From: an uncultured Eubacteriales bacterium
Lineage (GTDB): Bacteria > Bacillota > Clostridia > Christensenellales > Aristaeellaceae
Length of the DNA: 55,438 nt
Direction of reading: 5' to 3'
NCBI GenBank assembly: GCA_902789795.1
Contig: CADAPM010000010.1
Span: 1 to 55,438, forward strand
Positions 1 through 55,438 of this stretch are shown piece by piece. The stretch's first letter is position 1. Each line of letters starts with the position of its first letter. The notes beneath the pieces are model-generated. The model was given only the letters and a program-made list of their open reading frames with translations, did no database searches and had not been told where the DNA came from. Both the position numbers and the translations under genes were made by a program.

Positions 1-106
1 GCAAAATCAGTAGTCCGCAGCATCTGAATGTATCGTAGTCGCTGGTCGACAAAAAGGAAAGGAAAGTATGATTTCCGCTTCCGTAATTATCATACAAGGA
101 ACCACT

Positions 107-511
107 ATGTCCAAGTACACCGTCATCAACCTGTCCAACGAAGGCCGTTACATCACTCTGACTACCGAGGACAGGAATTACCGCATTTCCGGGGCTTTCC
201 AGATCAACGCTGCCCTGCTCATAGCGTTTATCAACAACAACGACGAGGCCTTTTATGACTTCGATCTGAATTATGCCCTGCACATGTACCGCCTGTCCGA
301 CAGCTCCGTATCGATGCACCTGACCTGGATCAACGACATGGGCCCCAGCGCCTACTCACAGAACATCATCCTGCCCGTTGCGATGCTGAAGCGCGTCATC
401 TCCGGCAAGACGGTCAATGCCGTTGTCGAGAACGCTTTTCGGTTCTATGATCCCGACGTCGCACGCGAACACCTGTTTGCTCCCCGGGCGATCAAGGCAT
501 ACTGCATGTAA
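107..511 (+). CDS. Hypothetical mobile-element protein
   Basis: This 134-residue protein begins MSKYTVINLSNEG and is not recognised. It looks soluble and beta-rich at the N-terminus, with no signal peptide or clear motif. An alternative in-frame ATG at 68 would add 13 mostly hydrophobic residues. Both starts have AG-rich sequence upstream. I prefer 107 because AAGGA lies six bases before it and the protein reads as a conventional N-terminus from there, but this is uncertain. It is the first of four small or medium genes running into a serine recombinase, next to an ArdC-like gene. That setting suggests accessory cargo of a conjugative or integrative element. The function is unknown. Confidence 0.6.
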   Translation: MSKYTVINLSNEGRYITLTTEDRNYRISGAFQINAALLIAFINNNDEAFYDFDLNYALHMYRLSDSSVSMHLTWINDMGPSAYSQNIILPVAMLKRVISGKTVNAVVENAFRFYDPDVAREHLFAPRAIKAYCM

Positions 512-523
512 GGGGGTGATAGT

Positions 524-802
524 ATGAATAAGCCTGTGATCTGGATCTCCACCATTGGCGGCGTACTTGGCTTCCCGCCTTACGAGATTGCCGAGTTTGA
601 AACTGAGTTTGAGCGCCTGAAACCCTATATGGACCAGGAGAACCTGACTGAAGCCAAGTGGAACTTCTTCAACCATTACTTCGAGGACGAGCTGGGCTTC
701 AGGACAGCAACAGGGTATTCCGCATTATGGAACGGCATGAACGGCGATGCTTGGGATGAGTACAACGACGCCATGGCAAACCTGTGCCGGAAGAAGAAGT
801 AA
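524..802 (+). CDS. Hypothetical small protein of mobile element
   Basis: The protein has 92 residues, is acidic and aromatic-rich, and is not recognised. It starts at an ATG preceded by AAGGGGGTGATAGT, a good ribosome site, 12 bases after the previous stop, so the two genes are probably co-transcribed. There is no signal peptide or membrane segment. The C-terminus ends in a basic RKKK tail. The neighbouring ArdC-like protein and serine recombinase place it in a mobile-element segment. No function can be assigned. Confidence 0.65.
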   Translation: MNKPVIWISTIGGVLGFPPYEIAEFETEFERLKPYMDQENLTEAKWNFFNHYFEDELGFRTATGYSALWNGMNGDAWDEYNDAMANLCRKKK

Positions 803-810
803 CATACAGG

Positions 811-835
811 GGGCGGGCTGATGAAAAGCCCGCCC
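811..835. other. Hairpin between mobile-element genes
   Basis: A perfect 9-bp stem (GGGCGGGCT at 811-819 with AGCCCGCCC at 827-835) and a 7-base loop lie just after a stop codon. No T-run follows, so it is more likely an mRNA-processing or stability element than a strong terminator. It also contains the upstream in-frame ATG (821) of the next gene, which argues against that start. Confidence 0.6.
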
Positions 836-862
836 CTTAATCAACGAAAGGAAGGTATCATT

Positions 863-1729
863 ATGACATTTGATCTGTTCGCGGCAGTAACACAGCGCAT
901 CATCGACCAGCTTGAGCAGGGTACTGTGCCCTGGCACAAGCCCTGGGTCGGCGGCAATGATTTCGCCATCTCCCATACCACTGGCAAGCCCTATTCCCTG
1001 CTCAATCATCTGCTGCTTGGCGGCAGAACCGGGGAGTATCTGACCTTCAGGCAGTGTGTTGAAGAGGGCGGCACTATAAAAGCCGGGGAGAAGGCTTCGA
1101 TGATCGTCTTCTGGAAGATCCTTGAAGACATCGATCAGGAGACCGGCGAGATCACGAAGACGCCGTTCTTGCGGTACTACCGGGTCTTCCACATCAGCCA
1201 ATGCGATGGCATCAGCCCGCGATTCGACAAGCAGGCAGATCCCGGTGAACAGCTGAAGCCCATTGAAAAGGCCGACAGCATCATCACGAATTACGTCAAG
1301 CGCTCCGGGGTAACGTTCAGGTGTGAGCACAGCTCGCGGGCTTTCTATGCCCCGGGTACCGATACGATCACGATCCCGCTGCTCAAGCAGTTCAGGGATG
1401 TGGCAGAGTTTTATTCAACGGGTTTTCATGAGATGACGCACAGCACTGGTCACGTGTCGCGGCTGAACCGTTTAACGGAGAACGCAGCTTTCGGTGGCGA
1501 TGAGTACAGCAAGGAGGAGCTTGTGGCCGAACTTGGCAGCTCGTTCCTGATGAACTACGCCGGTATCGAGACAACCAGCTCCTTCCAGAACAACGCGGCC
1601 TACCTGGCAGGCTGGCTGAAGGCCCTGAAGGACGACAAGCGTCTCATCATCTCCGCTGCCGGTAAGGCAGAACAGGCTGTGAAGTACATCCTCGGTGAGG
1701 AAGGGGGTGAAGCTGATGACGAGAACTGA
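863..1729 (+). CDS. ArdC-like antirestriction protein with zincin-type peptidase domain
   Basis: The protein has 288 residues. The N-terminal part (about 1-115, with WHKPW near residue 29) matches the ArdC N-terminal ssDNA-binding domain. The C-terminal half is a zincin-like metallopeptidase with HEMTH at residues 189-193, a canonical HExxH zinc site, followed by ELVAELGSSF, which fits the third-ligand helix. ArdC-type proteins are carried by plasmids and integrative elements and protect incoming DNA from restriction. Antirestriction here is inferred from family. I chose ATG 863 because GGAAGG lies just upstream, and the earlier in-frame ATG at 821 sits inside a hairpin. The length is normal for the family and both domains look intact. 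Confidence 0.88.
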   Translation: MTFDLFAAVTQRIIDQLEQGTVPWHKPWVGGNDFAISHTTGKPYSLLNHLLLGGRTGEYLTFRQCVEEGGTIKAGEKASMIVFWKILEDIDQETGEITKTPFLRYYRVFHISQCDGISPRFDKQADPGEQLKPIEKADSIITNYVKRSGVTFRCEHSSRAFYAPGTDTITIPLLKQFRDVAEFYSTGFHEMTHSTGHVSRLNRLTENAAFGGDEYSKEELVAELGSSFLMNYAGIETTSSFQNNAAYLAGWLKALKDDKRLIISAAGKAEQAVKYILGEEGGEADDEN

Positions 1730-1940
1730 TTTCTTTGCGCTGTCCGACGAACGGCTGAGGACGCAGATCAACCTGGCCTATTCCTATCTCGAGGTCATGG
1801 AGCTGTGCCTGAGCGATCATTCTCCCCTGGCGCAGGCGGTCGTGTCGATGCTGATCGACAGTATCGTGATTCTGGTCGACGAGATGCAGGAGAACGTGGA
1901 CAAGAGGGGTTATATCGTCACAAAAGCTCCGGCAGAATAA
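1716..1940 (+). CDS. Small hypothetical protein overlapping ardC-like gene
   Basis: This 74-residue, mostly helical acidic protein (MTRTDFFALSDERLRTQ) starts inside the last 14 bases of the ArdC-like gene. GGAAGGGGGTGAAGCT lies immediately upstream of ATG 1716, so translation is probably coupled. An ATG at 1695 is in frame but has no comparable ribosome site. There is no membrane segment or recognised domain. Small helical proteins of this type are common in conjugative-element cargo. Function is unknown. Confidence 0.62.
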   Translation: MTRTDFFALSDERLRTQINLAYSYLEVMELCLSDHSPLAQAVVSMLIDSIVILVDEMQENVDKRGYIVTKAPAE

Positions 1941-2032
1941 TGGAACGTTGCACAACTATATCAAACAAGCTTCTGAGACGGCAGACGAAGCTGTCTCAGA
2001 AGCTAAGCGTTATGAAACGAAGGAGGATCACC

Positions 2033-2596
2033 ATGATCGTAGCATATGAGCGTGTCAGCACCACCCAGCAGAGCACCCTGCGGCAGGATGTCATGATGCA
2101 GGAGCACCGCATCGAAAAAGTCTTCTCGGAAAAGGTCAGCGGTAAGGACCGCAACAGGCCTGAGCTGCAGAGGATGCTGGACTTCGTCAGGGAGGGCGAT
2201 ACCGTCGTGATTGAAAGCATCAGCAGGCTTGCAAGATCGACCCGGGATTTCCTGAACATCCTGGATGAGTTGGAGCAGAAGCAGGTGACGCTGATCTCCC
2301 TGAAGGAGGACATCAACACGAGCACACCGACAGGCAGGTTCCTGGTCAGCATCTTCGCGGCGTTAGCGCAGCTGGAGCGTGAGCAGATCCTGACCCGGCA
2401 GAAGGAGGGCATCGCGGCACAGAAGGCAAAGGGCATCTATACCGGCGGCAGGCCAAGGGTGCAGGTGGATCAGAAGCTGTTCACCGCTGTGGTCAGGAGA
2501 TGGAAAGCCGGAGAGATCACAGCGGTGCAGGCGATGAAGGAGCTGGGGCTCAGCAAGGCGACGTTCTACCGGTTAGTGAAACTAAACCAGAAATAG
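2033..2596 (+). CDS. Serine recombinase (resolvase/invertase family)
   Basis: This 187-residue small serine recombinase has an N-terminal catalytic domain opening MIVAYERVST, with the predicted nucleophile Ser9 in the RVST motif. Further family motifs are FVREGDTVVIESISRLAR near residue 60 and the helix AALAQLEREQI. A short C-terminal helix-turn-helix (GLSKATFYRL) completes the Hin/Pin/TnpR architecture. Such enzymes resolve cointegrates or invert DNA segments at dimer-bound sites. ATG 2033 follows a perfect AGGAGG. Longer in-frame starts upstream run through unrelated sequence. It is the last gene of the mobile-element run and is followed directly by a terminator. No crossover sites were identified. 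Confidence 0.9.
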   Translation: MIVAYERVSTTQQSTLRQDVMMQEHRIEKVFSEKVSGKDRNRPELQRMLDFVREGDTVVIESISRLARSTRDFLNILDELEQKQVTLISLKEDINTSTPTGRFLVSIFAALAQLEREQILTRQKEGIAAQKAKGIYTGGRPRVQVDQKLFTAVVRRWKAGEITAVQAMKELGLSKATFYRLVKLNQK

Positions 2597-2609
2597 CCAT
2601 TTTTTAAAG

Positions 2610-2646
2610 CCGCCCGCGTTATTCACAGCGCGGGCGGATATTTTTC
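2610..2646 (+). terminator. Intrinsic terminator after serine recombinase
   Basis: CCGCCCGCG (2610-2618) pairs perfectly with CGCGGGCGG (2629-2637) across a 10-base loop, followed by ATATTTTT. It lies 14 bases after the recombinase stop and closes the mobile-element run. Bases 2647-2872 contain no convincing gene. A TACTAT at 2830-2835 could be a -10 for the next gene, but no good -35 is visible. Confidence 0.85.
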
Positions 2647-2872
2647 TCGGGCATGTTTTTTCCCCTTCAACGCCTTCTATCAAAGGTGGTTTTGAATAAA
2701 CAGTCGGTATTTGTCTTTTCCATGTTTCAAGCGACGCATATTCGGTTTTACACTGTGTATAGTCTGCAGCTTTAATTTTTGGTGTATTTGGCAATTAATT
2801 GGAGTGGAGTTTTCGGCCGATTTGTGCGATACTATTAGGTGGTGAATTAGAATCTGTCATTCGGAGGCAAAT

Positions 2873-4471
2873 ATGTACAGGACGATGATCATCGATGATG
2901 ACGCCGCGGTCCGGGAACGGCTCAAGGATATCATTGACTGGCAGGGGCTTTCTCTGGAGCTTGTCTGTGAGGCCGGTGACAGTGATACGGCATTGGAGAT
3001 GTATTTGCTGTACCGGCCCAAGATCATCATATCGGATATCAGTATCCCCCGGATCTCAGGCCTTGAGCTGGCGGAAATCATGCGCAAAGAAGACGCCGAT
3101 CTCCAGTTCATCATCATTACGGGCTACAATGATTTTGAGTGGGCCAAGCAATCAGTCAGGCTCGGAGCGATCGATCTGCTGAGCAAGCCGGTTTTTGCCG
3201 AGACGATCAACGCGAGTTTGCAGAAAGCCGTCCGGTATTTCCGGATCAAGCAGCAGAAAAAACAATCCGTCGATTTTCTGAAGAGCCTTGTGAGTGAAAA
3301 CCTGCCCCAGATGCAGGAGACGTTCATGATGGGGCTGCTGACAAAAAGCAGCGGAGAAACGGCCGCCCTGGAAAAGCAGCTGCGTTTTCTGCAGATCCAC
3401 TGCCCCGGCCCTTATTATGCCGTTGCCATCCTGGCGGTGAGCACCCTTCCGGCGGATATGGAAGAGGATGTCGGCTTGTTTTTGTTGCGCGATACGCTGG
3501 ACACCGCCATGAAAGAAAACGGGTTTGAGACACTTTCGCTGGTGGATACGCACGCCCGCTTGAACTGCATTATCAGTACGTCGGACAGCCATCCGGACGA
3601 TCAGATCGAAACCGTCATCACGAAGGTGGAGGATCAACTGCACTTTTTGACCGGGATGGATCTGGTCTCGGGGATCGGCCCGACAGTGGACAAGCTGGCG
3701 CTGCTGCATCAGTCCAGGGCAGGCGCCCTGACCGCCGTCAACTATCAATGCATTCTCGGCGATTCCACCGTCATGCACTTCAAAAACATGGAGCGCATGG
3801 ACATGGTGTTCCATTCTCAGGAGTCGATCCATGCCTACCTGAAAAAGCTGTTCCGTGAAAACGCCTTTCCCGCGCTGGCAGCCGCCGTCAGAAATCATGT
3901 GACGGCTCTGTCGGGGCAGGGCTCGAAGGCCAGAAAGCAGATACAGAATTTCCTGTTTGAGTTCATGCAGGATATTACGGGCGAAGCGCTTCGCCTGGGC
4001 ATTTCGGTAGAACGCTTCGACGATTATCTGCCGGCCATGATGCGGCTCATGCAGTCGCAGGGCGACGATTCCGTGGATGACGTGCTCCATTTTACCGAGC
4101 AGATCATGACGAGCATTGACGGTCATAAAAACGATGAAAGCAACCATCTGATCCAGCTGGCCAAGAAATACATCGGCGAGCATCTGAACGACGAGGGCAT
4201 GTGCCTCGAGTCCGTGAGTGATCATATCGGTCTGTCCCGCATTTACTTCTGCAAGCTGTTCCACAAGGTCGAGGGCATCAGCTTCAACGCTTATCTGAAA
4301 CAGGAACGGATCGACCTGGCAAAGAAGCTGCTCCTGACGACCAACATGAAAGTATTTGAGATCAGCAATGCGGTCGGATTTTCCCAGGCGAAATACTTCG
4401 GCTACGTATTTAAGCAGGTGGTTGGCCAGACACCCTTGGAGTACCAGCAGCAGAATGCAAAAAGCATCTAA
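2873..4471 (+). CDS. Response regulator, YesN-type (receiver plus AraC HTH)
   Basis: This 532-residue cytoplasmic transcription regulator has an N-terminal receiver domain (about 1-120): acidic pocket Asp8-Asp10, phospho-acceptor Asp55 in SDISIPRISG, Thr83 and Lys105 in LLSKP. A long middle linker, typical of YesN proteins, connects to a C-terminal AraC-type double helix-turn-helix (about 430-525) with signature GLSRIYFCKLFHKVEG and the second helix SQAKYFGYVFK. It should be phosphorylated by the kinase encoded next, with its stop about 30 bases before that gene. It probably controls the adjacent ABC importer. GGAGG precedes ATG 2873. Confidence 0.93.
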   Translation: MYRTMIIDDDAAVRERLKDIIDWQGLSLELVCEAGDSDTALEMYLLYRPKIIISDISIPRISGLELAEIMRKEDADLQFIIITGYNDFEWAKQSVRLGAIDLLSKPVFAETINASLQKAVRYFRIKQQKKQSVDFLKSLVSENLPQMQETFMMGLLTKSSGETAALEKQLRFLQIHCPGPYYAVAILAVSTLPADMEEDVGLFLLRDTLDTAMKENGFETLSLVDTHARLNCIISTSDSHPDDQIETVITKVEDQLHFLTGMDLVSGIGPTVDKLALLHQSRAGALTAVNYQCILGDSTVMHFKNMERMDMVFHSQESIHAYLKKLFRENAFPALAAAVRNHVTALSGQGSKARKQIQNFLFEFMQDITGEALRLGISVERFDDYLPAMMRLMQSQGDDSVDDVLHFTEQIMTSIDGHKNDESNHLIQLAKKYIGEHLNDEGMCLESVSDHIGLSRIYFCKLFHKVEGISFNAYLKQERIDLAKKLLLTTNMKVFEISNAVGFSQAKYFGYVFKQVVGQTPLEYQQQNAKSI

Positions 4472-4501
4472 TGTGTTCCACCGTGGTGCAGGAGAATGCC
4501 T

Positions 4502-6313
4502 ATGAAACAGAAAGAGAAAAGGTTCGTTTCTGTCCGCGCCAAGATCCTATGGTCGCTGGTGTTTGTTTCCGTGCCGCTGATGATCGCGGTCGTGCTGATC
4601 ACCTATGCCCTGTCCGTGTCAAGGGTAGAAAAGATCGGCATGCAGCTGTCCGCCCAGTACGTCGTATCCGCCGGTGAAGACATCAAGGCAGAGCTCAGGT
4701 CTCTGTATAGCATGACCGATGAGATCATGGCCGTTCCCGCCATCCGGAACATGGCGCAGCTTGAGGGCGATATCACTGCCGCAGCAGATTACAGCCGGTA
4801 TGATCAGGAGATCAGAGAGGGGATCGACGATGCCGTACCGTCCCTGGGCAGGAGCGGCCATTACGGGTTCAGCAATATTGCGCTGTATATGAAAAATGGC
4901 TACAGCATTCAGATGTCCCAGAACGCGGGGTTCTCCTTTCCCGATTATGATGCCTGTCTGGCGTATTTCGACGGCTATGGCCCGCAATTGGCCCAATTGG
5001 AATACGTTACGCCTTTCTGGCAGCTCTGCAGCATGAGCGGCGAACGGCAGCAGATGCTCTCCTATGTGCGATTCATCTACGAACCCGTATCCCTCGAAAA
5101 GATCGGCATTGCGATCTTCGGCCTGCGCAACGACGTGCTGAAAAACGTGTACTCCGTATACGCGCCTAACGGGTATATCCTGTCGGAAACCGGCAGGGTG
5201 ATGGCATCGCGAAACAACAAGGAAGTGGGCAGCATCGATCATAGCGGCCAGCTGCTGTCCAGTATCACGGCTTCCGGCATTGACAGAGGCAGTACGGCAG
5301 TCGCTGACGAAAACGGAAAAAAACAGATCTCATTCTATTACCGGCTGTCCAGCATGCACAGCTATCTGATCGTGCCCTTTGAGATGGAGCGCACAGAATG
5401 GCGCGTGGAAATGCGGAGCTATGTGGCCACGGTGGCGGCTGTCAGCATCGGCCTGCTTTTGCTGGCGATCATCATCTCAACGGTCCTCTCCAAGGGCCTG
5501 ACCAACTCCATCGCCTCCCTGATGGATTTCATCGGCAAGGTGGAGGGAGGGAACGCAAAGCTCCGCTACCAGAAAAAGAGCCGTGATGAGATCGGGATCC
5601 TGGGAGAAAAGATCAACCAGATGCTGGATGAGCTGGAGAGCCTGTCCAGGAGTCGGGAACAGGAAATGCGGGCCAATCAGCTGACAGAGCTCAGGCTGAT
5701 GCAGCAGCAGATCAACCCGCACCTGCTGTACAACACACTGGATTCGGTGCTGTGGGGCATGCAGCAGCACCATTATGAGGACGCGTCCCAGATCCTGCGC
5801 GCACTCAGCGAATTCTTCAAGCTCTCCCTCTCCCGGGGACGGATGGAGATCCCGCTGGGCGATGAGATCCGCATGGTGGAAAGCTATCTGGATATCCAGA
5901 ACAAGGCGAGGAAAAAGCAATTCACCATCGTCCGGGACATCCCGGAGGCCCTGCTGAGCCAGCTGATCCCGAAGCTGTCTCTCCAGCCGCTGGTCGAGAA
6001 TTCGGTCACGCACGGCTTTGCCGGATACTGCGATGACGGGACCGTTTCGATACGCGCCTACACCGAAGGCACTGTCCTTTGCATCATCGTGCAGGACAAC
6101 GGCATCGGCATGGAACCGGCCGAGGTGGAAAAGCTGCAGGCCGTGCTGAAGCTGCCCGCCTGCCCGAAGGAGCACCGGCACTTTGGGCTGTACAACATTC
6201 ACCGCAGGATCACGCAAAACTACGGAGATGAATATGGCCTGACCATTGAAAGCGAACTGAGCGAGTATACGAGGATCACGGTCCGGGTGCCTTATCGCCC
6301 GGATGAAGCATGA
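4502..6313 (+). CDS. YesM-type sensor histidine kinase
   Basis: This 603-residue membrane kinase has transmembrane segments at about 16-38 (WSLVFVSVPLMIAVVLITY) and about 300-325, enclosing an extracellular sensor of about 260 residues. A HAMP region then leads to a HisKA_7TM-unlike His_kinase domain with the phospho-acceptor His407 in QQINPHLLYNTLD. The GHKL ATPase has N-box LVENSVTHGF and G1 box DNGIGM. This is the classic partner of YesN-type regulators in Bacillota and typically senses extracellular saccharides. ATG 4502 is preferred over 4496 because GGAG (4491-4494) then has normal spacing. All catalytic boxes are intact. Confidence 0.92.
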   Translation: MKQKEKRFVSVRAKILWSLVFVSVPLMIAVVLITYALSVSRVEKIGMQLSAQYVVSAGEDIKAELRSLYSMTDEIMAVPAIRNMAQLEGDITAAADYSRYDQEIREGIDDAVPSLGRSGHYGFSNIALYMKNGYSIQMSQNAGFSFPDYDACLAYFDGYGPQLAQLEYVTPFWQLCSMSGERQQMLSYVRFIYEPVSLEKIGIAIFGLRNDVLKNVYSVYAPNGYILSETGRVMASRNNKEVGSIDHSGQLLSSITASGIDRGSTAVADENGKKQISFYYRLSSMHSYLIVPFEMERTEWRVEMRSYVATVAAVSIGLLLLAIIISTVLSKGLTNSIASLMDFIGKVEGGNAKLRYQKKSRDEIGILGEKINQMLDELESLSRSREQEMRANQLTELRLMQQQINPHLLYNTLDSVLWGMQQHHYEDASQILRALSEFFKLSLSRGRMEIPLGDEIRMVESYLDIQNKARKKQFTIVRDIPEALLSQLIPKLSLQPLVENSVTHGFAGYCDDGTVSIRAYTEGTVLCIIVQDNGIGMEPAEVEKLQAVLKLPACPKEHRHFGLYNIHRRITQNYGDEYGLTIESELSEYTRITVRVPYRPDEA

Positions 6314-6337
6314 TCTGACGCGGGAGGAACAACATCC

Positions 6338-9079
6338 ATGGAATGGATCACAGAGGGATTTGAAGGCTTTTCGAGAGGCACGATGGGAAACGGCGGGCAG
6401 AACATCTATGTCTCCAGGCGAGGCGTGCTGCAGCGGATATTCCATTATGACCTGAACGGTGACGGGTATCCGGATCTTTTGTTTGCCAGCAGCCAGAGCA
6501 TGAACGAGCGGCCGCCTGTGCATGTGTATCCGAATATTATGGAGAACCAACAGCCTATCGCCCTGCCCTCCGGAGGCACTTATACCGGGATCTTTGCTGA
6601 TCTGCATGACAGCGGATATGACGATCTGGTCCTTGCCTGCCAGAACAACGGCACTCATACGGACATCACGTCGATCATCTACTTCGGCAGTCCGGAAGGG
6701 CTGTCGGAAAACTATCGCATGGAATTGCCCGCGCCTAACGCGACGGACGTAGCCGCAGGTGATTTCAATGGGGATGGAAAGCAGGAATTGGTCTTTATTT
6801 CAAACGGCAGTCTCCGGCTGTTTTACCAGTCGGCCCAGGGCTTCGATCCTGCCGACCTGATCGATTATCCCATCCAGGCGGCCGCGATCGCAGCAGCGGA
6901 TCTCGACGGAGACGGATTCTGCGACCTGGCATTCAAGACTGCCGATGGCCGGCTGGGCGTGATCTTTGGAAGCGCTGACGGTCTGCAAACAGACAGCATC
7001 TCCTGGATCGGCCGGGATCAGCAGCACATGTCAGCAGCAGAAGGCAGCTCGACTGAGGGCATGCGTGCATCCCAGACCCAGTGGCGTCCCTGCATAGTCC
7101 GACTGAATGGACAGACGCTGCTGTTTGCGGTGGATCAGGAAGAGATCACTCTTTACCGCGCCGACAGGGAAAGGCGCTTTGAAAAGATCCTCTCCCGCTC
7201 CTGCCCCCATGCTGTCTATGCCGCCACGTCGGATCTGACGGGCAACGGTCAGGACGATCTGGCGGTCGCCGTCTTTACGGGGCGGGACGAGGAAGCCAAT
7301 TGCCGCATCTATTTGGGCGAAGAAGCAGGACTGTCGGACAGGTATGTGCCGGTCCTGGTCAAAGGCGCGGTGTCGGTCACCGTCGCGCAGCTGCAGGGGC
7401 CGAAGGTGGTCTTCTGCCGCGCCGGGGAGTCGGTGGAGCAGGAAGTCCCCTCCCCCGTCTGGCGCGTGAATCAGGATGGTACGGCAAAGAAGGTCCTGGA
7501 GATCCCAGGCGGAGACTGTGCGCGGATCCTGGCAGGACATCCCCAGGGCAAGGCGGCATGCGATCAGATCGTGGTGCCCAATCACAAAATGAACCGGCTG
7601 CAGGGCGGGGAGAATATCCAGATCTATCTGGGCGGAGAAGATGGATACCAGCCAGACCTACGGGTCGAGTTGCCCGGGCATTCCGCGGTGGATGCCACCA
7701 TGTGCGATTTCTTCGACCGGGGAAGTCCCGACGTGCTGGTGACGAATTGCTTTGAAGACGCAATGTATCTTGACCATGGCAGCTACATCTATACCCATGA
7801 CGGCCAAGGGGTCTCTCCTGAAAGAAAGGTCATCCTGCCCACAGTCCGCGCCCACGGCTGCGCCATCGGGGATTTCCGGAAAAGTGGGTATCTCGATATC
7901 GCTTTCGGCGGCTTCCGCAACCGGGAGCTGCGCATTTTTCACGGCAGCGAGGCGGGATACAGCCTGGACAGGTGCACCCGGATCGTGCTGGGCCCCCGCG
8001 AAGCGGGATATGAACCCTACCATTACAAAAAAGGCGACCCGTGGACCTGTGGCACCACGCCGGAAGAAGAAGCTCTCCTTCCCGAATACGGCCAGGTCCG
8101 GTGGCTGCTGGCTGCCGATCTGAACGGCGATGGCTGGCTGGACCTGTTTGTCTCTGAGATCCTGGGCCCCCGGTGCTTTATCCTGTGGGGAGGACCGGAA
8201 GGCTTTTCCAAGGAGCGCATGACCGTGCTGCAGACGGACGGCGTCGCTTCAGCTACGGTGGCAGACCTGAACAAAAGTGGATACCCCGATCTGATCCTGG
8301 CCCAGCACATGTCCACGCGCAAAAAAGTGCGTCATGAATCCTATATCACCGTATACTGGGGCGGCCCGGAGGGCTATGCCGAAAACCGAAAGATGCAGCT
8401 GCCGGCCAGCTGTGCCAATTCCGTCACCGTCGGCGATTACAGCGGGAGCGGCTGGCTGGATATTTACGCCACCTCCTATAACAACGGCCGCTGCCGCGAT
8501 CTGCTGTCTTATCTGTACAAAAACGATCATGGCCGTTTCCATATCCGCGATGTCCAGTACCTGTTCAATCATTCCGGATCAGGCTGTGTATCCGGTGATT
8601 TCAATGGCGATGGGTACACCGATCTGGCGGTGGCCTGCCACAAGGAATATGGAAATCACTGCTCCCACTCTTTCGTGTTCTGGGGCGGGCCGGACGGCCT
8701 GTCCGAAACGAGGAAGACCGTCCTGCCAACCGTCGGCCCGCATGGCATGAGCACTGTGGATCCCGGCAACATCATGGACCGCAGCGACAGGGAATACTAT
8801 TACTCAGAATACAAACGTCTGCCGGCCAGCGCCACCGTTCACACGATCCGATGGGAAGGGACATGCACCTCGACGAGCTGGGTGGAAATAGCACTCCGGG
8901 CAGCCGAGAACGAGGACGGATTGGAAAAGAAGGCCTGGCAGCCCGTCGAAGCGGGTGCCGACCTGGACTGCTTAGAACTCTGCGGCGTGATCCAATACCG
9001 GCTGTCACTCTGCGCCCATTGCGGCTGCGGCACTCCCCGCGTGACCCGGGTGACGCTCAGCTTCACAGAGCATCCATAA
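6338..9079 (+). CDS. FG-GAP/VCBS-repeat beta-propeller protein, no signal peptide
   Basis: This 913-residue protein is built of about eleven FG-GAP-like repeats with Ca2+-binding loops. Full examples are DLNGDGYPDLL, DFNGDGKQELV, DLDGDGFCDLA, DLNGDGWLDLF and DFNGDGYTDLA; degenerate ones are DLHDSGYDDLV and DLNKSGYPDLI. It probably folds as one or two seven-bladed integrin-like propellers. The last ~90 residues, with IQYRLSL and TPRVTRVTLSF, resemble a small beta-sandwich. The start follows GGGAGG, and the N-terminus (MEWITEGFEGF) has no Sec signal, lipobox or membrane segment, although FG-GAP proteins are usually exported. Its place between the sensor kinase and the solute-binding protein suggests a ligand-handling or sensory role. 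Function is unknown. Confidence 0.85.
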   Translation: MEWITEGFEGFSRGTMGNGGQNIYVSRRGVLQRIFHYDLNGDGYPDLLFASSQSMNERPPVHVYPNIMENQQPIALPSGGTYTGIFADLHDSGYDDLVLACQNNGTHTDITSIIYFGSPEGLSENYRMELPAPNATDVAAGDFNGDGKQELVFISNGSLRLFYQSAQGFDPADLIDYPIQAAAIAAADLDGDGFCDLAFKTADGRLGVIFGSADGLQTDSISWIGRDQQHMSAAEGSSTEGMRASQTQWRPCIVRLNGQTLLFAVDQEEITLYRADRERRFEKILSRSCPHAVYAATSDLTGNGQDDLAVAVFTGRDEEANCRIYLGEEAGLSDRYVPVLVKGAVSVTVAQLQGPKVVFCRAGESVEQEVPSPVWRVNQDGTAKKVLEIPGGDCARILAGHPQGKAACDQIVVPNHKMNRLQGGENIQIYLGGEDGYQPDLRVELPGHSAVDATMCDFFDRGSPDVLVTNCFEDAMYLDHGSYIYTHDGQGVSPERKVILPTVRAHGCAIGDFRKSGYLDIAFGGFRNRELRIFHGSEAGYSLDRCTRIVLGPREAGYEPYHYKKGDPWTCGTTPEEEALLPEYGQVRWLLAADLNGDGWLDLFVSEILGPRCFILWGGPEGFSKERMTVLQTDGVASATVADLNKSGYPDLILAQHMSTRKKVRHESYITVYWGGPEGYAENRKMQLPASCANSVTVGDYSGSGWLDIYATSYNNGRCRDLLSYLYKNDHGRFHIRDVQYLFNHSGSGCVSGDFNGDGYTDLAVACHKEYGNHCSHSFVFWGGPDGLSETRKTVLPTVGPHGMSTVDPGNIMDRSDREYYYSEYKRLPASATVHTIRWEGTCTSTSWVEIALRAAENEDGLEKKAWQPVEAGADLDCLELCGVIQYRLSLCAHCGCGTPRVTRVTLSFTEHP

Positions 9080-9133
9080 TGTATAAAAATATAAAGAAAT
9101 ATCCCAAAATGTAAGCCGATCCTGTCAAAAGCA

Positions 9134-9161
9134 TTGATGTTTACACTTCAACAAATATAAT
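9134..9161 (+). promoter_or_regulatory. Sigma-A-type promoter of the ABC importer operon
   Basis: TTGATG (9134-9139), 16-base spacer, TATAAT (9156-9161), in an AT-rich intergenic stretch 48 bases before the solute-binding protein start. This gives the importer its own promoter separate from the two-component genes upstream. Confidence 0.7.
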
Positions 9162-9208
9162 GGAGGCAGCAGTTCCGTTTGACCAATAAAATAAAGGAGG
9201 AAAACAAA

Positions 9209-10834
9209 ATGAAGAGACTGCTTGCCATGTTACTCGTGCTGATGCTGGCACTGACTGCCGTTTCGAGCCTTGCGGAGCCCACCGAGAGCGAGACCCCGCT
9301 CAAGCTGCAATGGAGCCAGGCCATCGGCATCGATACCCTGTTTGAATCCCCCGCCCGCGACCAGCTGAGCCTGTATCCCTACATGGTCTTCGACACGCTC
9401 ATGTATTGGGACGGCACCAATTCCGAGCATGTGCCCGCCCTCGCGACCGAGTGGGGCAGCAATGAGGATTACACCGAATTCACGCTGACGATCCGTGACG
9501 GCGTCAAGTGGCACGACGGCGAGATCCTGACTGCGGAAGATGTGGCCTTCACGATCGAGTATTACATTGCAGACCCCAACTCCAGCGGTGCCCGCCGTTT
9601 CCAGTATGTGGAAGGCTATGACGCCCTGAAGAATGGCGAGGCCGAGCACCTGTCCGGCATGACCGTGGAAGGCAATGTGATCACCCTGAAGCTGGCGAAG
9701 TCCTACCCGCTGTTCCTGAGCGGCATCTACAGCACGATGATCCTGCCCAAGCACCTGCTGGGCGGCCTGGCCTGGGCCGATATCGACAGCAATGACTACT
9801 GGAAGAAGCCCGTCGGCTGCGGCGCTTACCGCATCAACGAGGTCAGCTTCCCCGACTACTTCACCTGCGTCCGCTTTGAGGATTACTGGGGCGAGCCCGC
9901 GGGCATCAAGAATGTTCAGTTCGTCAGCTACCAGACCGGCGGCAACGACGCGGCTGTCGCTGCCATGATCAACGGCGATATCGACTTTGCGACCCGTCAG
10001 CTGATCACCGACCGTTCCGTCGCCAATAACATGATCCGCCAGAACGCCGACCTGAAGGCGCTGTCCGTGAACGCCCACAACGTGCGCTGCTTCGTGTTCA
10101 ACCTCAATCAGCGTGCCGACGGCAATATGAAGCCCGATCTGCAGAAGAAGGAAGTCCGTCAGGCCTTTGACCTGCTGGTGGACCAGAAGACCATCGCCAG
10201 CTTCTATGGCGGCCAGGCCATCGACTCCGCGACGCTGGTCAACCCCAACGCCTTTGAGTACAACACCGATATCCCCTATGTCTCCAAGGATGCCGCCAGA
10301 GCCAAACAGCTGTTGGAGGAAGCCGGCTTCGACTTCTCCCAGACGATCGACATCGCCTACTATTACAATGATCAGACCACGGCAGACATCATGGCTCTGC
10401 TGACCCAGGACTTTGCTGAGGCCGGTGTCAAGGTGAACACCTACCTGCTGGAAGGCGACCTGGCCACCCTGATCTACACCACCTGCAACTATGACCTGCT
10501 GTATCTGGCCGGCGCGAACAGCGACGCAGAACAGTCTGCCTACTACTTCCAGTGCACCAGCTGGGGCACCTACAGCTTCATGGGTCAGCTGGAAGAGCGC
10601 ACGGCCATGTTCGACGAGCTGATGAACACCTACAACACCACGGCGGACGCCGAGCTGCGCAAGGAGCTTTCCTGGAAGATGCAGGCGCTCAACTATGAAT
10701 ATGCCTACATGCTGCCTGCCTATGTGCTCAACCAGACCGTGATGTACAACACCGCTTCGGTCCAGCTCCCCGAGGCCGCGCTGGAAGCCGGCGGCGTGAA
10801 CTACTGCTGGAGTCAGTGGAAGATGCTGAAATAA
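9209..10834 (+). CDS. ABC transporter solute-binding protein, family 5
   Basis: This 541-residue extracytoplasmic binding protein of the peptide/nickel/oligosaccharide type (SBP_bac_5) carries the family motif GVKWHDGEILTAEDVAFTIE near residue 95. The Sec signal (MKRLLAMLLVLMLALT, then AVSSLA before EPTE) has no lipobox cysteine, so anchoring is unclear for a Gram-positive cell. ATG 9209 follows AAAGGAGGAAAACAAA; the earlier in-frame ATG at 9179 lacks a ribosome site. It feeds the two permeases and two ATPases downstream. The substrate cannot be read from sequence. The glycosidic neighbours (GH94, DapA/NanA-family aldolase) favour an oligosaccharide over a peptide. Confidence 0.92.
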   Translation: MKRLLAMLLVLMLALTAVSSLAEPTESETPLKLQWSQAIGIDTLFESPARDQLSLYPYMVFDTLMYWDGTNSEHVPALATEWGSNEDYTEFTLTIRDGVKWHDGEILTAEDVAFTIEYYIADPNSSGARRFQYVEGYDALKNGEAEHLSGMTVEGNVITLKLAKSYPLFLSGIYSTMILPKHLLGGLAWADIDSNDYWKKPVGCGAYRINEVSFPDYFTCVRFEDYWGEPAGIKNVQFVSYQTGGNDAAVAAMINGDIDFATRQLITDRSVANNMIRQNADLKALSVNAHNVRCFVFNLNQRADGNMKPDLQKKEVRQAFDLLVDQKTIASFYGGQAIDSATLVNPNAFEYNTDIPYVSKDAARAKQLLEEAGFDFSQTIDIAYYYNDQTTADIMALLTQDFAEAGVKVNTYLLEGDLATLIYTTCNYDLLYLAGANSDAEQSAYYFQCTSWGTYSFMGQLEERTAMFDELMNTYNTTADAELRKELSWKMQALNYEYAYMLPAYVLNQTVMYNTASVQLPEAALEAGGVNYCWSQWKMLK

Positions 10835-10865
10835 CCGCAGTACAGTGATCTTCAGGCAACACGAT

Positions 10866-10900
10866 GCGGGCTGCTGCACGATCTGCAGCAGCCCGCTTTT
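10866..10900 (+). terminator. Attenuator-like hairpin between binding protein and permease
   Basis: A perfect 13-bp stem (GCGGGCTGCTGCA 10866-10878 with TGCAGCAGCCCGC 10884-10896) with a 5-base loop is followed by only four T. It sits 16 bases before the permease start. It probably causes partial termination or protects the binding-protein mRNA, giving more binding protein than permease. Confidence 0.8.
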
Positions 10901-10915
10901 GAAAAGAGGGTATCC

Positions 10916-11875
10916 ATGTTCAAGTATATCCTGAGGAAACTGCTGGCGCTGATCCCCAAACTGCTGGTCATGTCCGTGATCCTGTTTTTCGCGCTGGAGC
11001 TGCTGCCGGGGGACGCATTGTCCAGAACGATGCCCCCTGATCAGTACCAGGCGCTGTCAGAGGCGCAGAAGGTGGCAGCACGGGAGGCCCTGGGCCTGAA
11101 CGCGCCGCCCGTCATCCGGTATTTCCGCTGGCTGAACCAGATCTTCCACGGAGACTTCGGCTATTCCGCCTCCACCGGGCAAAACATCGGCACGATGCTG
11201 GCGGGGCGCTTGCCATATACCATCGAGCTCTCATTCTATGGTCTGCTGCTCGCCACAGCCGTCGGATTGCTGCTGGGCTTTCTGTCCGCGGTGATGAAGA
11301 ATACGATCGTGGATTATTTCTGCACGACAATCAGCGTATTCGGCATTTCCCTGCCGGAGTTCTTTTTCGGGATCGTGTTCATCATCCTGTTTTCCGTCCA
11401 GCTCAAGTGGCTGCCTTCGGGCGGGCGTATGCCAGTCGGGGCCCACGGCTTTTTCAGCAGGGTGCCTTATCTGGTGCTGCCCGTCATGACGATGGCCATC
11501 TCCCTCACGGCCGCCCTTGTGCGCTACACAAAAAACTCCATGATGGACGTCATGGGCAAAGACTACATCAAGACCGCCAGGAGCAAAGGCCTGCGGGAGA
11601 CGACTGTCAGCTTCAAGCACGCGTTCAGGAATTCCCTGATCCCGACCATGACGCTGATCGTCATGCGCCTGCCGCGCCTGGTCGGCGGATCAGCCGTCAT
11701 CGAAATGGTCTTCAATTATCCGGGGATCGGGAACATGGCGCTGACCGCGGTGAACGCCGGTGATATCCCCGTTGTCATGATCACCACGATGACGACGGGC
11801 GTGATGGTCCTTTTATCCAGTACCCTGGTGGACATCGTGACGGCGATGCTGGACCCGCGTATCCGTCTTGGGTGA
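10916..11875 (+). CDS. ABC transporter permease, DppB/OppB type
   Basis: This 319-residue inner-membrane subunit has about six transmembrane helices. The N-terminal BPD_transp_1_N region (ILRKLLALIPKLLVMSVILFF) is typical of DppB. The EAA-type coupling loop, KTARSKGLRETTVSFKHAF, contacts the ATPases. The C-terminus, ATMLDPRIRLG in the variant TAMLDPRIRLG, is the standard family ending. AGAGGG lies upstream. It pairs with the next gene to form the importer channel. Confidence 0.93.
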   Translation: MFKYILRKLLALIPKLLVMSVILFFALELLPGDALSRTMPPDQYQALSEAQKVAAREALGLNAPPVIRYFRWLNQIFHGDFGYSASTGQNIGTMLAGRLPYTIELSFYGLLLATAVGLLLGFLSAVMKNTIVDYFCTTISVFGISLPEFFFGIVFIILFSVQLKWLPSGGRMPVGAHGFFSRVPYLVLPVMTMAISLTAALVRYTKNSMMDVMGKDYIKTARSKGLRETTVSFKHAFRNSLIPTMTLIVMRLPRLVGGSAVIEMVFNYPGIGNMALTAVNAGDIPVVMITTMTTGVMVLLSSTLVDIVTAMLDPRIRLG

Positions 11876-11887
11876 GGAGCGAGCACA

Positions 11888-12757
11888 ATGACGATTCGGA
11901 AAAAGACCAGAAATACTTCGCTGGCCAAACGCAGCTGGCAGAAGTTTATCCAGAACCGCATGGCCATCCTGGGCCTAATCGGCCTGGTGCTGATCATCGC
12001 CGCCTGCCTGGCCGCGCCGTTACTGACCAATTATGACCCGACGCTGATCGACCCCAGCATCCGCGGGCTCAGCCCGAGCCGGGAACACCTGCTGGGCACG
12101 GACCGCCTGGGGCGCGATATCTTTGCCCGTATCCTCTACGGTGGGCGCTGGTCTATCATGATCGGCGTCATCGCGGCCATGGGGGCCAACCTGCTCGGGG
12201 CGGCGCTGGGCTGCATCGCCGGCTATTACGGCGGCAAAGTGGACAGCGTGCTGGTCAGCATCCAGGAGATGCTTTCCATTTTCCCCGGCACGCTGATCAA
12301 CATGCTCTGCATCGGCTTCATGGGAAAAAGCGTGCGCAATCTGCTGCTGATCTTTACGTTTACCGGCTGGCCCGGCGTGATGCGTATCGTGCGCGGCAGG
12401 ATCCTGTCGCTGAAGCAGGAACCCTATGTGGAAAGCTGCCGCGCCAACGGGATCGGGGGCATGTCCATCATGTTCCATCATCTGCTGCCGAATACGCTGG
12501 GACCGATCATCGTAAATTCCACGATGAATGTGGCTGGTTATATCCTGTCGGAGGCCGCGCTGAGTTATCTGGGACTCGGCGTACCGGACAATGTGCCCAC
12601 CTGGGGCAACATCATCAACGCGGCGAAGCGCCTGGATATCGTGCAGACCCTGCCCATGCTGTGGCTGGCGCCTGCCGCCGCCATCTGTCTGTTTGTGCTC
12701 AGCATCAACTTCTTTGGCGATGGACTGCGCGACGCGCTGGATCCATCCAGCAAGTAG
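11888..12757 (+). CDS. ABC transporter permease, DppC/OppC type
   Basis: The 289-residue second channel subunit has an N-terminal OppC_N segment (FIQNRMAILGLIGLVLII) followed by LLGTDRLGRDIFARILYGGR, a hallmark of DppC proteins. The coupling loop ESCRANGIGGMSIMFHHLLP replaces the usual EAA motif. It starts 12 bases after dppB, with GAGGAGCG upstream. It ends ALDPSSK, close to the usual C-terminus. Confidence 0.93.
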   Translation: MTIRKKTRNTSLAKRSWQKFIQNRMAILGLIGLVLIIAACLAAPLLTNYDPTLIDPSIRGLSPSREHLLGTDRLGRDIFARILYGGRWSIMIGVIAAMGANLLGAALGCIAGYYGGKVDSVLVSIQEMLSIFPGTLINMLCIGFMGKSVRNLLLIFTFTGWPGVMRIVRGRILSLKQEPYVESCRANGIGGMSIMFHHLLPNTLGPIIVNSTMNVAGYILSEAALSYLGLGVPDNVPTWGNIINAAKRLDIVQTLPMLWLAPAAAICLFVLSINFFGDGLRDALDPSSK

Positions 12758-12767
12758 GGGTGTGCCT

Positions 12768-13784
12768 ATGCAAGAGAATGATCACATCCTGCGCGTTCAG
12801 GATCTGAAGACAGATTTCAAAGTCGGCAGAAGAACGGTGCACGCGGTCAACGGCGTCACCTTCGATGTGCGCCGCGGGAAAACGCTGTGCATCGTCGGCG
12901 AATCGGGCTGCGGGAAAAGCGTAACGGCCCATTCCATCATGCAGCTGCTGCCGCCCAACGGCACCATCGCCGGAGGCACCATCTCCTATTACACCCGGGA
13001 TGGCGCATGCGAGATCCTCAGCAATTACAAACGCAGCGGCCCGAGGATGCGCGCGATCCGCGGCAAAGAGATCTCCATGATCTTCCAGGACCCGATGTCC
13101 ACCCTGAATCCGGTATATACTGTGGGCAGCCAGATCATGGAAATGCTGAAGAAACATGAAAAAGTCAGCAAGGCCGAAGGCAAGGCGCGCATCATCCGCC
13201 TGCTGGGAGAATTGGGCATCCCGAACCCCGAGATCCGCTACGATCAGTATCCCCACGAGTTTTCGGGCGGCATGAAACAGCGCATCATGATCGCGATCGC
13301 CATGATCTGCAATCCGACGCTGCTGATCGCAGACGAGCCGACGACCGCTCTGGATGTGACCATCCAGGCACAGATCCTGGACCTGATCAGGAAAATGCAG
13401 GAAAGCTACGGAACGTCCGTGATCCTGATCACCCATAACATGGGCATCGTGGTGGAGATCGCCGACGACGTGGCCGTCATGTACATGGGCCGCATCGTGG
13501 AGTTCGGCTCCGTGCAGCAGATCTTTTCACATCCCGTCCACCCCTACACAAGGGCCCTGATGAGGTCCGTCCCCGTGCTGGGCATGAATAAGGACCAGGA
13601 GCTGGCCGTCATCGAAGGCACGACACCCGACGCGTCCACCGTATTTACCGGCTGCGAATTCGCCGAGCGGTGCGAATGTGCCCGCCCGGAATGCTTCCAT
13701 CGTTTCCCGAAGGATACGGAGATCGAAGCGGGACACCGCGTCCGCTGCCTGCTCTATGAGGAAGGGGGCGAAGAAAATGGCTGA
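12768..13784 (+). CDS. ABC transporter ATP-binding protein, DppD/OppD type
   Basis: This 338-residue cytoplasmic ATPase has Walker A GESGCGKS, signature EFSGGMKQR (a variant of LSGGQ), Walker [13 protein letters not shown] and H-loop LITHNMG. The C-terminal oligopeptide-transporter domain has the cysteine cluster ([14 protein letters not shown]) that in this family can hold a [4Fe-4S] cluster. ATG 12768 follows AGGGG; longer in-frame versions extend back into dppC. It overlaps the next gene by eight bases. Confidence 0.93.
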
Positions 13785-14781
13785 ACAGCGGGAAAAGCTG
13801 CTGAGCATCCGGCATCTGACCATGGAGTATCAGCCGAACCGCCGCCTGTTTGAAGCGAAAAAGCCGAGCGTCAAGGCAGTCAGCGACGTCTCCCTGGATA
13901 TTTATGCCGGTGAGACTTTCGGCGTCGTCGGCGAATCCGGATGCGGGAAGACTACACTGGGCAAATGCATCGTCCGCCTGCTGAAGCCGACGGCGGGAGA
14001 ACTGTTCTTTAACGACGGCGGGGAGATGAAAGACCTGCTCCGGCTCGACAAGAAGACCAGCTTTGCGCTCCGGCAGAAAATACAGATCGTTTTCCAGGAT
14101 CCGTACGCCTCGCTGAACCCGGTGCATACCATCCAGGAAGCCTTTGACGAGCCCATGCGCGTGCACGGCATCGGCGGCGGCAGCAGGGAGAAGCGCACCG
14201 AGATCATCGCGAATGCCCTCACCCGCGTCAACCTGCAGCCGGATTATATGTACCGCTATCCGCACGAGTTTTCCGGTGGGCAGCGTCAGCGGATCTGTGT
14301 GGCCAAAGCGCTTGTGATGGAACCCCGGCTGATCATCTGCGACGAGCCCGTCTCCGCGCTGGACGTATCCATCCAGGCGCAGCTGCTGAACCTGATGCGC
14401 AAACTGCAGCGCGAAACGGGCGTGACCTTCTTCTTCATCGCCCACGATCTCAGCGTCGTGCAGTATATGTCAGACCGGATCGCCGTCATGTATCTTGGAC
14501 ATGTGGTGGAGCTGGCAGACGCCGGGGACCTTTATGCGCGCCCTCTGCACCCGTACACGCAAGCGCTGCTGAGCGCTGTGCCCGTGCCGGTCCTGCAGGC
14601 AAAAAAGGAACGCATCGTACTCAAAGGGGATGTGCCCTCCCCTATGGATCCTCCCACAGGCTGCCCCTTCCATCCGCGCTGCGCGAACTGTATGGAGAAA
14701 TGCAAAACAGAGAAGCCCGAACTGCATGAAGTCGAAGCCGGACACTTCGTGGCGTGTCACCTGTATCAGCAGCATACATGA
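13777..14781 (+). CDS. ABC transporter ATP-binding protein, DppF/OppF type
   Basis: This 334-residue partner ATPase has Walker A GESGCGKT, signature EFSGGQRQR, Walker B LIICDEPVSALD and H-loop FIAHDLS. The C-terminal oligo_HPY region has the CPFHPRCANCMEKC cysteine pattern. The start is set by GAGGAAGGGGGCG just upstream and by the eight-base overlap with dppD, which implies translational coupling. With it the importer is complete: one binding protein, two permeases, two ATPases. Confidence 0.93.
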   Translation: MAEQREKLLSIRHLTMEYQPNRRLFEAKKPSVKAVSDVSLDIYAGETFGVVGESGCGKTTLGKCIVRLLKPTAGELFFNDGGEMKDLLRLDKKTSFALRQKIQIVFQDPYASLNPVHTIQEAFDEPMRVHGIGGGSREKRTEIIANALTRVNLQPDYMYRYPHEFSGGQRQRICVAKALVMEPRLIICDEPVSALDVSIQAQLLNLMRKLQRETGVTFFFIAHDLSVVQYMSDRIAVMYLGHVVELADAGDLYARPLHPYTQALLSAVPVPVLQAKKERIVLKGDVPSPMDPPTGCPFHPRCANCMEKCKTEKPELHEVEAGHFVACHLYQQHT

Positions 14782-14803
14782 TCATTGAGGAGATGAAAGA
14801 CAA

Positions 14804-15697
14804 ATGAAACCAGGCTACGTGCCCGCCCTGGGCACACCGCTCGATGCGGAAGGCAATTTCCTTGCGGACAGCTATCGCCGGCAGATCCGGGATCAGATCG
14901 ACGCAGGCGCTGTCGGATTATTGTGCATGGGCTCCATGGGCATCCAGGCTTTCCTGCGCTCCAGCATATGCCCGCAGGTAGCGCGCACCGCTGTGGAAGC
15001 GGCGCAGGGGATCCCCGTGTTCGTCGGCGCTATGGACACCTCGATCGCCCGCGTCAGGGAACGAATGAGAGAGATGGAATCGCTCGACGTTGCGGGGTTT
15101 GTGCTGACCGCGCCCTATTACAGCCCGGCAAGCCAGCAGCAGATGATCACTTTCTTCAAAGGCGCGGCGGAGGGCACAGCGCACAAGGTCCTGCTGTATG
15201 ATCTGCCCGGTGTGACGCAGAGCAAGATCACCTATGAGATGGTCCTTCAGATGCTCAGGGAGATCCCCAATCTGGCGGGCATCAAATCGGCTGACCTGCA
15301 GATGTTCAGGCGTCTCAAGCTGAATCTCGAGGTGCCGGAAGATTTCATCATGGTCTATTCCGGGCTCGACACCTTTGACATCGCCTATCATTGGGGCATC
15401 ACGAACTGCCTGGACGGCATGCTGAGCTGTACGCCGAAAAACAGCAAAGCCCTGTTTGATGCGCTGGCAGCTGGTGACAAAGCTACTGCCGCCCGGCACC
15501 TGAATGCGATCGTTGCCCTGCGCGATCTGTTCGTAGCGCACGATCTTTGGCCTTCCTATACGGCAGCGATGAATGTCCTGGGCTATGCAGGCAGCTACGG
15601 CCCTGACTACACGGGCGTTTTAGCATCTTCCGAGACTGCGGTCATCCGCAGCGCCCTGGCTGAAATGGGAGAAATCGATGGGGAGGGATCTCTTTGA
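14804..15697 (+). CDS. Dihydrodipicolinate synthase/N-acetylneuraminate lyase family aldolase
   Basis: This 297-residue class I aldolase has the (beta/alpha)8 fold. The Schiff-base lysine is Lys161 in LAGIKSAD, and the catalytic Tyr132 is in LLYDLPG. The usual GTTGE-like substrate loop reads LCMGSMGIQAF here, so the carboxylate-binding site differs from true DapA. With a YhcH-like gene overlapping next, a role in cleaving a keto-acid sugar (sialate- or keto-deoxy-sugar-like) is more likely than lysine synthesis, but that is inference. GAGGAG lies upstream of the ATG. Confidence 0.88.
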   Translation: MKPGYVPALGTPLDAEGNFLADSYRRQIRDQIDAGAVGLLCMGSMGIQAFLRSSICPQVARTAVEAAQGIPVFVGAMDTSIARVRERMREMESLDVAGFVLTAPYYSPASQQQMITFFKGAAEGTAHKVLLYDLPGVTQSKITYEMVLQMLREIPNLAGIKSADLQMFRRLKLNLEVPEDFIMVYSGLDTFDIAYHWGITNCLDGMLSCTPKNSKALFDALAAGDKATAARHLNAIVALRDLFVAHDLWPSYTAAMNVLGYAGSYGPDYTGVLASSETAVIRSALAEMGEIDGEGSL

Positions 15698-16152
15698 TCT
15701 ACGGCACGCTTGACCAGTCAGCGCGGTATACTGGCATGCTTCCGGGCATCGACCGCATACTGAAAGAAGCTGAGCACTTCACCCCGCATGACGAATTCGG
15801 AAGGACAGTCCAGCTCGATGGGGAAAATGTATATCTGATCCTGGCCGAATATGATACCCACGAAAAAGCACAAGGATGCATGGAAGCGCATCGTGCCTAC
15901 ATTGACGTGATGTGCATGATCGCCGGGGAAGAAACAATCTACGTGAAGCCCGCGCAGCGCTTAAGCCATGTGACCCAGCCATATGACGCGCCGAAAGACG
16001 CTTTATTGGCGGAGATCGATGACGACTGCAGTGCGATCCGTCTGCAGGCCGGAGATTTCATCATCCTTTTCCCGGAGGACGCCCATGCACCGGGCTGCGG
16101 AACAGAAACGTCATCCCATGTGAAAAAGATCATCGGAAAGGTCAGGTTATAA
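15694..16152 (+). CDS. YhcH/YjgK/YiaL family protein
   Basis: This 152-residue cupin-fold protein of the DUF386 (YhcH) family has typical features: GENVYLILAEYDTHEKAQ, AHRAYIDV and the late FPEDAHAPGC metal-binding segment, followed by VKKIIGKVRL. Family members sit in sialic-acid and other sugar catabolic operons and are thought to act on sugar anomers or intermediates. The start is TTG at 15694, overlapping the aldolase stop by four bases, with GGGAGGG nine bases upstream. No ATG gives the conserved N-terminus MIYGTL. Confidence 0.9.
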   Translation: MIYGTLDQSARYTGMLPGIDRILKEAEHFTPHDEFGRTVQLDGENVYLILAEYDTHEKAQGCMEAHRAYIDVMCMIAGEETIYVKPAQRLSHVTQPYDAPKDALLAEIDDDCSAIRLQAGDFIILFPEDAHAPGCGTETSSHVKKIIGKVRL

Positions 16153-16160
16153 AGAACAGA

Positions 16161-17045
16161 ATGGGCACACTGTACATTCTGTTGATCCTGCTCTTGCGCG
16201 TGGTGCAGAACTATTGCTCCAAGCGCTCCAGCCAGTTGTTTCCCGCTACGATGATCGGGCAGATCCGGTACATGACCTGCCTGTTTGGCGGAGCCTTTCT
16301 TCTGGGCGCGGCGCCGATGGCGCTCGATTCTTCAGCGATGTCATTGGACCATGTCACCGTTGGGGCCGCCGTCGCAGCCGGCGTATCGATGGCAGCGGCG
16401 CAGCTGTGCATGCTGCTGGCCATGCAAAGCGGTACTATGGTGATCGTGACCGCATTTTCAACAGCCGGTCTGATCGTCCCCTGCATAGCCGGCGCGCTGT
16501 TCATGGGAGAACCAATGTCTGTCTGGCAGTGGTGCGGCGTCGTGCTGTTCATCCTGGCTTCCTGGCTGCTGGGCCGGTCGGCCAGAGAACAGAATACGCG
16601 CTTCAGCAAAAAGACAGTCCTTCTCCTGATCGGAGCCCTGCTGGCAAACGGTACGACCATGCTCAGTCAGAAACTGCTGACGTTCCTGCGGCCGGACAGC
16701 AGCGCAGCGGCATTCTCGTTCCTCAGCTTTGCCATTCTGGCGCTCGTCTTTTCTGTGATCCTTCTGTCAGCGAGAGTCCGAGGGAAAACCGAGCATCTGG
16801 ATCGCAGGCTGTATCTCCCGGTCTTTTTGCTGGCCGCAGCGCTCTTTGCCATGAACGTGCTGGTGACGAAGGCCACCCTCTATGTGCCTTCAGCTGTATT
16901 ATTCACTGTGCCGAACGCCGGGAACAATGTGATCGCTGCCATCATGGCAGCCCTTTGGGTCAAGGAGAGGATCACGCCGCATGCGCTTGCAGGACTGGCG
17001 CTGAGCATTCTTTCCGTCATTCTGGTGCTGGGGCTTGTTGGATAA
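16161..17045 (+). CDS. EamA/DMT family membrane transporter
   Basis: This 294-residue integral membrane protein has about ten hydrophobic helices in two EamA-like halves, for example VTVGAAVAAGVSMAAAQL and PNAGNNVIAAIMAALWV. Members export or import small metabolites. It starts nine bases after the YhcH-like gene in the same operon. It may move a breakdown product of the imported saccharide across the membrane. Substrate and direction cannot be told. Confidence 0.85.
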   Translation: MGTLYILLILLLRVVQNYCSKRSSQLFPATMIGQIRYMTCLFGGAFLLGAAPMALDSSAMSLDHVTVGAAVAAGVSMAAAQLCMLLAMQSGTMVIVTAFSTAGLIVPCIAGALFMGEPMSVWQWCGVVLFILASWLLGRSAREQNTRFSKKTVLLLIGALLANGTTMLSQKLLTFLRPDSSAAAFSFLSFAILALVFSVILLSARVRGKTEHLDRRLYLPVFLLAAALFAMNVLVTKATLYVPSAVLFTVPNAGNNVIAAIMAALWVKERITPHALAGLALSILSVILVLGLVG

Positions 17046-17060
17046 AAAGGAGAATGAAAC

Positions 17061-17840
17061 ATGGATTACTGGACGCAAAGCAATGAAAACATATTTGTGG
17101 CCGGACACAAGGGCTGGAACGACAAGTATCCGGAAAACACCATGGAGGCATTCCGCGCCGCGGCAGCATTGGGCGTCGACCAGATCGAAACAGACGTGCG
17201 GCTCACAAAAGACGGACAGCTGGTGCTTTTCCATGACCAAACGCTGGAAAACCTGACAGACGGCAACGGAAGGGTCATCGACCACACCCTGGCCGAATTA
17301 AAAAGGCTCAGGGTCAAAGGCACAGGGGTCATCCCGACACTGAATGAGCTTGTGGAGCTGTTCAGGGATTACCCGGCACTGACGCTGGACATGGAGCTGA
17401 AGGAATCCCCCGAAGAAAACGGGGCGGCCGTGGCGGTGGACACATGCGACCGCGTGCTGCAGCTGCTTTCAGATGCCGGGCTCGAGGATCGTTTCGTCGT
17501 GAACACCTGGAGCGGTCAGCTGCACGAATATATCTACCGAACCTATGGTCACAGATACAAACAGCATGTATACTATCCGCAGAGGTGCCTGGGGCACTGT
17601 GAGCTGGACCCCTATTCCTATGCCTATTGCACCTGCGTATTCGGCGTACCGGAAGGAGAAGTGACCATTGAGGATGTGCATGATCTGCACCGCAGGACCG
17701 GTGTACGAATCTGGGCGGGTACGGATGCCAAGGATGAGCCGTCCGTCGATCTTGCGGTCAGGATGGGCGCGGAACTGATCACCTGCAACAATCCTGACGT
17801 GGTGCTCGATATCCTGCGAAAGAAAAACCTTCACCGCTAA
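17061..17840 (+). CDS. Glycerophosphodiester phosphodiesterase family protein
   Basis: This 259-residue cytoplasmic TIM-barrel protein has GDPD motifs HKGWNDKYPENTMEAF (the usual first motif is HRG..PENT), then IETDVRLTKDGQLVLFHD, covering the metal and acid-base residues. LDMELKE is the third metal-binding strand. No signal peptide is present, so the substrate is internal. In this locus it may release a phosphodiester-linked alcohol from an imported glycan, but only the family is secure. AAAGGAG precedes the ATG. Confidence 0.88.
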   Translation: MDYWTQSNENIFVAGHKGWNDKYPENTMEAFRAAAALGVDQIETDVRLTKDGQLVLFHDQTLENLTDGNGRVIDHTLAELKRLRVKGTGVIPTLNELVELFRDYPALTLDMELKESPEENGAAVAVDTCDRVLQLLSDAGLEDRFVVNTWSGQLHEYIYRTYGHRYKQHVYYPQRCLGHCELDPYSYAYCTCVFGVPEGEVTIEDVHDLHRRTGVRIWAGTDAKDEPSVDLAVRMGAELITCNNPDVVLDILRKKNLHR

Positions 17841-17865
17841 AGAAGCACAAAGGGAGGACGCCGCC

Positions 17866-20289
17866 ATGGCTGAACATGTCTACGCCTTTCGGGATGATAT
17901 TCCGGCGATCGATATTTGGAAACCTTCTTTGCCGCAGCCGTGGATCCATTATCTTTCCAACGGAGAGATGCACGCCTTCATCTCCCAGGCCGGCGGCGGA
18001 TTTACCTGGTGGCGGGACGCGATCGCCTGTCGGCTGAGCCGATACCGCATGCATCACCTGCCGGCTGACCGGCCGGGCTTTTACCTGTATGTAGCGGAAG
18101 AAGGCCAGCCCGCGTTCTGTCCGACTTACCAGCCGACCCGCACACCGCTGGACAGCTGGCAGTGCTCCTTTCAGCCGGGGATGGCCGTCTTCAGCTGCAA
18201 AAAAGAGGATCTTTCGGTCAGCCAGGAGCTCTATATTACGCCCGATGAAAACCTGCTGGTATGGGATGTGACGATCACCAACCACTCTCGCCAACTGCGT
18301 TCGCCTGATCTGACCGCCTATGTCGAGCTCTCCCAGCTGGACTGGATGAACGAGCAGCTCTACGGCTACTACTGGCGGCACATGCTGAAGACCTGGCAGA
18401 CGGATGACGGCTTGCTGTATTACCTGTATCAGCACCGGGGAGCGAATGAGTATCTCCCGGCGCCGCTGGTGTTCTTCGGTACCTCGGAAAAGGTGCACTC
18501 CTTCAGCACGGACAGGGCGGCCTTCATGGGCAATTACCGGGATGAAAGCGACCCCCAAGCCATTGAACGCCATGCCTGCGGAAATGAGACGATGCTCTCC
18601 GGAGAACCCTGCTTTGCCATTCAGGTACACAAAAGCATCCAGCCCGGCGAAGCGGTGCGCATCAGCTGGTTCCTCGGCGTTGCGAAGGAAGGGCTGACCT
18701 CTTTTCAGAACGCCGATCAGGAGGCGCGACGGATGGCTGCACTGGGAAAGGACCTGAACTGGCTCGATCAGCAGAGAAAAAAGCTGTCTTCGGGCTGGCT
18801 GCAGTATTTGGGTAAAGGCTGCTGCCGGCTGCCGGACGAGCAGCTACAGAGAATGATATCCATATGGGGACCGATCAACTGCATGACCACCGCCCGGTAT
18901 TCCCGCGCAGTCAATGTGGAAGCCCCGGGAATACGCGGGCTGGGCTTCCGCGATACGGCTCAGGACATGCTGCCCATGTGCCATCGTGCGCCGCAGATGG
19001 CCAGAATGATGCTCGCGCATCTGCTCTCCAAACAGTTCCCGACCGGGAACGCCGTACACCTGATCCCCCTGAATCCGCATGCGCTGCCGGATGCCAGAAC
19101 CAGGTGCGACAGCCATCTGTGGCTGCCGATCCTGCTGTATACATATCTGGCTGAGACCGGAGATTTCGAGTTCCTGAACGAAGAAGTGCCCTGCCTGTCG
19201 CCTCAGGATCATCTGAGCGCATGCGACCCGATGACTGTCTGGCAGCACATGATGGCTGCCGTCCGCTTCACCGAGACGCATATGGGAGCGCACGGCCTGC
19301 CGCTGACGCTGAAGGGAGACTGGAACGATATCATCGGCAAGTTTTCGGAAAAGGGAAAGGGAGAATCCGTTTTCGCGGCAATGCAGTACCTGGTCTGCCT
19401 AAAGCTGCTGAAAGAAGTTGCGGCATATCGCCATCTTCCAGAGGAGAAGCATCTTGCGCAGCTGGCGAACCGAATAAAATCGACTATTGAAAAGAACGCC
19501 TATAACGGCGCGTGGTGGTATCGCTGCTTTGACGATGCGGGATCCCCCATCGGCGGGCCCGACTCCGCCTACGGGAAGCTGTGGCTGAATCCCCAATCCT
19601 GGGCCGTCATCAGCGGTGTTGGCACCCGGGATCAGCAGCTTTCCGGAATGCGGCACGTGGATGCCGAGCTGAAGACGATGGTCGGGCTTCGGCTGATCTC
19701 ACCAGGCTTTGCCACCTATCCGGAGACGAACGATCCATTCACGGGCTATAATCCCGGCAATGGTGAGAATGGCGCTGTCTTCTGCCACGCCAACGCCTGG
19801 GCCGTCATCGCGCAGGCCCTTCTTGGCGATGGCGACCGGGCATGGGAGTATTACTCCCTGCTGGCCCCGCAGAAGGCGTTGGAGCGCGTGGGCCTGAACG
19901 TCTATAAAGCGGAACCCTACGCCTGGGCCAGCAATATCGTGGGGCCGGACAATCCCAAGCACGGCTGGGCCAATGTGACGCATATCACCGGTACGGCAGC
20001 CTGGATGGAAATGGCGGCTTATCATTACCTGCTGGGCATCAGACCCAACCTCAATGGTCTGCAGATCACGCCGGTCATGCCACGTCAATGGCGGCATATG
20101 GAAGTCAACTACGATTATCGCGGGACGATGATCCGAATGTATGTGGAGAACCCGGATGCCCTTTCCAGTGGCGTGAAAAAAGTGACAATCGACGGCATTG
20201 AAGCGGCAGGCGGCTTTGTTGACTGGAACACATTGCATGGAAAGCAGGAAGTGCGTATCGACGTGCTCCTTGGCGATAAGGACGCCTGA
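17866..20289 (+). CDS. GH94-type glycoside phosphorylase
   Basis: This 807-residue enzyme is related to cellobiose and chitobiose phosphorylases. An N-terminal beta-sandwich (ISQAGGGFTWWRD, GH94 substrate-binding motif) is followed by an (alpha/alpha)6 barrel with LTLKGDWNDIIGKF; the Asp in DWND (about Asp485) is the expected general acid. GKGESVFAAMQYL and the late NPGNGENGAVFCHANAW are also family-typical. It should phosphorolyse a beta-linked disaccharide to a sugar-1-phosphate without using ATP. No signal peptide is present, so it acts in the cytoplasm on importer products. The exact disaccharide is not inferable. GGGAGG precedes ATG 17866. Confidence 0.9.
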   Translation: MAEHVYAFRDDIPAIDIWKPSLPQPWIHYLSNGEMHAFISQAGGGFTWWRDAIACRLSRYRMHHLPADRPGFYLYVAEEGQPAFCPTYQPTRTPLDSWQCSFQPGMAVFSCKKEDLSVSQELYITPDENLLVWDVTITNHSRQLRSPDLTAYVELSQLDWMNEQLYGYYWRHMLKTWQTDDGLLYYLYQHRGANEYLPAPLVFFGTSEKVHSFSTDRAAFMGNYRDESDPQAIERHACGNETMLSGEPCFAIQVHKSIQPGEAVRISWFLGVAKEGLTSFQNADQEARRMAALGKDLNWLDQQRKKLSSGWLQYLGKGCCRLPDEQLQRMISIWGPINCMTTARYSRAVNVEAPGIRGLGFRDTAQDMLPMCHRAPQMARMMLAHLLSKQFPTGNAVHLIPLNPHALPDARTRCDSHLWLPILLYTYLAETGDFEFLNEEVPCLSPQDHLSACDPMTVWQHMMAAVRFTETHMGAHGLPLTLKGDWNDIIGKFSEKGKGESVFAAMQYLVCLKLLKEVAAYRHLPEEKHLAQLANRIKSTIEKNAYNGAWWYRCFDDAGSPIGGPDSAYGKLWLNPQSWAVISGVGTRDQQLSGMRHVDAELKTMVGLRLISPGFATYPETNDPFTGYNPGNGENGAVFCHANAWAVIAQALLGDGDRAWEYYSLLAPQKALERVGLNVYKAEPYAWASNIVGPDNPKHGWANVTHITGTAAWMEMAAYHYLLGIRPNLNGLQITPVMPRQWRHMEVNYDYRGTMIRMYVENPDALSSGVKKVTIDGIEAAGGFVDWNTLHGKQEVRIDVLLGDKDA

Positions 20290-20305
20290 TCAAGGAGGAA
20301 AAACG

Positions 20306-21031
20306 ATGTTGAACCAAATCAAGATCATAGCGTTTGACCTGGACGGCACGCTGACACAGCACAAATCCAAGCTCGGCGAAGAAAACCGGCATATACTGGA
20401 TCAGCTGGGTCAGCGATACAAGCTGCTCATGGTCGGCGCAGGGACGTGTCAGCGGATATGGGATCAGATGGACCATTATCCCATTGACATCATCGGAAGC
20501 TACGGCATGCAGTTCGCAGCCTATGATACAGAGCGGCAAACCCTGGCCCTGCAATGGGACGAGCGCGCCCCAGTAGATCGTGAGGAAGTGCTGCGGCGGG
20601 CTGGAAGGATCAGAGAACGATTTGGTCTGTATGACTACACCGGCGACACGCTGGAGTTTCATCCTACAGGCGCGCTGACCTTCCCCGTGCTGGGCACCAA
20701 AGCTGCCTTGGCCGATAAACTGGCTTACGATCCGGACCGCAGCAAGCGCAGACTCATGTATCCATTCGTCAAAGCACAGTTCCATGACTATAACGTCATG
20801 ATCGGCGGCTCGTCTTCTTTCGACATTGTTCCCGGCAAGTACGGAAAGCTGAACGCGATCCGTCGGTATCTTACAGAAAACAGCTTGAATGAACAGGAGA
20901 TCGTGTACTGCGGAGATGATTACTGCGAGGGCGGCAACGATCATGACGTGTATGCCAGCGGCATCCCGTTCGTGAAAGTTGATCACTACGATCGCTTGGG
21001 TGACATCTTGAGAGAAAATGAGGTGCTATGA
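20306..21031 (+). CDS. HAD-superfamily hydrolase, Cof/phosphomannomutase-like
   Basis: This 241-residue HAD enzyme has motif I FDLDGTLT with nucleophile Asp12, a Lys in the SKRRLMYPF region, and motif IV YCGDDYCEGGNDHDV. The type II cap and the GGSSSFDI segment resemble eukaryotic-type phosphomannomutase or sugar-phosphate phosphatases. It starts 16 bases after the GH94 gene with a perfect AAGGAGG, so it is the last gene of the catabolic operon. A role on the sugar-1-phosphate made by GH94 is possible but unproven. Confidence 0.85.
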   Translation: MLNQIKIIAFDLDGTLTQHKSKLGEENRHILDQLGQRYKLLMVGAGTCQRIWDQMDHYPIDIIGSYGMQFAAYDTERQTLALQWDERAPVDREEVLRRAGRIRERFGLYDYTGDTLEFHPTGALTFPVLGTKAALADKLAYDPDRSKRRLMYPFVKAQFHDYNVMIGGSSSFDIVPGKYGKLNAIRRYLTENSLNEQEIVYCGDDYCEGGNDHDVYASGIPFVKVDHYDRLGDILRENEVL

Positions 21032-21407
21032 AAGCGCAAAAGCCCAAGGATTTGATATAGATCTTGCAAGCAACGTGGTTAGCTGTCGCTCCACCAGGGG
21101 AACGGGTACGGTTCTTGTTAGCGAGTATTCAAAGGCGTGAAACTTCAATTCATACTGTCGATTCTGAAACATCATCCATCCGGTACGCTGATTATCTGGC
21201 TAACAAAGTCCACTTTAGCACGGTAAAGCGCAACAGATTGCAACCGGTTAATCCTTGTCTCCACAGTGTTTTCGTTAGTGGGATCTGCAGCATCCTTGGG
21301 ATATGATCACCGCACAGGGCAAATGATGAAAGGGAACTGAATACATCTGTTCTGATACGGCCTGATCAGCAACGTGGCCGCACATATCATGGCTTACATG
21401 CGCAGCC

Positions 21408-21450
21408 ATGCCAAAGAAAGAAAGTCCGTTTCTTTCTTTCTGCGCGGCAT
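21408..21450. repeat. Hairpin, left outer arm of nested inverted repeat
   Basis: ATGCC-AAAGAAAGAAA (21408-21423), loop GTCCG, TTTCTTTCTTT (21429-21439), 6-base bulge, GGCAT (21446-21450). An inverted, diverged copy is at about 22125-22166 with loop CGAAC (GTTCG on the other strand). Similarity continues outward into ATTTCTTTCTTTAGATG near 21470, matched on the other strand near 22095. Confidence 0.75.
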
Positions 21451-21598
21451 AGCTCTGTACAGTGTCATTTCTTTCTTTAGATGTAAGCGTACTTGCGTTT
21501 CTCCGGTGCATTTCGCGTTTGCAGACTTTGCCGTTGCCCCGTCGGGCAGCGACAAAGCCTGCGCTTCGATATGTCCGATGTGCTCCTTACGCCCACCC

Positions 21599-21655
21599 TG
21601 ATGTAATCCATGAATCGCCCTCGGCTCCTTACGCCCTTTTTATGGGGCGGGAGCC
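21599..21655. repeat. Left inner arm of nested inverted repeat
   Basis: TGATGTAATCCA (21599-21610) is a perfect inverted match of TGGATTACATCA at 22005-22016. Further in, CGCCCTTTTTATGGGGCGGGAG (21630-21652 region) is inversely repeated, with few changes, at 21959-21983. The arm also folds on itself (GGCTCC with GGAGCC). Confidence 0.75.
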
Positions 21656-21781
21656 AAGGGCTGCGAGCTAGGCCTGACGTCAGCGTGTGTGCAACCCCAA
21701 GCTCCAATGAACGGTTCGTGTGCGGTCATATAAAGCCGCCGAAGAGCGAAGCGTGCGTCATCCCGATCAGTAACAGCCAAC

Positions 21782-21838
21782 CGATACGCTGCCTGCTTCC
21801 CGTCGCCTGGACGGTGACGGGAAACAGACAGCGTATCG
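21782..21838. repeat. Central hairpin of nested inverted repeat
   Basis: CGATACGCTG (21782-21791) pairs with CAGCGTATCG (21829-21838). Inside it TTCCCGTC (21797-21804) pairs with GACGGGAA (21816-21823), separated by a 5x5 internal loop. Its centre coincides with the centre of the arms at 21599/22016. Confidence 0.8.
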
Positions 21839-21848
21839 TATACTGTAA

Positions 21849-21879
21849 AGCCGCGGGGCTGGTTAAAAGCCCCGCGGCT
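21849..21879. repeat. GC-rich perfect hairpin
   Basis: AGCCGCGGGGCT (21849-21860) pairs perfectly with AGCCCCGCGGCT (21868-21879) over a 7-base loop. No T-run follows on either strand, so a simple terminator is unlikely. It is a strong structural element in the gene-free region. Confidence 0.8.
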
Positions 21880-21956
21880 ATACATATGTACGGAGAAACG
21901 TACGAATAAGTGATCAGCAACATCATTGCTCAGTACAGGCCCATGCTCGGAGCCCC

Positions 21957-22016
21957 TGTCTCCTGCCCCCATAAAAAGGGGCAGAGAGAGACGGGGGCGT
22001 GGCTTGGATTACATCA
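21957..22016. repeat. Right inner arm of nested inverted repeat
   Basis: Counterpart of 21599-21655: CTCCTGCCCCCATAAAAAGG near 21959-21978, then TGGATTACATCA at 22005-22016. The arm itself forms a hairpin (GCCCC, CATAAAAA, GGGGC). Confidence 0.75.
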
Positions 22017-22124
22017 GAGAATCTGAAACGCAGTAGGGGAGATCTTCGGAGAAACCGCTGTTTAGCTTAGATTCTTTGATGCGGCCTACAGCTAAAGAAA
22101 GAAAAAGGTGCTGATCGTTTCATG

Positions 22125-22166
22125 CCTGAAGGGAAAAGAAAGAAACGAACTTTCTTTCTTTTAGGC
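22125..22166. repeat. Hairpin, right outer arm of nested inverted repeat
   Basis: GCCT, 6-base bulge, AAAAGAAAGAAA (22134-22145), loop CGAAC, TTTCTTTCTTTT (22151-22162), AGGC. Read on the - strand it matches the hairpin at 21408-21450 in order, including the bulge on the same side. That makes it an inverted copy rather than a chance AT-rich stem. Confidence 0.75.
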
Positions 22167-22192
22167 TTGCCTGCTGGGAGCTCGCATATCCG

Positions 22193-22219
22193 GCTTATAT
22201 AGAAAAGTGGGGTATTAAG
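22193..22219. repeat. 27-nt direct repeat, copy 1 (at the 3' end of helicase-like gene)
   Basis: GCTTATATAGAAAAGTGGGG continues to TATTAAG. It matches the copy at 24562-24588 at 25 of 27 positions in the same orientation. It overlaps the stop codon of the gene lying between the copies. Confidence 0.85.
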
Positions 22220-24536
22220 CTCTGAAAGGTTTACAATAGGTTCTTGATCCTGGTGCGATGCGATAATAATCAAACAGCTCTTTGAGGCAGGTGTTGTTTT
22301 CCTTTGCCTTGTCAAATTGGCCTTGTGTCAGGTCCTTGTCTCGCAGAAGCTGATCGATGGTAAATTCTGTGCCTGGCGTCAGGTTATCTACGTAATCCAG
22401 AATCAGCTGTGGAACCGTTTTCTTCGAACTGCTCCTTGTCCTGAGCTTTGCCAGCCCGATCTCAAATGGTTCAGGCAATTCTTCGATTCGGGCATCCACG
22501 TATCGCTCTTTGGCAATTTCAATCATCTTGGCATTTCTCTCGGCTGAGGTGAATACGTAGTATGTGTAAGGCTCGACGCTGGTTGGATTGCGAATCGTCC
22601 CTCTGAACAGGTTCTGCTCAGTATCGGCCACCAGGTCTTGGGCTTTTCTGCTCTCGAATTGGTTGTGCGCGGCACAGAATACGCTGATTTCATGGGAACT
22701 CTCTTCATAACTCATGGATCTCAGACGTTCAAGAAGTTCGGGATGATAGGATAATGCCATGGCAATGTAATACATCGGGGGCTTCAGGAACAGACCGACC
22801 TGGGCAATGCAGTTACGGTCGTTCAGGTCGTTTCGCCCCTTGATATTTCCGAAGTGCTCGATCCTGCCCGCATGATCCGCCAGATCACATGTCCCATCCA
22901 GCTGAGGATCTACAAACATATCTTCGGCGAACTGATATGTGAAGATCGGGATATTTTTGCTGTACAGATTGTCACGGTTAAGATACTCGATGATCGCGGC
23001 CATCTCTTCAGGAGCACGGTCCCCCTTCAAGCGGGCCCTGCTCGTAGAAACGTCGACGAATTTTAAATGCAAATTATTTAGTGAGCGGCGGTATTCATTG
23101 CCCAGCTGCTGATCAACGAAAAAATAACGCCGGTCATACATAGGGGATGCATCCGCTGTTCCATCCAGAACGACAGCGTGGGCATTGATATCGGTCAGCT
23201 TTGCCGTGTTGTCAAGTACGATGCCCAAAGCGCTGTTGCGTATACCGTTCTTCTTCTTCATCGAAGTAAACAGTGCGCCACATGTCATGGCTTTGTATAC
23301 CGCTCTGATGATGCTGTAACAGTTTTTGTCCTTGAAGAAGCAGAGCTCCCGTTTGTTACTGTCAACGAACCTGAAGAAGCGGCCATCATCGTCTGTCAGT
23401 GTTTGCTGGATCGGGGAAATATATGTATATACACATGGAACATCGCTGGGGGTCTGAGTGAGGTGGGACAGGTCGGCTTCAAATGTACGCATCAAGTTTT
23501 TGAGCTTTGCTACAACCTTTTCCCATTGACCGATGCACCAGGTTTTCTCAAGCTTGTCAGCACTGTCCTTTATCCCATCTGAAAGAGCCGAGTCTACATC
23601 ATTGAGGCTGGTGCTCGTGATGGCAACATATTCTTTAATGGGCGGTTCCTCGTCGAAGATGACCAGACCGCGCTGGCCGTGAGACCATGTCAAAAATTCC
23701 TCGTTGATCTCTTCGACCGAGCAGCTGAAATATCTTTGGGCCGTCATCAGTAATACCGGGCGGGTGTATTTCTGCATTTCGGCCTCGCGTTTTGTATCAG
23801 CGGTCATCATGCATGTTTTTGTGTCCTTGTGTTCTGCGATGTATTTGGACAGAAGCCCATAGTAACCTTTTTCGGGTTCAAGATACTCTTCCAGGCGCTT
23901 AATTCGGTCGGTCACTATTAAAATGCCATAATGATTGCTTTTGTTGAGCATCTCTTCGGGATCCCCATGCAGAGATTTCAGCCAATCAGGCGTTTCTTCC
24001 TGTGCAATGGCGGCTTCGAGTTCTGAGTATAGAAGATCATCATCGATGGCATGATCAATGATGTAGCTGATAGCTGTGCTCTTCCCGGCACCACACATCA
24101 ACGGGAGCACATCGACCTTTTTACTGCACTCGTTGGGGATGAAAGGGTTTGTATCTGGCAGGAAGTCATCAGTTTGCTCTGCTGCAACTTTTTCAGGTTC
24201 TTCGGTGGGTTCATCTTCTTCCTGCATGATCATTTCTGGAGGCTTTTCGGCCATCTTCATGATCTCATATGCAATCCTGAGGATCGTATTATAGCCCCAG
24301 CGCAGTTGAAGCTGTACCCCGTCGCTTTGTTTTGCGACCTGTTCTGCGTCAGCTTCCAATTCAGCTGCTCTTTTCAGCAGCACCCCAAGGAACTGTTTGT
24401 ACAGTACCGGGTTGCTGTGCGTGTACTCTCTCAGGTAATCATATGGCAGGGAGGTATTTTCGAAGTCTTCACGCTTATATACTTGCAATCCCTTTTCAAA
24501 CTCCTCAAAGGTGATGGCTGTTGTTTCTTCAGGCAT
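22215..24536 (-). CDS. P-loop NTPase, helicase-like mobile-element protein
   Basis: This 773-residue cytoplasmic protein has a Walker A motif GAGKST at 149-154 and a DEAD-like Walker B IFDEEP at about 293-298. Later segments (VVLDGTADASP, and GRNDLNDRNCIAQVG near 590) are placed like superfamily 2 helicase motifs. An acidic linker (100-125) and a C-terminal basic region with a possible winged helix (PGTEFTIDQLLRDKDLTQGQFDK) suggest DNA binding. No precise family is recognised; the best reading is a DEAD-like replication or transfer helicase of plasmid or integrative-element origin. It stands alone, between two 27-nt direct repeats, and by eye is less GC-rich than the genes to its right. AGGAGG precedes the ATG. 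Confidence 0.7.
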   Translation of the reverse strand: MPEETTAITFEEFEKGLQVYKREDFENTSLPYDYLREYTHSNPVLYKQFLGVLLKRAAELEADAEQVAKQSDGVQLQLRWGYNTILRIAYEIMKMAEKPPEMIMQEEDEPTEEPEKVAAEQTDDFLPDTNPFIPNECSKKVDVLPLMCGAGKSTAISYIIDHAIDDDLLYSELEAAIAQEETPDWLKSLHGDPEEMLNKSNHYGILIVTDRIKRLEEYLEPEKGYYGLLSKYIAEHKDTKTCMMTADTKREAEMQKYTRPVLLMTAQRYFSCSVEEINEEFLTWSHGQRGLVIFDEEPPIKEYVAITSTSLNDVDSALSDGIKDSADKLEKTWCIGQWEKVVAKLKNLMRTFEADLSHLTQTPSDVPCVYTYISPIQQTLTDDDGRFFRFVDSNKRELCFFKDKNCYSIIRAVYKAMTCGALFTSMKKKNGIRNSALGIVLDNTAKLTDINAHAVVLDGTADASPMYDRRYFFVDQQLGNEYRRSLNNLHLKFVDVSTSRARLKGDRAPEEMAAIIEYLNRDNLYSKNIPIFTYQFAEDMFVDPQLDGTCDLADHAGRIEHFGNIKGRNDLNDRNCIAQVGLFLKPPMYYIAMALSYHPELLERLRSMSYEESSHEISVFCAAHNQFESRKAQDLVADTEQNLFRGTIRNPTSVEPYTYYVFTSAERNAKMIEIAKERYVDARIEELPEPFEIGLAKLRTRSSSKKTVPQLILDYVDNLTPGTEFTIDQLLRDKDLTQGQFDKAKENNTCLKELFDYYRIAPGSRTYCKPFRA

Positions 24537-24561
24537 AAGGCCTCCTGTTCTGCGGCATCGC

Positions 24562-24588
24562 GCTTATATGGAAAAGTGGGGTATCAAG
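24562..24588. repeat. 27-nt direct repeat, copy 2 (in the 5' leader of helicase-like gene)
   Basis: GCTTATATGGAAAAGTGGGG continues to TATCAAG, 25/27 identical to 22193-22219. It lies between the probable promoter and the start codon of the - strand gene. Here it could act as an operator or iteron-like protein-binding site. Confidence 0.85.
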
Positions 24589-24704
24589 TCACCTTGCCAG
24601 GACAATCATAGCATAAAGCAAGGGGCTTCAAATTAACTCATATTTTATCGCAGATCGGAAATCAAATCAACTGGTAATGTGATTTGGCAAATTGGGGCCA
24701 AGAA

Positions 24705-24738
24705 AAAGAACTATTTTCTGATGCGAAAATAGTTCTTT
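24705..24738. terminator. Perfect 14-bp hairpin upstream of helicase-like gene
   Basis: AAAGAACTATTTTC (24705-24718) pairs with GAAAATAGTTCTTT (24725-24738), loop of six bases. No clear T-run follows on either strand, so it may be a weak bidirectional terminator or a protein site. It lies between the mobile gene and the tRNA remnant. Confidence 0.6.
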
Positions 24739-24764
24739 GCGGGTTTCTGTTTTACTACCATTTT

Positions 24765-24777
24765 ACCGACACGGTTT
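24765..24777. repeat. 13-nt direct repeat, possible attachment core, copy 1
   Basis: ACCGACACGGTTT is repeated exactly at 24844-24856, where it forms part of the tRNA-Leu variable/T-arm. This is the pattern left by tRNA-targeted integration. Confidence 0.55.
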
Positions 24778-24822
24778 TATGATCAAAGCGAGAAACGATC
24801 GACGTTTTCTCCTTCCTTTTTT

Positions 24823-24903
24823 GTTAAAAACAACGCGACTTGAACCGACACGGTTTCCCGCCGCATTTTGAGTGCGGTGCGTCTGCCATTCCGCCATGCC
24901 GCC
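24823..24903 (-). tRNA. tRNA-Leu(CAA)-like sequence with destroyed 3' end
   Basis: On the - strand a tRNA-Leu reads from 24903: acceptor GGCGGCA, TG, a D-arm GCGGAATGGCAGACGC, an anticodon stem-loop CCGCA-CTCAAAA-TGCGG (anticodon CAA), a variable arm CGGGAAACCG and a T-loop GGTTCAAGTC. After that the T-stem (GTCGG against CGCGT) and the 3' acceptor (TGTTTTT against the expected TGCCGCC) no longer pair. The 5' three quarters are canonical; the 3' quarter has been replaced, probably by element integration. It is unlikely to give a functional tRNA. Confidence 0.65.
24844..24856. repeat. 13-nt direct repeat, possible attachment core, copy 2 (inside tRNA-Leu)
   Basis: ACCGACACGGTTT, identical to 24765-24777, spans the variable arm and 5' T-stem of the tRNA-Leu remnant. 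Confidence 0.55.
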
Positions 24904-25069
24904 ATTAATGGGCATTATAACATAAGGGATTTCGTTTGGCAATCAGAATTTTTGCTGCCAACGGCGGCGGAGCGACGCAACTATTCCATTTTCATCTTCT
25001 GCCTTCGGCGGAGGGCGGCTCGATCAGGCCCGCGGGCAAACACATCCGCACCGTGTCCGATCCTGTTTT

Positions 25070-25834
25070 TTACAGCAGAATGACCCAAAGGATCTTCCAG
25101 ACGATATGCGCACCGGCGTGGGCGATCACGGCGTACTGAATGCCATACCTGCGATAGAGGGCTCCGAAGACCAGTCCGGCAACGCCGTTCAGGAGAAAGC
25201 ACCGGAGCACGAGCATCGGCGTCAATTCGCCAAACATCTGCAGCGTCGACGGCAGATGGCTCGCCGCAAAGAGCACCGCGGCGATGACGTTGGCCGCAAT
25301 GATGACGCCCGTGGGGGGAGCCGCTTCCCTGCGGCAGAAAACCTTCCATCCGATCAGGGCGATGAGCGACATGAGAAACAGTCGCAGCAGGATCTCTTCG
25401 ATCACGCCGCCGTAGAGCACCGAGGCCATCCAGTAGGCAAACGTGGGCTTTGACTGATATATGGCCGCGACCTGCGGGATATGGTTCCTGTAATAAAAGA
25501 GGTCCGCGCACAGGACAAGGCCGGTCAGCAGCGTCAGCCCGAGGGTCACGAGCAGCGGCCTTTTTTCAAGCCTCAGCGGCCTCATGAGGCCGATCTTTTC
25601 GGAAAGGATATAGCCGAAAAAGCCGGTGACCAGCGCATACATCAGGGTCTGCAGGGCGGTGCTCAGATAAAACAGGTTCCGGTCGTCCCCGATCTGCGCC
25701 TGGATCTGATCTTTCACATCCTCCGTCAGCTCCGCCCAGCTGTAGACCCCCGTGAAGTACCCGGCCACGATCGCGATGGGCGCCAGTGCCAGGGCGAACT
25801 GCAGCGGCTTTTTGAATCTGTTCAGGAGCTTCGT
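25070..25834 (-). CDS. CPBP (CAAX-type) intramembrane metalloprotease
   Basis: This 254-residue polytopic membrane protein has about seven helices and the Abi/CPBP motifs: EE...R in GVIEEILLRLF, the conserved His in FAASHLPS, and HAGAHIVW in the last helix. Such proteases act within the membrane, for example in peptide maturation or immunity, but the substrate is unknown. The start at 25834 follows GGAGGCGATTA. It lies five bases after the MerR-like gene, so the two are co-transcribed and the regulator probably controls it. Confidence 0.88.
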   Translation of the reverse strand, partial: TKLLNRFKKPLQFALALAPIAIVAGYFTGVYSWAELTEDVKDQIQAQIGDDRNLFYLSTALQTLMYALVTGFFGYILSEKIGLMRPLRLEKRPLLVTLGLTLLTGLVLCADLFYYRNHIPQVAAIYQSKPTFAYWMASVLYGGVIEEILLRLFLMSLIALIGWKVFCRREAAPPTGVIIAANVIAAVLFAASHLPSTLQMFGELTPMLVLRCFLLNGVAGLVFGALYRRYGIQYAVIAHAGAHIVWKILWVILL

Positions 25835-25839
25835 CATTT

Positions 25840-26559
25840 TTAATCGCCTCCCCAGATCTCTACGCAGAAACCCTTGTGGCCGCACTGGCTGCAGGTCAGC
25901 TTGCGGGCTGTGGGGGTGTGATTGGCCCAGAAGGCCTCCTTCAGGGTTGGCTTGAAGGCCTGATGGCATTCCGGGCAGATGTATTTCACGTGCCCGAAGT
26001 AGTACCGGCTGATCAGCGTGCCCCAGACGGCGGCCACCAGCACCCAGACGACGAAGGGCCACCAGACACCCTTCACGATCCAGTAAATGATGGAAAACCA
26101 CTGCAGCGCCGTAACGGGGATGCCGGTCAGGAGCATCATCAGATGCATCCTCTTCAGTTTCTTTTTGCTTTCCATGATGACGGCCATGTCGCCGATCGTT
26201 TCCAGGGAGAAATCCGCCTTGCCTTTCAGCCCGTTTTTCAGCTCCCGGAGCTTATCCAGCTTTTCCTGCTTGTCAGAGATCTCCTCAGAAAGGGCTTGCT
26301 CCTGCTGTTCGATCAGCAGCGAGATTACCTTTTCGGGATGCTCCTCCTTCAGGATCTGGGAGATCGCGTCGATGGGCAGATCCATCTCCCGCAGGAAGCA
26401 GATCACCTTCATGCGCCTCAGGTCGTCCTCCGAATACAGCCGCCTGCCGCCTTCGGATAGCTCCGTGGGGATCAGGATGCCCCGGGTATCATAGTACTGG
26501 ACTGTGCGGACGGTCACGCCGCAGAGCTTGGCCAGCTCCCCTGTCGTGTATTTTGACAC
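25840..26559 (-). CDS. Membrane-anchored MerR-family regulator with C-terminal zinc ribbon
   Basis: This 239-residue protein has an N-terminal MerR winged helix (YTTGELAKLCGVTVRTVQYYD, split here as the DNA-binding helices) and a coiled-coil dimerisation helix (about 85-125). Two transmembrane segments follow (about 140-185), then a cytosolic zinc ribbon with CPEC and CSQC knuckles. The start is GTG at 26559, with AAAGGAGGTGAAGG directly upstream; the longer ATG version reads through that ribosome site. A DNA-binding domain joined to a membrane and zinc domain suggests sensing of envelope or membrane state. The target is probably the adjacent protease operon. Confidence 0.88.
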   Translation of the reverse strand: MSKYTTGELAKLCGVTVRTVQYYDTRGILIPTELSEGGRRLYSEDDLRRMKVICFLREMDLPIDAISQILKEEHPEKVISLLIEQQEQALSEEISDKQEKLDKLRELKNGLKGKADFSLETIGDMAVIMESKKKLKRMHLMMLLTGIPVTALQWFSIIYWIVKGVWWPFVVWVLVAAVWGTLISRYYFGHVKYICPECHQAFKPTLKEAFWANHTPTARKLTCSQCGHKGFCVEIWGGD

Positions 26560-26738
26560 AGCCTTCACCTCCTTTCGCCCTGCATTTTGCCACATGACGC
26601 AGCGTCACGAGCAAGCCCTGACGCAGGGGGATTTTCAGAAAAAAGCAAAATAATTTGAAAAAACTGCAAATTTCCATAGGTTTCCCGCAGACCATCCTAT
26701 CACGCCCGGCGCGTCGTGTCAAAGGCGGCTGCCGTTCC

Positions 26739-26768
26739 TTGACAGCAAACGGCGGCATATACTATAAT
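26739..26768 (+). promoter_or_regulatory. Consensus sigma-A promoter for corrinoid-like operon
   Basis: TTGACA (26739-26744), 18-base spacer, TATAAT (26763-26768). Both hexamers match consensus exactly. The GTG start of the first gene is 43 bases downstream, after AAAGGAGGG. Confidence 0.85.
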
Positions 26769-26810
26769 ATTCTGCGCATAGATAAGTATAGTGAAAGGAG
26801 GGAGTTTGCC

Positions 26811-27428
26811 GTGATTCCCGCCTGTGATCCCGGTCAGAGTGCCGTAAAAGATCAGCTGCAGGACGCCCTGCTGCGCGGGGAACGGAGCACCGTCGCCGCT
26901 CTGTTGGAAAGCGGTGCTCCCGATGCTCTGGTTCGGGCAAAAAACAGTTTTTTGAACGACCTGACCGACCGCTACCTGGCCGGTTCCCTCCCCTTTTGCC
27001 AGCTGACCGCCGCCGCCCAGGCTGCGAGCGCGTTCCCCGCGCCCGACCTGCCCCCCGTCGCCTGCTGCGGAGCCGCCCAGGGCAACACCAGCGCGGCAGG
27101 AAGGGACTATACCCTGATGCTCCTCTCCATGTGGGGCGTCCCCGTGCTGGATCTGGGAGTCGATGTGTCCCCCGAAGCCTTCCTTTCAGCTGTCCTGGAG
27201 CACCGCCTGCGCTTTGTCGTCTGCGTGCTTTTTACCCCTGGTGACGCGGAATGCGTGCGCCGGATCCATGAACTGGCGGAGGAGCACGGCTGCCGGAAGG
27301 ACTTCAGCCTGGTGGTCTGCGGGGCCAGCCCTTCTGAGGACAGATCGCTGCTGAGCCTCCCCGCGGACTTTGTGACGCACCGCGCCGCAGCGGCTGCGCA
27401 ATGGGTGATGAACGCATGGAAAAGATAA
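26811..27428 (+). CDS. Corrinoid (B12-binding-like) protein lacking the ligand histidine
   Basis: The 205-residue protein has the two-part fold of small corrinoid proteins. An N-terminal helical cap (ALLRGERSTVAALLESGAP, YLAGSLPFCQLTAAAQA) is followed by a Rossmann-like domain (about 85-200; LLSMWGVPVLDLGVDVSPEAFL and VVCVLFTPG). Where active proteins carry DxHxxG, this one reads Asn92-x-Ser94-x-x-Gly97, so the cobalt-coordinating histidine is missing. It may bind cobalamin base-on or not at all. The start is GTG 26811 with AAAGGAGGG upstream; the longer frame runs through the promoter. It overlaps the next gene. Confidence 0.75.
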   Translation: MIPACDPGQSAVKDQLQDALLRGERSTVAALLESGAPDALVRAKNSFLNDLTDRYLAGSLPFCQLTAAAQAASAFPAPDLPPVACCGAAQGNTSAAGRDYTLMLLSMWGVPVLDLGVDVSPEAFLSAVLEHRLRFVVCVLFTPGDAECVRRIHELAEEHGCRKDFSLVVCGASPSEDRSLLSLPADFVTHRAAAAAQWVMNAWKR

Positions 27429-28021
27429 CCGTTTATTCCGGGGACTGTTTCCCCCTCCGGCCTGACCGGGAAGAGGTGTTCCGCTGGCTCCAGTGCAGCG
27501 CAGAGCAGCCTTGCTATGGAGCCTTTGCAGCCGTCTGGGACCGGGCCGTCGCCCTGCTGTCTGAGACCGCCGAGCCCCGGGCCGCCGCCCTCCGGGAAGC
27601 CGAGGACCGCCTGAGCATCCTGCTGACCCTGGGCCAGCGCCCCGAGGAAGCCGCGACCCGGCTCTTTTATAAGCAGGATTACATCACCGGCAGCATTTTG
27701 AACGTGCTGTGCGATGAGCTGCTTTTCCAGATGGACGGCCTGGCCTTCGAGCTCCTGAAGCGCGACCTGGCCCGGGAGCGGCTGTCCGTTTCCGCCCGGG
27801 AGGAGCCCGGCATCGACTATCCCATCGAGGACCAGCAGTCCTGTCTCGCCCAGCTCCGGCCGGTGTTCCCCGGCGTGAGCATATCGGAGCACGGGATCAT
27901 CTCCCCCGCCAAGTCTATGATGTATCGGGTGATGCTCTCCCACCGGGACTGCGGCCACGTTTCCCTGCATGACTGCTCGGTCTGCCCGCAGACCGACTGC
28001 CTGTACCGCCATGTGAAGTGA
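27416..28021 (+). CDS. MetH-activation-domain-like protein with C-terminal cysteine cluster
   Basis: This 201-residue soluble protein resembles the stand-alone methionine-synthase activation domains of Clostridia. The segment PGVSISEHGIISPAKSMMYR sits where these proteins bind S-adenosylmethionine. A C-terminal CGHVSLHDCSVCPQTDC cluster could bind metal. In MetH this domain allows reductive methylation of oxidised cobalamin. Here it is paired with a corrinoid-like protein that overlaps it by 13 bases. ATG 27416 follows GGGTGATG; ATG 27401 is a possible longer start. The methyl donor and acceptor are unknown. Confidence 0.68.
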   Translation: MEKITVYSGDCFPLRPDREEVFRWLQCSAEQPCYGAFAAVWDRAVALLSETAEPRAAALREAEDRLSILLTLGQRPEEAATRLFYKQDYITGSILNVLCDELLFQMDGLAFELLKRDLARERLSVSAREEPGIDYPIEDQQSCLAQLRPVFPGVSISEHGIISPAKSMMYRVMLSHRDCGHVSLHDCSVCPQTDCLYRHVK

Positions 28022-28028
28022 GGCGCGA

Positions 28029-28065
28029 TGCTCCGCTTCGCCTTCGGAGCACGGTTCGTGCTCCG
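28029..28065 (+). other. Two mutually exclusive hairpins
   Basis: TGCTCCG (28029-28035) can pair with CGGAGCA (28045-28051). The latter bases can instead form CGGAGCACG (28045-28053) with CGTGCTCCG (28057-28065). The pair lies between the MetH-activation-like gene and the amidohydrolase, so it might modulate read-through. No T-run follows. Confidence 0.5.
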
Positions 28066-28103
28066 TTCCACATCCAACCGCTATTCAGTCAGGAGGCCGC
28101 ACC

Positions 28104-29675
28104 ATGAAATGCTATGAAGGCACCATCCTCACCGTCAACGAGCGCAACGACGTCTGCCGCTACCTGGTGGAGGACCAGGGGCGCATCCTCTACACGGGCG
28201 ACACGCTGCCGGAAAAGTACGCCGGTGCGGAGCGCGTGCAGCTGGGACAGCGGGCGCTGATCCCCGCCTTTGCGGATACACACCAGCACTTTGCTTCCTT
28301 TTCCACCTTCTTGGCCGGGCTCAACGTGATGGACGCCTCCTCCAACGAGGAGATCAGCGCTATGCTCCGGGACTTTGCCGCCCGCAGCAAAGGCAAGAAA
28401 CTGATCGCCTTCGGAGCATCACCCTACTCGGTGCGGGAGCACCGCCTCATCAGCCGGGAGGAGCTGGACGCCGTTTGTCCCGACCGGGAGGTCATGGTGG
28501 TCAAGTATGACGGCCACGCCTGCATCGTCAATACGCCCCTGCTCAACCGCATGCGCAGCAAGGTGGAGCACCTGCGCGGCTACCACCCGGACACGGGCGA
28601 GATGAACCAGGAGGCCTTCTTCAAGTTCTCCGACGATATCACCAGCTCCCTGTCCCTCGTGGACCTGATGCGCAATATGCAGTCCGCCGTGGACTATATG
28701 GCCGCCCGCGGCATCGGCATGGTGAACACGGTGAGCGGCGTGGGCTTTACCATGAACCTGGACATCACCTTTGAAAAGCTGTTCGCCAAGTCCCTGCAAA
28801 ACGGCTTCCAGCTGCGGGTCTTCCCCCAGCCCATGGACGTGCGGGTCGCTCTTAAAAGGAAGCTGCCCCGCATCGGCGGCTGCTTCGAGTGCGCGCTGGA
28901 CGGGTGCTTCGGCTCCCACGACGCCGCCCTCAACGCCCCCTATACTGACGAGCAGGGCGGCGACGGCGTGCTCTATTACAGCGATGAGAAGGTGATCGAG
29001 TTCTGCAAGGCGGCCAACCGCGCGGGGCTGCAGATCGAGATGCACGCCATCGGCGACCGCGCCTTCGATCAGGCGACCCGGGCCCTCAAGGCGGCCCTGG
29101 ACGACTATCCGCGCCAGGATCACCGCCACGGCATCATTCACTGCTGCCTGCCCACCCGGGAGGGGCTGGAGATCTGCCGCGACTACCAGATCCAGATGCC
29201 GGTGCAGAGCGCCTTCATCAACTGGAAGCAGGAGCCGGACGAATACCTGGAGAGCATCCTGGGTCCGGAGCGCACCCAGCGCCTGAACCCCCTGCGCACC
29301 TTCCTGGAGCACGGCATCCTGGTCTCCTTCGGCTCCGATGCTCCCTGCACCGCGCCGGACCCCATCGTCTGGATCGACAAGGCCGTCAACAACGCCAACG
29401 CCGACGAGGCGATCTCCGTTCGGGATGCTCTGCGCATGTGCACCATCAACGGATACCGCGCGACCTTTGATGATCGGGAGCGCGGCAGCCTGGAACCGGG
29501 TAAGGTCGCCGACATGGTGCTCCTCTCCGGAGATCCCTACACCGTCCCCAAGGAAAGCCTGAGCACGCTGCGGGTGGAAAAGCTGATCCTGGGCGGTCAG
29601 GACTACCAGAGCTGCCAGCGCCCCGTGGCCGCCGCCGTGCTCTCCGGCCTGCTGAGCCGCAGCAAGGCCTACTGA
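28104..29675 (+). CDS. Amidohydrolase, YtcJ-like
   Basis: This 523-residue cytoplasmic metal-dependent hydrolase of the amidohydrolase_3 group has the first metal motif HxH in FADTHQHFAS. It also has EMHAIGDRAFDQAT in the middle, the metal Asp in SFGSDAPCTAPDP near 410, and the closing beta-sandwich segment GSLEPGKVADMVLLSGDP. Members remove N-acyl or formyl groups or open cyclic amides; the substrate is unknown. CAGGAGG precedes the ATG. It lies 82 bases after the MetH-activation-like gene on the same strand, so it probably belongs to that operon. Confidence 0.88.
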   Translation: MKCYEGTILTVNERNDVCRYLVEDQGRILYTGDTLPEKYAGAERVQLGQRALIPAFADTHQHFASFSTFLAGLNVMDASSNEEISAMLRDFAARSKGKKLIAFGASPYSVREHRLISREELDAVCPDREVMVVKYDGHACIVNTPLLNRMRSKVEHLRGYHPDTGEMNQEAFFKFSDDITSSLSLVDLMRNMQSAVDYMAARGIGMVNTVSGVGFTMNLDITFEKLFAKSLQNGFQLRVFPQPMDVRVALKRKLPRIGGCFECALDGCFGSHDAALNAPYTDEQGGDGVLYYSDEKVIEFCKAANRAGLQIEMHAIGDRAFDQATRALKAALDDYPRQDHRHGIIHCCLPTREGLEICRDYQIQMPVQSAFINWKQEPDEYLESILGPERTQRLNPLRTFLEHGILVSFGSDAPCTAPDPIVWIDKAVNNANADEAISVRDALRMCTINGYRATFDDRERGSLEPGKVADMVLLSGDPYTVPKESLSTLRVEKLILGGQDYQSCQRPVAAAVLSGLLSRSKAY

Positions 29676-29739
29676 TGATCATTCACGATCGATCATTCCA
29701 CTGATCGGCGGAAACCATCGAATAAATGAGGCGAAATGA

Positions 29740-29768
29740 TTGACAAACGGGGGCCGGCGCAGTATCTT
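29740..29768 (+). promoter_or_regulatory. Sigma-A promoter of AEC transporter gene
   Basis: TTGACA (29740-29745), 17-base spacer, TATCTT (29763-29768). AAGGAGGA follows at 29787-29794 before the GTG start at 29801. Confidence 0.7.
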
Positions 29769-29800
29769 GGTAGCGATATCCCACGAAGGAGGACACCGCT

Positions 29801-30739
29801 GTGAACAACAGCTTTCTGATCGCCGGGCAGTCCGTCGCGCCTGTGATGCTGCTGATCGTCCTCGGCATGCTCGTAAGAAAGGTCCATTGGCTGAACGAGG
29901 ACGGCGCCGCCGCCCTGGACAGGCTGTCCTTTCGGCTGCTGCTGCCCCTGGCGCTGTTCAAGAACATCTATAACAGCGATTTCAAGACCGCCTTCGACCT
30001 GAAGCTGGTGCTGATCGCCATCGGGCTGGTGTTCCTGTCCTTCGCTCTGGCGGTGGTCGCCTCCCTGAAGGAGAAGGATCCGCCGCGCCGCGCGTCCCTG
30101 GCGCAGAGCATCTTCCGCAACAACTGCCTGGTGTTCGGCCTGCCGATGATGACGGCCATTTACGGGCCGGACGAGGTCGGCATGTTCAGCCTGATCCTGG
30201 CCTTCGTGATCCCGCTGAACAACGTGCTGGCGGTGGTGCTCATCTCCATGCTCACCAGCCAGAAGATCACCGTGAGCCAGCTGCTCAAGCGCCTGTTCAC
30301 AAACCCCTATGTGGTCTATACCATCGCCAGTCTGTTGGTCAAGCTGACCGGGATCGTGCTCCCGCAGCCGGTCACCAAGGTCGTGTCCGACCTGGCGGGC
30401 GCCTCCACCCCCCTGGCGCTGATCAGCCTCGGCGCGGGGCTGCGCCTGGCCTCCCTTCGCCATGACGCGGGCACCGTGCTGTACGGCAGCTTCATGCGCC
30501 TGGCGGTGGGCCCGCTGCTGCTCCTCCCGCTGATCGTGCTGCTCGGCGTGCGCGGCGCGCCCATGACCGCCCTCTATTTCATCATCGGCACGCCCTGCGC
30601 CGTGGCCAGCTATATCATGGCTAAGGAGATGGACGCAGACGGAGAGCTCGCCGCCCACCTGGTGGTGGTACAGTCACTTTTGTGCATCGTCACGATGTTC
30701 GTATTCCTGTCAGCCATGGGCTTACTTGGCTGGATATGA
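29801..30739 (+). CDS. AEC (auxin efflux carrier) family transporter
   Basis: This 312-residue membrane protein has about ten helices in the inverted-repeat arrangement of AEC carriers. Typical segments are SVAPVMLLIVLGMLVRKVHWL, FRNNCLVFGLPMMTAIYG and the last-half GTPCAVASYIMAKEM. Bacterial members export or import small organic acids such as malate or malonate. The start is GTG 29801 with a strong ribosome site. It has its own promoter but follows the amidohydrolase on the same strand. It ends just before a shared terminator. Confidence 0.88.
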   Translation: MNNSFLIAGQSVAPVMLLIVLGMLVRKVHWLNEDGAAALDRLSFRLLLPLALFKNIYNSDFKTAFDLKLVLIAIGLVFLSFALAVVASLKEKDPPRRASLAQSIFRNNCLVFGLPMMTAIYGPDEVGMFSLILAFVIPLNNVLAVVLISMLTSQKITVSQLLKRLFTNPYVVYTIASLLVKLTGIVLPQPVTKVVSDLAGASTPLALISLGAGLRLASLRHDAGTVLYGSFMRLAVGPLLLLPLIVLLGVRGAPMTALYFIIGTPCAVASYIMAKEMDADGELAAHLVVVQSLLCIVTMFVFLSAMGLLGWI

Positions 30740-30758
30740 TATAAATGCCCGCAACGTT

Positions 30759-30794
30759 AAGGACCGCCGGAAAACCCGGCGGTCCTTGCGTTTT
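30759..30794. terminator. Terminator between convergent AEC and nitroreductase genes
   Basis: AAGGACCGCCGG (30759-30770) pairs perfectly with CCGGCGGTCCTT (30776-30787), followed by GCGTTTT. It lies between convergent genes and may work for both, although the T-run on the - strand side is weak. Confidence 0.85.
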
Positions 30795-30805
30795 GGGCTG
30801 GAGCT

Positions 30806-31624
30806 TTACTCCGGCACCCTGACAGTGGCTACATATTCGACGCCCTCGGGAACGGGGAGGCCGGGATCCGAAGTCACGACCTCCGGCTGTCGGCCCTGTT
30901 CCTCCAGGCCCATGACGAAGTGGCAGAGGGCGATGCCGACGTCGATCCTCTGCAGGTCGCCCGTCTTGTCGCTGACAAAGCCCTTGTCCTTTTTCTCATA
31001 GAAGTGGCAGCCCTGGTCCGTGACGATGATCCTCCAGGGCTGTTTGTTGACCGCGGAGGGCGCCCAGCGGACCATCTCGATCAGGTCCGCCATCGCCGCC
31101 TGCTTTTCCGGGGCCAGCGGCGCATCCCAGTGCCCGTCAAAGAACAGCTTTTCCGCGGGCAGGCGCGAATCAGCGCCGACGCCCTTGCGCATCAACGTCT
31201 CCCGGAGGGAGCGGTTCTTCGCCGGATACCCCAGGGGCGTGACGCAGGGCATCATCTCCCCCTCGGCCAGTCCGGCGGCCCGCTCGAACAGCTCGCGCTT
31301 CATGGTGCCGCCGATCCAGGTGGTGCCGATGCCCAGCGACCAGGCGCAGAGCACCAGCTTTTCAAACGCATAGCCGTACGCCTCTTCCGCGTGCGGTCCT
31401 TTGGGAACGATCCCCGCAGCGTACAGGGTATCCCCGGAGAGCACGGGACTCGACAGGCCGTGCTCCTTCGCGTCCAGGAGCACGAACCGCACCGGGACCC
31501 CGAAGGGATTCGTGATCGACCGGGCGATTTCCTCCAGCTGCGCCCTGTGCTCCGTGCTCAACGGCTTCCCGTCAAAGGTGCGGACGCTCTTTCGGCCTTT
31601 GATCGTTTTCAACAATTCGGACAT
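30806..31624 (-). CDS. Nitroreductase family protein
   Basis: This 272-residue flavin-dependent oxidoreductase has N-terminal FMN-binding IKGRKSVRTFDGKPL, and a second nitroreductase-like segment MVRWAPSAVNKQPWRI that is usually N-terminal in the family. This suggests the tandem-type nitroreductase fold often called nitroreductase/TM1586-like. It is cytoplasmic. ATG 31624 follows AGGAGACTTCC; an upstream extension adds residues from the gap. It is the last gene of an OhrR-led run, which fits a role in electrophile or redox stress, though its substrate is unknown. Confidence 0.86.
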   Translation of the reverse strand: MSELLKTIKGRKSVRTFDGKPLSTEHRAQLEEIARSITNPFGVPVRFVLLDAKEHGLSSPVLSGDTLYAAGIVPKGPHAEEAYGYAFEKLVLCAWSLGIGTTWIGGTMKRELFERAAGLAEGEMMPCVTPLGYPAKNRSLRETLMRKGVGADSRLPAEKLFFDGHWDAPLAPEKQAAMADLIEMVRWAPSAVNKQPWRIIVTDQGCHFYEKKDKGFVSDKTGDLQRIDVGIALCHFVMGLEEQGRQPEVVTSDPGLPVPEGVEYVATVRVPE

Positions 31625-31638
31625 TGGAAGTCTCCTGT

Positions 31639-32178
31639 TTATAACAAATATTTCACGCACGCTTCAACGTCTTTCATATCCGCAGTGGGCTCAAAGCGGG
31701 CCACGACGTTGCCCTGGCGGTCGATGATGAACTTGGTGAAGTTCCACTTGATGTCAGGCTTCTTGGCCCAGTCCGGGTCCGCCGCGGCGAACATCTTTTC
31801 CAGGAGCTCCTTGTAGGGGTGCTCGCCAAACCCTTCAAAGCCCTTCTCGGACTTCAGGTAGGTGTACAGCGGCAGCTCGTTTTCTCCGTTCACGTCCGCC
31901 TTCTTCATCTGCGGGAAGGTGGTGTTGAAGTGCATGGTGCAGAACTCGTGGATCTCGTCATCAGACCCCGGAGCCTAGCCGCCGAACTGGTTGCAGGGAA
32001 TGTCCAGGATCTCCAGACCCTGGTCGTGGTAATCGCGGAACATCTGCTCAATAGGCGCGTACTGGGGCGTGAAGCCGCAGCCGGTGGCAGTGTTGACCAC
32101 CATGATGACCTTGCCCCTGTAATCATTGAGGTCGAGGGTCGCGCCTTTGCCCGTGATGACTTTGTAATCGTAGATCAT
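31639..32178 (-). pseudogene. Glutathione peroxidase with in-frame amber stop
   Basis: Reading from 32178, 67 codons encode the N-terminal half of a glutathione peroxidase: KVIMVVNTATGCGFTPQY with peroxidatic Cys34, then ILDIPCNQFGG. A TAG (bases 31975-31977) follows, and the same frame continues APGSDDEIHEFC and on to the normal C-terminus with WNFTKFIIDRQGNVV. Intact homologues have Gln in FGxQxPG at this place, so a single CAG-to-TAG change explains the stop. Other genes here also end in TAG, so codon reassignment is unlikely. The catalytic Cys, Gln and Trp/Asn regions are otherwise preserved, so the mutation is recent or a sequencing error. It could still act if the amber codon is suppressed. 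Confidence 0.85.
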
Positions 32179-32193
32179 TGCCGCTCCGTCCTT

Positions 32194-32586
32194 TCATTTA
32201 TTCAGCAGCGCTTCGACCAGTGCCCGCTTCTCATACAGCACACAGCCGCCCTCGTGGTCGTCCGCCTCGTCAAAGATCTTCAGCCATTCCCCGCTGGTCA
32301 GCTGGCGCACGGGCGCCGCGTCCACCGTCGCGTGGTTGCAGCGGGAATAGCAGCCCGCGCAGTGCAGGTTGCACTGGCTGGTGATGCTGGCGATCAGGAA
32401 AGCCGGGATGTGCTCCCCCGCGTCCTCCGCCTTCCGGCGCTTTTTGGACGCGGCGCGGCTGGCCAGGGCGAACCGGGCCATGTACACGCTCTCCTTGGGG
32501 TTTTTCAGCGTCGCCTTGATGATCTCCCCCACAACCCGTTCGACGCCGTGGGTCATGTAGGACTGGATGTCGAATGCCTGCTCCAT
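32194..32586 (-). pseudogene. Radical SAM protein remnant, internally deleted
   Basis: This 130-residue frame has the start of a SPASM-type radical SAM protein, with the [4Fe-4S] motif Cys72-x3-Cys76-x2-Cys79 in TSQCNLHCAGCY. After WLKIFDEAD near residue 109, where the barrel should continue for about 300 residues, the sequence jumps to HEGGCVLYEKRALVEALLNK. That looks like the C-terminal tail of such proteins. The simplest reading is an in-frame internal deletion that removed the barrel. The product cannot be an active radical SAM enzyme. It lies directly upstream of the broken peroxidase gene, so the two may be decaying together. Confidence 0.7.
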
Positions 32587-32601
32587 GTGCTCTTTTTCCT
32601 G

Positions 32602-33477
32602 TTATTGCAATTCGTAAGTGACTTCGCCGCCGCTGACGGTGATCAGGACGCCGTTTTTCGCGTTCTGGGTCTGCAGGATCGTGATCCCGTAGCGCTTGAG
32701 CAGCCGGATGACCCGAGGATCGGGCGTGTCCGGCTCGTCCTCCGTGTTGGTCGAGATCACGGCCACCGACGGGGCCACCGCGGCGATCAGGCGCTCGCTG
32801 GTGGCGTCGCCCTCCCCGTGGTTGCCGATCTTGATCACGTCTGCGTGCGGGATCAGGCCCGCCGCCAGCAGGGATTCCTCCTCCGGGAACTCCATGTCGC
32901 CGGTCAGCAGGATGCTCCCGCCGCCGCCCTCGGCCAGGAGCACGAGGGAGTTGCTGTTTTCCTCCTCCGGGTCCGTCATTTGCTCCAGCGGGCCCAGCAC
33001 CCTGAGCGTGCCGCCGTCCAGCGGCAGCTCGTCCCCGGACTTCAGGTATACGGGCTCCAGGTCAGTGTTCTTGAGCGCCTTCAGGACAGGATTCACCTTG
33101 TCTTCCTTCTTAGGCGCGAAATAGGCCGTTGTGTAGACCTTTTCCACCGCAATGTCCGACTCCATCAGCGCTTTCAGGCCGCCGGTATGGTCCGAGTGGG
33201 AATGGGTCAGGATGACGCCTGTGAGGCGGTCGACCCCGTTCTCCCTGAGCACCCGGTACAGCTCGTCGAACCCCTTTTTCAGGCCGGTGTCGATCAGATA
33301 GGTGCTGCTGCCTGAGCGCAGGAGATGGGCGTCCGCCTTGCGGACGTTGATGGACAAGAGCGTCATCTTTTCCGGCGCGGGCGTATCCGCGCCCGTCGTA
33401 TCTCCGCCGGCCGCGACAATGGCGGGCATGGGCAGGGCAAGGGCCAGCAGCAAAGTCATGATCCGTTTCAGCAGCAT
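32602..33477 (-). CDS. Secreted metallo-beta-lactamase-fold hydrolase, ComEC-like
   Basis: This 291-residue exported protein has a Sec signal (MLLKRIMTLLLALALPMPAI) followed by a metallo-beta-lactamase domain of the ComEC/Rec2 C-terminal type. Metal motif THSHSDHTGG, GDMEFPEEE and KIGNHGEGD are visible. Stand-alone secreted proteins of this group may cleave nucleic acids or phosphodiesters outside the cell. ATG 33477 follows GAAAGGAGAGAAG. It lies 51 bases after ohrR on the same strand. Confidence 0.87.
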   Translation of the reverse strand: MLLKRIMTLLLALALPMPAIVAAGGDTTGADTPAPEKMTLLSINVRKADAHLLRSGSSTYLIDTGLKKGFDELYRVLRENGVDRLTGVILTHSHSDHTGGLKALMESDIAVEKVYTTAYFAPKKEDKVNPVLKALKNTDLEPVYLKSGDELPLDGGTLRVLGPLEQMTDPEEENSNSLVLLAEGGGGSILLTGDMEFPEEESLLAAGLIPHADVIKIGNHGEGDATSERLIAAVAPSVAVISTNTEDEPDTPDPRVIRLLKRYGITILQTQNAKNGVLITVSGGEVTYELQ

Positions 33478-33527
33478 CGTTCTTCTCTCCTTTCGCTCCC
33501 GCAAAGCGGTTCTTTCGTCATCATCGG

Positions 33528-33968
33528 TCAGCCCAGGCGCTTGCCGAGCAGCTCATAGAGCAGGACATACAGCGTCTGCGCCTTCTCCGGGGGCAGGTCG
33601 ATGCAGGAGGCCACCTTGCCGGGGACCTCTTTCGCCCGCTCCCGCAGGGCCCTTCCCGCTTCGGTCAGGGTGATGATGACCACCCGGTCGTCCTCCGTGC
33701 TCCGGCGCCTTTCCACCCAGCCGGCCTGCTCCATTTTCTTGAGCAGCGGCGAGAGGGTGCCGTTGTCCAGCATCAGCTTTTCGCCGATCTCCGAAACGGA
33801 GATCCCGTCGTGCTCCCAGAGCACCAGGAGCACGATGTACTGTGTATAGGTCAGGCCCAGCGGCTTCAGCCACGGGGTGTACAGGTTCGTCACGCTGCGC
33901 GCGGCGGCGTAGAGCGGGAAGCACAGCTGGTTGTTGAGCTTCATCGCCTCGTCGTACGGATGTTCCAC
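33528..33968 (-). CDS. ohrR: OhrR-like MarR-family peroxide-sensing repressor
   Basis: This 146-residue MarR winged-helix protein is close to OhrR. The N-terminal NQLCFPLYAAAR carries the peroxide-sensing Cys16, corresponding to Cys15 of Bacillus OhrR. YTQYIVLLVLWEHDG and LDNGTLSPLLKKMEQAGWVERRRS form the DNA-binding wing. OhrR represses peroxide-defence genes until its cysteine is oxidised. The start is GTG 33968 preceded by AAAGGAGGGGAG. It heads a - strand run containing a glutathione peroxidase gene and a nitroreductase gene, and its promoter carries a matching operator-like palindrome, so it is probably autoregulated. Confidence 0.88.
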   Translation of the reverse strand: MEHPYDEAMKLNNQLCFPLYAAARSVTNLYTPWLKPLGLTYTQYIVLLVLWEHDGISVSEIGEKLMLDNGTLSPLLKKMEQAGWVERRRSTEDDRVVIITLTEAGRALRERAKEVPGKVASCIDLPPEKAQTLYVLLYELLGKRLG

Positions 33969-33984
33969 TGCTTCTCCCCTCCTT

Positions 33985-34031
33985 TATGTTTGATTCAAAA
34001 ATATTTTATCATACATATTTCGTGCTGTCAA
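33985..34031 (-). promoter_or_regulatory. ohrR promoter with overlapping operator-like palindrome
   Basis: On the - strand: TTGACA (34031-34026), 17-base spacer, TAAAAT (34008-34003). TATGTTTGAT (33985-33994) and ATCATACATA (34008-34017) form a near-perfect inverted repeat covering the -10 region. An inner TTGATTCAA half-palindrome is centred near 33995. This is how a MarR-type repressor would block its own promoter. Confidence 0.65.
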
Positions 34032-34050
34032 TGAGACCGATTGTAACAAA

Positions 34051-34080
34051 AATGACCCTCACTCCGGTTTGGGGGTCATT
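34051..34080 (-). terminator. Terminator overlapping the end of the MATE fusion gene
   Basis: On the - strand AATGACCC (34080-34073) pairs with GGGTCATT (34058-34051), followed by TTTTG. The left stem lies within the last codons and the loop contains the stop codon of the MATE fusion gene, so coding sequence and terminator are shared. Confidence 0.7.
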
Positions 34081-35804
34081 TTGATCGTCAGGTTATTCAG
34101 GTTCAGCGAATAGGTGTAGCGGATATCGTCGGCCATGGCCATGACCACGCGGATGCCCAGGGCGTCCTTGCCCTCCCGGGGCGTATAGCTGACCGGGTCG
34201 AAGGAGCGGCAGTCGTCCCGGAAGCGCAACACCCAGCGGCCGCCCTTGTGCTGGATGCGGACGGACAGGTGGTTCTTCCCGTCCGGCGCAAAGCCGTGCA
34301 GCACCACGTTGGTCGCCATCTCCTCTACGCACAGGGCGATATGGTTGGCCGTCTTTTCACTCTGCCCATGCGCTCTGCAGAAGCGCTCCGCAGCCTCCGC
34401 GGCGGTCACCGCGTCGGTCACGGTGTGGATCTCCGTTTCCAGCAGGTTTTCGGGCGCCACGCCGAAATCCCGGTTCAGCAGCAGGTAGGACTGGGCCTTC
34501 AGGGTAAAGCCCCCGGTTTTGCGCCAAACGTATATCGCCGTCAGCAGGAGGGTCAGCGCCTCCCCCGCCACAAAGTACAGCCAGACGCCCGGCACGCCCC
34601 AGGGGATGCTGAACAGCAGCCCGCAGAGCGCCGGCAGCGCCGCGCCTTCGAGCACGGAGATGGTCTCGGTCAGGACCACCCGCCCGGTGCCCTGGTACAG
34701 GCTCTTGAGCGCGTTGTTCACGCAGCAGAAGCTCAAGCCCAGCGCGTAGAGCCGGAGCCCCAGCACGGTCAGGTCCCGGGCCGTGCCCGCCTTGGGGATG
34801 AAGACGCCCACCAGCACCGGGGCGGCCAGGGCCAGCGCCGCGCCCACCGCGATGCCCAGGATCACGCCGTACCGGGTCAGCAGCTTCAAAAGCTCCCCGA
34901 GCCCGCGGCGGTCCTCCTCGTGGAACAGGATGCCGGACAGCGTCAGGGAGACGCCGCCCACCCCGGTCGAGATGCAGTTGCTGGCATTGCCGATGGTCAT
35001 GAGCACGGAATAGGCCGCCACCGCGTCGCTGCCGCCGGCCCGCAGAAGGATCTTGTTGAGCAGGAAGACCAGCACCACCGAGGAGGCCATATTGAACACC
35101 GCGGGCACGCCGCCGGCCAGCAGCTCCCGGATCTTCGGCGCGGTCACGTACCTGAGCGAGAACCTGAACACGCATTTCGGTGATAGGAAGTATATGAGAG
35201 CAATGACCATGGCCACGTAATAGCTCAGGGAGGAGGCCAGGCCCATGCCGAACATGCCGCCGTGGAAGACGAAGACGTTCAGCAGGTCCAGGGCCACGTC
35301 CGACACCGTCATGCCCAGCACGGCCACGATCAGCAAGCTGCTCTTGCCCGCCATCTGCAAAAAAGGCACCAGCACCAGCGCGCCCATGGAGCCGGGCGCG
35401 CCGATGATGAAACCCGCCAGGTAATCCCGCGTCTGATCGAACAGCTCGCCCTCTCTCCCCGCGCCCATGGCCGTAGCCAGGGGATCGCGGAACAGGAGCA
35501 CCAGGAGCATGAAGGCCAGGGACAGGCCCAGCATCAGCGCTACGGCGGAGGAGTAGCCCCTGTCGGTCTCCTCTTTGGAGCCGCTGCCCAGGGACCGGCT
35601 GCAGGCCACCTGAACGCCCGCCGCCAACATGCTGCCGATGGCGCCGATCACCAGCAGGACCGGATTGGCCAGCCCGTAGGCGGCGATGGCCTGCACCCCC
35701 AGGCAGCGCCCGATCACGATATTGTCGATCAAAAGGCATAAAGAAACCGTCAGCGCAGACAAAGTCTGCGCTGCCAGCATCTGTTTGATCAGTTTGCGTA
35801 TCAT
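34059..35804 (-). CDS. MATE transporter fused to RsbW-like GHKL ATPase domain
   Basis: This 581-residue protein has an N-terminal multidrug/oligosaccharide-type MATE transporter (about 1-445, twelve helices, for example LCLLIDNIVIGRCLGVQAIAAYG). It then runs into a cytosolic GHKL domain (about 455-581). The N-box is VEEMATNVVLHGF; the G1 box is RFRDDCRSFDP, with the usual DxGxG glycines missing; the G2-like part is GKDALGIRVV. This C-terminal part resembles anti-sigma kinases such as RsbW/SpoIIAB. The gene overlaps the upstream one by four bases (ATGA). It is the end of an operon encoding a SpoIIE-type phosphatase, an RsbW-like kinase and a STAS protein. Partner switching may thus act directly on transport, which is inference. 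Confidence 0.85.
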   Translation of the reverse strand: MIRKLIKQMLAAQTLSALTVSLCLLIDNIVIGRCLGVQAIAAYGLANPVLLVIGAIGSMLAAGVQVACSRSLGSGSKEETDRGYSSAVALMLGLSLAFMLLVLLFRDPLATAMGAGREGELFDQTRDYLAGFIIGAPGSMGALVLVPFLQMAGKSSLLIVAVLGMTVSDVALDLLNVFVFHGGMFGMGLASSLSYYVAMVIALIYFLSPKCVFRFSLRYVTAPKIRELLAGGVPAVFNMASSVVLVFLLNKILLRAGGSDAVAAYSVLMTIGNASNCISTGVGGVSLTLSGILFHEEDRRGLGELLKLLTRYGVILGIAVGAALALAAPVLVGVFIPKAGTARDLTVLGLRLYALGLSFCCVNNALKSLYQGTGRVVLTETISVLEGAALPALCGLLFSIPWGVPGVWLYFVAGEALTLLLTAIYVWRKTGGFTLKAQSYLLLNRDFGVAPENLLETEIHTVTDAVTAAEAAERFCRAHGQSEKTANHIALCVEEMATNVVLHGFAPDGKNHLSVRIQHKGGRWVLRFRDDCRSFDPVSYTPREGKDALGIRVVMAMADDIRYTYSLNLNNLTIKMTPKPE

Positions 35805-36421
35805 TCCGTTTTCCCGTCAGGCATCTTCTTGAGGATGGTCATTTCGACCGTACGTCCCCGAATGGACACCTTCACCTCGTCCGCCACATGGGCGACCACG
35901 GACTTTTCCAGCTCGTCCCAGGCTTCCCGGGCCGGGCCGTCCTCTTTTTCCGCCTGGGCATGCAGCGCGCCCTTGTACCGCACCATGGACCATTCCCAGT
36001 CCAGGGCGGGCTTGGAAGAGTGGTCGTACATGCCGGGCAGCAGCAGCGGGTTGGTGAAGGCCACCACGTCCTCGTCCTCATTGCGGTCGAAGAGGTCGCG
36101 CAGCCGGCCCATCAGGCCCCGGGCGGACTCATTCCTGCCGCTGCTCGCAGTGGAGAGGAGCCGCTCCCGCTTGCCGCTGTCCATGCGTGTTTCGACCTGC
36201 AGGTGCAGGCCGTACTCATGATCCTGGGTCTCGATCCAGAACTTGCCTTCCGTTTCCCCGGTCAGGGAACCCATCAGGCCCATCATTTCCTCGGTCAGCA
36301 GGCGCAGGTGTAGGGCATCCTTGGCGGGCAGGTCATAATAGGCCGCCGTCTTTTCGGCCTGCTCCAGCACCGCGCCCATCTGCAGTTCCCGGCTGGAGAC
36401 CTTGACCACATCTGTCTTCAT
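35801..36421 (-). CDS. Degenerate GHKL-like protein of the partner-switching operon
   Basis: This 206-residue soluble protein has no clear family. Residues about 20-90 read like the front of an RsbW-type domain: a helix LHLRLLTEEMMGLMG where the N-box would be, but without its Asn, followed by a strand KFWIETQDHEYGLHLQVE. No DxGxG or G2 motif is present. The rest is helical and charged, ending VSIRGRTVEMTILKK. It may be a pseudo-kinase or adaptor that binds the STAS protein. It lies between the STAS gene and the MATE fusion and overlaps the latter by ATGA, implying linked synthesis. Confidence 0.6.
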   Translation of the reverse strand: MKTDVVKVSSRELQMGAVLEQAEKTAAYYDLPAKDALHLRLLTEEMMGLMGSLTGETEGKFWIETQDHEYGLHLQVETRMDSGKRERLLSTASSGRNESARGLMGRLRDLFDRNEDEDVVAFTNPLLLPGMYDHSSKPALDWEWSMVRYKGALHAQAEKEDGPAREAWDELEKSVVAHVADEVKVSIRGRTVEMTILKKMPDGKTE

Positions 36422-36431
36422 TCAGGCTGCC

Positions 36432-36734
36432 TCACTGGATGTCCAGGATGTCGGCAAAGCCCGTCACATCGAAGACCTCGCGGACGATCTCGTTCACATG
36501 GGTGACCGTCATGCCGCCCTTGCGGCTCATGATCTTATGGGCGGAAAGCAGCACGCGCAGGCCGGCGGAAGAGATGTAGGCCAGGTTGGCAAAGTCCAGG
36601 GTCAGCTTCTCGGCCCCGTCCATTTCCGCGTTCAGTTCCTTTTCAAGCTCCGGGGCGGTCATGGTATCCAGACGGCCCTCCAGGGCGACCTGCAGGTGGG
36701 AGCCTTCCTTCTTCTTGGTGATCGTCATCGTCAT
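36432..36734 (-). CDS. STAS-domain anti-anti-sigma-type protein
   Basis: This 100-residue single STAS domain is of the SpoIIAA/RsbV type. LTLDFANLAYISSAGLRVLL carries the phosphorylatable serine position (Ser55/Ser56), preceded by the N-terminal strand LQVALEGRLDTMTAPEL. In the classical switch the kinase phosphorylates this serine and the PP2C phosphatase removes the phosphate; both enzymes are encoded in this operon. GGAGG lies upstream, and the gene is only eight bases from the previous stop. The usual partner, a sigma factor, is absent from the window. Confidence 0.9.
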   Translation of the reverse strand: MTMTITKKKEGSHLQVALEGRLDTMTAPELEKELNAEMDGAEKLTLDFANLAYISSAGLRVLLSAHKIMSRKGGMTVTHVNEIVREVFDVTGFADILDIQ

Positions 36735-36742
36735 TTCCTCCT

Positions 36743-37366
36743 TCAGTTCCAGGGCGTATAGCGGTACAGGATCTCGGACAGGTGGCCGTTTTCGTCAAAG
36801 GTGACCTCGGTGTTGTCCGCAAAGGAATGGATCTCTTCGTTCAGGTACCGGGTCAGCAGGTCCTTGAGCGTGAGCTCGGTGGGGTCATCCGCCTCGGGAT
36901 TGCTCCAGTCCATGAAGCGCAGGGTGGAATCCGCCCGGACCTCGATCAGGAACAGGTTCTTGTAGAAGCGGTTCTCCGTCTCGGTGACCGCGTAGTAGTA
37001 GCCCGCTTCGTTCTTGTACAGGTACAGGGTGTTGTACTCGCCGGTCAGCTCGTAGCCAAACTCGTCCTGGCTGATGGCCTTGATCAGGAACTCGTCCGAA
37101 CCGGTCTGCAGGATGTCGCCCGCTTCCAGGGACTCGATCTCGTCCGCCACATAGGTCTCCTGCTCGCAGATCTGCAGGTACAGGGTGGCCTTTTCCATGT
37201 CCTCATCGCTGGCAAAGCCGTCAATGAAGGCCGTGAAGGTCTTGCCTGCCACCAGGTTGCGCAGCGCTTCGGGCACGATGGGCTCCACCGTATCCGCGTA
37301 CGCGCCTGCCGTCATGGAAATCAGGAGCGCGGAGATCAGGAACAGTGCGATCAGTGTCTTTTTCAT
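36743..37366 (-). CDS. Secreted hypothetical protein in the partner-switching operon
   Basis: This 207-residue exported protein has a Sec signal (MKKTLIALFLISALLISMTAGAYA, cleavage before DTV). The mature part is acidic and rich in aromatic residues, with no recognised domain. ATG 37366 follows GGGAGGATCC; the longer frame would start inside the kinase gene. It is odd to find a secreted protein between the RsbW-like and STAS genes. It could be a ligand or partner of the phosphatase's extracellular sensor domain. Function is unknown. Confidence 0.7.
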   Translation of the reverse strand: MKKTLIALFLISALLISMTAGAYADTVEPIVPEALRNLVAGKTFTAFIDGFASDEDMEKATLYLQICEQETYVADEIESLEAGDILQTGSDEFLIKAISQDEFGYELTGEYNTLYLYKNEAGYYYAVTETENRFYKNLFLIEVRADSTLRFMDWSNPEADDPTELTLKDLLTRYLNEEIHSFADNTEVTFDENGHLSEILYRYTPWN

Positions 37367-37383
37367 TATGATGGATCCTCCCA

Positions 37384-37791
37384 TTATATTTTCTTTTTCA
37401 GGCACAGGATGTTGCTCCCGTCCCTGTATTGGTAGCTGACTTCATCCATGGTCTTGCGCACCAGGAAGATGCCCAGGCCGCCGATCGCACGCGCCTCCGT
37501 GTCGAGGGTCGTGTCCGGCTCTTCCTGCTTCAGCGGGTCGAAGGGAATGCCCTGGTCCTCAAAACAGATCGAAAACATCCGGGAGCCCTCGTCAAAGCTC
37601 AGGCGCACGGTGGCGCTACCGGGCCCGTCCGGATAGGCGTACCGGGAGATGTTGCTGAAGATCTCGTCGATCGCCATGTCGATCTGCATTTGGGCTTTCA
37701 TGGAGCAATCCAGTTTTTCCAGTGTCTCATCGATCCACGCGGTCACCCTGGGGATGTTCTCGATCAAAGCAGGCAGTGTCATCTCCTGCAT
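37384..37791 (-). CDS. RsbW/SpoIIAB-like serine kinase (GHKL)
   Basis: This 135-residue protein is a stand-alone GHKL ATPase with intact boxes: N-box MAIDEIFSNISRYAY, G1 FEDQGIPFDP and G2 IGGLGIFLVRKTMD. It matches the anti-sigma kinase family that phosphorylates STAS proteins. It lies just two bases after the SpoIIE-type phosphatase gene and is followed by the secreted-protein and STAS genes, so a full kinase/phosphatase/STAS set is present. Confidence 0.9.
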   Translation of the reverse strand: MQEMTLPALIENIPRVTAWIDETLEKLDCSMKAQMQIDMAIDEIFSNISRYAYPDGPGSATVRLSFDEGSRMFSICFEDQGIPFDPLKQEEPDTTLDTEARAIGGLGIFLVRKTMDEVSYQYRDGSNILCLKKKI

Positions 37792-37793
37792 GG

Positions 37794-39980
37794 TCAGTCC
37801 TCCTTTTCAGCGGCCTGCGGGCCCCTGTATTCCAGACACAGCATGGTCATGTCGTCAAACTGCTCGGCGTCCTGGACGAAATCGTCCACCGCCGCGCGCA
37901 CGTTTTTGAGTGCCGCCAAGGGCTCGGCTTCCGGCGCGGTGTTGAGCGCTTTGACCAGCCGCTCCATGCCGAACAGCTCCTCCTTGGCGTTGGTGGCCTC
38001 CGGCACGCCGTCGGTGTAGACGAACAGCCGGGCGCCGGGTTCGAGCTGGAGCGAATACTCCTTGTAGCGCATCCCCTCCATGCCGCCGATCACGAAGCCG
38101 TGCTTGTCCTTGCACAGCTCGTAGCTGCCGCCGGGACGGCGGATCATGGGATACTCGTGCCCCGCGTTGGCGGCAGTCAGTTTGCCGGTGGAAAGCTCCA
38201 GGATGCCCACCCACACGGTGACGAACATCTGCGGCTCGTTGTTGGAGAAGATCGCGTCGTTGGTCTTGGCCAGGATCTCCGCGGGCGAACGTCCCAGCAT
38301 GGCGACGCTCTGCAGGATGATCTTGCTGGCCATCATGAACAGCGCCGCCGGCACGCCCTTGCCCGATACGTCGGCGATCACCATGCACAGATGGTCGTCG
38401 TCGACGAGGAAGTAGTCGTAGAAGTCGCCGCCCACTTCCTTGGCGGGATCCATGGAGGCGTAGATGTCGAATTCCGGCCGGTCGGGGAAGGCGGGGAAAA
38501 TGTGGGGCAGCATGGCCGCCTGGATCTTGGTCGCCAGGGAGAGCTCCGTGCTGATGCGCTCCTTCTCCGCCGTGACCTGCTGGATGGTGCCCATGTACTC
38601 CACGGTCTTGTGCGAGATGCTGGCAAAGGCTTCCGCCAGCTCCTCCACCTCGTCGCCGGTGCGCAGGCTGTCATCCATCTTGAATTCCAGGTTGTCCTCG
38701 TTCAGCTCGGAGATCCGCCGGGTGATGGTGTTCAGCGGCTTCACGATGCGCTTGCCCAGGATCAGGGCGCTCGCCAGGGTCAAAAGCGTCACGAGGATCA
38801 GGAGCACGATGACGGTGCGCTTGGAGTTGCCCGTGTTTTCCTGATATACCTGGACCGCCTCTTCCTGGATCCTGGCCGAGCTGGCCGTCAGCATCGCTTC
38901 CGGCTGCTTGCTCAGCTCCGCGTCAAAGGCAGACACCAGCACCCAGCCCGTCGCCCGGATGGGCGAGGAGGTCAGGTAGTACTGCCCGTTCTGCAGCGCT
39001 CCCTGCTCAACGCCGGTGCGCTCGCCCTTCAGCGCGGTCTCGACCGCCTTGGCCAATACCGGCAGGGAGGACAGGCGCAGGTCGCTGCCCCGTTCCGCTT
39101 CCGGCAGGGGGAAGGCCTCGGCCAAGGGCGTCAGCACGGCGCAGCCGTTCTGGTTGACCAGCAGGCGATATTCGCCCTCCACCGTGGAGGAAGCCAGGAC
39201 CTCCTCCATCTCGGCCAGGAACATGTCCGTGCCCACGACCGCCTGCAGGCTGCCGTCCGGGCCGTAGACCGGCATGGCGCACTCTACGCAGTAGGCCCCG
39301 GTATTGGCGTCCGGCTCACCGTCGGTGAACACCAGGCCGCCTTCCCGCACCGCCTTCTGGTACCAGCCGCGCTGGCGCGGGTCGAAGCTGCGGAGCTTGC
39401 CATCCCTGAACCAGGTGGACGAGGTGGCGCTCACCGACAGGTGCGCGCCCTCCGGGATCCCGATGTACACGGTGGCCACATCCGCGGCGGGACAGAGGGA
39501 AACCAGCGTCTCCGAAAGGTTGGAGAAGAGACCAAGCTTTTCCACGATGGCCGGGTCGGAAGGATCCACGCCCTCCGCATACAGCACCTTCGCCTTCCAC
39601 TGGCCGTCATCCGCGGGATCGGGCGACTCATAGGGCACCGGATCGTAAGCGTCCGGATCAGCCAGCAGGCTGGTCACGCGGTCCGCCACGAACCGCACGC
39701 GCTGGGCCGCGCCGTCAAACATCGCGTTGGCGATATCGGCCTCCACGCGGGTAGAGCGCTCCAGGGTCTTCTCGACCACGGCGTCCATGACCTGGCCCGT
39801 GATCTCCCCGATGGCCGCCTGCTGCTGGGCGTTGGATTCCGACGCCAGATCAGTCAGCATGTTGCTGTGGTGGATCGAGACCGCCATGTAAGCCGCCGTC
39901 AGCAGCAGCACCGTGAACAGGATCAGGTTGAAGACCTTGTTCTCGATCCCGCCGATGACAAGATTCTTAATTCGTCTCAT
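37794..39980 (-). CDS. dCache-HAMP-SpoIIE/PP2C serine phosphatase
   Basis: This 728-residue membrane sensor phosphatase has a first membrane helix at about 15-35 and an extracellular double-Cache sensor at about 40-345. A second membrane helix (VIVLLILVTLLTLASALIL) follows, then HAMP with VKPLNTITRRISELNED, and a SpoIIE/PP2C domain at about 460-720. The metal-binding motifs are complete: EVGGDFYDYF, VIADVSGKGVPAALFM, LFVYTDGVPEATN and FDDMTML. It should dephosphorylate the STAS protein in response to an outside ligand. It is the input of the partner switch. Confidence 0.93.
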   Translation of the reverse strand: MRRIKNLVIGGIENKVFNLILFTVLLLTAAYMAVSIHHSNMLTDLASESNAQQQAAIGEITGQVMDAVVEKTLERSTRVEADIANAMFDGAAQRVRFVADRVTSLLADPDAYDPVPYESPDPADDGQWKAKVLYAEGVDPSDPAIVEKLGLFSNLSETLVSLCPAADVATVYIGIPEGAHLSVSATSSTWFRDGKLRSFDPRQRGWYQKAVREGGLVFTDGEPDANTGAYCVECAMPVYGPDGSLQAVVGTDMFLAEMEEVLASSTVEGEYRLLVNQNGCAVLTPLAEAFPLPEAERGSDLRLSSLPVLAKAVETALKGERTGVEQGALQNGQYYLTSSPIRATGWVLVSAFDAELSKQPEAMLTASSARIQEEAVQVYQENTGNSKRTVIVLLILVTLLTLASALILGKRIVKPLNTITRRISELNEDNLEFKMDDSLRTGDEVEELAEAFASISHKTVEYMGTIQQVTAEKERISTELSLATKIQAAMLPHIFPAFPDRPEFDIYASMDPAKEVGGDFYDYFLVDDDHLCMVIADVSGKGVPAALFMMASKIILQSVAMLGRSPAEILAKTNDAIFSNNEPQMFVTVWVGILELSTGKLTAANAGHEYPMIRRPGGSYELCKDKHGFVIGGMEGMRYKEYSLQLEPGARLFVYTDGVPEATNAKEELFGMERLVKALNTAPEAEPLAALKNVRAAVDDFVQDAEQFDDMTMLCLEYRGPQAAEKED

Positions 39981-40009
39981 TCATTCTCCCCTTCCGGGAT
40001 GGTATTCTT

Positions 40010-40038
40010 CCGGCCTGCCTGGGATGCAGGCAGGCCGG
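40010..40038 (-). terminator. Strong hairpin between SH3 protein and phosphatase genes
   Basis: CCGGCCTGCCTG (40010-40021) pairs perfectly with CAGGCAGGCCGG (40027-40038), 5-base loop. No T-run follows on the - strand, so it is more likely an attenuator or a processing/stability element within the operon. Confidence 0.7.
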
Positions 40039-40050
40039 ACGGGCTGGGTT

Positions 40051-41223
40051 TTAAGCAGCGGGCACGAAGTCCAGTTCGCTCAGGAAGTCGATGCACATCT
40101 GGGTCTGGGCGTCGGTCAGCGTCTGGTTCTTGGCCGAGGGATTGGGGGTCATCAGGAACTCGATGGAATATCCCTTGTACACGGACAGGATATCCACGAA
40201 GTCGGCGTCATCGCCCACTTCCTTGGCTACCAGCAGCTTGGTGCCGTAGGCGGTCTCCTTGTAGGAGATCTCCACGTCGTTCATTTCCGTGAAACTCTCT
40301 TCGAGGGTCGCCAGCGCTTCCGCGGGCAGGTCGTTCATCCGGTCCACATTGGCGTACATCTCGTCAAAGGCGATGGTCAGCTGCAGGGTGGGCTTCTCCG
40401 TGTCCGCGGAGGAGATGAAGGCGGTGATCCTGGAGCCCAGGGTGTTGATCAGCTGCATGGTATAGCCTTCGGGCAGCTTGCACTGCAGGGAGAACTCGCC
40501 GTTCACGTTCAGGGAGCCCATCTGCTCCTTGACGGGAGCCGCCGGCTCCTGGATGACTTCGCCCATCACGGCCACGTAGTTCTTGCTGACATAGCCGGTC
40601 TTGCCGGTGGCGGGGTCGATCGCCTTGTACCACTTGTTCGTCTCTTCGATGGCGGTCAGCTCCGTGCCGTCCGCCAGGGAGTAGATGCGGTCCGCCGCCA
40701 CGCCGGGGCCGACGCGGAAGTTGACCCAGCCGGAGGTGCGGCTGGCCTGCACCCTCAGCACCAGCGGAGCCGCCAGGGAGCGGGCGCTCTTGAGCTGCTT
40801 GTTCAGCTCTTCCAGGTTCCTCTTGCGCTCTTCTTCCTTGGCCCTCTTATCCGCCTGCTGGTCGGCATCCTTGGGCTTGCTCTTGACCAGGTAGCGGGTC
40901 ATCACGTAGCCCACGCCGTCCTTGCCCTTGGAGAACTTGATCACGGACCAGTCCGCGTTGATGATCACGGGGCTGAGCACGGTCACCTTCGTGCCGTAGT
41001 CCAGCTGGCCGATCACGTTCTTGCCGGACTTGGGCTCGCTGCGCACATTCAGCTTGCCCTTGTTCTTGGTGGAGACATACATGGTCTTGGGCCAATCCTT
41101 CGGGTCGATGCCCATGATCTGCTCATCGGTCATGTAGCCGGGTTCGCTCTCCATCAGGGCCGTCGGCACCATGGACAGGAGCATCACCGCGATCATAAGC
41201 AGGGTTACGATCTTCTTTGCCAT
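40051..41223 (-). CDS. Secreted SH3b-domain protein
   Basis: This 390-residue exported protein has an N-terminal Sec signal (MAKKIVTLLMIAVMLLSMVP) and two bacterial SH3 modules. The first (about 48-110) has KLNVRSEPKSGKNVIGQL; the second (about 165-220) has VNFRVGPGVAADRIYSL and TGYVSKNYVAV. A charged coiled-coil segment (about 118-148) lies between them. The last ~150 residues are unrecognised. SH3b domains often bind peptidoglycan, so it may act at the cell wall. It precedes the phosphatase gene in the same operon. Confidence 0.85.
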   Translation of the reverse strand: MAKKIVTLLMIAVMLLSMVPTALMESEPGYMTDEQIMGIDPKDWPKTMYVSTKNKGKLNVRSEPKSGKNVIGQLDYGTKVTVLSPVIINADWSVIKFSKGKDGVGYVMTRYLVKSKPKDADQQADKRAKEEERKRNLEELNKQLKSARSLAAPLVLRVQASRTSGWVNFRVGPGVAADRIYSLADGTELTAIEETNKWYKAIDPATGKTGYVSKNYVAVMGEVIQEPAAPVKEQMGSLNVNGEFSLQCKLPEGYTMQLINTLGSRITAFISSADTEKPTLQLTIAFDEMYANVDRMNDLPAEALATLEESFTEMNDVEISYKETAYGTKLLVAKEVGDDADFVDILSVYKGYSIEFLMTPNPSAKNQTLTDAQTQMCIDFLSELDFVPAA

Positions 41224-41296
41224 AGAATGAACCTCCTATTTTCCCGTGCGCCCGCAGCGCGCGGATGATATCAACAGTAACAGTTCGCGCTGGGTT

Positions 41297-42097
41297 TTAC
41301 TCGCCCTGGTAATCGTCAGCGTTCATCAGGTTTTCAAAGACCAGGCCGTCGCCCGCGTGATCGGAGCAGTCCCAGAGCAGCTGACCCTGATCGTTGAAGG
41401 AGAAGGTGGCCACGCAGCCCTCTTCGTTCACGTCCTGCGCGGACACGAACTCGCCCTTCTCGTCATAGGTGTACACAGTCGCCAGGCCCACCGCGCCGAT
41501 GGTATCCGTCGCGGGGTCATAGGTCCCCTTGAACATCCAGTCCGTGCTCTCAAAGGCGCTGTTGGCCCAGTGAACGTCGATCACATAGATGTCGTCGGCG
41601 TCCCACACGATGTTGATCTCCGCCCGGTCGCACTGGTATTCGCCCTCAAAGCGGCCGATCTTCACAAATTCCATGCCCGCGCCGGCGTCTTCCTTCTGGT
41701 CCTTCCAGATGAGGTGGCCGTTCTCCAGGATCTCGAAGCTGGCGGCGCCGTCCTCATATTCCACGGTCCAGGCTTCGCCCGCCTCATGGGTCTTGGAGCC
41801 GAAGGCCGCATCCTCCAATATGCCGGTCTCCGGGTCGTAAGAGGGTGAATATTCCCACACCAGCTGTTCGTCCATCATATCGCCAGTCGTCTGCCGGATC
41901 ATCACCCGGAAGCCGTCATCCTCACAGTATGCCTCCAGCAGCGTTCCGCCGCAGGCCCAGTTGGTGTCATAGCGCAGGCTTTCGGGATACTTCTGGGCAT
42001 ACCCGGCTTCTTCCTCGGCCAGGGCAGCACTCGCGCACACCAGCATCAGCGCCAGCGCCATAATCATCCATTTTGTTGTTCTCTTCACGTTTCTCAC
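41297..42097 (-). CDS. Secreted hypothetical protein, first gene of partner-switching operon
   Basis: This 266-residue exported protein has a Sec signal (KWMIMALALMLVCASAALA). The mature part is acidic, with many Asp, Glu and Trp residues and beta-repeat-like strands. No domain is recognised. AAGGAGTGAG precedes the ATG. It is the first gene after a good promoter. Like the two other secreted proteins of the operon it may work in the envelope, possibly with the dCache sensor. Confidence 0.75.
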   Translation of the reverse strand: MRNVKRTTKWMIMALALMLVCASAALAEEEAGYAQKYPESLRYDTNWACGGTLLEAYCEDDGFRVMIRQTTGDMMDEQLVWEYSPSYDPETGILEDAAFGSKTHEAGEAWTVEYEDGAASFEILENGHLIWKDQKEDAGAGMEFVKIGRFEGEYQCDRAEINIVWDADDIYVIDVHWANSAFESTDWMFKGTYDPATDTIGAVGLATVYTYDEKGEFVSAQDVNEEGCVATFSFNDQGQLLWDCSDHAGDGLVFENLMNADDYQGE

Positions 42098-42127
42098 TCC
42101 TTCCGTAGGATCTACGGTCCTCTTTAT

Positions 42128-42156
42128 AGTTTATCGCACGGCGGGCTTTTTGGCAA
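42128..42156 (-). promoter_or_regulatory. Promoter of the partner-switching/MATE operon
   Basis: On the - strand TTGCCA (42156-42151), 17-base spacer, TAAACT (42133-42128), about 30 bases before the first gene. The short palindrome CCGTAGATCCTACGG lies between promoter and start. The whole operon to 34059 is closely packed. Confidence 0.65.
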
Positions 42157-42293
42157 GGTTTTTTGGGCATTTACTTGTTAAAATCCGGTTTCGTTCTGAG
42201 GCCAGCGCATAAGGACGGAAGGAAGACCGAACGCGGGATACTGTCATTTCATTAAAGTGCAATATTTACAATAAAATCAGCAATTTATCCTAT

Positions 42294-42321
42294 TTGCATG
42301 GTATTTTAAATATGCTATGAT
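42294..42321 (+). promoter_or_regulatory. Promoter of the isomerase/dehydrogenase operon
   Basis: TTGCAT (42294-42299), 16-base spacer, TATGAT (42316-42321), in an AT-rich divergent intergenic region. A small hairpin (CCGGGA...TCCCGG near 42334-42352) lies in the leader. Confidence 0.68.
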
Positions 42322-42413
42322 AGGTACACAAAGCCGGGAGCGGAGATCCCGGACCCTGACGAGACCATAGCTTGCAACTGACGCCCCTGCGAGGGATCAA
42401 AGGAGGAAAACCA

Positions 42414-43253
42414 ATGAAGGAAATGAAGATCTACGCCTTTGCCGACGAGGCCTCCGCGCAAATCGACGGACAGATCGCCGCCATGCGCCGCAACGGCCTG
42501 AACGGCCTGGAGATCCGCGGCGTGGACGGGCAGAACATCGCCGATATCTCCCTGGAGAAAGCCCTGGAGGTGCGGCGCAAGCTGGATGACGCAGGGCTGA
42601 TCGTCTGGTCCATGGGCTCGCCCATCGGCAAGATCTCCATCGACACGGAGGACTTCACCGAACATCTGGACAAGCTCAAACACGTGCTGGCCCTGGCGGA
42701 CGTGCTGGGCACCAGGAACCTGCGCATGTTTTCCTTCTACGTTCCGGAAGGACAGAAGGAAGCCTGCCGCGGCAAGGTGATGGACTGGATGGGCCGGATG
42801 CTGGAGACTGCCGAGGGCAGCGGAATCCTCCTCTGCCACGAGAACGAAAAGGGCATCTACGGCGATATGGCCAACCGCTGCCTGGACCTGCTGAACACCT
42901 TCCCCCAGTTGGGCGGCATCTTTGACCCCGCCAACTTCGTGCAGTGCGGGCAGGACACCCTGGAGGCCTGGGAGTTATTGAAGCATCGAATCAATTACCT
43001 GCACATCAAGGACGCCCTGGCCGACGGCCGCGTGGTCCCCTCCGGCCACGGCATCGGGCACGTGCCCGAGATCCTGAAGGCCTTCCGGGCCCAGGGCGGG
43101 GACGCCGCCACGGTGGAGCCGCACCTGAGCGTGTTCGACGGTCTCAAGGACCTGGAGCAGGACGGCCAGAAGACCGAGATCGACGCCTTCAGTTACCCCA
43201 GCAGCGACGCCGCCTTTGACGCTGCCTGCGACGCGCTGAAAAAGCTGCTGTAA
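42414..43253 (+). CDS. Sugar phosphate isomerase/epimerase (xylose isomerase-like TIM barrel)
   Basis: This 279-residue cytoplasmic enzyme is of the AP_endonuc_2/IolE group. LEIRGVDGQNI, LLCHENEKGIYG (metal Glu), GGIFDPANFVQCG, YLHIKDAL and the closing TVEPHLSVFDG mark the barrel strands that bind the divalent metal. It probably interconverts or dehydrates a keto-sugar or inositol derivative. ATG 42414 follows AAAGGAGG. The following gene is a Gfo/Idh/MocA dehydrogenase, a common pairing for inositol- or keto-sugar-use pathways. Confidence 0.9.
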   Translation: MKEMKIYAFADEASAQIDGQIAAMRRNGLNGLEIRGVDGQNIADISLEKALEVRRKLDDAGLIVWSMGSPIGKISIDTEDFTEHLDKLKHVLALADVLGTRNLRMFSFYVPEGQKEACRGKVMDWMGRMLETAEGSGILLCHENEKGIYGDMANRCLDLLNTFPQLGGIFDPANFVQCGQDTLEAWELLKHRINYLHIKDALADGRVVPSGHGIGHVPEILKAFRAQGGDAATVEPHLSVFDGLKDLEQDGQKTEIDAFSYPSSDAAFDAACDALKKLL

Positions 43254-43266
43254 AGGAGAAACCACC

Positions 43267-44445
43267 ATGGAAAACAAGATCCGTTTAGGCATCATCGGCA
43301 TCGGCAACATGGGCAGCGGCCACGCCTGTTCAGTGGTGGACGGCAAATGCCCCGATTTTGAATTGAAGGCAGTGGCGGATATCAATCCCGCCCGCCGGGA
43401 GTGGGCGGCGGAACGCCTGGGGAAGGACGTGGCCTTCTTTGACAGCGCCGAAGCCATGCTGGACAGCGGCCTCGTGGACGCGTGCATCATCGCCGTGCCC
43501 CACTACGATCACCCCCGGCTGGCCATCGAGTGCATGAAACGCTCCATCCACGTGATGGTGGAAAAGCCCGCCGGCGTATACACCAAGCAGGTGCGGGAGA
43601 TGAACGAGATGGCGGACCAGCACCCCGAGGTGGTGTTCGGCCTGATGTTCAACCAGCGCACCAACTGCGTCTACCGCAAGATGCGGGAGCTGGTGCAGTC
43701 CGGCAAGTACGGCCGCATCCGCCGCACCAACTGGATCATCACGGACTGGTACCGCCCCCAGTGCTATTTCGATCAGGGCAGCTGGCGCGCCACCTGGGCC
43801 GGCGAGGGCGGCGGCGTGCTCTTGAACCAGAGCCCCCACCAGCTGGACCTGTGGCAGTGGATCTGCGGCCTGCCGATCAAGGTACAGTCCCACATGAAGT
43901 TCGGCCAGTGGCATGACATCGAGGTCGAGGACGACGTGACCACCTATGTGGAGTACGAAAACGGCGCGACAGGCGTGTTCGTCACCACCACCGGCGACGC
44001 CCACGGCTCCAACCGCTTCGAGATCCAGATGGACAAGGCCAAGCTGCTGGTGGAGCACAATCAGCTGTACCTCGAGGAGTACAGCGTCTCCGAGCCCGAA
44101 TGGAGCGCGACCTGCAAGGAGCCCTTCGCCAGCATGCCGGCGGAAAAGCATGTGGTGGAAACGGACGGCCAGAACCCCCAGCACGTCGGCGTGCTGAACG
44201 CCTGGGGCGGCGCGATCCTGCGGGGCGAGCCGCTGGTGGCCGACGGCCGCGAAGGCATCCGGGGCCTGACGCTGTCCAACGCCATGCACCTGTCCGCCTT
44301 CCTGGGCAGGGAAGTGACGCTGCCCATCGACGAAGACCTGTACTATGAGGAATTGAAAAAGCGCATCGCCGTCTCCCGCCGCAAGGAGACCGCCGCTGGA
44401 TCGGTAGTGGCCGACCTGAGCGACACCTGCGCCGGGACCCACTGA
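43267..44445 (+). CDS. Gfo/Idh/MocA family oxidoreductase
   Basis: This 392-residue NAD(P)-dependent dehydrogenase has N-terminal nucleotide-binding GIIGIGNMGSGH, the conserved EKPAG segment (VMVEKPAGVYT) carrying the catalytic lysine, and GGGVLLNQSPHQLDLWQW in the C-terminal domain. It probably oxidises a cyclitol or sugar. It starts 13 bases after the isomerase gene with AAGGAG upstream, and ends at a strong terminator. Substrate unknown. Confidence 0.92.
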   Translation: MENKIRLGIIGIGNMGSGHACSVVDGKCPDFELKAVADINPARREWAAERLGKDVAFFDSAEAMLDSGLVDACIIAVPHYDHPRLAIECMKRSIHVMVEKPAGVYTKQVREMNEMADQHPEVVFGLMFNQRTNCVYRKMRELVQSGKYGRIRRTNWIITDWYRPQCYFDQGSWRATWAGEGGGVLLNQSPHQLDLWQWICGLPIKVQSHMKFGQWHDIEVEDDVTTYVEYENGATGVFVTTTGDAHGSNRFEIQMDKAKLLVEHNQLYLEEYSVSEPEWSATCKEPFASMPAEKHVVETDGQNPQHVGVLNAWGGAILRGEPLVADGREGIRGLTLSNAMHLSAFLGREVTLPIDEDLYYEELKKRIAVSRRKETAAGSVVADLSDTCAGTH

Positions 44446-44455
44446 TCAGAAATAC

Positions 44456-44494
44456 AACAGCCCGCGAGGCAGAACGATTGCTTCGCGGGCTGTT
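44456..44494 (+). terminator. Terminator after the dehydrogenase gene
   Basis: AACAGCCCGCGA (44456-44467) pairs with TCGCGGGCTGTT (44483-44494), followed by a modest T-rich stretch. It may coincide with the outer end of the neighbouring MITE, because GGGCTGTT recurs inverted at 44773-44780. Confidence 0.75.
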
Positions 44495-44558
44495 CGTATT
44501 ATGGTTCATTACCTATTCTTAGATCAATAAAGCTATGCATCTATGCATGCTGTAAGGG

Positions 44559-44759
44559 AACACCCTCATCCGTCAGGCTGCGCCTGACACCTTCCCCCGA
44601 GATCGGGGGAAGGCTCTTTCGGGTTCTGCTGCTTGATTGAGCGAACAAACGCATTGCGATTGCTATCATTTGTAAAAATCCAGAAAGAGAAGGCTCCAAA
44701 AGCCTTCCCCCGATCTCGGGGGAAGGTGTCGCGCCAAAGGCGTGACGGATGAGGGCGTT
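44559..44759. mobile_element. MITE-like element, copy 1
   Basis: Long terminal inverted repeats of about 55 bases: 44559-44614 begins ACACCCTCATCCGTCAGG and holds the palindrome CCTTCCCCCGAGATCGGG; 44702-44759 is its inverse, ending GGATGAGGGCG. There is no coding capacity between them. This repeat family is common in Clostridia. The stretch 44495-44800 holds nothing else, apart from CAACAGCCC at 44772-44780. Confidence 0.85.
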
Positions 44760-44800
44760 CACGCGCTTGTTCAACAGCCCCTGTCCGTATTCTTGGCGGT

Positions 44801-45025
44801 TCATTGGTCCGCCGTTTCCTCTTCCTCCGGGGCAAACAGGGTGCAGCCCATGGCCCGGTAGTGGACGATCCTGCCGCGGATCGCCTCCGGGCGCACGTCA
44901 AAGTAGGCGGCCAGGCAGGGGACGCAGTAATAATCCGTGGTCCCGCGGTTGATCAGCCGCTTGGTCACCGCGATCTCGTCGGCCGTGACGGGCCCGCCGC
45001 ACTTAACGCAGACCGGCGCGCTCAT
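44801..45025 (-). CDS. Small zinc-ribbon-like protein
   Basis: This 74-residue protein has two CxxC knuckles (CVKCGG at the N-terminus, CVPC near residue 34), a likely zinc ribbon. The rest is helical with an acidic tail. It overlaps the alpha-galactosidase stop by four bases (ATGA), so it is translated with that gene. No function is recognised. Confidence 0.68.
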   Translation of the reverse strand: MSAPVCVKCGGPVTADEIAVTKRLINRGTTDYYCVPCLAAYFDVRPEAIRGRIVHYRAMGCTLFAPEEEETADQ

Positions 45026-46197
45026 GCCTTTTCGATCGTGCAGGTCAGCACCCGGCAGCCGTGGGCGGGGACCGTCATGTTCAGGTAGTCGCGCCGCATC
45101 CCCAGGTCCTCGCCGGTCAGGGCGTCCCGGAAATGCAGGGCGAAACCGCTGGTGGCGGGCAGGCCCGCGTCGGCGAAGATGAAGGGCACCTGGCCCGGCT
45201 TGGGCGCGAAGTTGAAGAAGCCCACGGCGAAGCGGTGGCCGCTCAGGTGCTTGAAGAGGGTCAGGCCCGTGTCCGGGTATTCCTCCCAGCCGCCGGGGAC
45301 GTCCGGCCCGTTATAGATCATCCGCCCCTGGTAGACCGCCTGGGGCACGCGGCCCTCCGCGTCCTGGTCGATGGCCAGCAGCCCGGGGTTGAGGACCAGT
45401 TTTTCCGCAAAGTCCGGCATGGCGCGCACGTCCGCGCCCAGCATGAGCGGAGCACCCAGCATGCACCACAGGGCGAACTGGGTCTGGTACTCCTGGTCCG
45501 TGCAGGCCTCGCCCAGGGCCACGTTGCCCTTGCCGTACATGCCCACGGTCAGCATGTCGATATCGTTAAAGCAGTTCGCGCCGCTCATGCAGAAGTTCGG
45601 CAGCTGGGAACGGGCGATGGAAGAGAAGGACTTGAAGTTGTCCTGGATGTCCCCCGTGGAGCGGTACATGTGCACGCCCAGGGACTTCATCCACTTCCAG
45701 GGCTCGTTCGTGCCCCAGTTGCAGGCGGCGAACAGGATGTCCCGCCCCGTGGACTTGAGCGCCATGGACATGATGGCGTACCGGTTCTGCCCGTCCGCGT
45801 TGGCCGGAAAGTTGCAGAAATCGTATTTCAGGTAGTCCACGCCCCACTCGGCAAAGGTGGCGGCGTCCTGGAACTCGTGGTCGTAGGAGGCGGGATACCC
45901 GCCGCAGGTCTGCACCCCCGCGCAGGAATACATGCCGAATTTGAAGCCCAGGGAGTGCACATAGTCCGCCAGGGCCTTCATGCCGTGGGGGAACTTGGCG
46001 GGGTCCGGCACCAGATACCCCCGCTCGTCCCGCTCCCGCAGGCTCCAGCAGTCGTCGATGACGATGTACTGATAGCCCGCCTCCAGGTACCCCTTCTCCT
46101 TCATGATGCGCGCGGTTTCCCGGATCAGCTCATCGGAGATGTTGGTCCCGAAGGTGTTCCAGCTGTTCCATCCCATGGGCGGTGTCGTCAGCAGCAT
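45022..46197 (-). CDS. GH27 alpha-galactosidase
   Basis: This 391-residue enzyme has N-terminal TPPMGWNSWNTFG and the metal/substrate segment IDDCW, both signature of GH27. The nucleophile Asp126 is in DYLKYDFC, and the acid/base Asp183 is in STGDIQDNF. A small C-terminal beta-domain closes the protein. No signal peptide is present, so it acts on internalised alpha-galactosides such as raffinose-family sugars. GGAGG precedes the ATG. It is preceded by an AraC-type regulator in the same orientation. Confidence 0.93.
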   Translation of the reverse strand: MLLTTPPMGWNSWNTFGTNISDELIRETARIMKEKGYLEAGYQYIVIDDCWSLRERDERGYLVPDPAKFPHGMKALADYVHSLGFKFGMYSCAGVQTCGGYPASYDHEFQDAATFAEWGVDYLKYDFCNFPANADGQNRYAIMSMALKSTGRDILFAACNWGTNEPWKWMKSLGVHMYRSTGDIQDNFKSFSSIARSQLPNFCMSGANCFNDIDMLTVGMYGKGNVALGEACTDQEYQTQFALWCMLGAPLMLGADVRAMPDFAEKLVLNPGLLAIDQDAEGRVPQAVYQGRMIYNGPDVPGGWEEYPDTGLTLFKHLSGHRFAVGFFNFAPKPGQVPFIFADAGLPATSGFALHFRDALTGEDLGMRRDYLNMTVPAHGCRVLTCTIEKA

Positions 46198-46247
46198 AGT
46201 GGTTCCTCCTCTTTTTGTTGACGTTCTGAAACATCAGGGTTTTGCGC

Positions 46248-47114
46248 TCACTTCTGCACGCTTTGGCGGTACTGCTCCGGCGAGACGCCGACGCGGGTCC
46301 TGAAGGCTCGGTAATAGCTGGAGTAATCCATGAACCCGCATTGGTAGCAGGCATCCCTGGGCTTCGCGCCTCGGCGGATCAGCTCCTGGGACACCTGGAT
46401 GCGCCGGATCATCAGGTACTGGTGCACGGAAATGCCGGTATAGCTCTTGAATTCCCTCAGCAGGTAGTATTTGCTCATGTGGAAGACCCGCGCCAGCTCG
46501 TCCAGGGGCAGCGGCTCCGTCACGTGCAGGTTGATGTAGCGGATCAGCGCGCCCATGCCCTTGCTGTAGTCGTCCTGGGGGACGGCATCCAGGCTGGTCA
46601 TCATGCTCATGGCCTCCAGCAGCAGGGCGGTGAAGCGGCAGCGCGTCATCAGCTTTTCCTCGGGCCGGGAGAGGCCGGAAGCGGCGATCACGGCGTCCGT
46701 CTGGCGCACCAGCTCCCGGAGGTCCTTCTCCTCCACGTGGAAGCGGTAGTGGTCATCCCGGGTCATCCGTTCCAGCGTCCCGGGGATGTCGCAGTCCGCC
46801 GTGCTGACGGAGTTCAGGAACTCCCGGGTGGCGTACAGGTAAAACCGCTCATAGGGCACCTGGGCGTCCAGGTGGATATTGCGGTGCATCACGCCGGGCG
46901 GGTAGACCAGCACGTCCCCCCGGGAAAGCTGCACATCCATGCCCTCCACAATGATCCGGGTGTGTCCCGAAAGGAAAAAGAAGAGCTCAAAGAAGGGGTG
47001 GCTGTGGTAGACCACCGCCTGCGCCTGGCTGGTCACATGGTGGTAGGCCTCGAATTCCCGTCCGGGCGGCATCTGATCCTCAGGGTCCCAATGCTTATAA
47101 GCGCTCAAGTTCAT
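46248..47114 (-). CDS. AraC-family regulator with cupin sensor domain
   Basis: This 288-residue protein has an N-terminal cupin (YHSHPFFELFFFLSG, then SRGDVLVYPPGVMH) that binds sugar, and a C-terminal AraC double helix-turn-helix with DELARVFHMSKYYLLREFKSYTG and CGFMDYSSYYRAFRTRVG. It probably activates the alpha-galactosidase gene 50 bases downstream. The start is uncertain: a -10 box at 47130-47125 puts transcription only a few bases before ATG 47114, so a start at 47072 (GAGGA upstream) is possible. Confidence 0.85.
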   Translation of the reverse strand: MNLSAYKHWDPEDQMPPGREFEAYHHVTSQAQAVVYHSHPFFELFFFLSGHTRIIVEGMDVQLSRGDVLVYPPGVMHRNIHLDAQVPYERFYLYATREFLNSVSTADCDIPGTLERMTRDDHYRFHVEEKDLRELVRQTDAVIAASGLSRPEEKLMTRCRFTALLLEAMSMMTSLDAVPQDDYSKGMGALIRYINLHVTEPLPLDELARVFHMSKYYLLREFKSYTGISVHQYLMIRRIQVSQELIRRGAKPRDACYQCGFMDYSSYYRAFRTRVGVSPEQYRQSVQK

Positions 47115-47124
47115 CACCCGCCCC

Positions 47125-47153
47125 ATTATAGGGCAAGTTTTGCAATAAAGCAA
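47125..47153 (-). promoter_or_regulatory. Promoter of the AraC/alpha-galactosidase operon
   Basis: On the - strand TTGCTT (47153-47148), 17-base spacer, TATAAT (47130-47125). It lies very close to the annotated start of the AraC gene, which would leave almost no leader. Confidence 0.65.
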
Positions 47154-47253
47154 TCGCCTTTCTGTAATTGCTGCATTTACGGGTTTCATCTGCCTGATGC
47201 TTGCAGGCATAAGGCAGCAAACGGGCAACGCATTGTAAGACCAACGGAAGCGA

Positions 47254-47282
47254 TTGACAAAACAAGGGGCGCTTGCTATGAT
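47254..47282 (+). promoter_or_regulatory. Promoter of the chromate-transporter genes
   Basis: TTGACA (47254-47259), 17-base spacer, TATGAT (47277-47282). A leader of about 140 bases follows, ending in a hairpin (TCCAGCCGC 47382-47390 with GCGGCTGGA 47403-47411) just before the first gene, a possible control point. Confidence 0.75.
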
Positions 47283-47431
47283 TCCACCGAAGGCAAAGCC
47301 GTTCAGACGGCCTTCATTGCAGCGAGCTCCGGGAACCGGAATGCCATCGCTGCGGAGGATTTTCAACGCATTGATCAGCATTCCAGCCGCCGATAAGCAT
47401 CAGCGGCTGGATCTGTGACGAGGTTATTCAG

Positions 47432-48004
47432 ATGAATCAACGAAAAAGTGGCGTTCTGCTGAAGCTGTTCTTATCTATGCTCTACATCAGCGCCTTCACC
47501 TTTGGCGGCGGATTCGTGATCGTCACCTTCATGAAGCGGAAATTCGTGGATGAGCTGCACTGGATCGACGAAAAAGAAATGCTGGACATGACGGCCCTGG
47601 CCCAGTCCAGCCCCGGCGCCATCGCCGTCAACGCCGCCATCCTGGTGGGCTGGAAGGTCGGCGGCTTCCCGGGCATGCTCGCCGCGGTGCTGGGAACGAT
47701 CATCCCGCCCATGGCCATCCTGTCCGTGATCAGCCTTTTCTATCAGCTGTTCGCCGCCAACCGCTATGTGGCCCTGGTGCTGAAGGGAATGCAGTCCGGC
47801 GTCGCGGCGGTGATCCTGGATGTATCGCTGAGCCTCGGCAAGAATGTGCTGAAGGACAAGGTCTGGGCCCATTACGCGGTCATGGCCTGCGCTTTCGTCG
47901 CCACCTTCTTCTTTAAGGTCAATGTGATCTACGTGATCCTCTGCGCCGCTGCGGTCGGCGTAGTCCTGGCGGTCACGAGCCGGAAAGGAGGGAAGGCACA
48001 ATGA
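47432..48004 (+). CDS. Chromate transporter, subunit 1 (short-chain CHR)
   Basis: This 190-residue membrane protein is a half-length CHR transporter: AFTFGGGFVIVTFMKRKFV and the conserved AQSSPGAIAVNAA with GWKVGGFPG, followed by about five helices. In Gram-positive bacteria two half-proteins work as a pair; they are named for chromate efflux, but other anions are possible. A GAGG motif precedes the ATG. The stop overlaps the next start by four bases. Confidence 0.9.
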   Translation: MNQRKSGVLLKLFLSMLYISAFTFGGGFVIVTFMKRKFVDELHWIDEKEMLDMTALAQSSPGAIAVNAAILVGWKVGGFPGMLAAVLGTIIPPMAILSVISLFYQLFAANRYVALVLKGMQSGVAAVILDVSLSLGKNVLKDKVWAHYAVMACAFVATFFFKVNVIYVILCAAAVGVVLAVTSRKGGKAQ

Positions 48005-48573
48005 TCCTGCTGCAATTGTTTCTCAGCTTTCTGCAGATCGGCCTGTTTTCCATCGGCGGCGGATACGCGGCCATCCCCCTGATCCAAAGCCAGACGGTGG
48101 ATGTGCACCAATGGCTGACATCCGAACAGTTCATGGACCTGGCGACCATTGCCGAAATGACGCCAGGGCCCATCGCCATCAACGGCGCGACCTTTGTGGG
48201 GCTGAAGGTCGCAGGCTTCCCCGGCGCGGTCATCGCCACGCTGGGCTGCATCCTGCCCTCGATCATCATCGTTTCCCTGCTGTCCTACGTCTATTCCCGT
48301 TACCGTCAGCTGGCCATGCTCCAGAGCGTGCTGTCCAGCCTTCGCCCCGCCGTGGTGGCCCTGATCTCCGCCGCGGGCCTGAACATGCTTTTGCAGGTGG
48401 CCTTCGGCAGTGGGAACGCCCTCGCCTGGGAAAATGTCAACTGGGGTGGGGTCCTGCTGTTTGCTGCTGCCTTCTTCGCCCTCAGAAAATTTAAGGCCAA
48501 TCCGATCCTGGTGATGCTTCTGTGCGGAGCGGGCGGACTGATCCTGGGGGTTACAGGGGTGCTAACCTTCTGA
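48001..48573 (+). CDS. Chromate transporter, subunit 2 (short-chain CHR)
   Basis: The 190-residue partner half has LFSIGGGYAAIPLIQSQ, then AEMTPGPIAINGATFVG and LKVAGFPGAV, which align with the motifs of the first half. It overlaps the first subunit by ATGA, so the two are made together, as expected for a heterodimer. CGGAAAGGAGGGA precedes the ATG inside the upstream gene. No clear terminator follows. Confidence 0.9.
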   Translation: MILLQLFLSFLQIGLFSIGGGYAAIPLIQSQTVDVHQWLTSEQFMDLATIAEMTPGPIAINGATFVGLKVAGFPGAVIATLGCILPSIIIVSLLSYVYSRYRQLAMLQSVLSSLRPAVVALISAAGLNMLLQVAFGSGNALAWENVNWGGVLLFAAAFFALRKFKANPILVMLLCGAGGLILGVTGVLTF

Positions 48574-48881
48574 AACACTCCTGTGGAGGGAATAATAGCC
48601 CCGGTAAGTTATGGATCATGAAAATGGATAACAGAAAGCTCACAGAATAAAAAACGCGGGCCGCAGCCGGATTTCCGCTGACAGCCACACATTGTATCGC
48701 CGTTTTATCGTTTTACGGTTTTGACAAATCTTTTATCCTGCCGACCATGGCCGCCCACAGTATCGAAATATGATCCAGGGAAAAAATCCGCCTTATGATC
48801 CGGATAGCCTTGATCATCTGCCGCAAACCCGCTTGACATTCAACGAGTTTAGATAAAGGCTGTCAGCTCAAGCGTAATATG
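48574..48881. other. Gene-free stretch
   Basis: No supported gene. The sequence is AT-richer than its flanks, with short repeats (CGTTTTATCGTTTTACGG near 48704). A TTGACA at 48833 has no good -10 in the right place. The right end holds the terminator of the fructan operon. Confidence 0.5.
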
Positions 48882-48920
48882 AAAAAAAATAATCGCCGGC
48901 AGTCCTGAAACTGTCGGCGG
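48882..48920 (-). terminator. Terminator of the fructan operon
   Basis: On the - strand a hairpin CCGCCGACAGT / ACTGCCGGCG (48920-48893, one mismatch) is followed by ATTATTTTTTTT. It lies about 55 bases after the fructokinase stop. Confidence 0.85.
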
Positions 48921-48975
48921 TTGTTCAACTTCTTCTGTGAAGCAGCGATAGCACTGCATATTCAGTCTCTGACAC

Positions 48976-49941
48976 TCATTCCTCGCCAAGGTGCTGGAGC
49001 ACATCCTTCTGCTCCGGCACGCTGGTGATGCCGCCGTGCTTCTGGGTGGAGAGGCTGGCGGCGGTGCAGGCGAAGCGGACGATTTTGGACAGTTCCTCTT
49101 CCGTTAAATCGGAAGGGGATTTCTTATAGGTAAGGAACTGGCTCATGGCGCTGCCGCCGAAGATGTCGCCCGCGCCGGTGGTATCCACCACGCGGATGCC
49201 GGAGGGGCTGGCGACCGTTACCTGATGGGAAACGGTGGCGGCATAGCAGCCCTTGGGGCCCAGGGTGATGTAGGCAAGGGAGATCCCGTATTCGTTCAGC
49301 AGCTTCCTTCCGCCCTCCTCCGGAGTCAGGCCCCACAGGAATTCGATCTCCTCGTCGCTGATCTTCACGATGTCGGCCTGGCGGAGGCTCCACTCGATGG
49401 CGGCCTTGGCGTCCTCCTCCCGCTTCCACAGGGGCTTGCGGAGGTTGGGGTCCAGGCTGATCAAGAGGCCGTGGGCCTTCGCCAATTCAATGGCTTTCCG
49501 GGTGGCGGAAGCGGCGGGCTCATTCGTCAACGACAGGGTGCCGAAGTGGAACACCCTGGCGCTTGCGATCAGGCTTTCGTCGATCTCCTCGGGCGTCAGG
49601 CAGGTGTCCGCGCCGGGCTTTCGGGCGAAGCTGAAATCCCGGTTGCCGCTTTTATCCAGGGAGACGAAGGCCAGGGTGGTGAACACGCCCGGGTCGAGCA
49701 GGACGCCCTCTGTCCCGATGCCGGCGTCCTCCAGCGTTTTGACCAGCAGGCGGCCGAACATATCGTCTCCCACCTTGCCGATCATGGCGGTCTTACAGCC
49801 GTACTTCGTCAGGGCGGCCAGGAAGTTCCCGGGCGCGCCGCCGGGATTGGCGGAGAGCACGGGATAGCCCGCTTCGTTGATGGAATGAGGCGCGAAATCG
49901 ATCAGCAATTCGCCCAGGGCCGCGACGTCATAGGTTTTCAT
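48976..49941 (-). CDS. PfkB-family fructokinase
   Basis: This 321-residue ribokinase-type sugar kinase has N-terminal ALGELLIDF and GGAPGNFLAALTKYG, the substrate segment GKVGDDMFGR, and the anion-hole/catalytic DTTGAGDIFGGS near 250 with the catalytic Asp. It should phosphorylate the fructose released by the GH32 enzymes encoded upstream. It starts three bases after the GH32 stop and ends at the operon terminator. Confidence 0.92.
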   Translation of the reverse strand: MKTYDVAALGELLIDFAPHSINEAGYPVLSANPGGAPGNFLAALTKYGCKTAMIGKVGDDMFGRLLVKTLEDAGIGTEGVLLDPGVFTTLAFVSLDKSGNRDFSFARKPGADTCLTPEEIDESLIASARVFHFGTLSLTNEPAASATRKAIELAKAHGLLISLDPNLRKPLWKREEDAKAAIEWSLRQADIVKISDEEIEFLWGLTPEEGGRKLLNEYGISLAYITLGPKGCYAATVSHQVTVASPSGIRVVDTTGAGDIFGGSAMSQFLTYKKSPSDLTEEELSKIVRFACTAASLSTQKHGGITSVPEQKDVLQHLGEE

Positions 49942-49944
49942 GGT

Positions 49945-51416
49945 TCACTCCTCCGAAAACAGGCTGTACTTGGTGATATCCATCACGGCTTTTCCGTCGG
50001 CCTCAAAGGAGATGCCCCGGGCGGAAGGGTCGGTCAGGATGGTGGCGGTCATGACCTGTTCGCCGTCGTTGATGAACACTTCGATGCTGAACCGGTCCAG
50101 GATCACATGCAGATGGATCTCCCCGCTGCGATCGGCCACCTGGCAGCGGCGCTGGTGGATGTAGGCGCGGCGGGAGCCGGAGAACTTGCGGTCGATCTTC
50201 AGAAGCGATTCGTGGGGACGGTAGCTGAGAATGGAATAATACTGATCGTCCTGGGCAAAGCGCATGGTGAACTTGTGGTACGGGTTGGCGGCGTCCTCCG
50301 GGCGGATCTGGATGTCCATCTCCACGCTGCGGCCTTCCACGCCGGACAGGGTCATGCACTCGCTCACAGGCACGTTTTTGTATTCCACCGGCTGGCCCCT
50401 GTAGAGGGCCAGCTCCCGGATGGGCTGCTGATACAAGCGCCTGTTGCGGATGGACAGTTCCCGGGGCAGGCTCATCTGGCCGAACCATTGCCGGTCCTCG
50501 TAGCCGGTATTTTTGCTGGTGTCCCAGTTCTGCATCCAGCCGATCATCACCCGCCGGCCGTCCGGCGTCAGCAGAGTCTGGGGCGCGTAGAAGTCGATGC
50601 CGTAGTCGATGGCCTGGTCGAATTCCGCATGGAACTTCCCGGTTTCCTCGTCGAAGGCGCCGATCTGGCACACCGTGCCGTTGCCGTTGTGATACTCAAA
50701 GCCCTCGGGCAGCATATCCTGGGGGCTGACGAACAGCACATGCTTGCCGTCCAAAGGGAAGAAATCCGGGCACTCCCACATGAGGCCGAGGCGGCCGTCG
50801 TTTTCCGCCAGGATGCTGAAAAAGCGCCAGCGGAAGCCGTCGTCGCTGTCGAAGAGCAGCAGCACGCCCCGCTTGTCCATGCGCCGGGCGCCCACCACGC
50901 AGCGGTACCCGCCTTCCGGCCTGCGCCAGATCTTGGGGTCGCGGAAGTCGTAGGGGCTCAGGCCCTCGGGCAGATCGTCCATGTCCAGCACGGGATTTTT
51001 TTCATACTTCTGATAATCCACGCCGTCGCCCACGGCCACGCACTGAGTCTGGAATTCCTTGGCCTTGTCGCCGCCCTCCTTGCGCACGCCGGTGTAGAGC
51101 AGCAGCTGCCGGCCGTCATTCAGCTCCATGGCGCTGCCGGAGAAGCAGCCGAAGGAATCATAGGGCGCGTCCGGGGCCAGGGCGGCGGGCAGATAGGACC
51201 AATGGAGCAGATCATGGCTCACGGCATGGCCCCAATGCATGGCATCCCACTGGGTGTCGTAGGGATTATACTGATAGAACAGATGATACTGCCCGCGGTA
51301 ATAGGAAAAGCCGTTGGGGTCATTCATCCAGCCCACCCAGGGCGGGCGGATGCAGGGATCTTCCCGCCCTCCTCCTTCTCATACGCCCTGGCAAAGATCA
51401 GACTGTGGTTCATCAT
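49945..51416 (-). pseudogene. GH32 beta-fructosidase with 5' frameshift
   Basis: The main frame (from GTG 51336, 463 residues) is a cytoplasmic GH32 enzyme: nucleophile in WMNDPNGF at its extreme N-terminus, DFRDPKIW and MWECPDFF with the acid/base Glu. The expected ~30 residues before WMNDPNG are missing there, but they are present in another frame. ATG 51416 (or 51413) reads MNHSLIFARAYEK and on to IPASARP, then the frame is lost near 51337-51358, where the sequence changes into the WVGWMNDPNG frame. In the main frame a TGA lies just upstream, and GTG 51336 has no ribosome site. A short deletion has probably broken the gene, unless it is an assembly error. Confidence 0.8.
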
Positions 51417-51428
51417 AAGGTTCATCCT

Positions 51429-53015
51429 TTATTTCGTGTATTCCCGCAGGTCCGTGAAGGAGACAGTGTTGCTCTCCGCGTACAGCCGGACGGGCTTGCC
51501 GCTGACGCCGTACAGGCGCACGGTCAGGGAGGCGTCGTCCAGCCAGAAGATGCTCACGGAGCCCTCCTGGAGGTAGGTGAAGGCGTATTCCTTGCCCGCT
51601 TCCAGCTGCACGTCGGTCTCGGTGATCAGGGTGCTGCCCTCGTTGAACTGCAGCTGCAGCTTCTGGGCGGTGGGATCCAGCGTGATCAGCTTATACTTTT
51701 CCGCCTGTCCGTTGTAATCGAAGGCCAGGCCGAAGCAGCCCTTGCCGGTGTAGGTGAATTTGCCCTTCAGCAGGAAGCTTTCATACACGGTGAAGGCCTC
51801 CTGATACTTATAGCGGGCGCCGGCCTGCACCGTGATGGCATCCTCCTCCACGGCCAGACGGCGGCGCTTGGTATACTGATCTGCGATGCTTTCCACAGGC
51901 GCCAGCTTGAGATCGCCGTTTTCCATCTGGACGATCTTCTGCACAGCCAGGTTGCCCGCCCAGCCGGAGACTTCGGACGTGGAAGAAGGCGATTCGCTGC
52001 GGCGCGCCCAGCCCACCATGAAGGCGCCTTCGGGGCTCTCCACATGCTTGGCGGCGTAGAACAGCTTGCCGTCCAGCCGTTTGGCCTCGCCGTAGGGGCC
52101 GTAGGGCGTATCGGACACGGCGTACCACAGGGTATCGTCCTGGGCGGAATAGGTCAGATAATACTTGTCCCCCAGCTTGAAGGTATCGCTGCATTCCAGG
52201 TTCCAGAAATTGCCCACGCTGTTGGTGAAGATCACGCCGTCGTAGGTGACGCGGGACAGATCGCCGCTGAGGGAGTATTTCAGGATGCGGGCCGCACCGT
52301 CCTGGGAGGCGGTAACAGTCAGGGTGATGGTGTCGGCCGCCGCGTCGTAATAGGCCTGGGGATCGCGGAAGTCGCGCTTCTGGCCGATCTCGGCAGGCGG
52401 GGTGATGTCCCAGCCCTCCACCTTTTCAAGCTGGGTGGGGCTCGATCCCTTGGCCAGCATGATCTTTTCCATATACTCGTAGGTATCGGCGGAAGCGTGG
52501 CCGGTGTAGAAGAACAGGTACTCGTCCTTCACCTTCACGATGGAGCCGGTGCCCGCCCAGCCGTCCTGGCCGCCACTGCGGCTGGACTCGATGATAGGCG
52601 CATCGTACTCCGTATAGGTGACAAAGTCCTGGGTGGTGGCCAGGTAAATGGAATGGTTGTAGCTGTCGCCGCCCTCTTTGAGGTAATAAATGTAATAGGT
52701 GCCGTCCTCATAGTAGGGCATGGTGTCGCCCACGTAGGGCTGATTGATGCCGTCGACAGCGGGACGGAAGAAGGCTGTGTATTCGTAGGCCGCTTCCTGG
52801 CTGCCGGGAGTGCGCAGGGCGGAGAAGTCCTTGTCCTCCACATTCTCGGCAAAGGCATCGGCTTCCGCCTTTGGCGCTTCGGTGGCCGCAGGCGCGGCTT
52901 CCGTGGCCACAGGCACGGACGTAGCTGCGGGCGCAGCTTCCTTGCTGGCGCAGCCTGTCAGTACCAGGCAAAGTACACAGAGGATCGCCAGCGCCGCCCA
53001 GTAATTTCTCTTCAT
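51429..53015 (-). CDS. GH32-like beta-fructosidase lipoprotein
   Basis: This 528-residue cell-surface enzyme has a lipoprotein signal ending LVLTGCAS (lipid-modified Cys22), then a low-complexity Ala/Pro/Thr linker (about 25-60). The five-bladed propeller follows, with GDTMPYYEDGTYYIYYL, RDFRDPQAY and NLECSDTF placed as in GH32. A beta-sandwich domain (about 380-528) closes it. The nucleophile sits in GDTMP rather than NDPNG, which marks a divergent group. It should trim fructans outside the membrane for the importer whose binding protein lies at the right edge. AGGAGG precedes ATG 53015; the longer frame enters the MITE. Confidence 0.87.
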   Translation of the reverse strand: MKRNYWAALAILCVLCLVLTGCASKEAAPAATSVPVATEAAPAATEAPKAEADAFAENVEDKDFSALRTPGSQEAAYEYTAFFRPAVDGINQPYVGDTMPYYEDGTYYIYYLKEGGDSYNHSIYLATTQDFVTYTEYDAPIIESSRSGGQDGWAGTGSIVKVKDEYLFFYTGHASADTYEYMEKIMLAKGSSPTQLEKVEGWDITPPAEIGQKRDFRDPQAYYDAAADTITLTVTASQDGAARILKYSLSGDLSRVTYDGVIFTNSVGNFWNLECSDTFKLGDKYYLTYSAQDDTLWYAVSDTPYGPYGEAKRLDGKLFYAAKHVESPEGAFMVGWARRSESPSSTSEVSGWAGNLAVQKIVQMENGDLKLAPVESIADQYTKRRRLAVEEDAITVQAGARYKYQEAFTVYESFLLKGKFTYTGKGCFGLAFDYNGQAEKYKLITLDPTAQKLQLQFNEGSTLITETDVQLEAGKEYAFTYLQEGSVSIFWLDDASLTVRLYGVSGKPVRLYAESNTVSFTDLREYTK

Positions 53016-53036
53016 GCGTATGCCTCCTGAAAGAAA

Positions 53037-53211
53037 GGGCTGTTGCACAACCTGGTGAACAGCCCTCATCCGCTTCGCATTCGCTCAGCACCTTCCCCCG
53101 AGATCGGGGGAAGGCCTTTGAGAGACGACATCTATGAATCATCGGATTGCTTTGCGACTTCATATGATTTTGCACGCGGATGATGGCTTTCATGCACTGG
53201 TGCAACAGCCC
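53037..53211. mobile_element. MITE-like element, copy 2, inside the fructan operon
   Basis: 12-base terminal inverted repeats GGGCTGTTGCAC (53037-53048) and GTGCAACAGCCC (53200-53211). It contains CCTCATCCGCTTCGCATTCG and the same CCTTCCCCCGAGATCGGGGG core as the element at 44559, but only one arm of it. It lies between the carbohydrate-binding-protein gene and the GH32 lipoprotein gene, so it would be transcribed with them. Confidence 0.8.
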
Positions 53212-53225
53212 GTTTGGGTTAGTGA

Positions 53226-55049
53226 TTACATGACCTGCATCTGATAGATCGTCACATTGCTGAACTCAATGGTCACTTCATCCAGCTTGGACAGGGCCTC
53301 GGAACCGAACTGGAACAGCAGTTCGAAGTCCATATCCATGATGAAGGTATCGGTGGTGGCAAAGCGGAAGGTCTGGAACTCGGTGGTCAGGTCCATGCCC
53401 TCGGACACGCGGGGATCCCAGCCGCCCATGGGGTTCAGGAACACGCCGCAGGAGACGGGCTTGTCCGCCTTGGCAGTGATCTCCACGATGTAGTAGCTGT
53501 CGGAAGCCAGGGTCAGGGGATTGCCGCCGAAGCCGCAGATCAGCTTGTTGTGCCAGTCCACGGTGCCGCCGTTGTCGATGCGGTAGAAGAAGCTGCCGTT
53601 GTCGGTCCAGATGGTGCCGACGCCGCGCTCGTTGTCCTCATCGGTGCCGTTGAAGGTCTGCCAGGGATAGGCGGTGTTTTCCTTGTTGGCGGTGTTCGGG
53701 CCGAAGGGCATGAAGGCGTCGATGGTCTTCTTGGTCTCCTTGTCGCCCTCCATCTTGCCGAACTCCACGCTGCTGATGGTGATCACGTTATTGGTGGCGC
53801 CTTCCGGAGCGTTGCCGATCTGCAGGCGGATCACGGGATCATCCACATCGGCCTCCGCCACGAACACGTTGGACACCACGGCGTCTTCCCCGGCGGACAG
53901 GCCCAGGCCGTTGAAGTTGGCGCGGTTTTCCCAGCTGCGGGCAGCGCTTTCCACCAGCGCTTCGCCGCTCTGGCCGTTGGCCGCGTTGACGGTGAAGCGG
54001 TAGTAGTACTTCTGGCCCTTTTCGATCTTGACATCGCCCAGGGTGATATTGGCCTTGACGCTCCACACGCCGCCCTCAGCGGGATAGTTTTCGATGGTGT
54101 ACACAGCCTTGCCATCCGCGAAGGAGACGCTGGCGTTGGCGCCGTCGCCCACTTCCGCGTTCAGGCCTTCGTTCTTGGTGAAGTCAGCGGTGTAAACGGG
54201 CACTTCATGTTCTTCGCCGGAGATCTCGTACAGCTCGATCTTGTCGATGGTCACGGTGAAGTCGGTGGGGGTAGTATCTTCGGCGTTGTCGGGGTTCGGG
54301 GTGATCTTGCCCAGGTTGAAGAGCAGCTCGGCGCTGCCTTCACCGGCGGAGGAGAAGCTCAGTTCCAGGGGCTTGACGGTCTCTTCGATGCGCACGTTGA
54401 ACGCGCCGCCGAAGGTCTCCCAGCCCTCAGCCTGCTCATTGCGGGCCAGGATATGGGCATAGGTGGGCTTGGTGGACTTGGCCCAGATCTTGATCTTGTA
54501 GTCAGCCGCCTTCAGGGCATAGCCCGCCTTGGACAGCTGGATGTCGCCATCGCTGTTGCCGGGGTTCTGGATGTCGATCACATAAGCGCCGTTCTTGAGG
54601 GCCGCAGCGGCCTGGGCGGCTTCGCCGATCTTGGCTTCCCAGCCGTGGTTGTCGGTCACTTCCACGGTGCCGAAATCGAAGGTCTTGTACACCACTTCTT
54701 CGCTGGTCTTCTTGGTGACGGTCAGGGTCGCGTAATCCTCGCCGGTGACGCCGTTCTTGTCGGTCACGGAGTAGACCAGCTCATAGTCGCCGGGGTTTTC
54801 GGGGGTCGCTTTGCCGTTCTTGAAGTTCAGCGCCGGGGTGGCGTCGATCATGATCATGTCGGTCAGGTCGTTGCCCTCGGCATCCGCCGCGGTGATCCCG
54901 GCCAGGGCGTCAAACTCGGTGCCGGCCATCACGCTCTGGTCATGCACACCCTCAAAGGTGGGTTCGGATGCGGCGGAAGCCAGCATCGGGACAGCCAGCA
55001 AGGACAAGGCCAGCAGCAGAGCAAGGATCTTTCTCATCTCGTTACGCAT
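53226..55049 (-). CDS. Secreted multi-domain carbohydrate-binding protein
   Basis: This 607-residue exported protein has a Sec signal (MRKILALLLALSLLAVPMLASAA). An N-terminal Ig-like DUF5011-type domain (about 30-115) has TFEGVHDQSVMAGTEFD and PGDYELVYSVTDKNG. Three beta-jelly-roll modules follow that look like family 4/9 carbohydrate-binding modules; each ends in a VTIDKIELYEIS- or ISSVEFG-like strand. No catalytic domain is seen. It probably holds fructan near the cell. AAGGAGG precedes ATG 55049; a second ATG lies four codons on. It is co-transcribed with the solute-binding protein gene upstream. Confidence 0.85.
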   Translation of the reverse strand: MRNEMRKILALLLALSLLAVPMLASAASEPTFEGVHDQSVMAGTEFDALAGITAADAEGNDLTDMIMIDATPALNFKNGKATPENPGDYELVYSVTDKNGVTGEDYATLTVTKKTSEEVVYKTFDFGTVEVTDNHGWEAKIGEAAQAAAALKNGAYVIDIQNPGNSDGDIQLSKAGYALKAADYKIKIWAKSTKPTYAHILARNEQAEGWETFGGAFNVRIEETVKPLELSFSSAGEGSAELLFNLGKITPNPDNAEDTTPTDFTVTIDKIELYEISGEEHEVPVYTADFTKNEGLNAEVGDGANASVSFADGKAVYTIENYPAEGGVWSVKANITLGDVKIEKGQKYYYRFTVNAANGQSGEALVESAARSWENRANFNGLGLSAGEDAVVSNVFVAEADVDDPVIRLQIGNAPEGATNNVITISSVEFGKMEGDKETKKTIDAFMPFGPNTANKENTAYPWQTFNGTDEDNERGVGTIWTDNGSFFYRIDNGGTVDWHNKLICGFGGNPLTLASDSYYIVEITAKADKPVSCGVFLNPMGGWDPRVSEGMDLTTEFQTFRFATTDTFIMDMDFELLFQFGSEALSKLDEVTIEFSNVTIYQMQVM

Positions 55050-55066
55050 AAAGATGTCCTCCTTCT

Positions 55067-55438
55067 TTATTTCGCGATGTAGCGGTCGTAAGCGTCCTGA
55101 TAGACCTTCTGGATGCCGGCAAGGTTGACCTTGCCGTTCAGGTCGTTCTGGAAGTTCTGCCAGGCAGCGTCAGACACGCCGCCCTTCATCAGCCAGGCGA
55201 TCAGATTGGTGCGGACGTAGTCGTTCAGGTTGGTCTCATAGTTGGAGAGGGTGTTCAGCTCTTCGAGGGTGAACTGCAGGTTGGGGCAGGGCTTCACGTT
55301 CTCGGCCACGAAGGGCTTGGCGCAGAGCTGCAGGCGCTCCAGGCGCAGCTGGGCGCGGGGCTCCATGTGCACCACGTTGTTCCAGGCGTATTCGCCCAGG
55401 TTGATGATGCCCAGAGGCGCGTTCTGCAGGCGCAGCTC
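55067..55438 (-). CDS. Extracellular solute-binding protein, family 1 (C-terminal part)
   Basis: The frame is open to the window edge, so only the last ~123 residues are seen. The ending, with YVRTNLIAWLMKGGVSDAAWQ and LAGIQKVYQDAYDRYIAK, is typical of LplA/YtcQ-type saccharide-binding proteins of ABC importers in Bacillota. It lies 17 bases before the carbohydrate-binding-protein gene in the same direction. It probably delivers fructo-oligosaccharides. Start, signal peptide and permeases lie outside the window. Confidence 0.8.
   Translation of the reverse strand, partial: ELRLQNAPLGIINLGEYAWNNVVHMEPRAQLRLERLQLCAKPFVAENVKPCPNLQFTLEELNTLSNYETNLNDYVRTNLIAWLMKGGVSDAAWQNFQNDLNGKVNLAGIQKVYQDAYDRYIAK

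Follow-up and report, generated by a model that had tools for sequence, protein, structure and literature searches.

Partner switching is known chiefly as a means of sigma factor control. What, then, is controlled by a partner-switching operon that encodes no sigma factor? The question is raised by one operon in the window analyzed here, a 55,438-nucleotide stretch of DNA from an uncultured Eubacteriales bacterium, in which genes for a phosphatase, a serine kinase and a STAS protein accompany a gene for a MATE transporter that carries an RsbW-like domain of its own. The original prediction held that the transporter is the output, the STAS protein binding the domain fused to it. We found this interpretation to be partly supported, and we think it probable that the module has the transporter, instead of a sigma factor, as its effector.

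As originally described, eight genes form a single operon on the minus strand (positions 42097 to 34059), and there are almost no gaps between the genes from the phosphatase to the transporter. Three genes encode putative secreted proteins, each with a hydrophobic leader (judged by eye) at its N terminus: one without a family match above the cut-off (41297..42097), one with an SH3 domain (40051..41223) and one of 207 amino acids without a family match (36743..37366; an alternative, longer start at 37405 would overlap rsbW). Relatives of the SH3 protein lie within 5 kb of the pseudo-kinase gene described below (DEG) in 8 of 41 DEG-bearing loci, counted without dereplication. The further claim that no transcription output is present holds within the operon. 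However, 90 bases downstream on the same strand there is a MarR/OhrR-like gene (33528-33968). We rejected it as the output: its relatives (phmmer, E ≤ 1e-5) were absent within 5 kb of the DEG and fusion genes in the loci compared.

The operon encodes the three canonical switch proteins. The dCache-HAMP-PP2C phosphatase (37794..39980), the likely input, has a SpoIIE-type PP2C domain matching PF07228 over positions 1-191 of the 192-position model (E = 1.6e-50); its dCache_1 match (E = 9.9e-11, 42.1 bits) fell slightly below the 45-bit cut-off and its HAMP match (18.8 bits) below the cut-off of 25. An RxWY...D pattern in the dCache domain bears only a partial likeness to the amino-acid motif. In the RsbW-like serine kinase (37384..37791; PF13581, E = 1.1e-23), alignment showed the N-box, G1 and G2 motifs to be complete (E43, N47, D79 and GGLGI). 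The STAS protein (36432..36734; PF01740, E = 3.7e-14) is of the anti-sigma-antagonist type (TIGR00377, 74.0 bits against a cut-off of 53.45), and its conserved SSAGL loop contains two serines, S55 and S56, that are invariant in 15 of 15 aligned sequences and are candidate phosphoacceptors.

The transporter gene (34059..35804) encodes a MATE protein (residues 1 to ~438) followed by a C-terminal HATPase_c_2/GHKL domain (residues ~440 to 576), as seen by Pfam, alignment and an AlphaFold model. The MATE part matched PF01554 in two stretches (E = 2.8e-26), one for each MatE repeat, and the GHKL part matched PF13581 over residues 463-573 (E = 1.6e-11, 44.8 bits against a curated cut-off of 27.4). 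The model was mostly confident (pLDDT 90.5, pTM 0.87; about 63 in the ATP-lid block) and has the MATE fold, with TMt values of 0.84-0.88 against the best PfMATE chains. DinF-BH and PfMATE (PDB 5c6o, 4lz6, 3vvn and others; best E with a profile, 4.2e-63) are its closest solved relatives, D27 aligning with D40 of DinF-BH; the matched PDB stretches stop near residue 438, leaving the GHKL part without a PDB match among those listed. Across 118 fused domains, the N-box residues E494 and E495 were found in all 118 and N499 in 112, the G1 aspartate D530 was kept in 115, and ATP-site residues ranked among the best-conserved positions. Because the N-box residues are kept, the sequence suggests that the fused domain may be a kinase too. 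However, the G1 glycine is replaced by cysteine (D530-D531-C532, with G550 as G2) in 107 of the 118, whereas all eight aligned RsbW domains retain glycine, so that the nucleotide chemistry of the fused domain may differ from that of RsbW.

The gene upstream of the transporter gene, overlapping it in the ATGA manner, encodes the 206-amino-acid DEG (35801..36421). No Pfam match at E ≤ 1 or NCBIfam match at E ≤ 0.1 was found for this protein, and comparison with the RsbW profile gave only a weak link (probability 12%, E = 0.0023), insufficient to place it in that sequence family. We therefore searched by structure. The AlphaFold model (mean pLDDT 76, pTM 0.77) has a GHKL fold, its best PDB matches in Foldseek being UsfX and SpoIIAB (E = 8.7e-5 to 8e-4), with RsbW lower in the list (E = 5e-3), and the original description of DEG as degenerate and GHKL-like was thus correct. 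The N-box asparagine is replaced by methionine in 15 of 19 aligned rows and by leucine in the other 4, which makes DEG a pseudo-RsbW. DEG travels both with STAS genes and with the fusion, and it is likely to be a further partner of the switch. DEG domains also occur on other proteins, e.g., Mbeg1-like hydrolases.

Is the fusion a genuine and recurrent protein? Besides the window's own, we found 122 non-redundant MATE-GHKL fusions in many assemblies, many of them from herbivore-gut bacteria, which rules out chance or an assembly artefact, and the fused GHKL domains fall in one clade. A close relative (L096, 64% identity), a MATE protein in which no GHKL domain was detected, was excluded from the fusion counts. 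Architectures combining MatE with HATPase_c_2 are listed in domain databases. No title or abstract on a MATE-HATPase or transporter-RsbW fusion turned up in a literature search confined to a library with few subscription papers and no bioRxiv preprints.

We then asked how often the fusion is accompanied by switch genes. Among 65 non-redundant fusions with 5 kb of sequence on both sides (the window excluded, a paralogue on contig C15 of the same genome included), 29 had STAS, RsbW, PP2C or DEG genes within 6 kb, and 56 of 57 such neighbors shared the strand of the fusion. The other 36, the C15 paralogue among them, had none, contradicting the idea that the fusion is mostly found with switch neighbors. 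Nevertheless, in 13 of the fusion-bearing genomes switch genes lay near only 2 of 40 ordinary MATE genes, compared with 12 of 20 retrieved fusions, or 13 of 21 with the window's (Fisher P = 2e-6, a descriptive value only, as related genomes are not independent). Three fusion open reading frames found later (L201, linked; L204 and the partial L217, unlinked) would turn 13/21 into 14/24, and fusions on G039 C52, G070 C168 and G401 C87 fall outside that count. The control genes were picked by hand among the first entries of the PF01554 list, blind to their neighbors, with about 5 to 6 kb per side (less in L160, L165, L182 and L184); two of them (L172 and L197) were missed by the MATE profile used. 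The profiles used for searching derive in part from the window and its relatives, and the limit of E ≤ 1e-40 drops divergent fusions, such as one in G114.

Linked fusions are found in other families too, and the order of the genes varies, e.g., STAS-DEG-MATE (L140) and DEG-STAS-PP2C-MATE-[STAS-APH-RsbW] (L141). MATE, PP2C and RsbW occur together in L146 and L152, and there are compact sets of STAS, PP2C-RsbW and MATE-GHKL (L201) and of overlapping MATE-GHKL, PP2C and RsbW genes (L200). An RsbW domain was present within 6 kb in just 14 of the 45 fusions (of the 122) that have any partner gene nearby. Near a STAS-DEG pair, though not in the same operon, locus L216 encodes a GlnQ-like ABC ATPase that bears HATPase_c_2 at its C terminus.

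The association extends to whole genomes. DEG was present in 34 of 37 family genomes with a detected fusion, compared with 13 of 83 without one; because only 3 MATE candidates per genome (class level) or at most 11 (family level) were scored, fusions may be undercounted. The original prediction would have fallen if fusions were found mostly without switch neighbors, and the 36 of 65 go halfway to that outcome, yet nearly every fusion-bearing genome of the family has DEG somewhere. Conversely, no fusion was detected in 13 of the 47 DEG-bearing genomes of the family or in 21 of the 29 of the class, so DEG may serve other targets too.

As originally noted, the operon contains no sigma factor gene, and no SigB/F/G-type match rose above the cut-off in the window's genome (G000), although at 88% completeness a missing gene is no proof. 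The same was true of 11 of 17 fusion-bearing genomes including the window's (10 of 16 others); the remaining six have a sigma/anti-sigma gene pair located apart from the MATE module. ECF-type sigma genes (two verified by Pfam) lay within six genes of the MATE gene in 5 of the 82 loci, and four of these five were on the opposite strand. Pfam found Sigma-70 region 2 in 2 of the 110 flanking genes of one batch; in a second batch of 110 it fell outside the 25 commonest families, which means at most 2 matches. (The scan covered 220 of 247 listed genes; the list omits those under 80 or over 1200 amino acids and recognized switch parts.) We rejected the idea that sigma genes recur near the fusions in the loci and genes covered.

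The genes themselves, the conserved fusion, its linkage to STAS, RsbW, PP2C and DEG genes and the lack of a SigB/F/G-type match above the cut-off in the genome as assembled are observed; the phosphorylation chemistry, STAS and DEG docking, gating, the sign of the effect, the ligand and the substrate are what we infer in the following model. The dCache-HAMP receptor would set PP2C activity, and a STAS serine would lose its phosphate to PP2C and regain it from RsbW, perhaps also from the transporter's own GHKL domain. Unphosphorylated STAS, probably joined by DEG, would dock on the fused GHKL domain, at the cytosolic end of the transporter, and alter transport.

The arrow could instead run the other way, the transporter sensing its substrate and an active fused kinase phosphorylating STAS, which would act elsewhere through DEG. 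The conserved N-box Glu and Asn and G1 Asp fit such an input role, the scarcity of nearby RsbW means that the kinase role at these loci could fall to the fused domain, and the DEG domains on hydrolases point the same way. Nevertheless, we consider this unlikely, given that a receptor-phosphatase and a complete RsbW are already encoded in the window's operon, that in L201 and L200 kinase, phosphatase and STAS are present with MATE as the odd part, and that the glycine-to-cysteine change in G1 is so consistently kept. It is quite improbable that the GHKL domain is an ATP or energy sensor, or a structural cap, unconnected to STAS and brought near switch genes by shared envelope-stress loci. The unlinked fusions and well-kept ATP-site residues agree with that idea, but the low figure for ordinary MATE genes of the same genomes, the recurrence of linkage in several families and the tracking of DEG with the fusion by genome all argue against it.

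An ordinary transcriptional switch, in which the target of RsbW is a sigma factor (ECF or SigA) whose gene lies elsewhere and the MATE gene is only coexpressed, we regard as very improbable. A housekeeping sigma factor is a known target in Chlamydia (PMC8256260); one SigA-like match and several shorter, ECF-like ones occur in the window's genome, and a few ECF-type genes do lie near fusions. Such a switch would leave unexplained both the fusion of GHKL to a transporter and the compact sets in which MATE is the sole nonswitch part, and sigma domains were rare among the flanking genes.

If the transporter is indeed the effector, transport would be opened or closed rapidly and posttranslationally in response to an outside ligand, and RsbW/STAS/PP2C sets would have a role in genomes lacking a detected SigB/F-type sigma factor. 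The soluble domains make a clean biochemical test feasible. More tentatively, Clostridia may possess a general class of signaling in which RsbW-like domains, together with dead copies of them (DEG), became regulatory heads of membrane transporters (MATE and ABC) and hydrolases; STAS phosphorylation would then set transport directly, with no transcriptional step. The MATE protein would in some loci be coupled to a nonribosomal peptide synthetase (NRPS) and gate product export, L201 and L204 being NRPS linked.

With RsbU/RsbV/RsbW and SpoIIE/SpoIIAA/SpoIIAB, the module has in common a SpoIIE-type PP2C, a STAS protein with conserved serines and an RsbW-like kinase; it differs from them in the absence of a sigma gene, from the operon and, for SigB/F/G types above the cut-off, from the genome, and in having the extra pseudo-kinase and a kinase-type domain on a transporter. 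DinF-BH and PfMATE share only the MATE part, with no GHKL counterpart among the PDB matches listed. An end point other than a sigma factor has a precedent in the PP2C/kinase/SiaC switch of Pseudomonas aeruginosa SiaABCD, where it is thought to be an enzyme, the diguanylate cyclase SiaD (PMC7647112), whereas here it would be a membrane transporter with its own RsbW-like domain. In MlaB-MlaF, a stand-alone STAS protein binds an ABC transporter subunit and may regulate it, but there the ATPase is bound directly, phosphorylation is only proposed and the transporter is described without mention of a GHKL domain (PMC7367683). SulP/SLC26 transporters likewise carry a fused partner-switching domain and are the mirror image of the present system, with the STAS half fused there and the kinase half here (PMC8256260).

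The operon consists of eight genes on the minus strand (42097-34059), opening with a secreted protein (41297-42097) and a secreted SH3 protein (40051-41223), followed by a dCache-HAMP-PP2C phosphatase (37794-39980; Pfam SpoIIE, E 1.6e-50), an RsbW-like kinase (37384-37791; HATPase_c_2, E 1.1e-23), a further secreted protein between the RsbW and STAS genes (36743-37366), a STAS protein (36432-36734; Pfam STAS, E 3.7e-14), a degenerate GHKL-like protein of 206 aa, here called DEG (35801-36421), and a MATE transporter that ends in a GHKL domain (34059-35804; MatE, E 2.8e-26; HATPase_c_2, E 1.6e-11). There are almost no gaps between genes from PP2C to MATE, and the DEG and MATE genes share an ATGA, an arrangement suggesting that the two are translationally coupled. 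Downstream of MATE, after 90 bases, comes the gene of a MarR/OhrR-like regulator (33528-33968, minus strand); across the compared loci, neither DEG nor fusion genes had a relative of it nearby. Also on the minus strand are a 130-aa radical-SAM-like frame (32194-32586; CNLHCAGC motif, found by eye) that seems to be cut short and a glutathione-peroxidase-like frame (31642-32178) with one in-frame TAG after NQFGG, which may reflect mutation, an error in the sequence or recoding.

DEG matched no family in Pfam or NCBIfam, and it resembled RsbW-type domains only weakly when profiles were compared directly. The top PDB matches of its AlphaFold model (pLDDT 76, pTM 0.77) were UsfX (E 8.7e-5) and SpoIIAB (2.9e-4), with RsbW lower (5e-3), and these matches identify DEG, by its predicted fold, as a pseudo-RsbW. 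In an alignment of 19 rows, 15 carried Met and 4 carried Leu at the N-box Asn position, and M1, E44, E45, E64, R85, D169, E172 and S174 were kept. The fetched loci contained 45 DEG ORFs (a set that was not dereplicated), of which 30 had a STAS gene within 600 bases, on the same strand in every case; 4 had none but lay at locus edges, and another 11 had none, the latter including three fused to another protein (L101-L103) and the second DEG copies of L024, L105 and L108.

A genome scan found 109 relatives of the MATE-GHKL fusion (80 loci kept), many from samples titled as ruminant or other herbivore gut, and later genomes brought the non-redundant set to 122 (<95% identity, the window not counted, two being paralogues from the window's own genome). 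When thinned and compared with 31 other GHKL domains, all 100 fused domains fell in one clade (support 0.865; FastTree, midpoint-rooted). In the 118 fusions long enough to score, E494 and E495 were invariant, N499 was kept in 112 and D530 and G550 in 115 each, and the G1 glycine was replaced by cysteine in 107. This pattern argues that the fused domain is under strong selection, its nucleotide site apparently mostly kept yet changed in a consistent manner. In L096, a close relative at 64% identity, the MATE part is present, but a search of all frames at E 1e-3 found no GHKL domain. The fusion model was mostly confident (pLDDT 90.5, pTM 0.87; ATP-lid block ~63), and its transporter part was nearest PfMATE, with outward-facing entries at TMt 0.84-0.88 versus 0.69 for the inward-facing 6fhz. 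D27 of the fusion aligned with D40 of DinF-BH, which we take to be a key transport residue.

Flanks of 5 kb or more on each side were available for 65 fusions, and 29 of these had STAS, RsbW, PP2C or DEG genes within 6 kb (13/38 window-like and 16/27 divergent fusions); 56 of 57 such neighbours were on the fusion's strand. The remaining 36 had none within that distance, which counts against linkage. As a control, 40 ordinary MATE genes were taken from 13 fusion-bearing genomes, and only 2 had such neighbours (STAS/DEG on the other strand in L170, PP2C on the same strand in L196), compared with 12 of the 20 fusions fetched in those genomes, or 13 of 21 with the window's own (Fisher p 2e-6). Fusion (E<=1e-40), DEG and both occurred in 37, 47 and 34 of 120 family genomes and in 14, 29 and 8 of 342 class genomes (window's genome included in each class count; only three MATE candidates scored per genome). 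The linkage, like the parts themselves and their conservation, is directly observed. Gene order around fusions was highly variable. Among the most compact loci, L200 had overlapping MATE-GHKL, PP2C and RsbW genes, its STAS gene 1.7 kb upstream beyond two others, and L201 had STAS, PP2C-RsbW and MATE-GHKL followed by a 1,910-aa NRPS containing AMP-binding and condensation stretches, two of each. NRPS genes (AMP-binding, condensation, PP-binding) at L201:2-5731 and L204:8705-13990 are overlapped or abutted by MATE-GHKL genes, so these MATEs may export the peptide product.

The window's genome (88% complete) contained three STAS, five SpoIIE (two partial) and six over-cut-off HATPase_c_2 matches, three of the last being MATE fusions, and no SigB/F/G-type sigma factor over the cut-off. 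The same absence held in 11 of 17 fusion-bearing genomes, this one included; another of the 11 (G143) had a weaker 264-aa match (117 bits; cut-off 234). Among the other six, an over-cut-off sigma gene adjoined its own HATPase_c_2 gene in G014, G200, G214 and G286, and the sigma paired in this way scored below the cut-off in G288 and G413 (200 and 224 bits, respectively); the pair was apart from the MATE module in every one of the six. Against a non-sigma reading, ECF-type sigma genes lay within six genes of MATE in 5 of 82 loci (L040:9809-10294, L062:9739-10224, L054:11413-11880 and L096:10377-10844, minus; L085:740-1231, plus; two of the five Pfam-checked), four of them on the other strand, and SigA or ECF factors are possible targets in the window's genome.

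Most likely, the dCache receptor would tune PP2C, PP2C and RsbW would set the phosphorylation state of STAS, and STAS, together with DEG, would dock on the MATE GHKL domain and alter transport; we infer every contact and activity in this scheme. The chief rival makes the fused GHKL domain itself the STAS kinase and MATE the input, and it gains from an RsbW domain being nearby in only 14 of 45 neighbour-bearing fusions. In a mixed scheme the fused domain would both phosphorylate and be bound, much as SpoIIAB handles SpoIIAA.

The window's genome carries two further fusions, an orphan on C15 (L097:8510-10315) and one on C32 (L098:729-2519) with a STAS-APH-RsbW protein 2 kb off and a PP2C gene 3.7 kb off. 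Such single proteins, joining STAS, aminoglycoside-phosphotransferase-like (APH) and RsbW domains by Pfam, occur at L098:4639-6189, L141:9482-11038 and L150:7142-8716. A STAS-DEG pair on C20 (L104:2449-3308), with no transporter fusion nearby, is a possible trans partner for the C15 orphan. In one genome a GlnQ-like ABC ATPase (L216:4415-5506) ends in HATPase_c_2 (28.7 bits, cut-off 27.4), with a STAS-DEG pair 1.8 kb off beyond one opposite-strand gene, and DEG forms the C-terminus of Mbeg1-like alpha/beta hydrolases at L101:5424-7091, L102:5877-7502 and L103:4631-6322 (Pfam-checked for L101 only, E 5e-75). These few cases suggest that RsbW-like domains may be adaptor heads for more than one kind of effector.

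In the literature searched we found no transporter fused to the kinase half of a partner switch. Non-sigma partner switches and STAS action on transporters are already known. The SiaABC switch has a non-sigma end, its presumed target being the diguanylate cyclase SiaD (PMC7647112), MlaB is a STAS protein acting on the transporter component MlaF (PMC7367683), and SulP/SLC26 transporters carry a fused STAS domain (PMC8256260).
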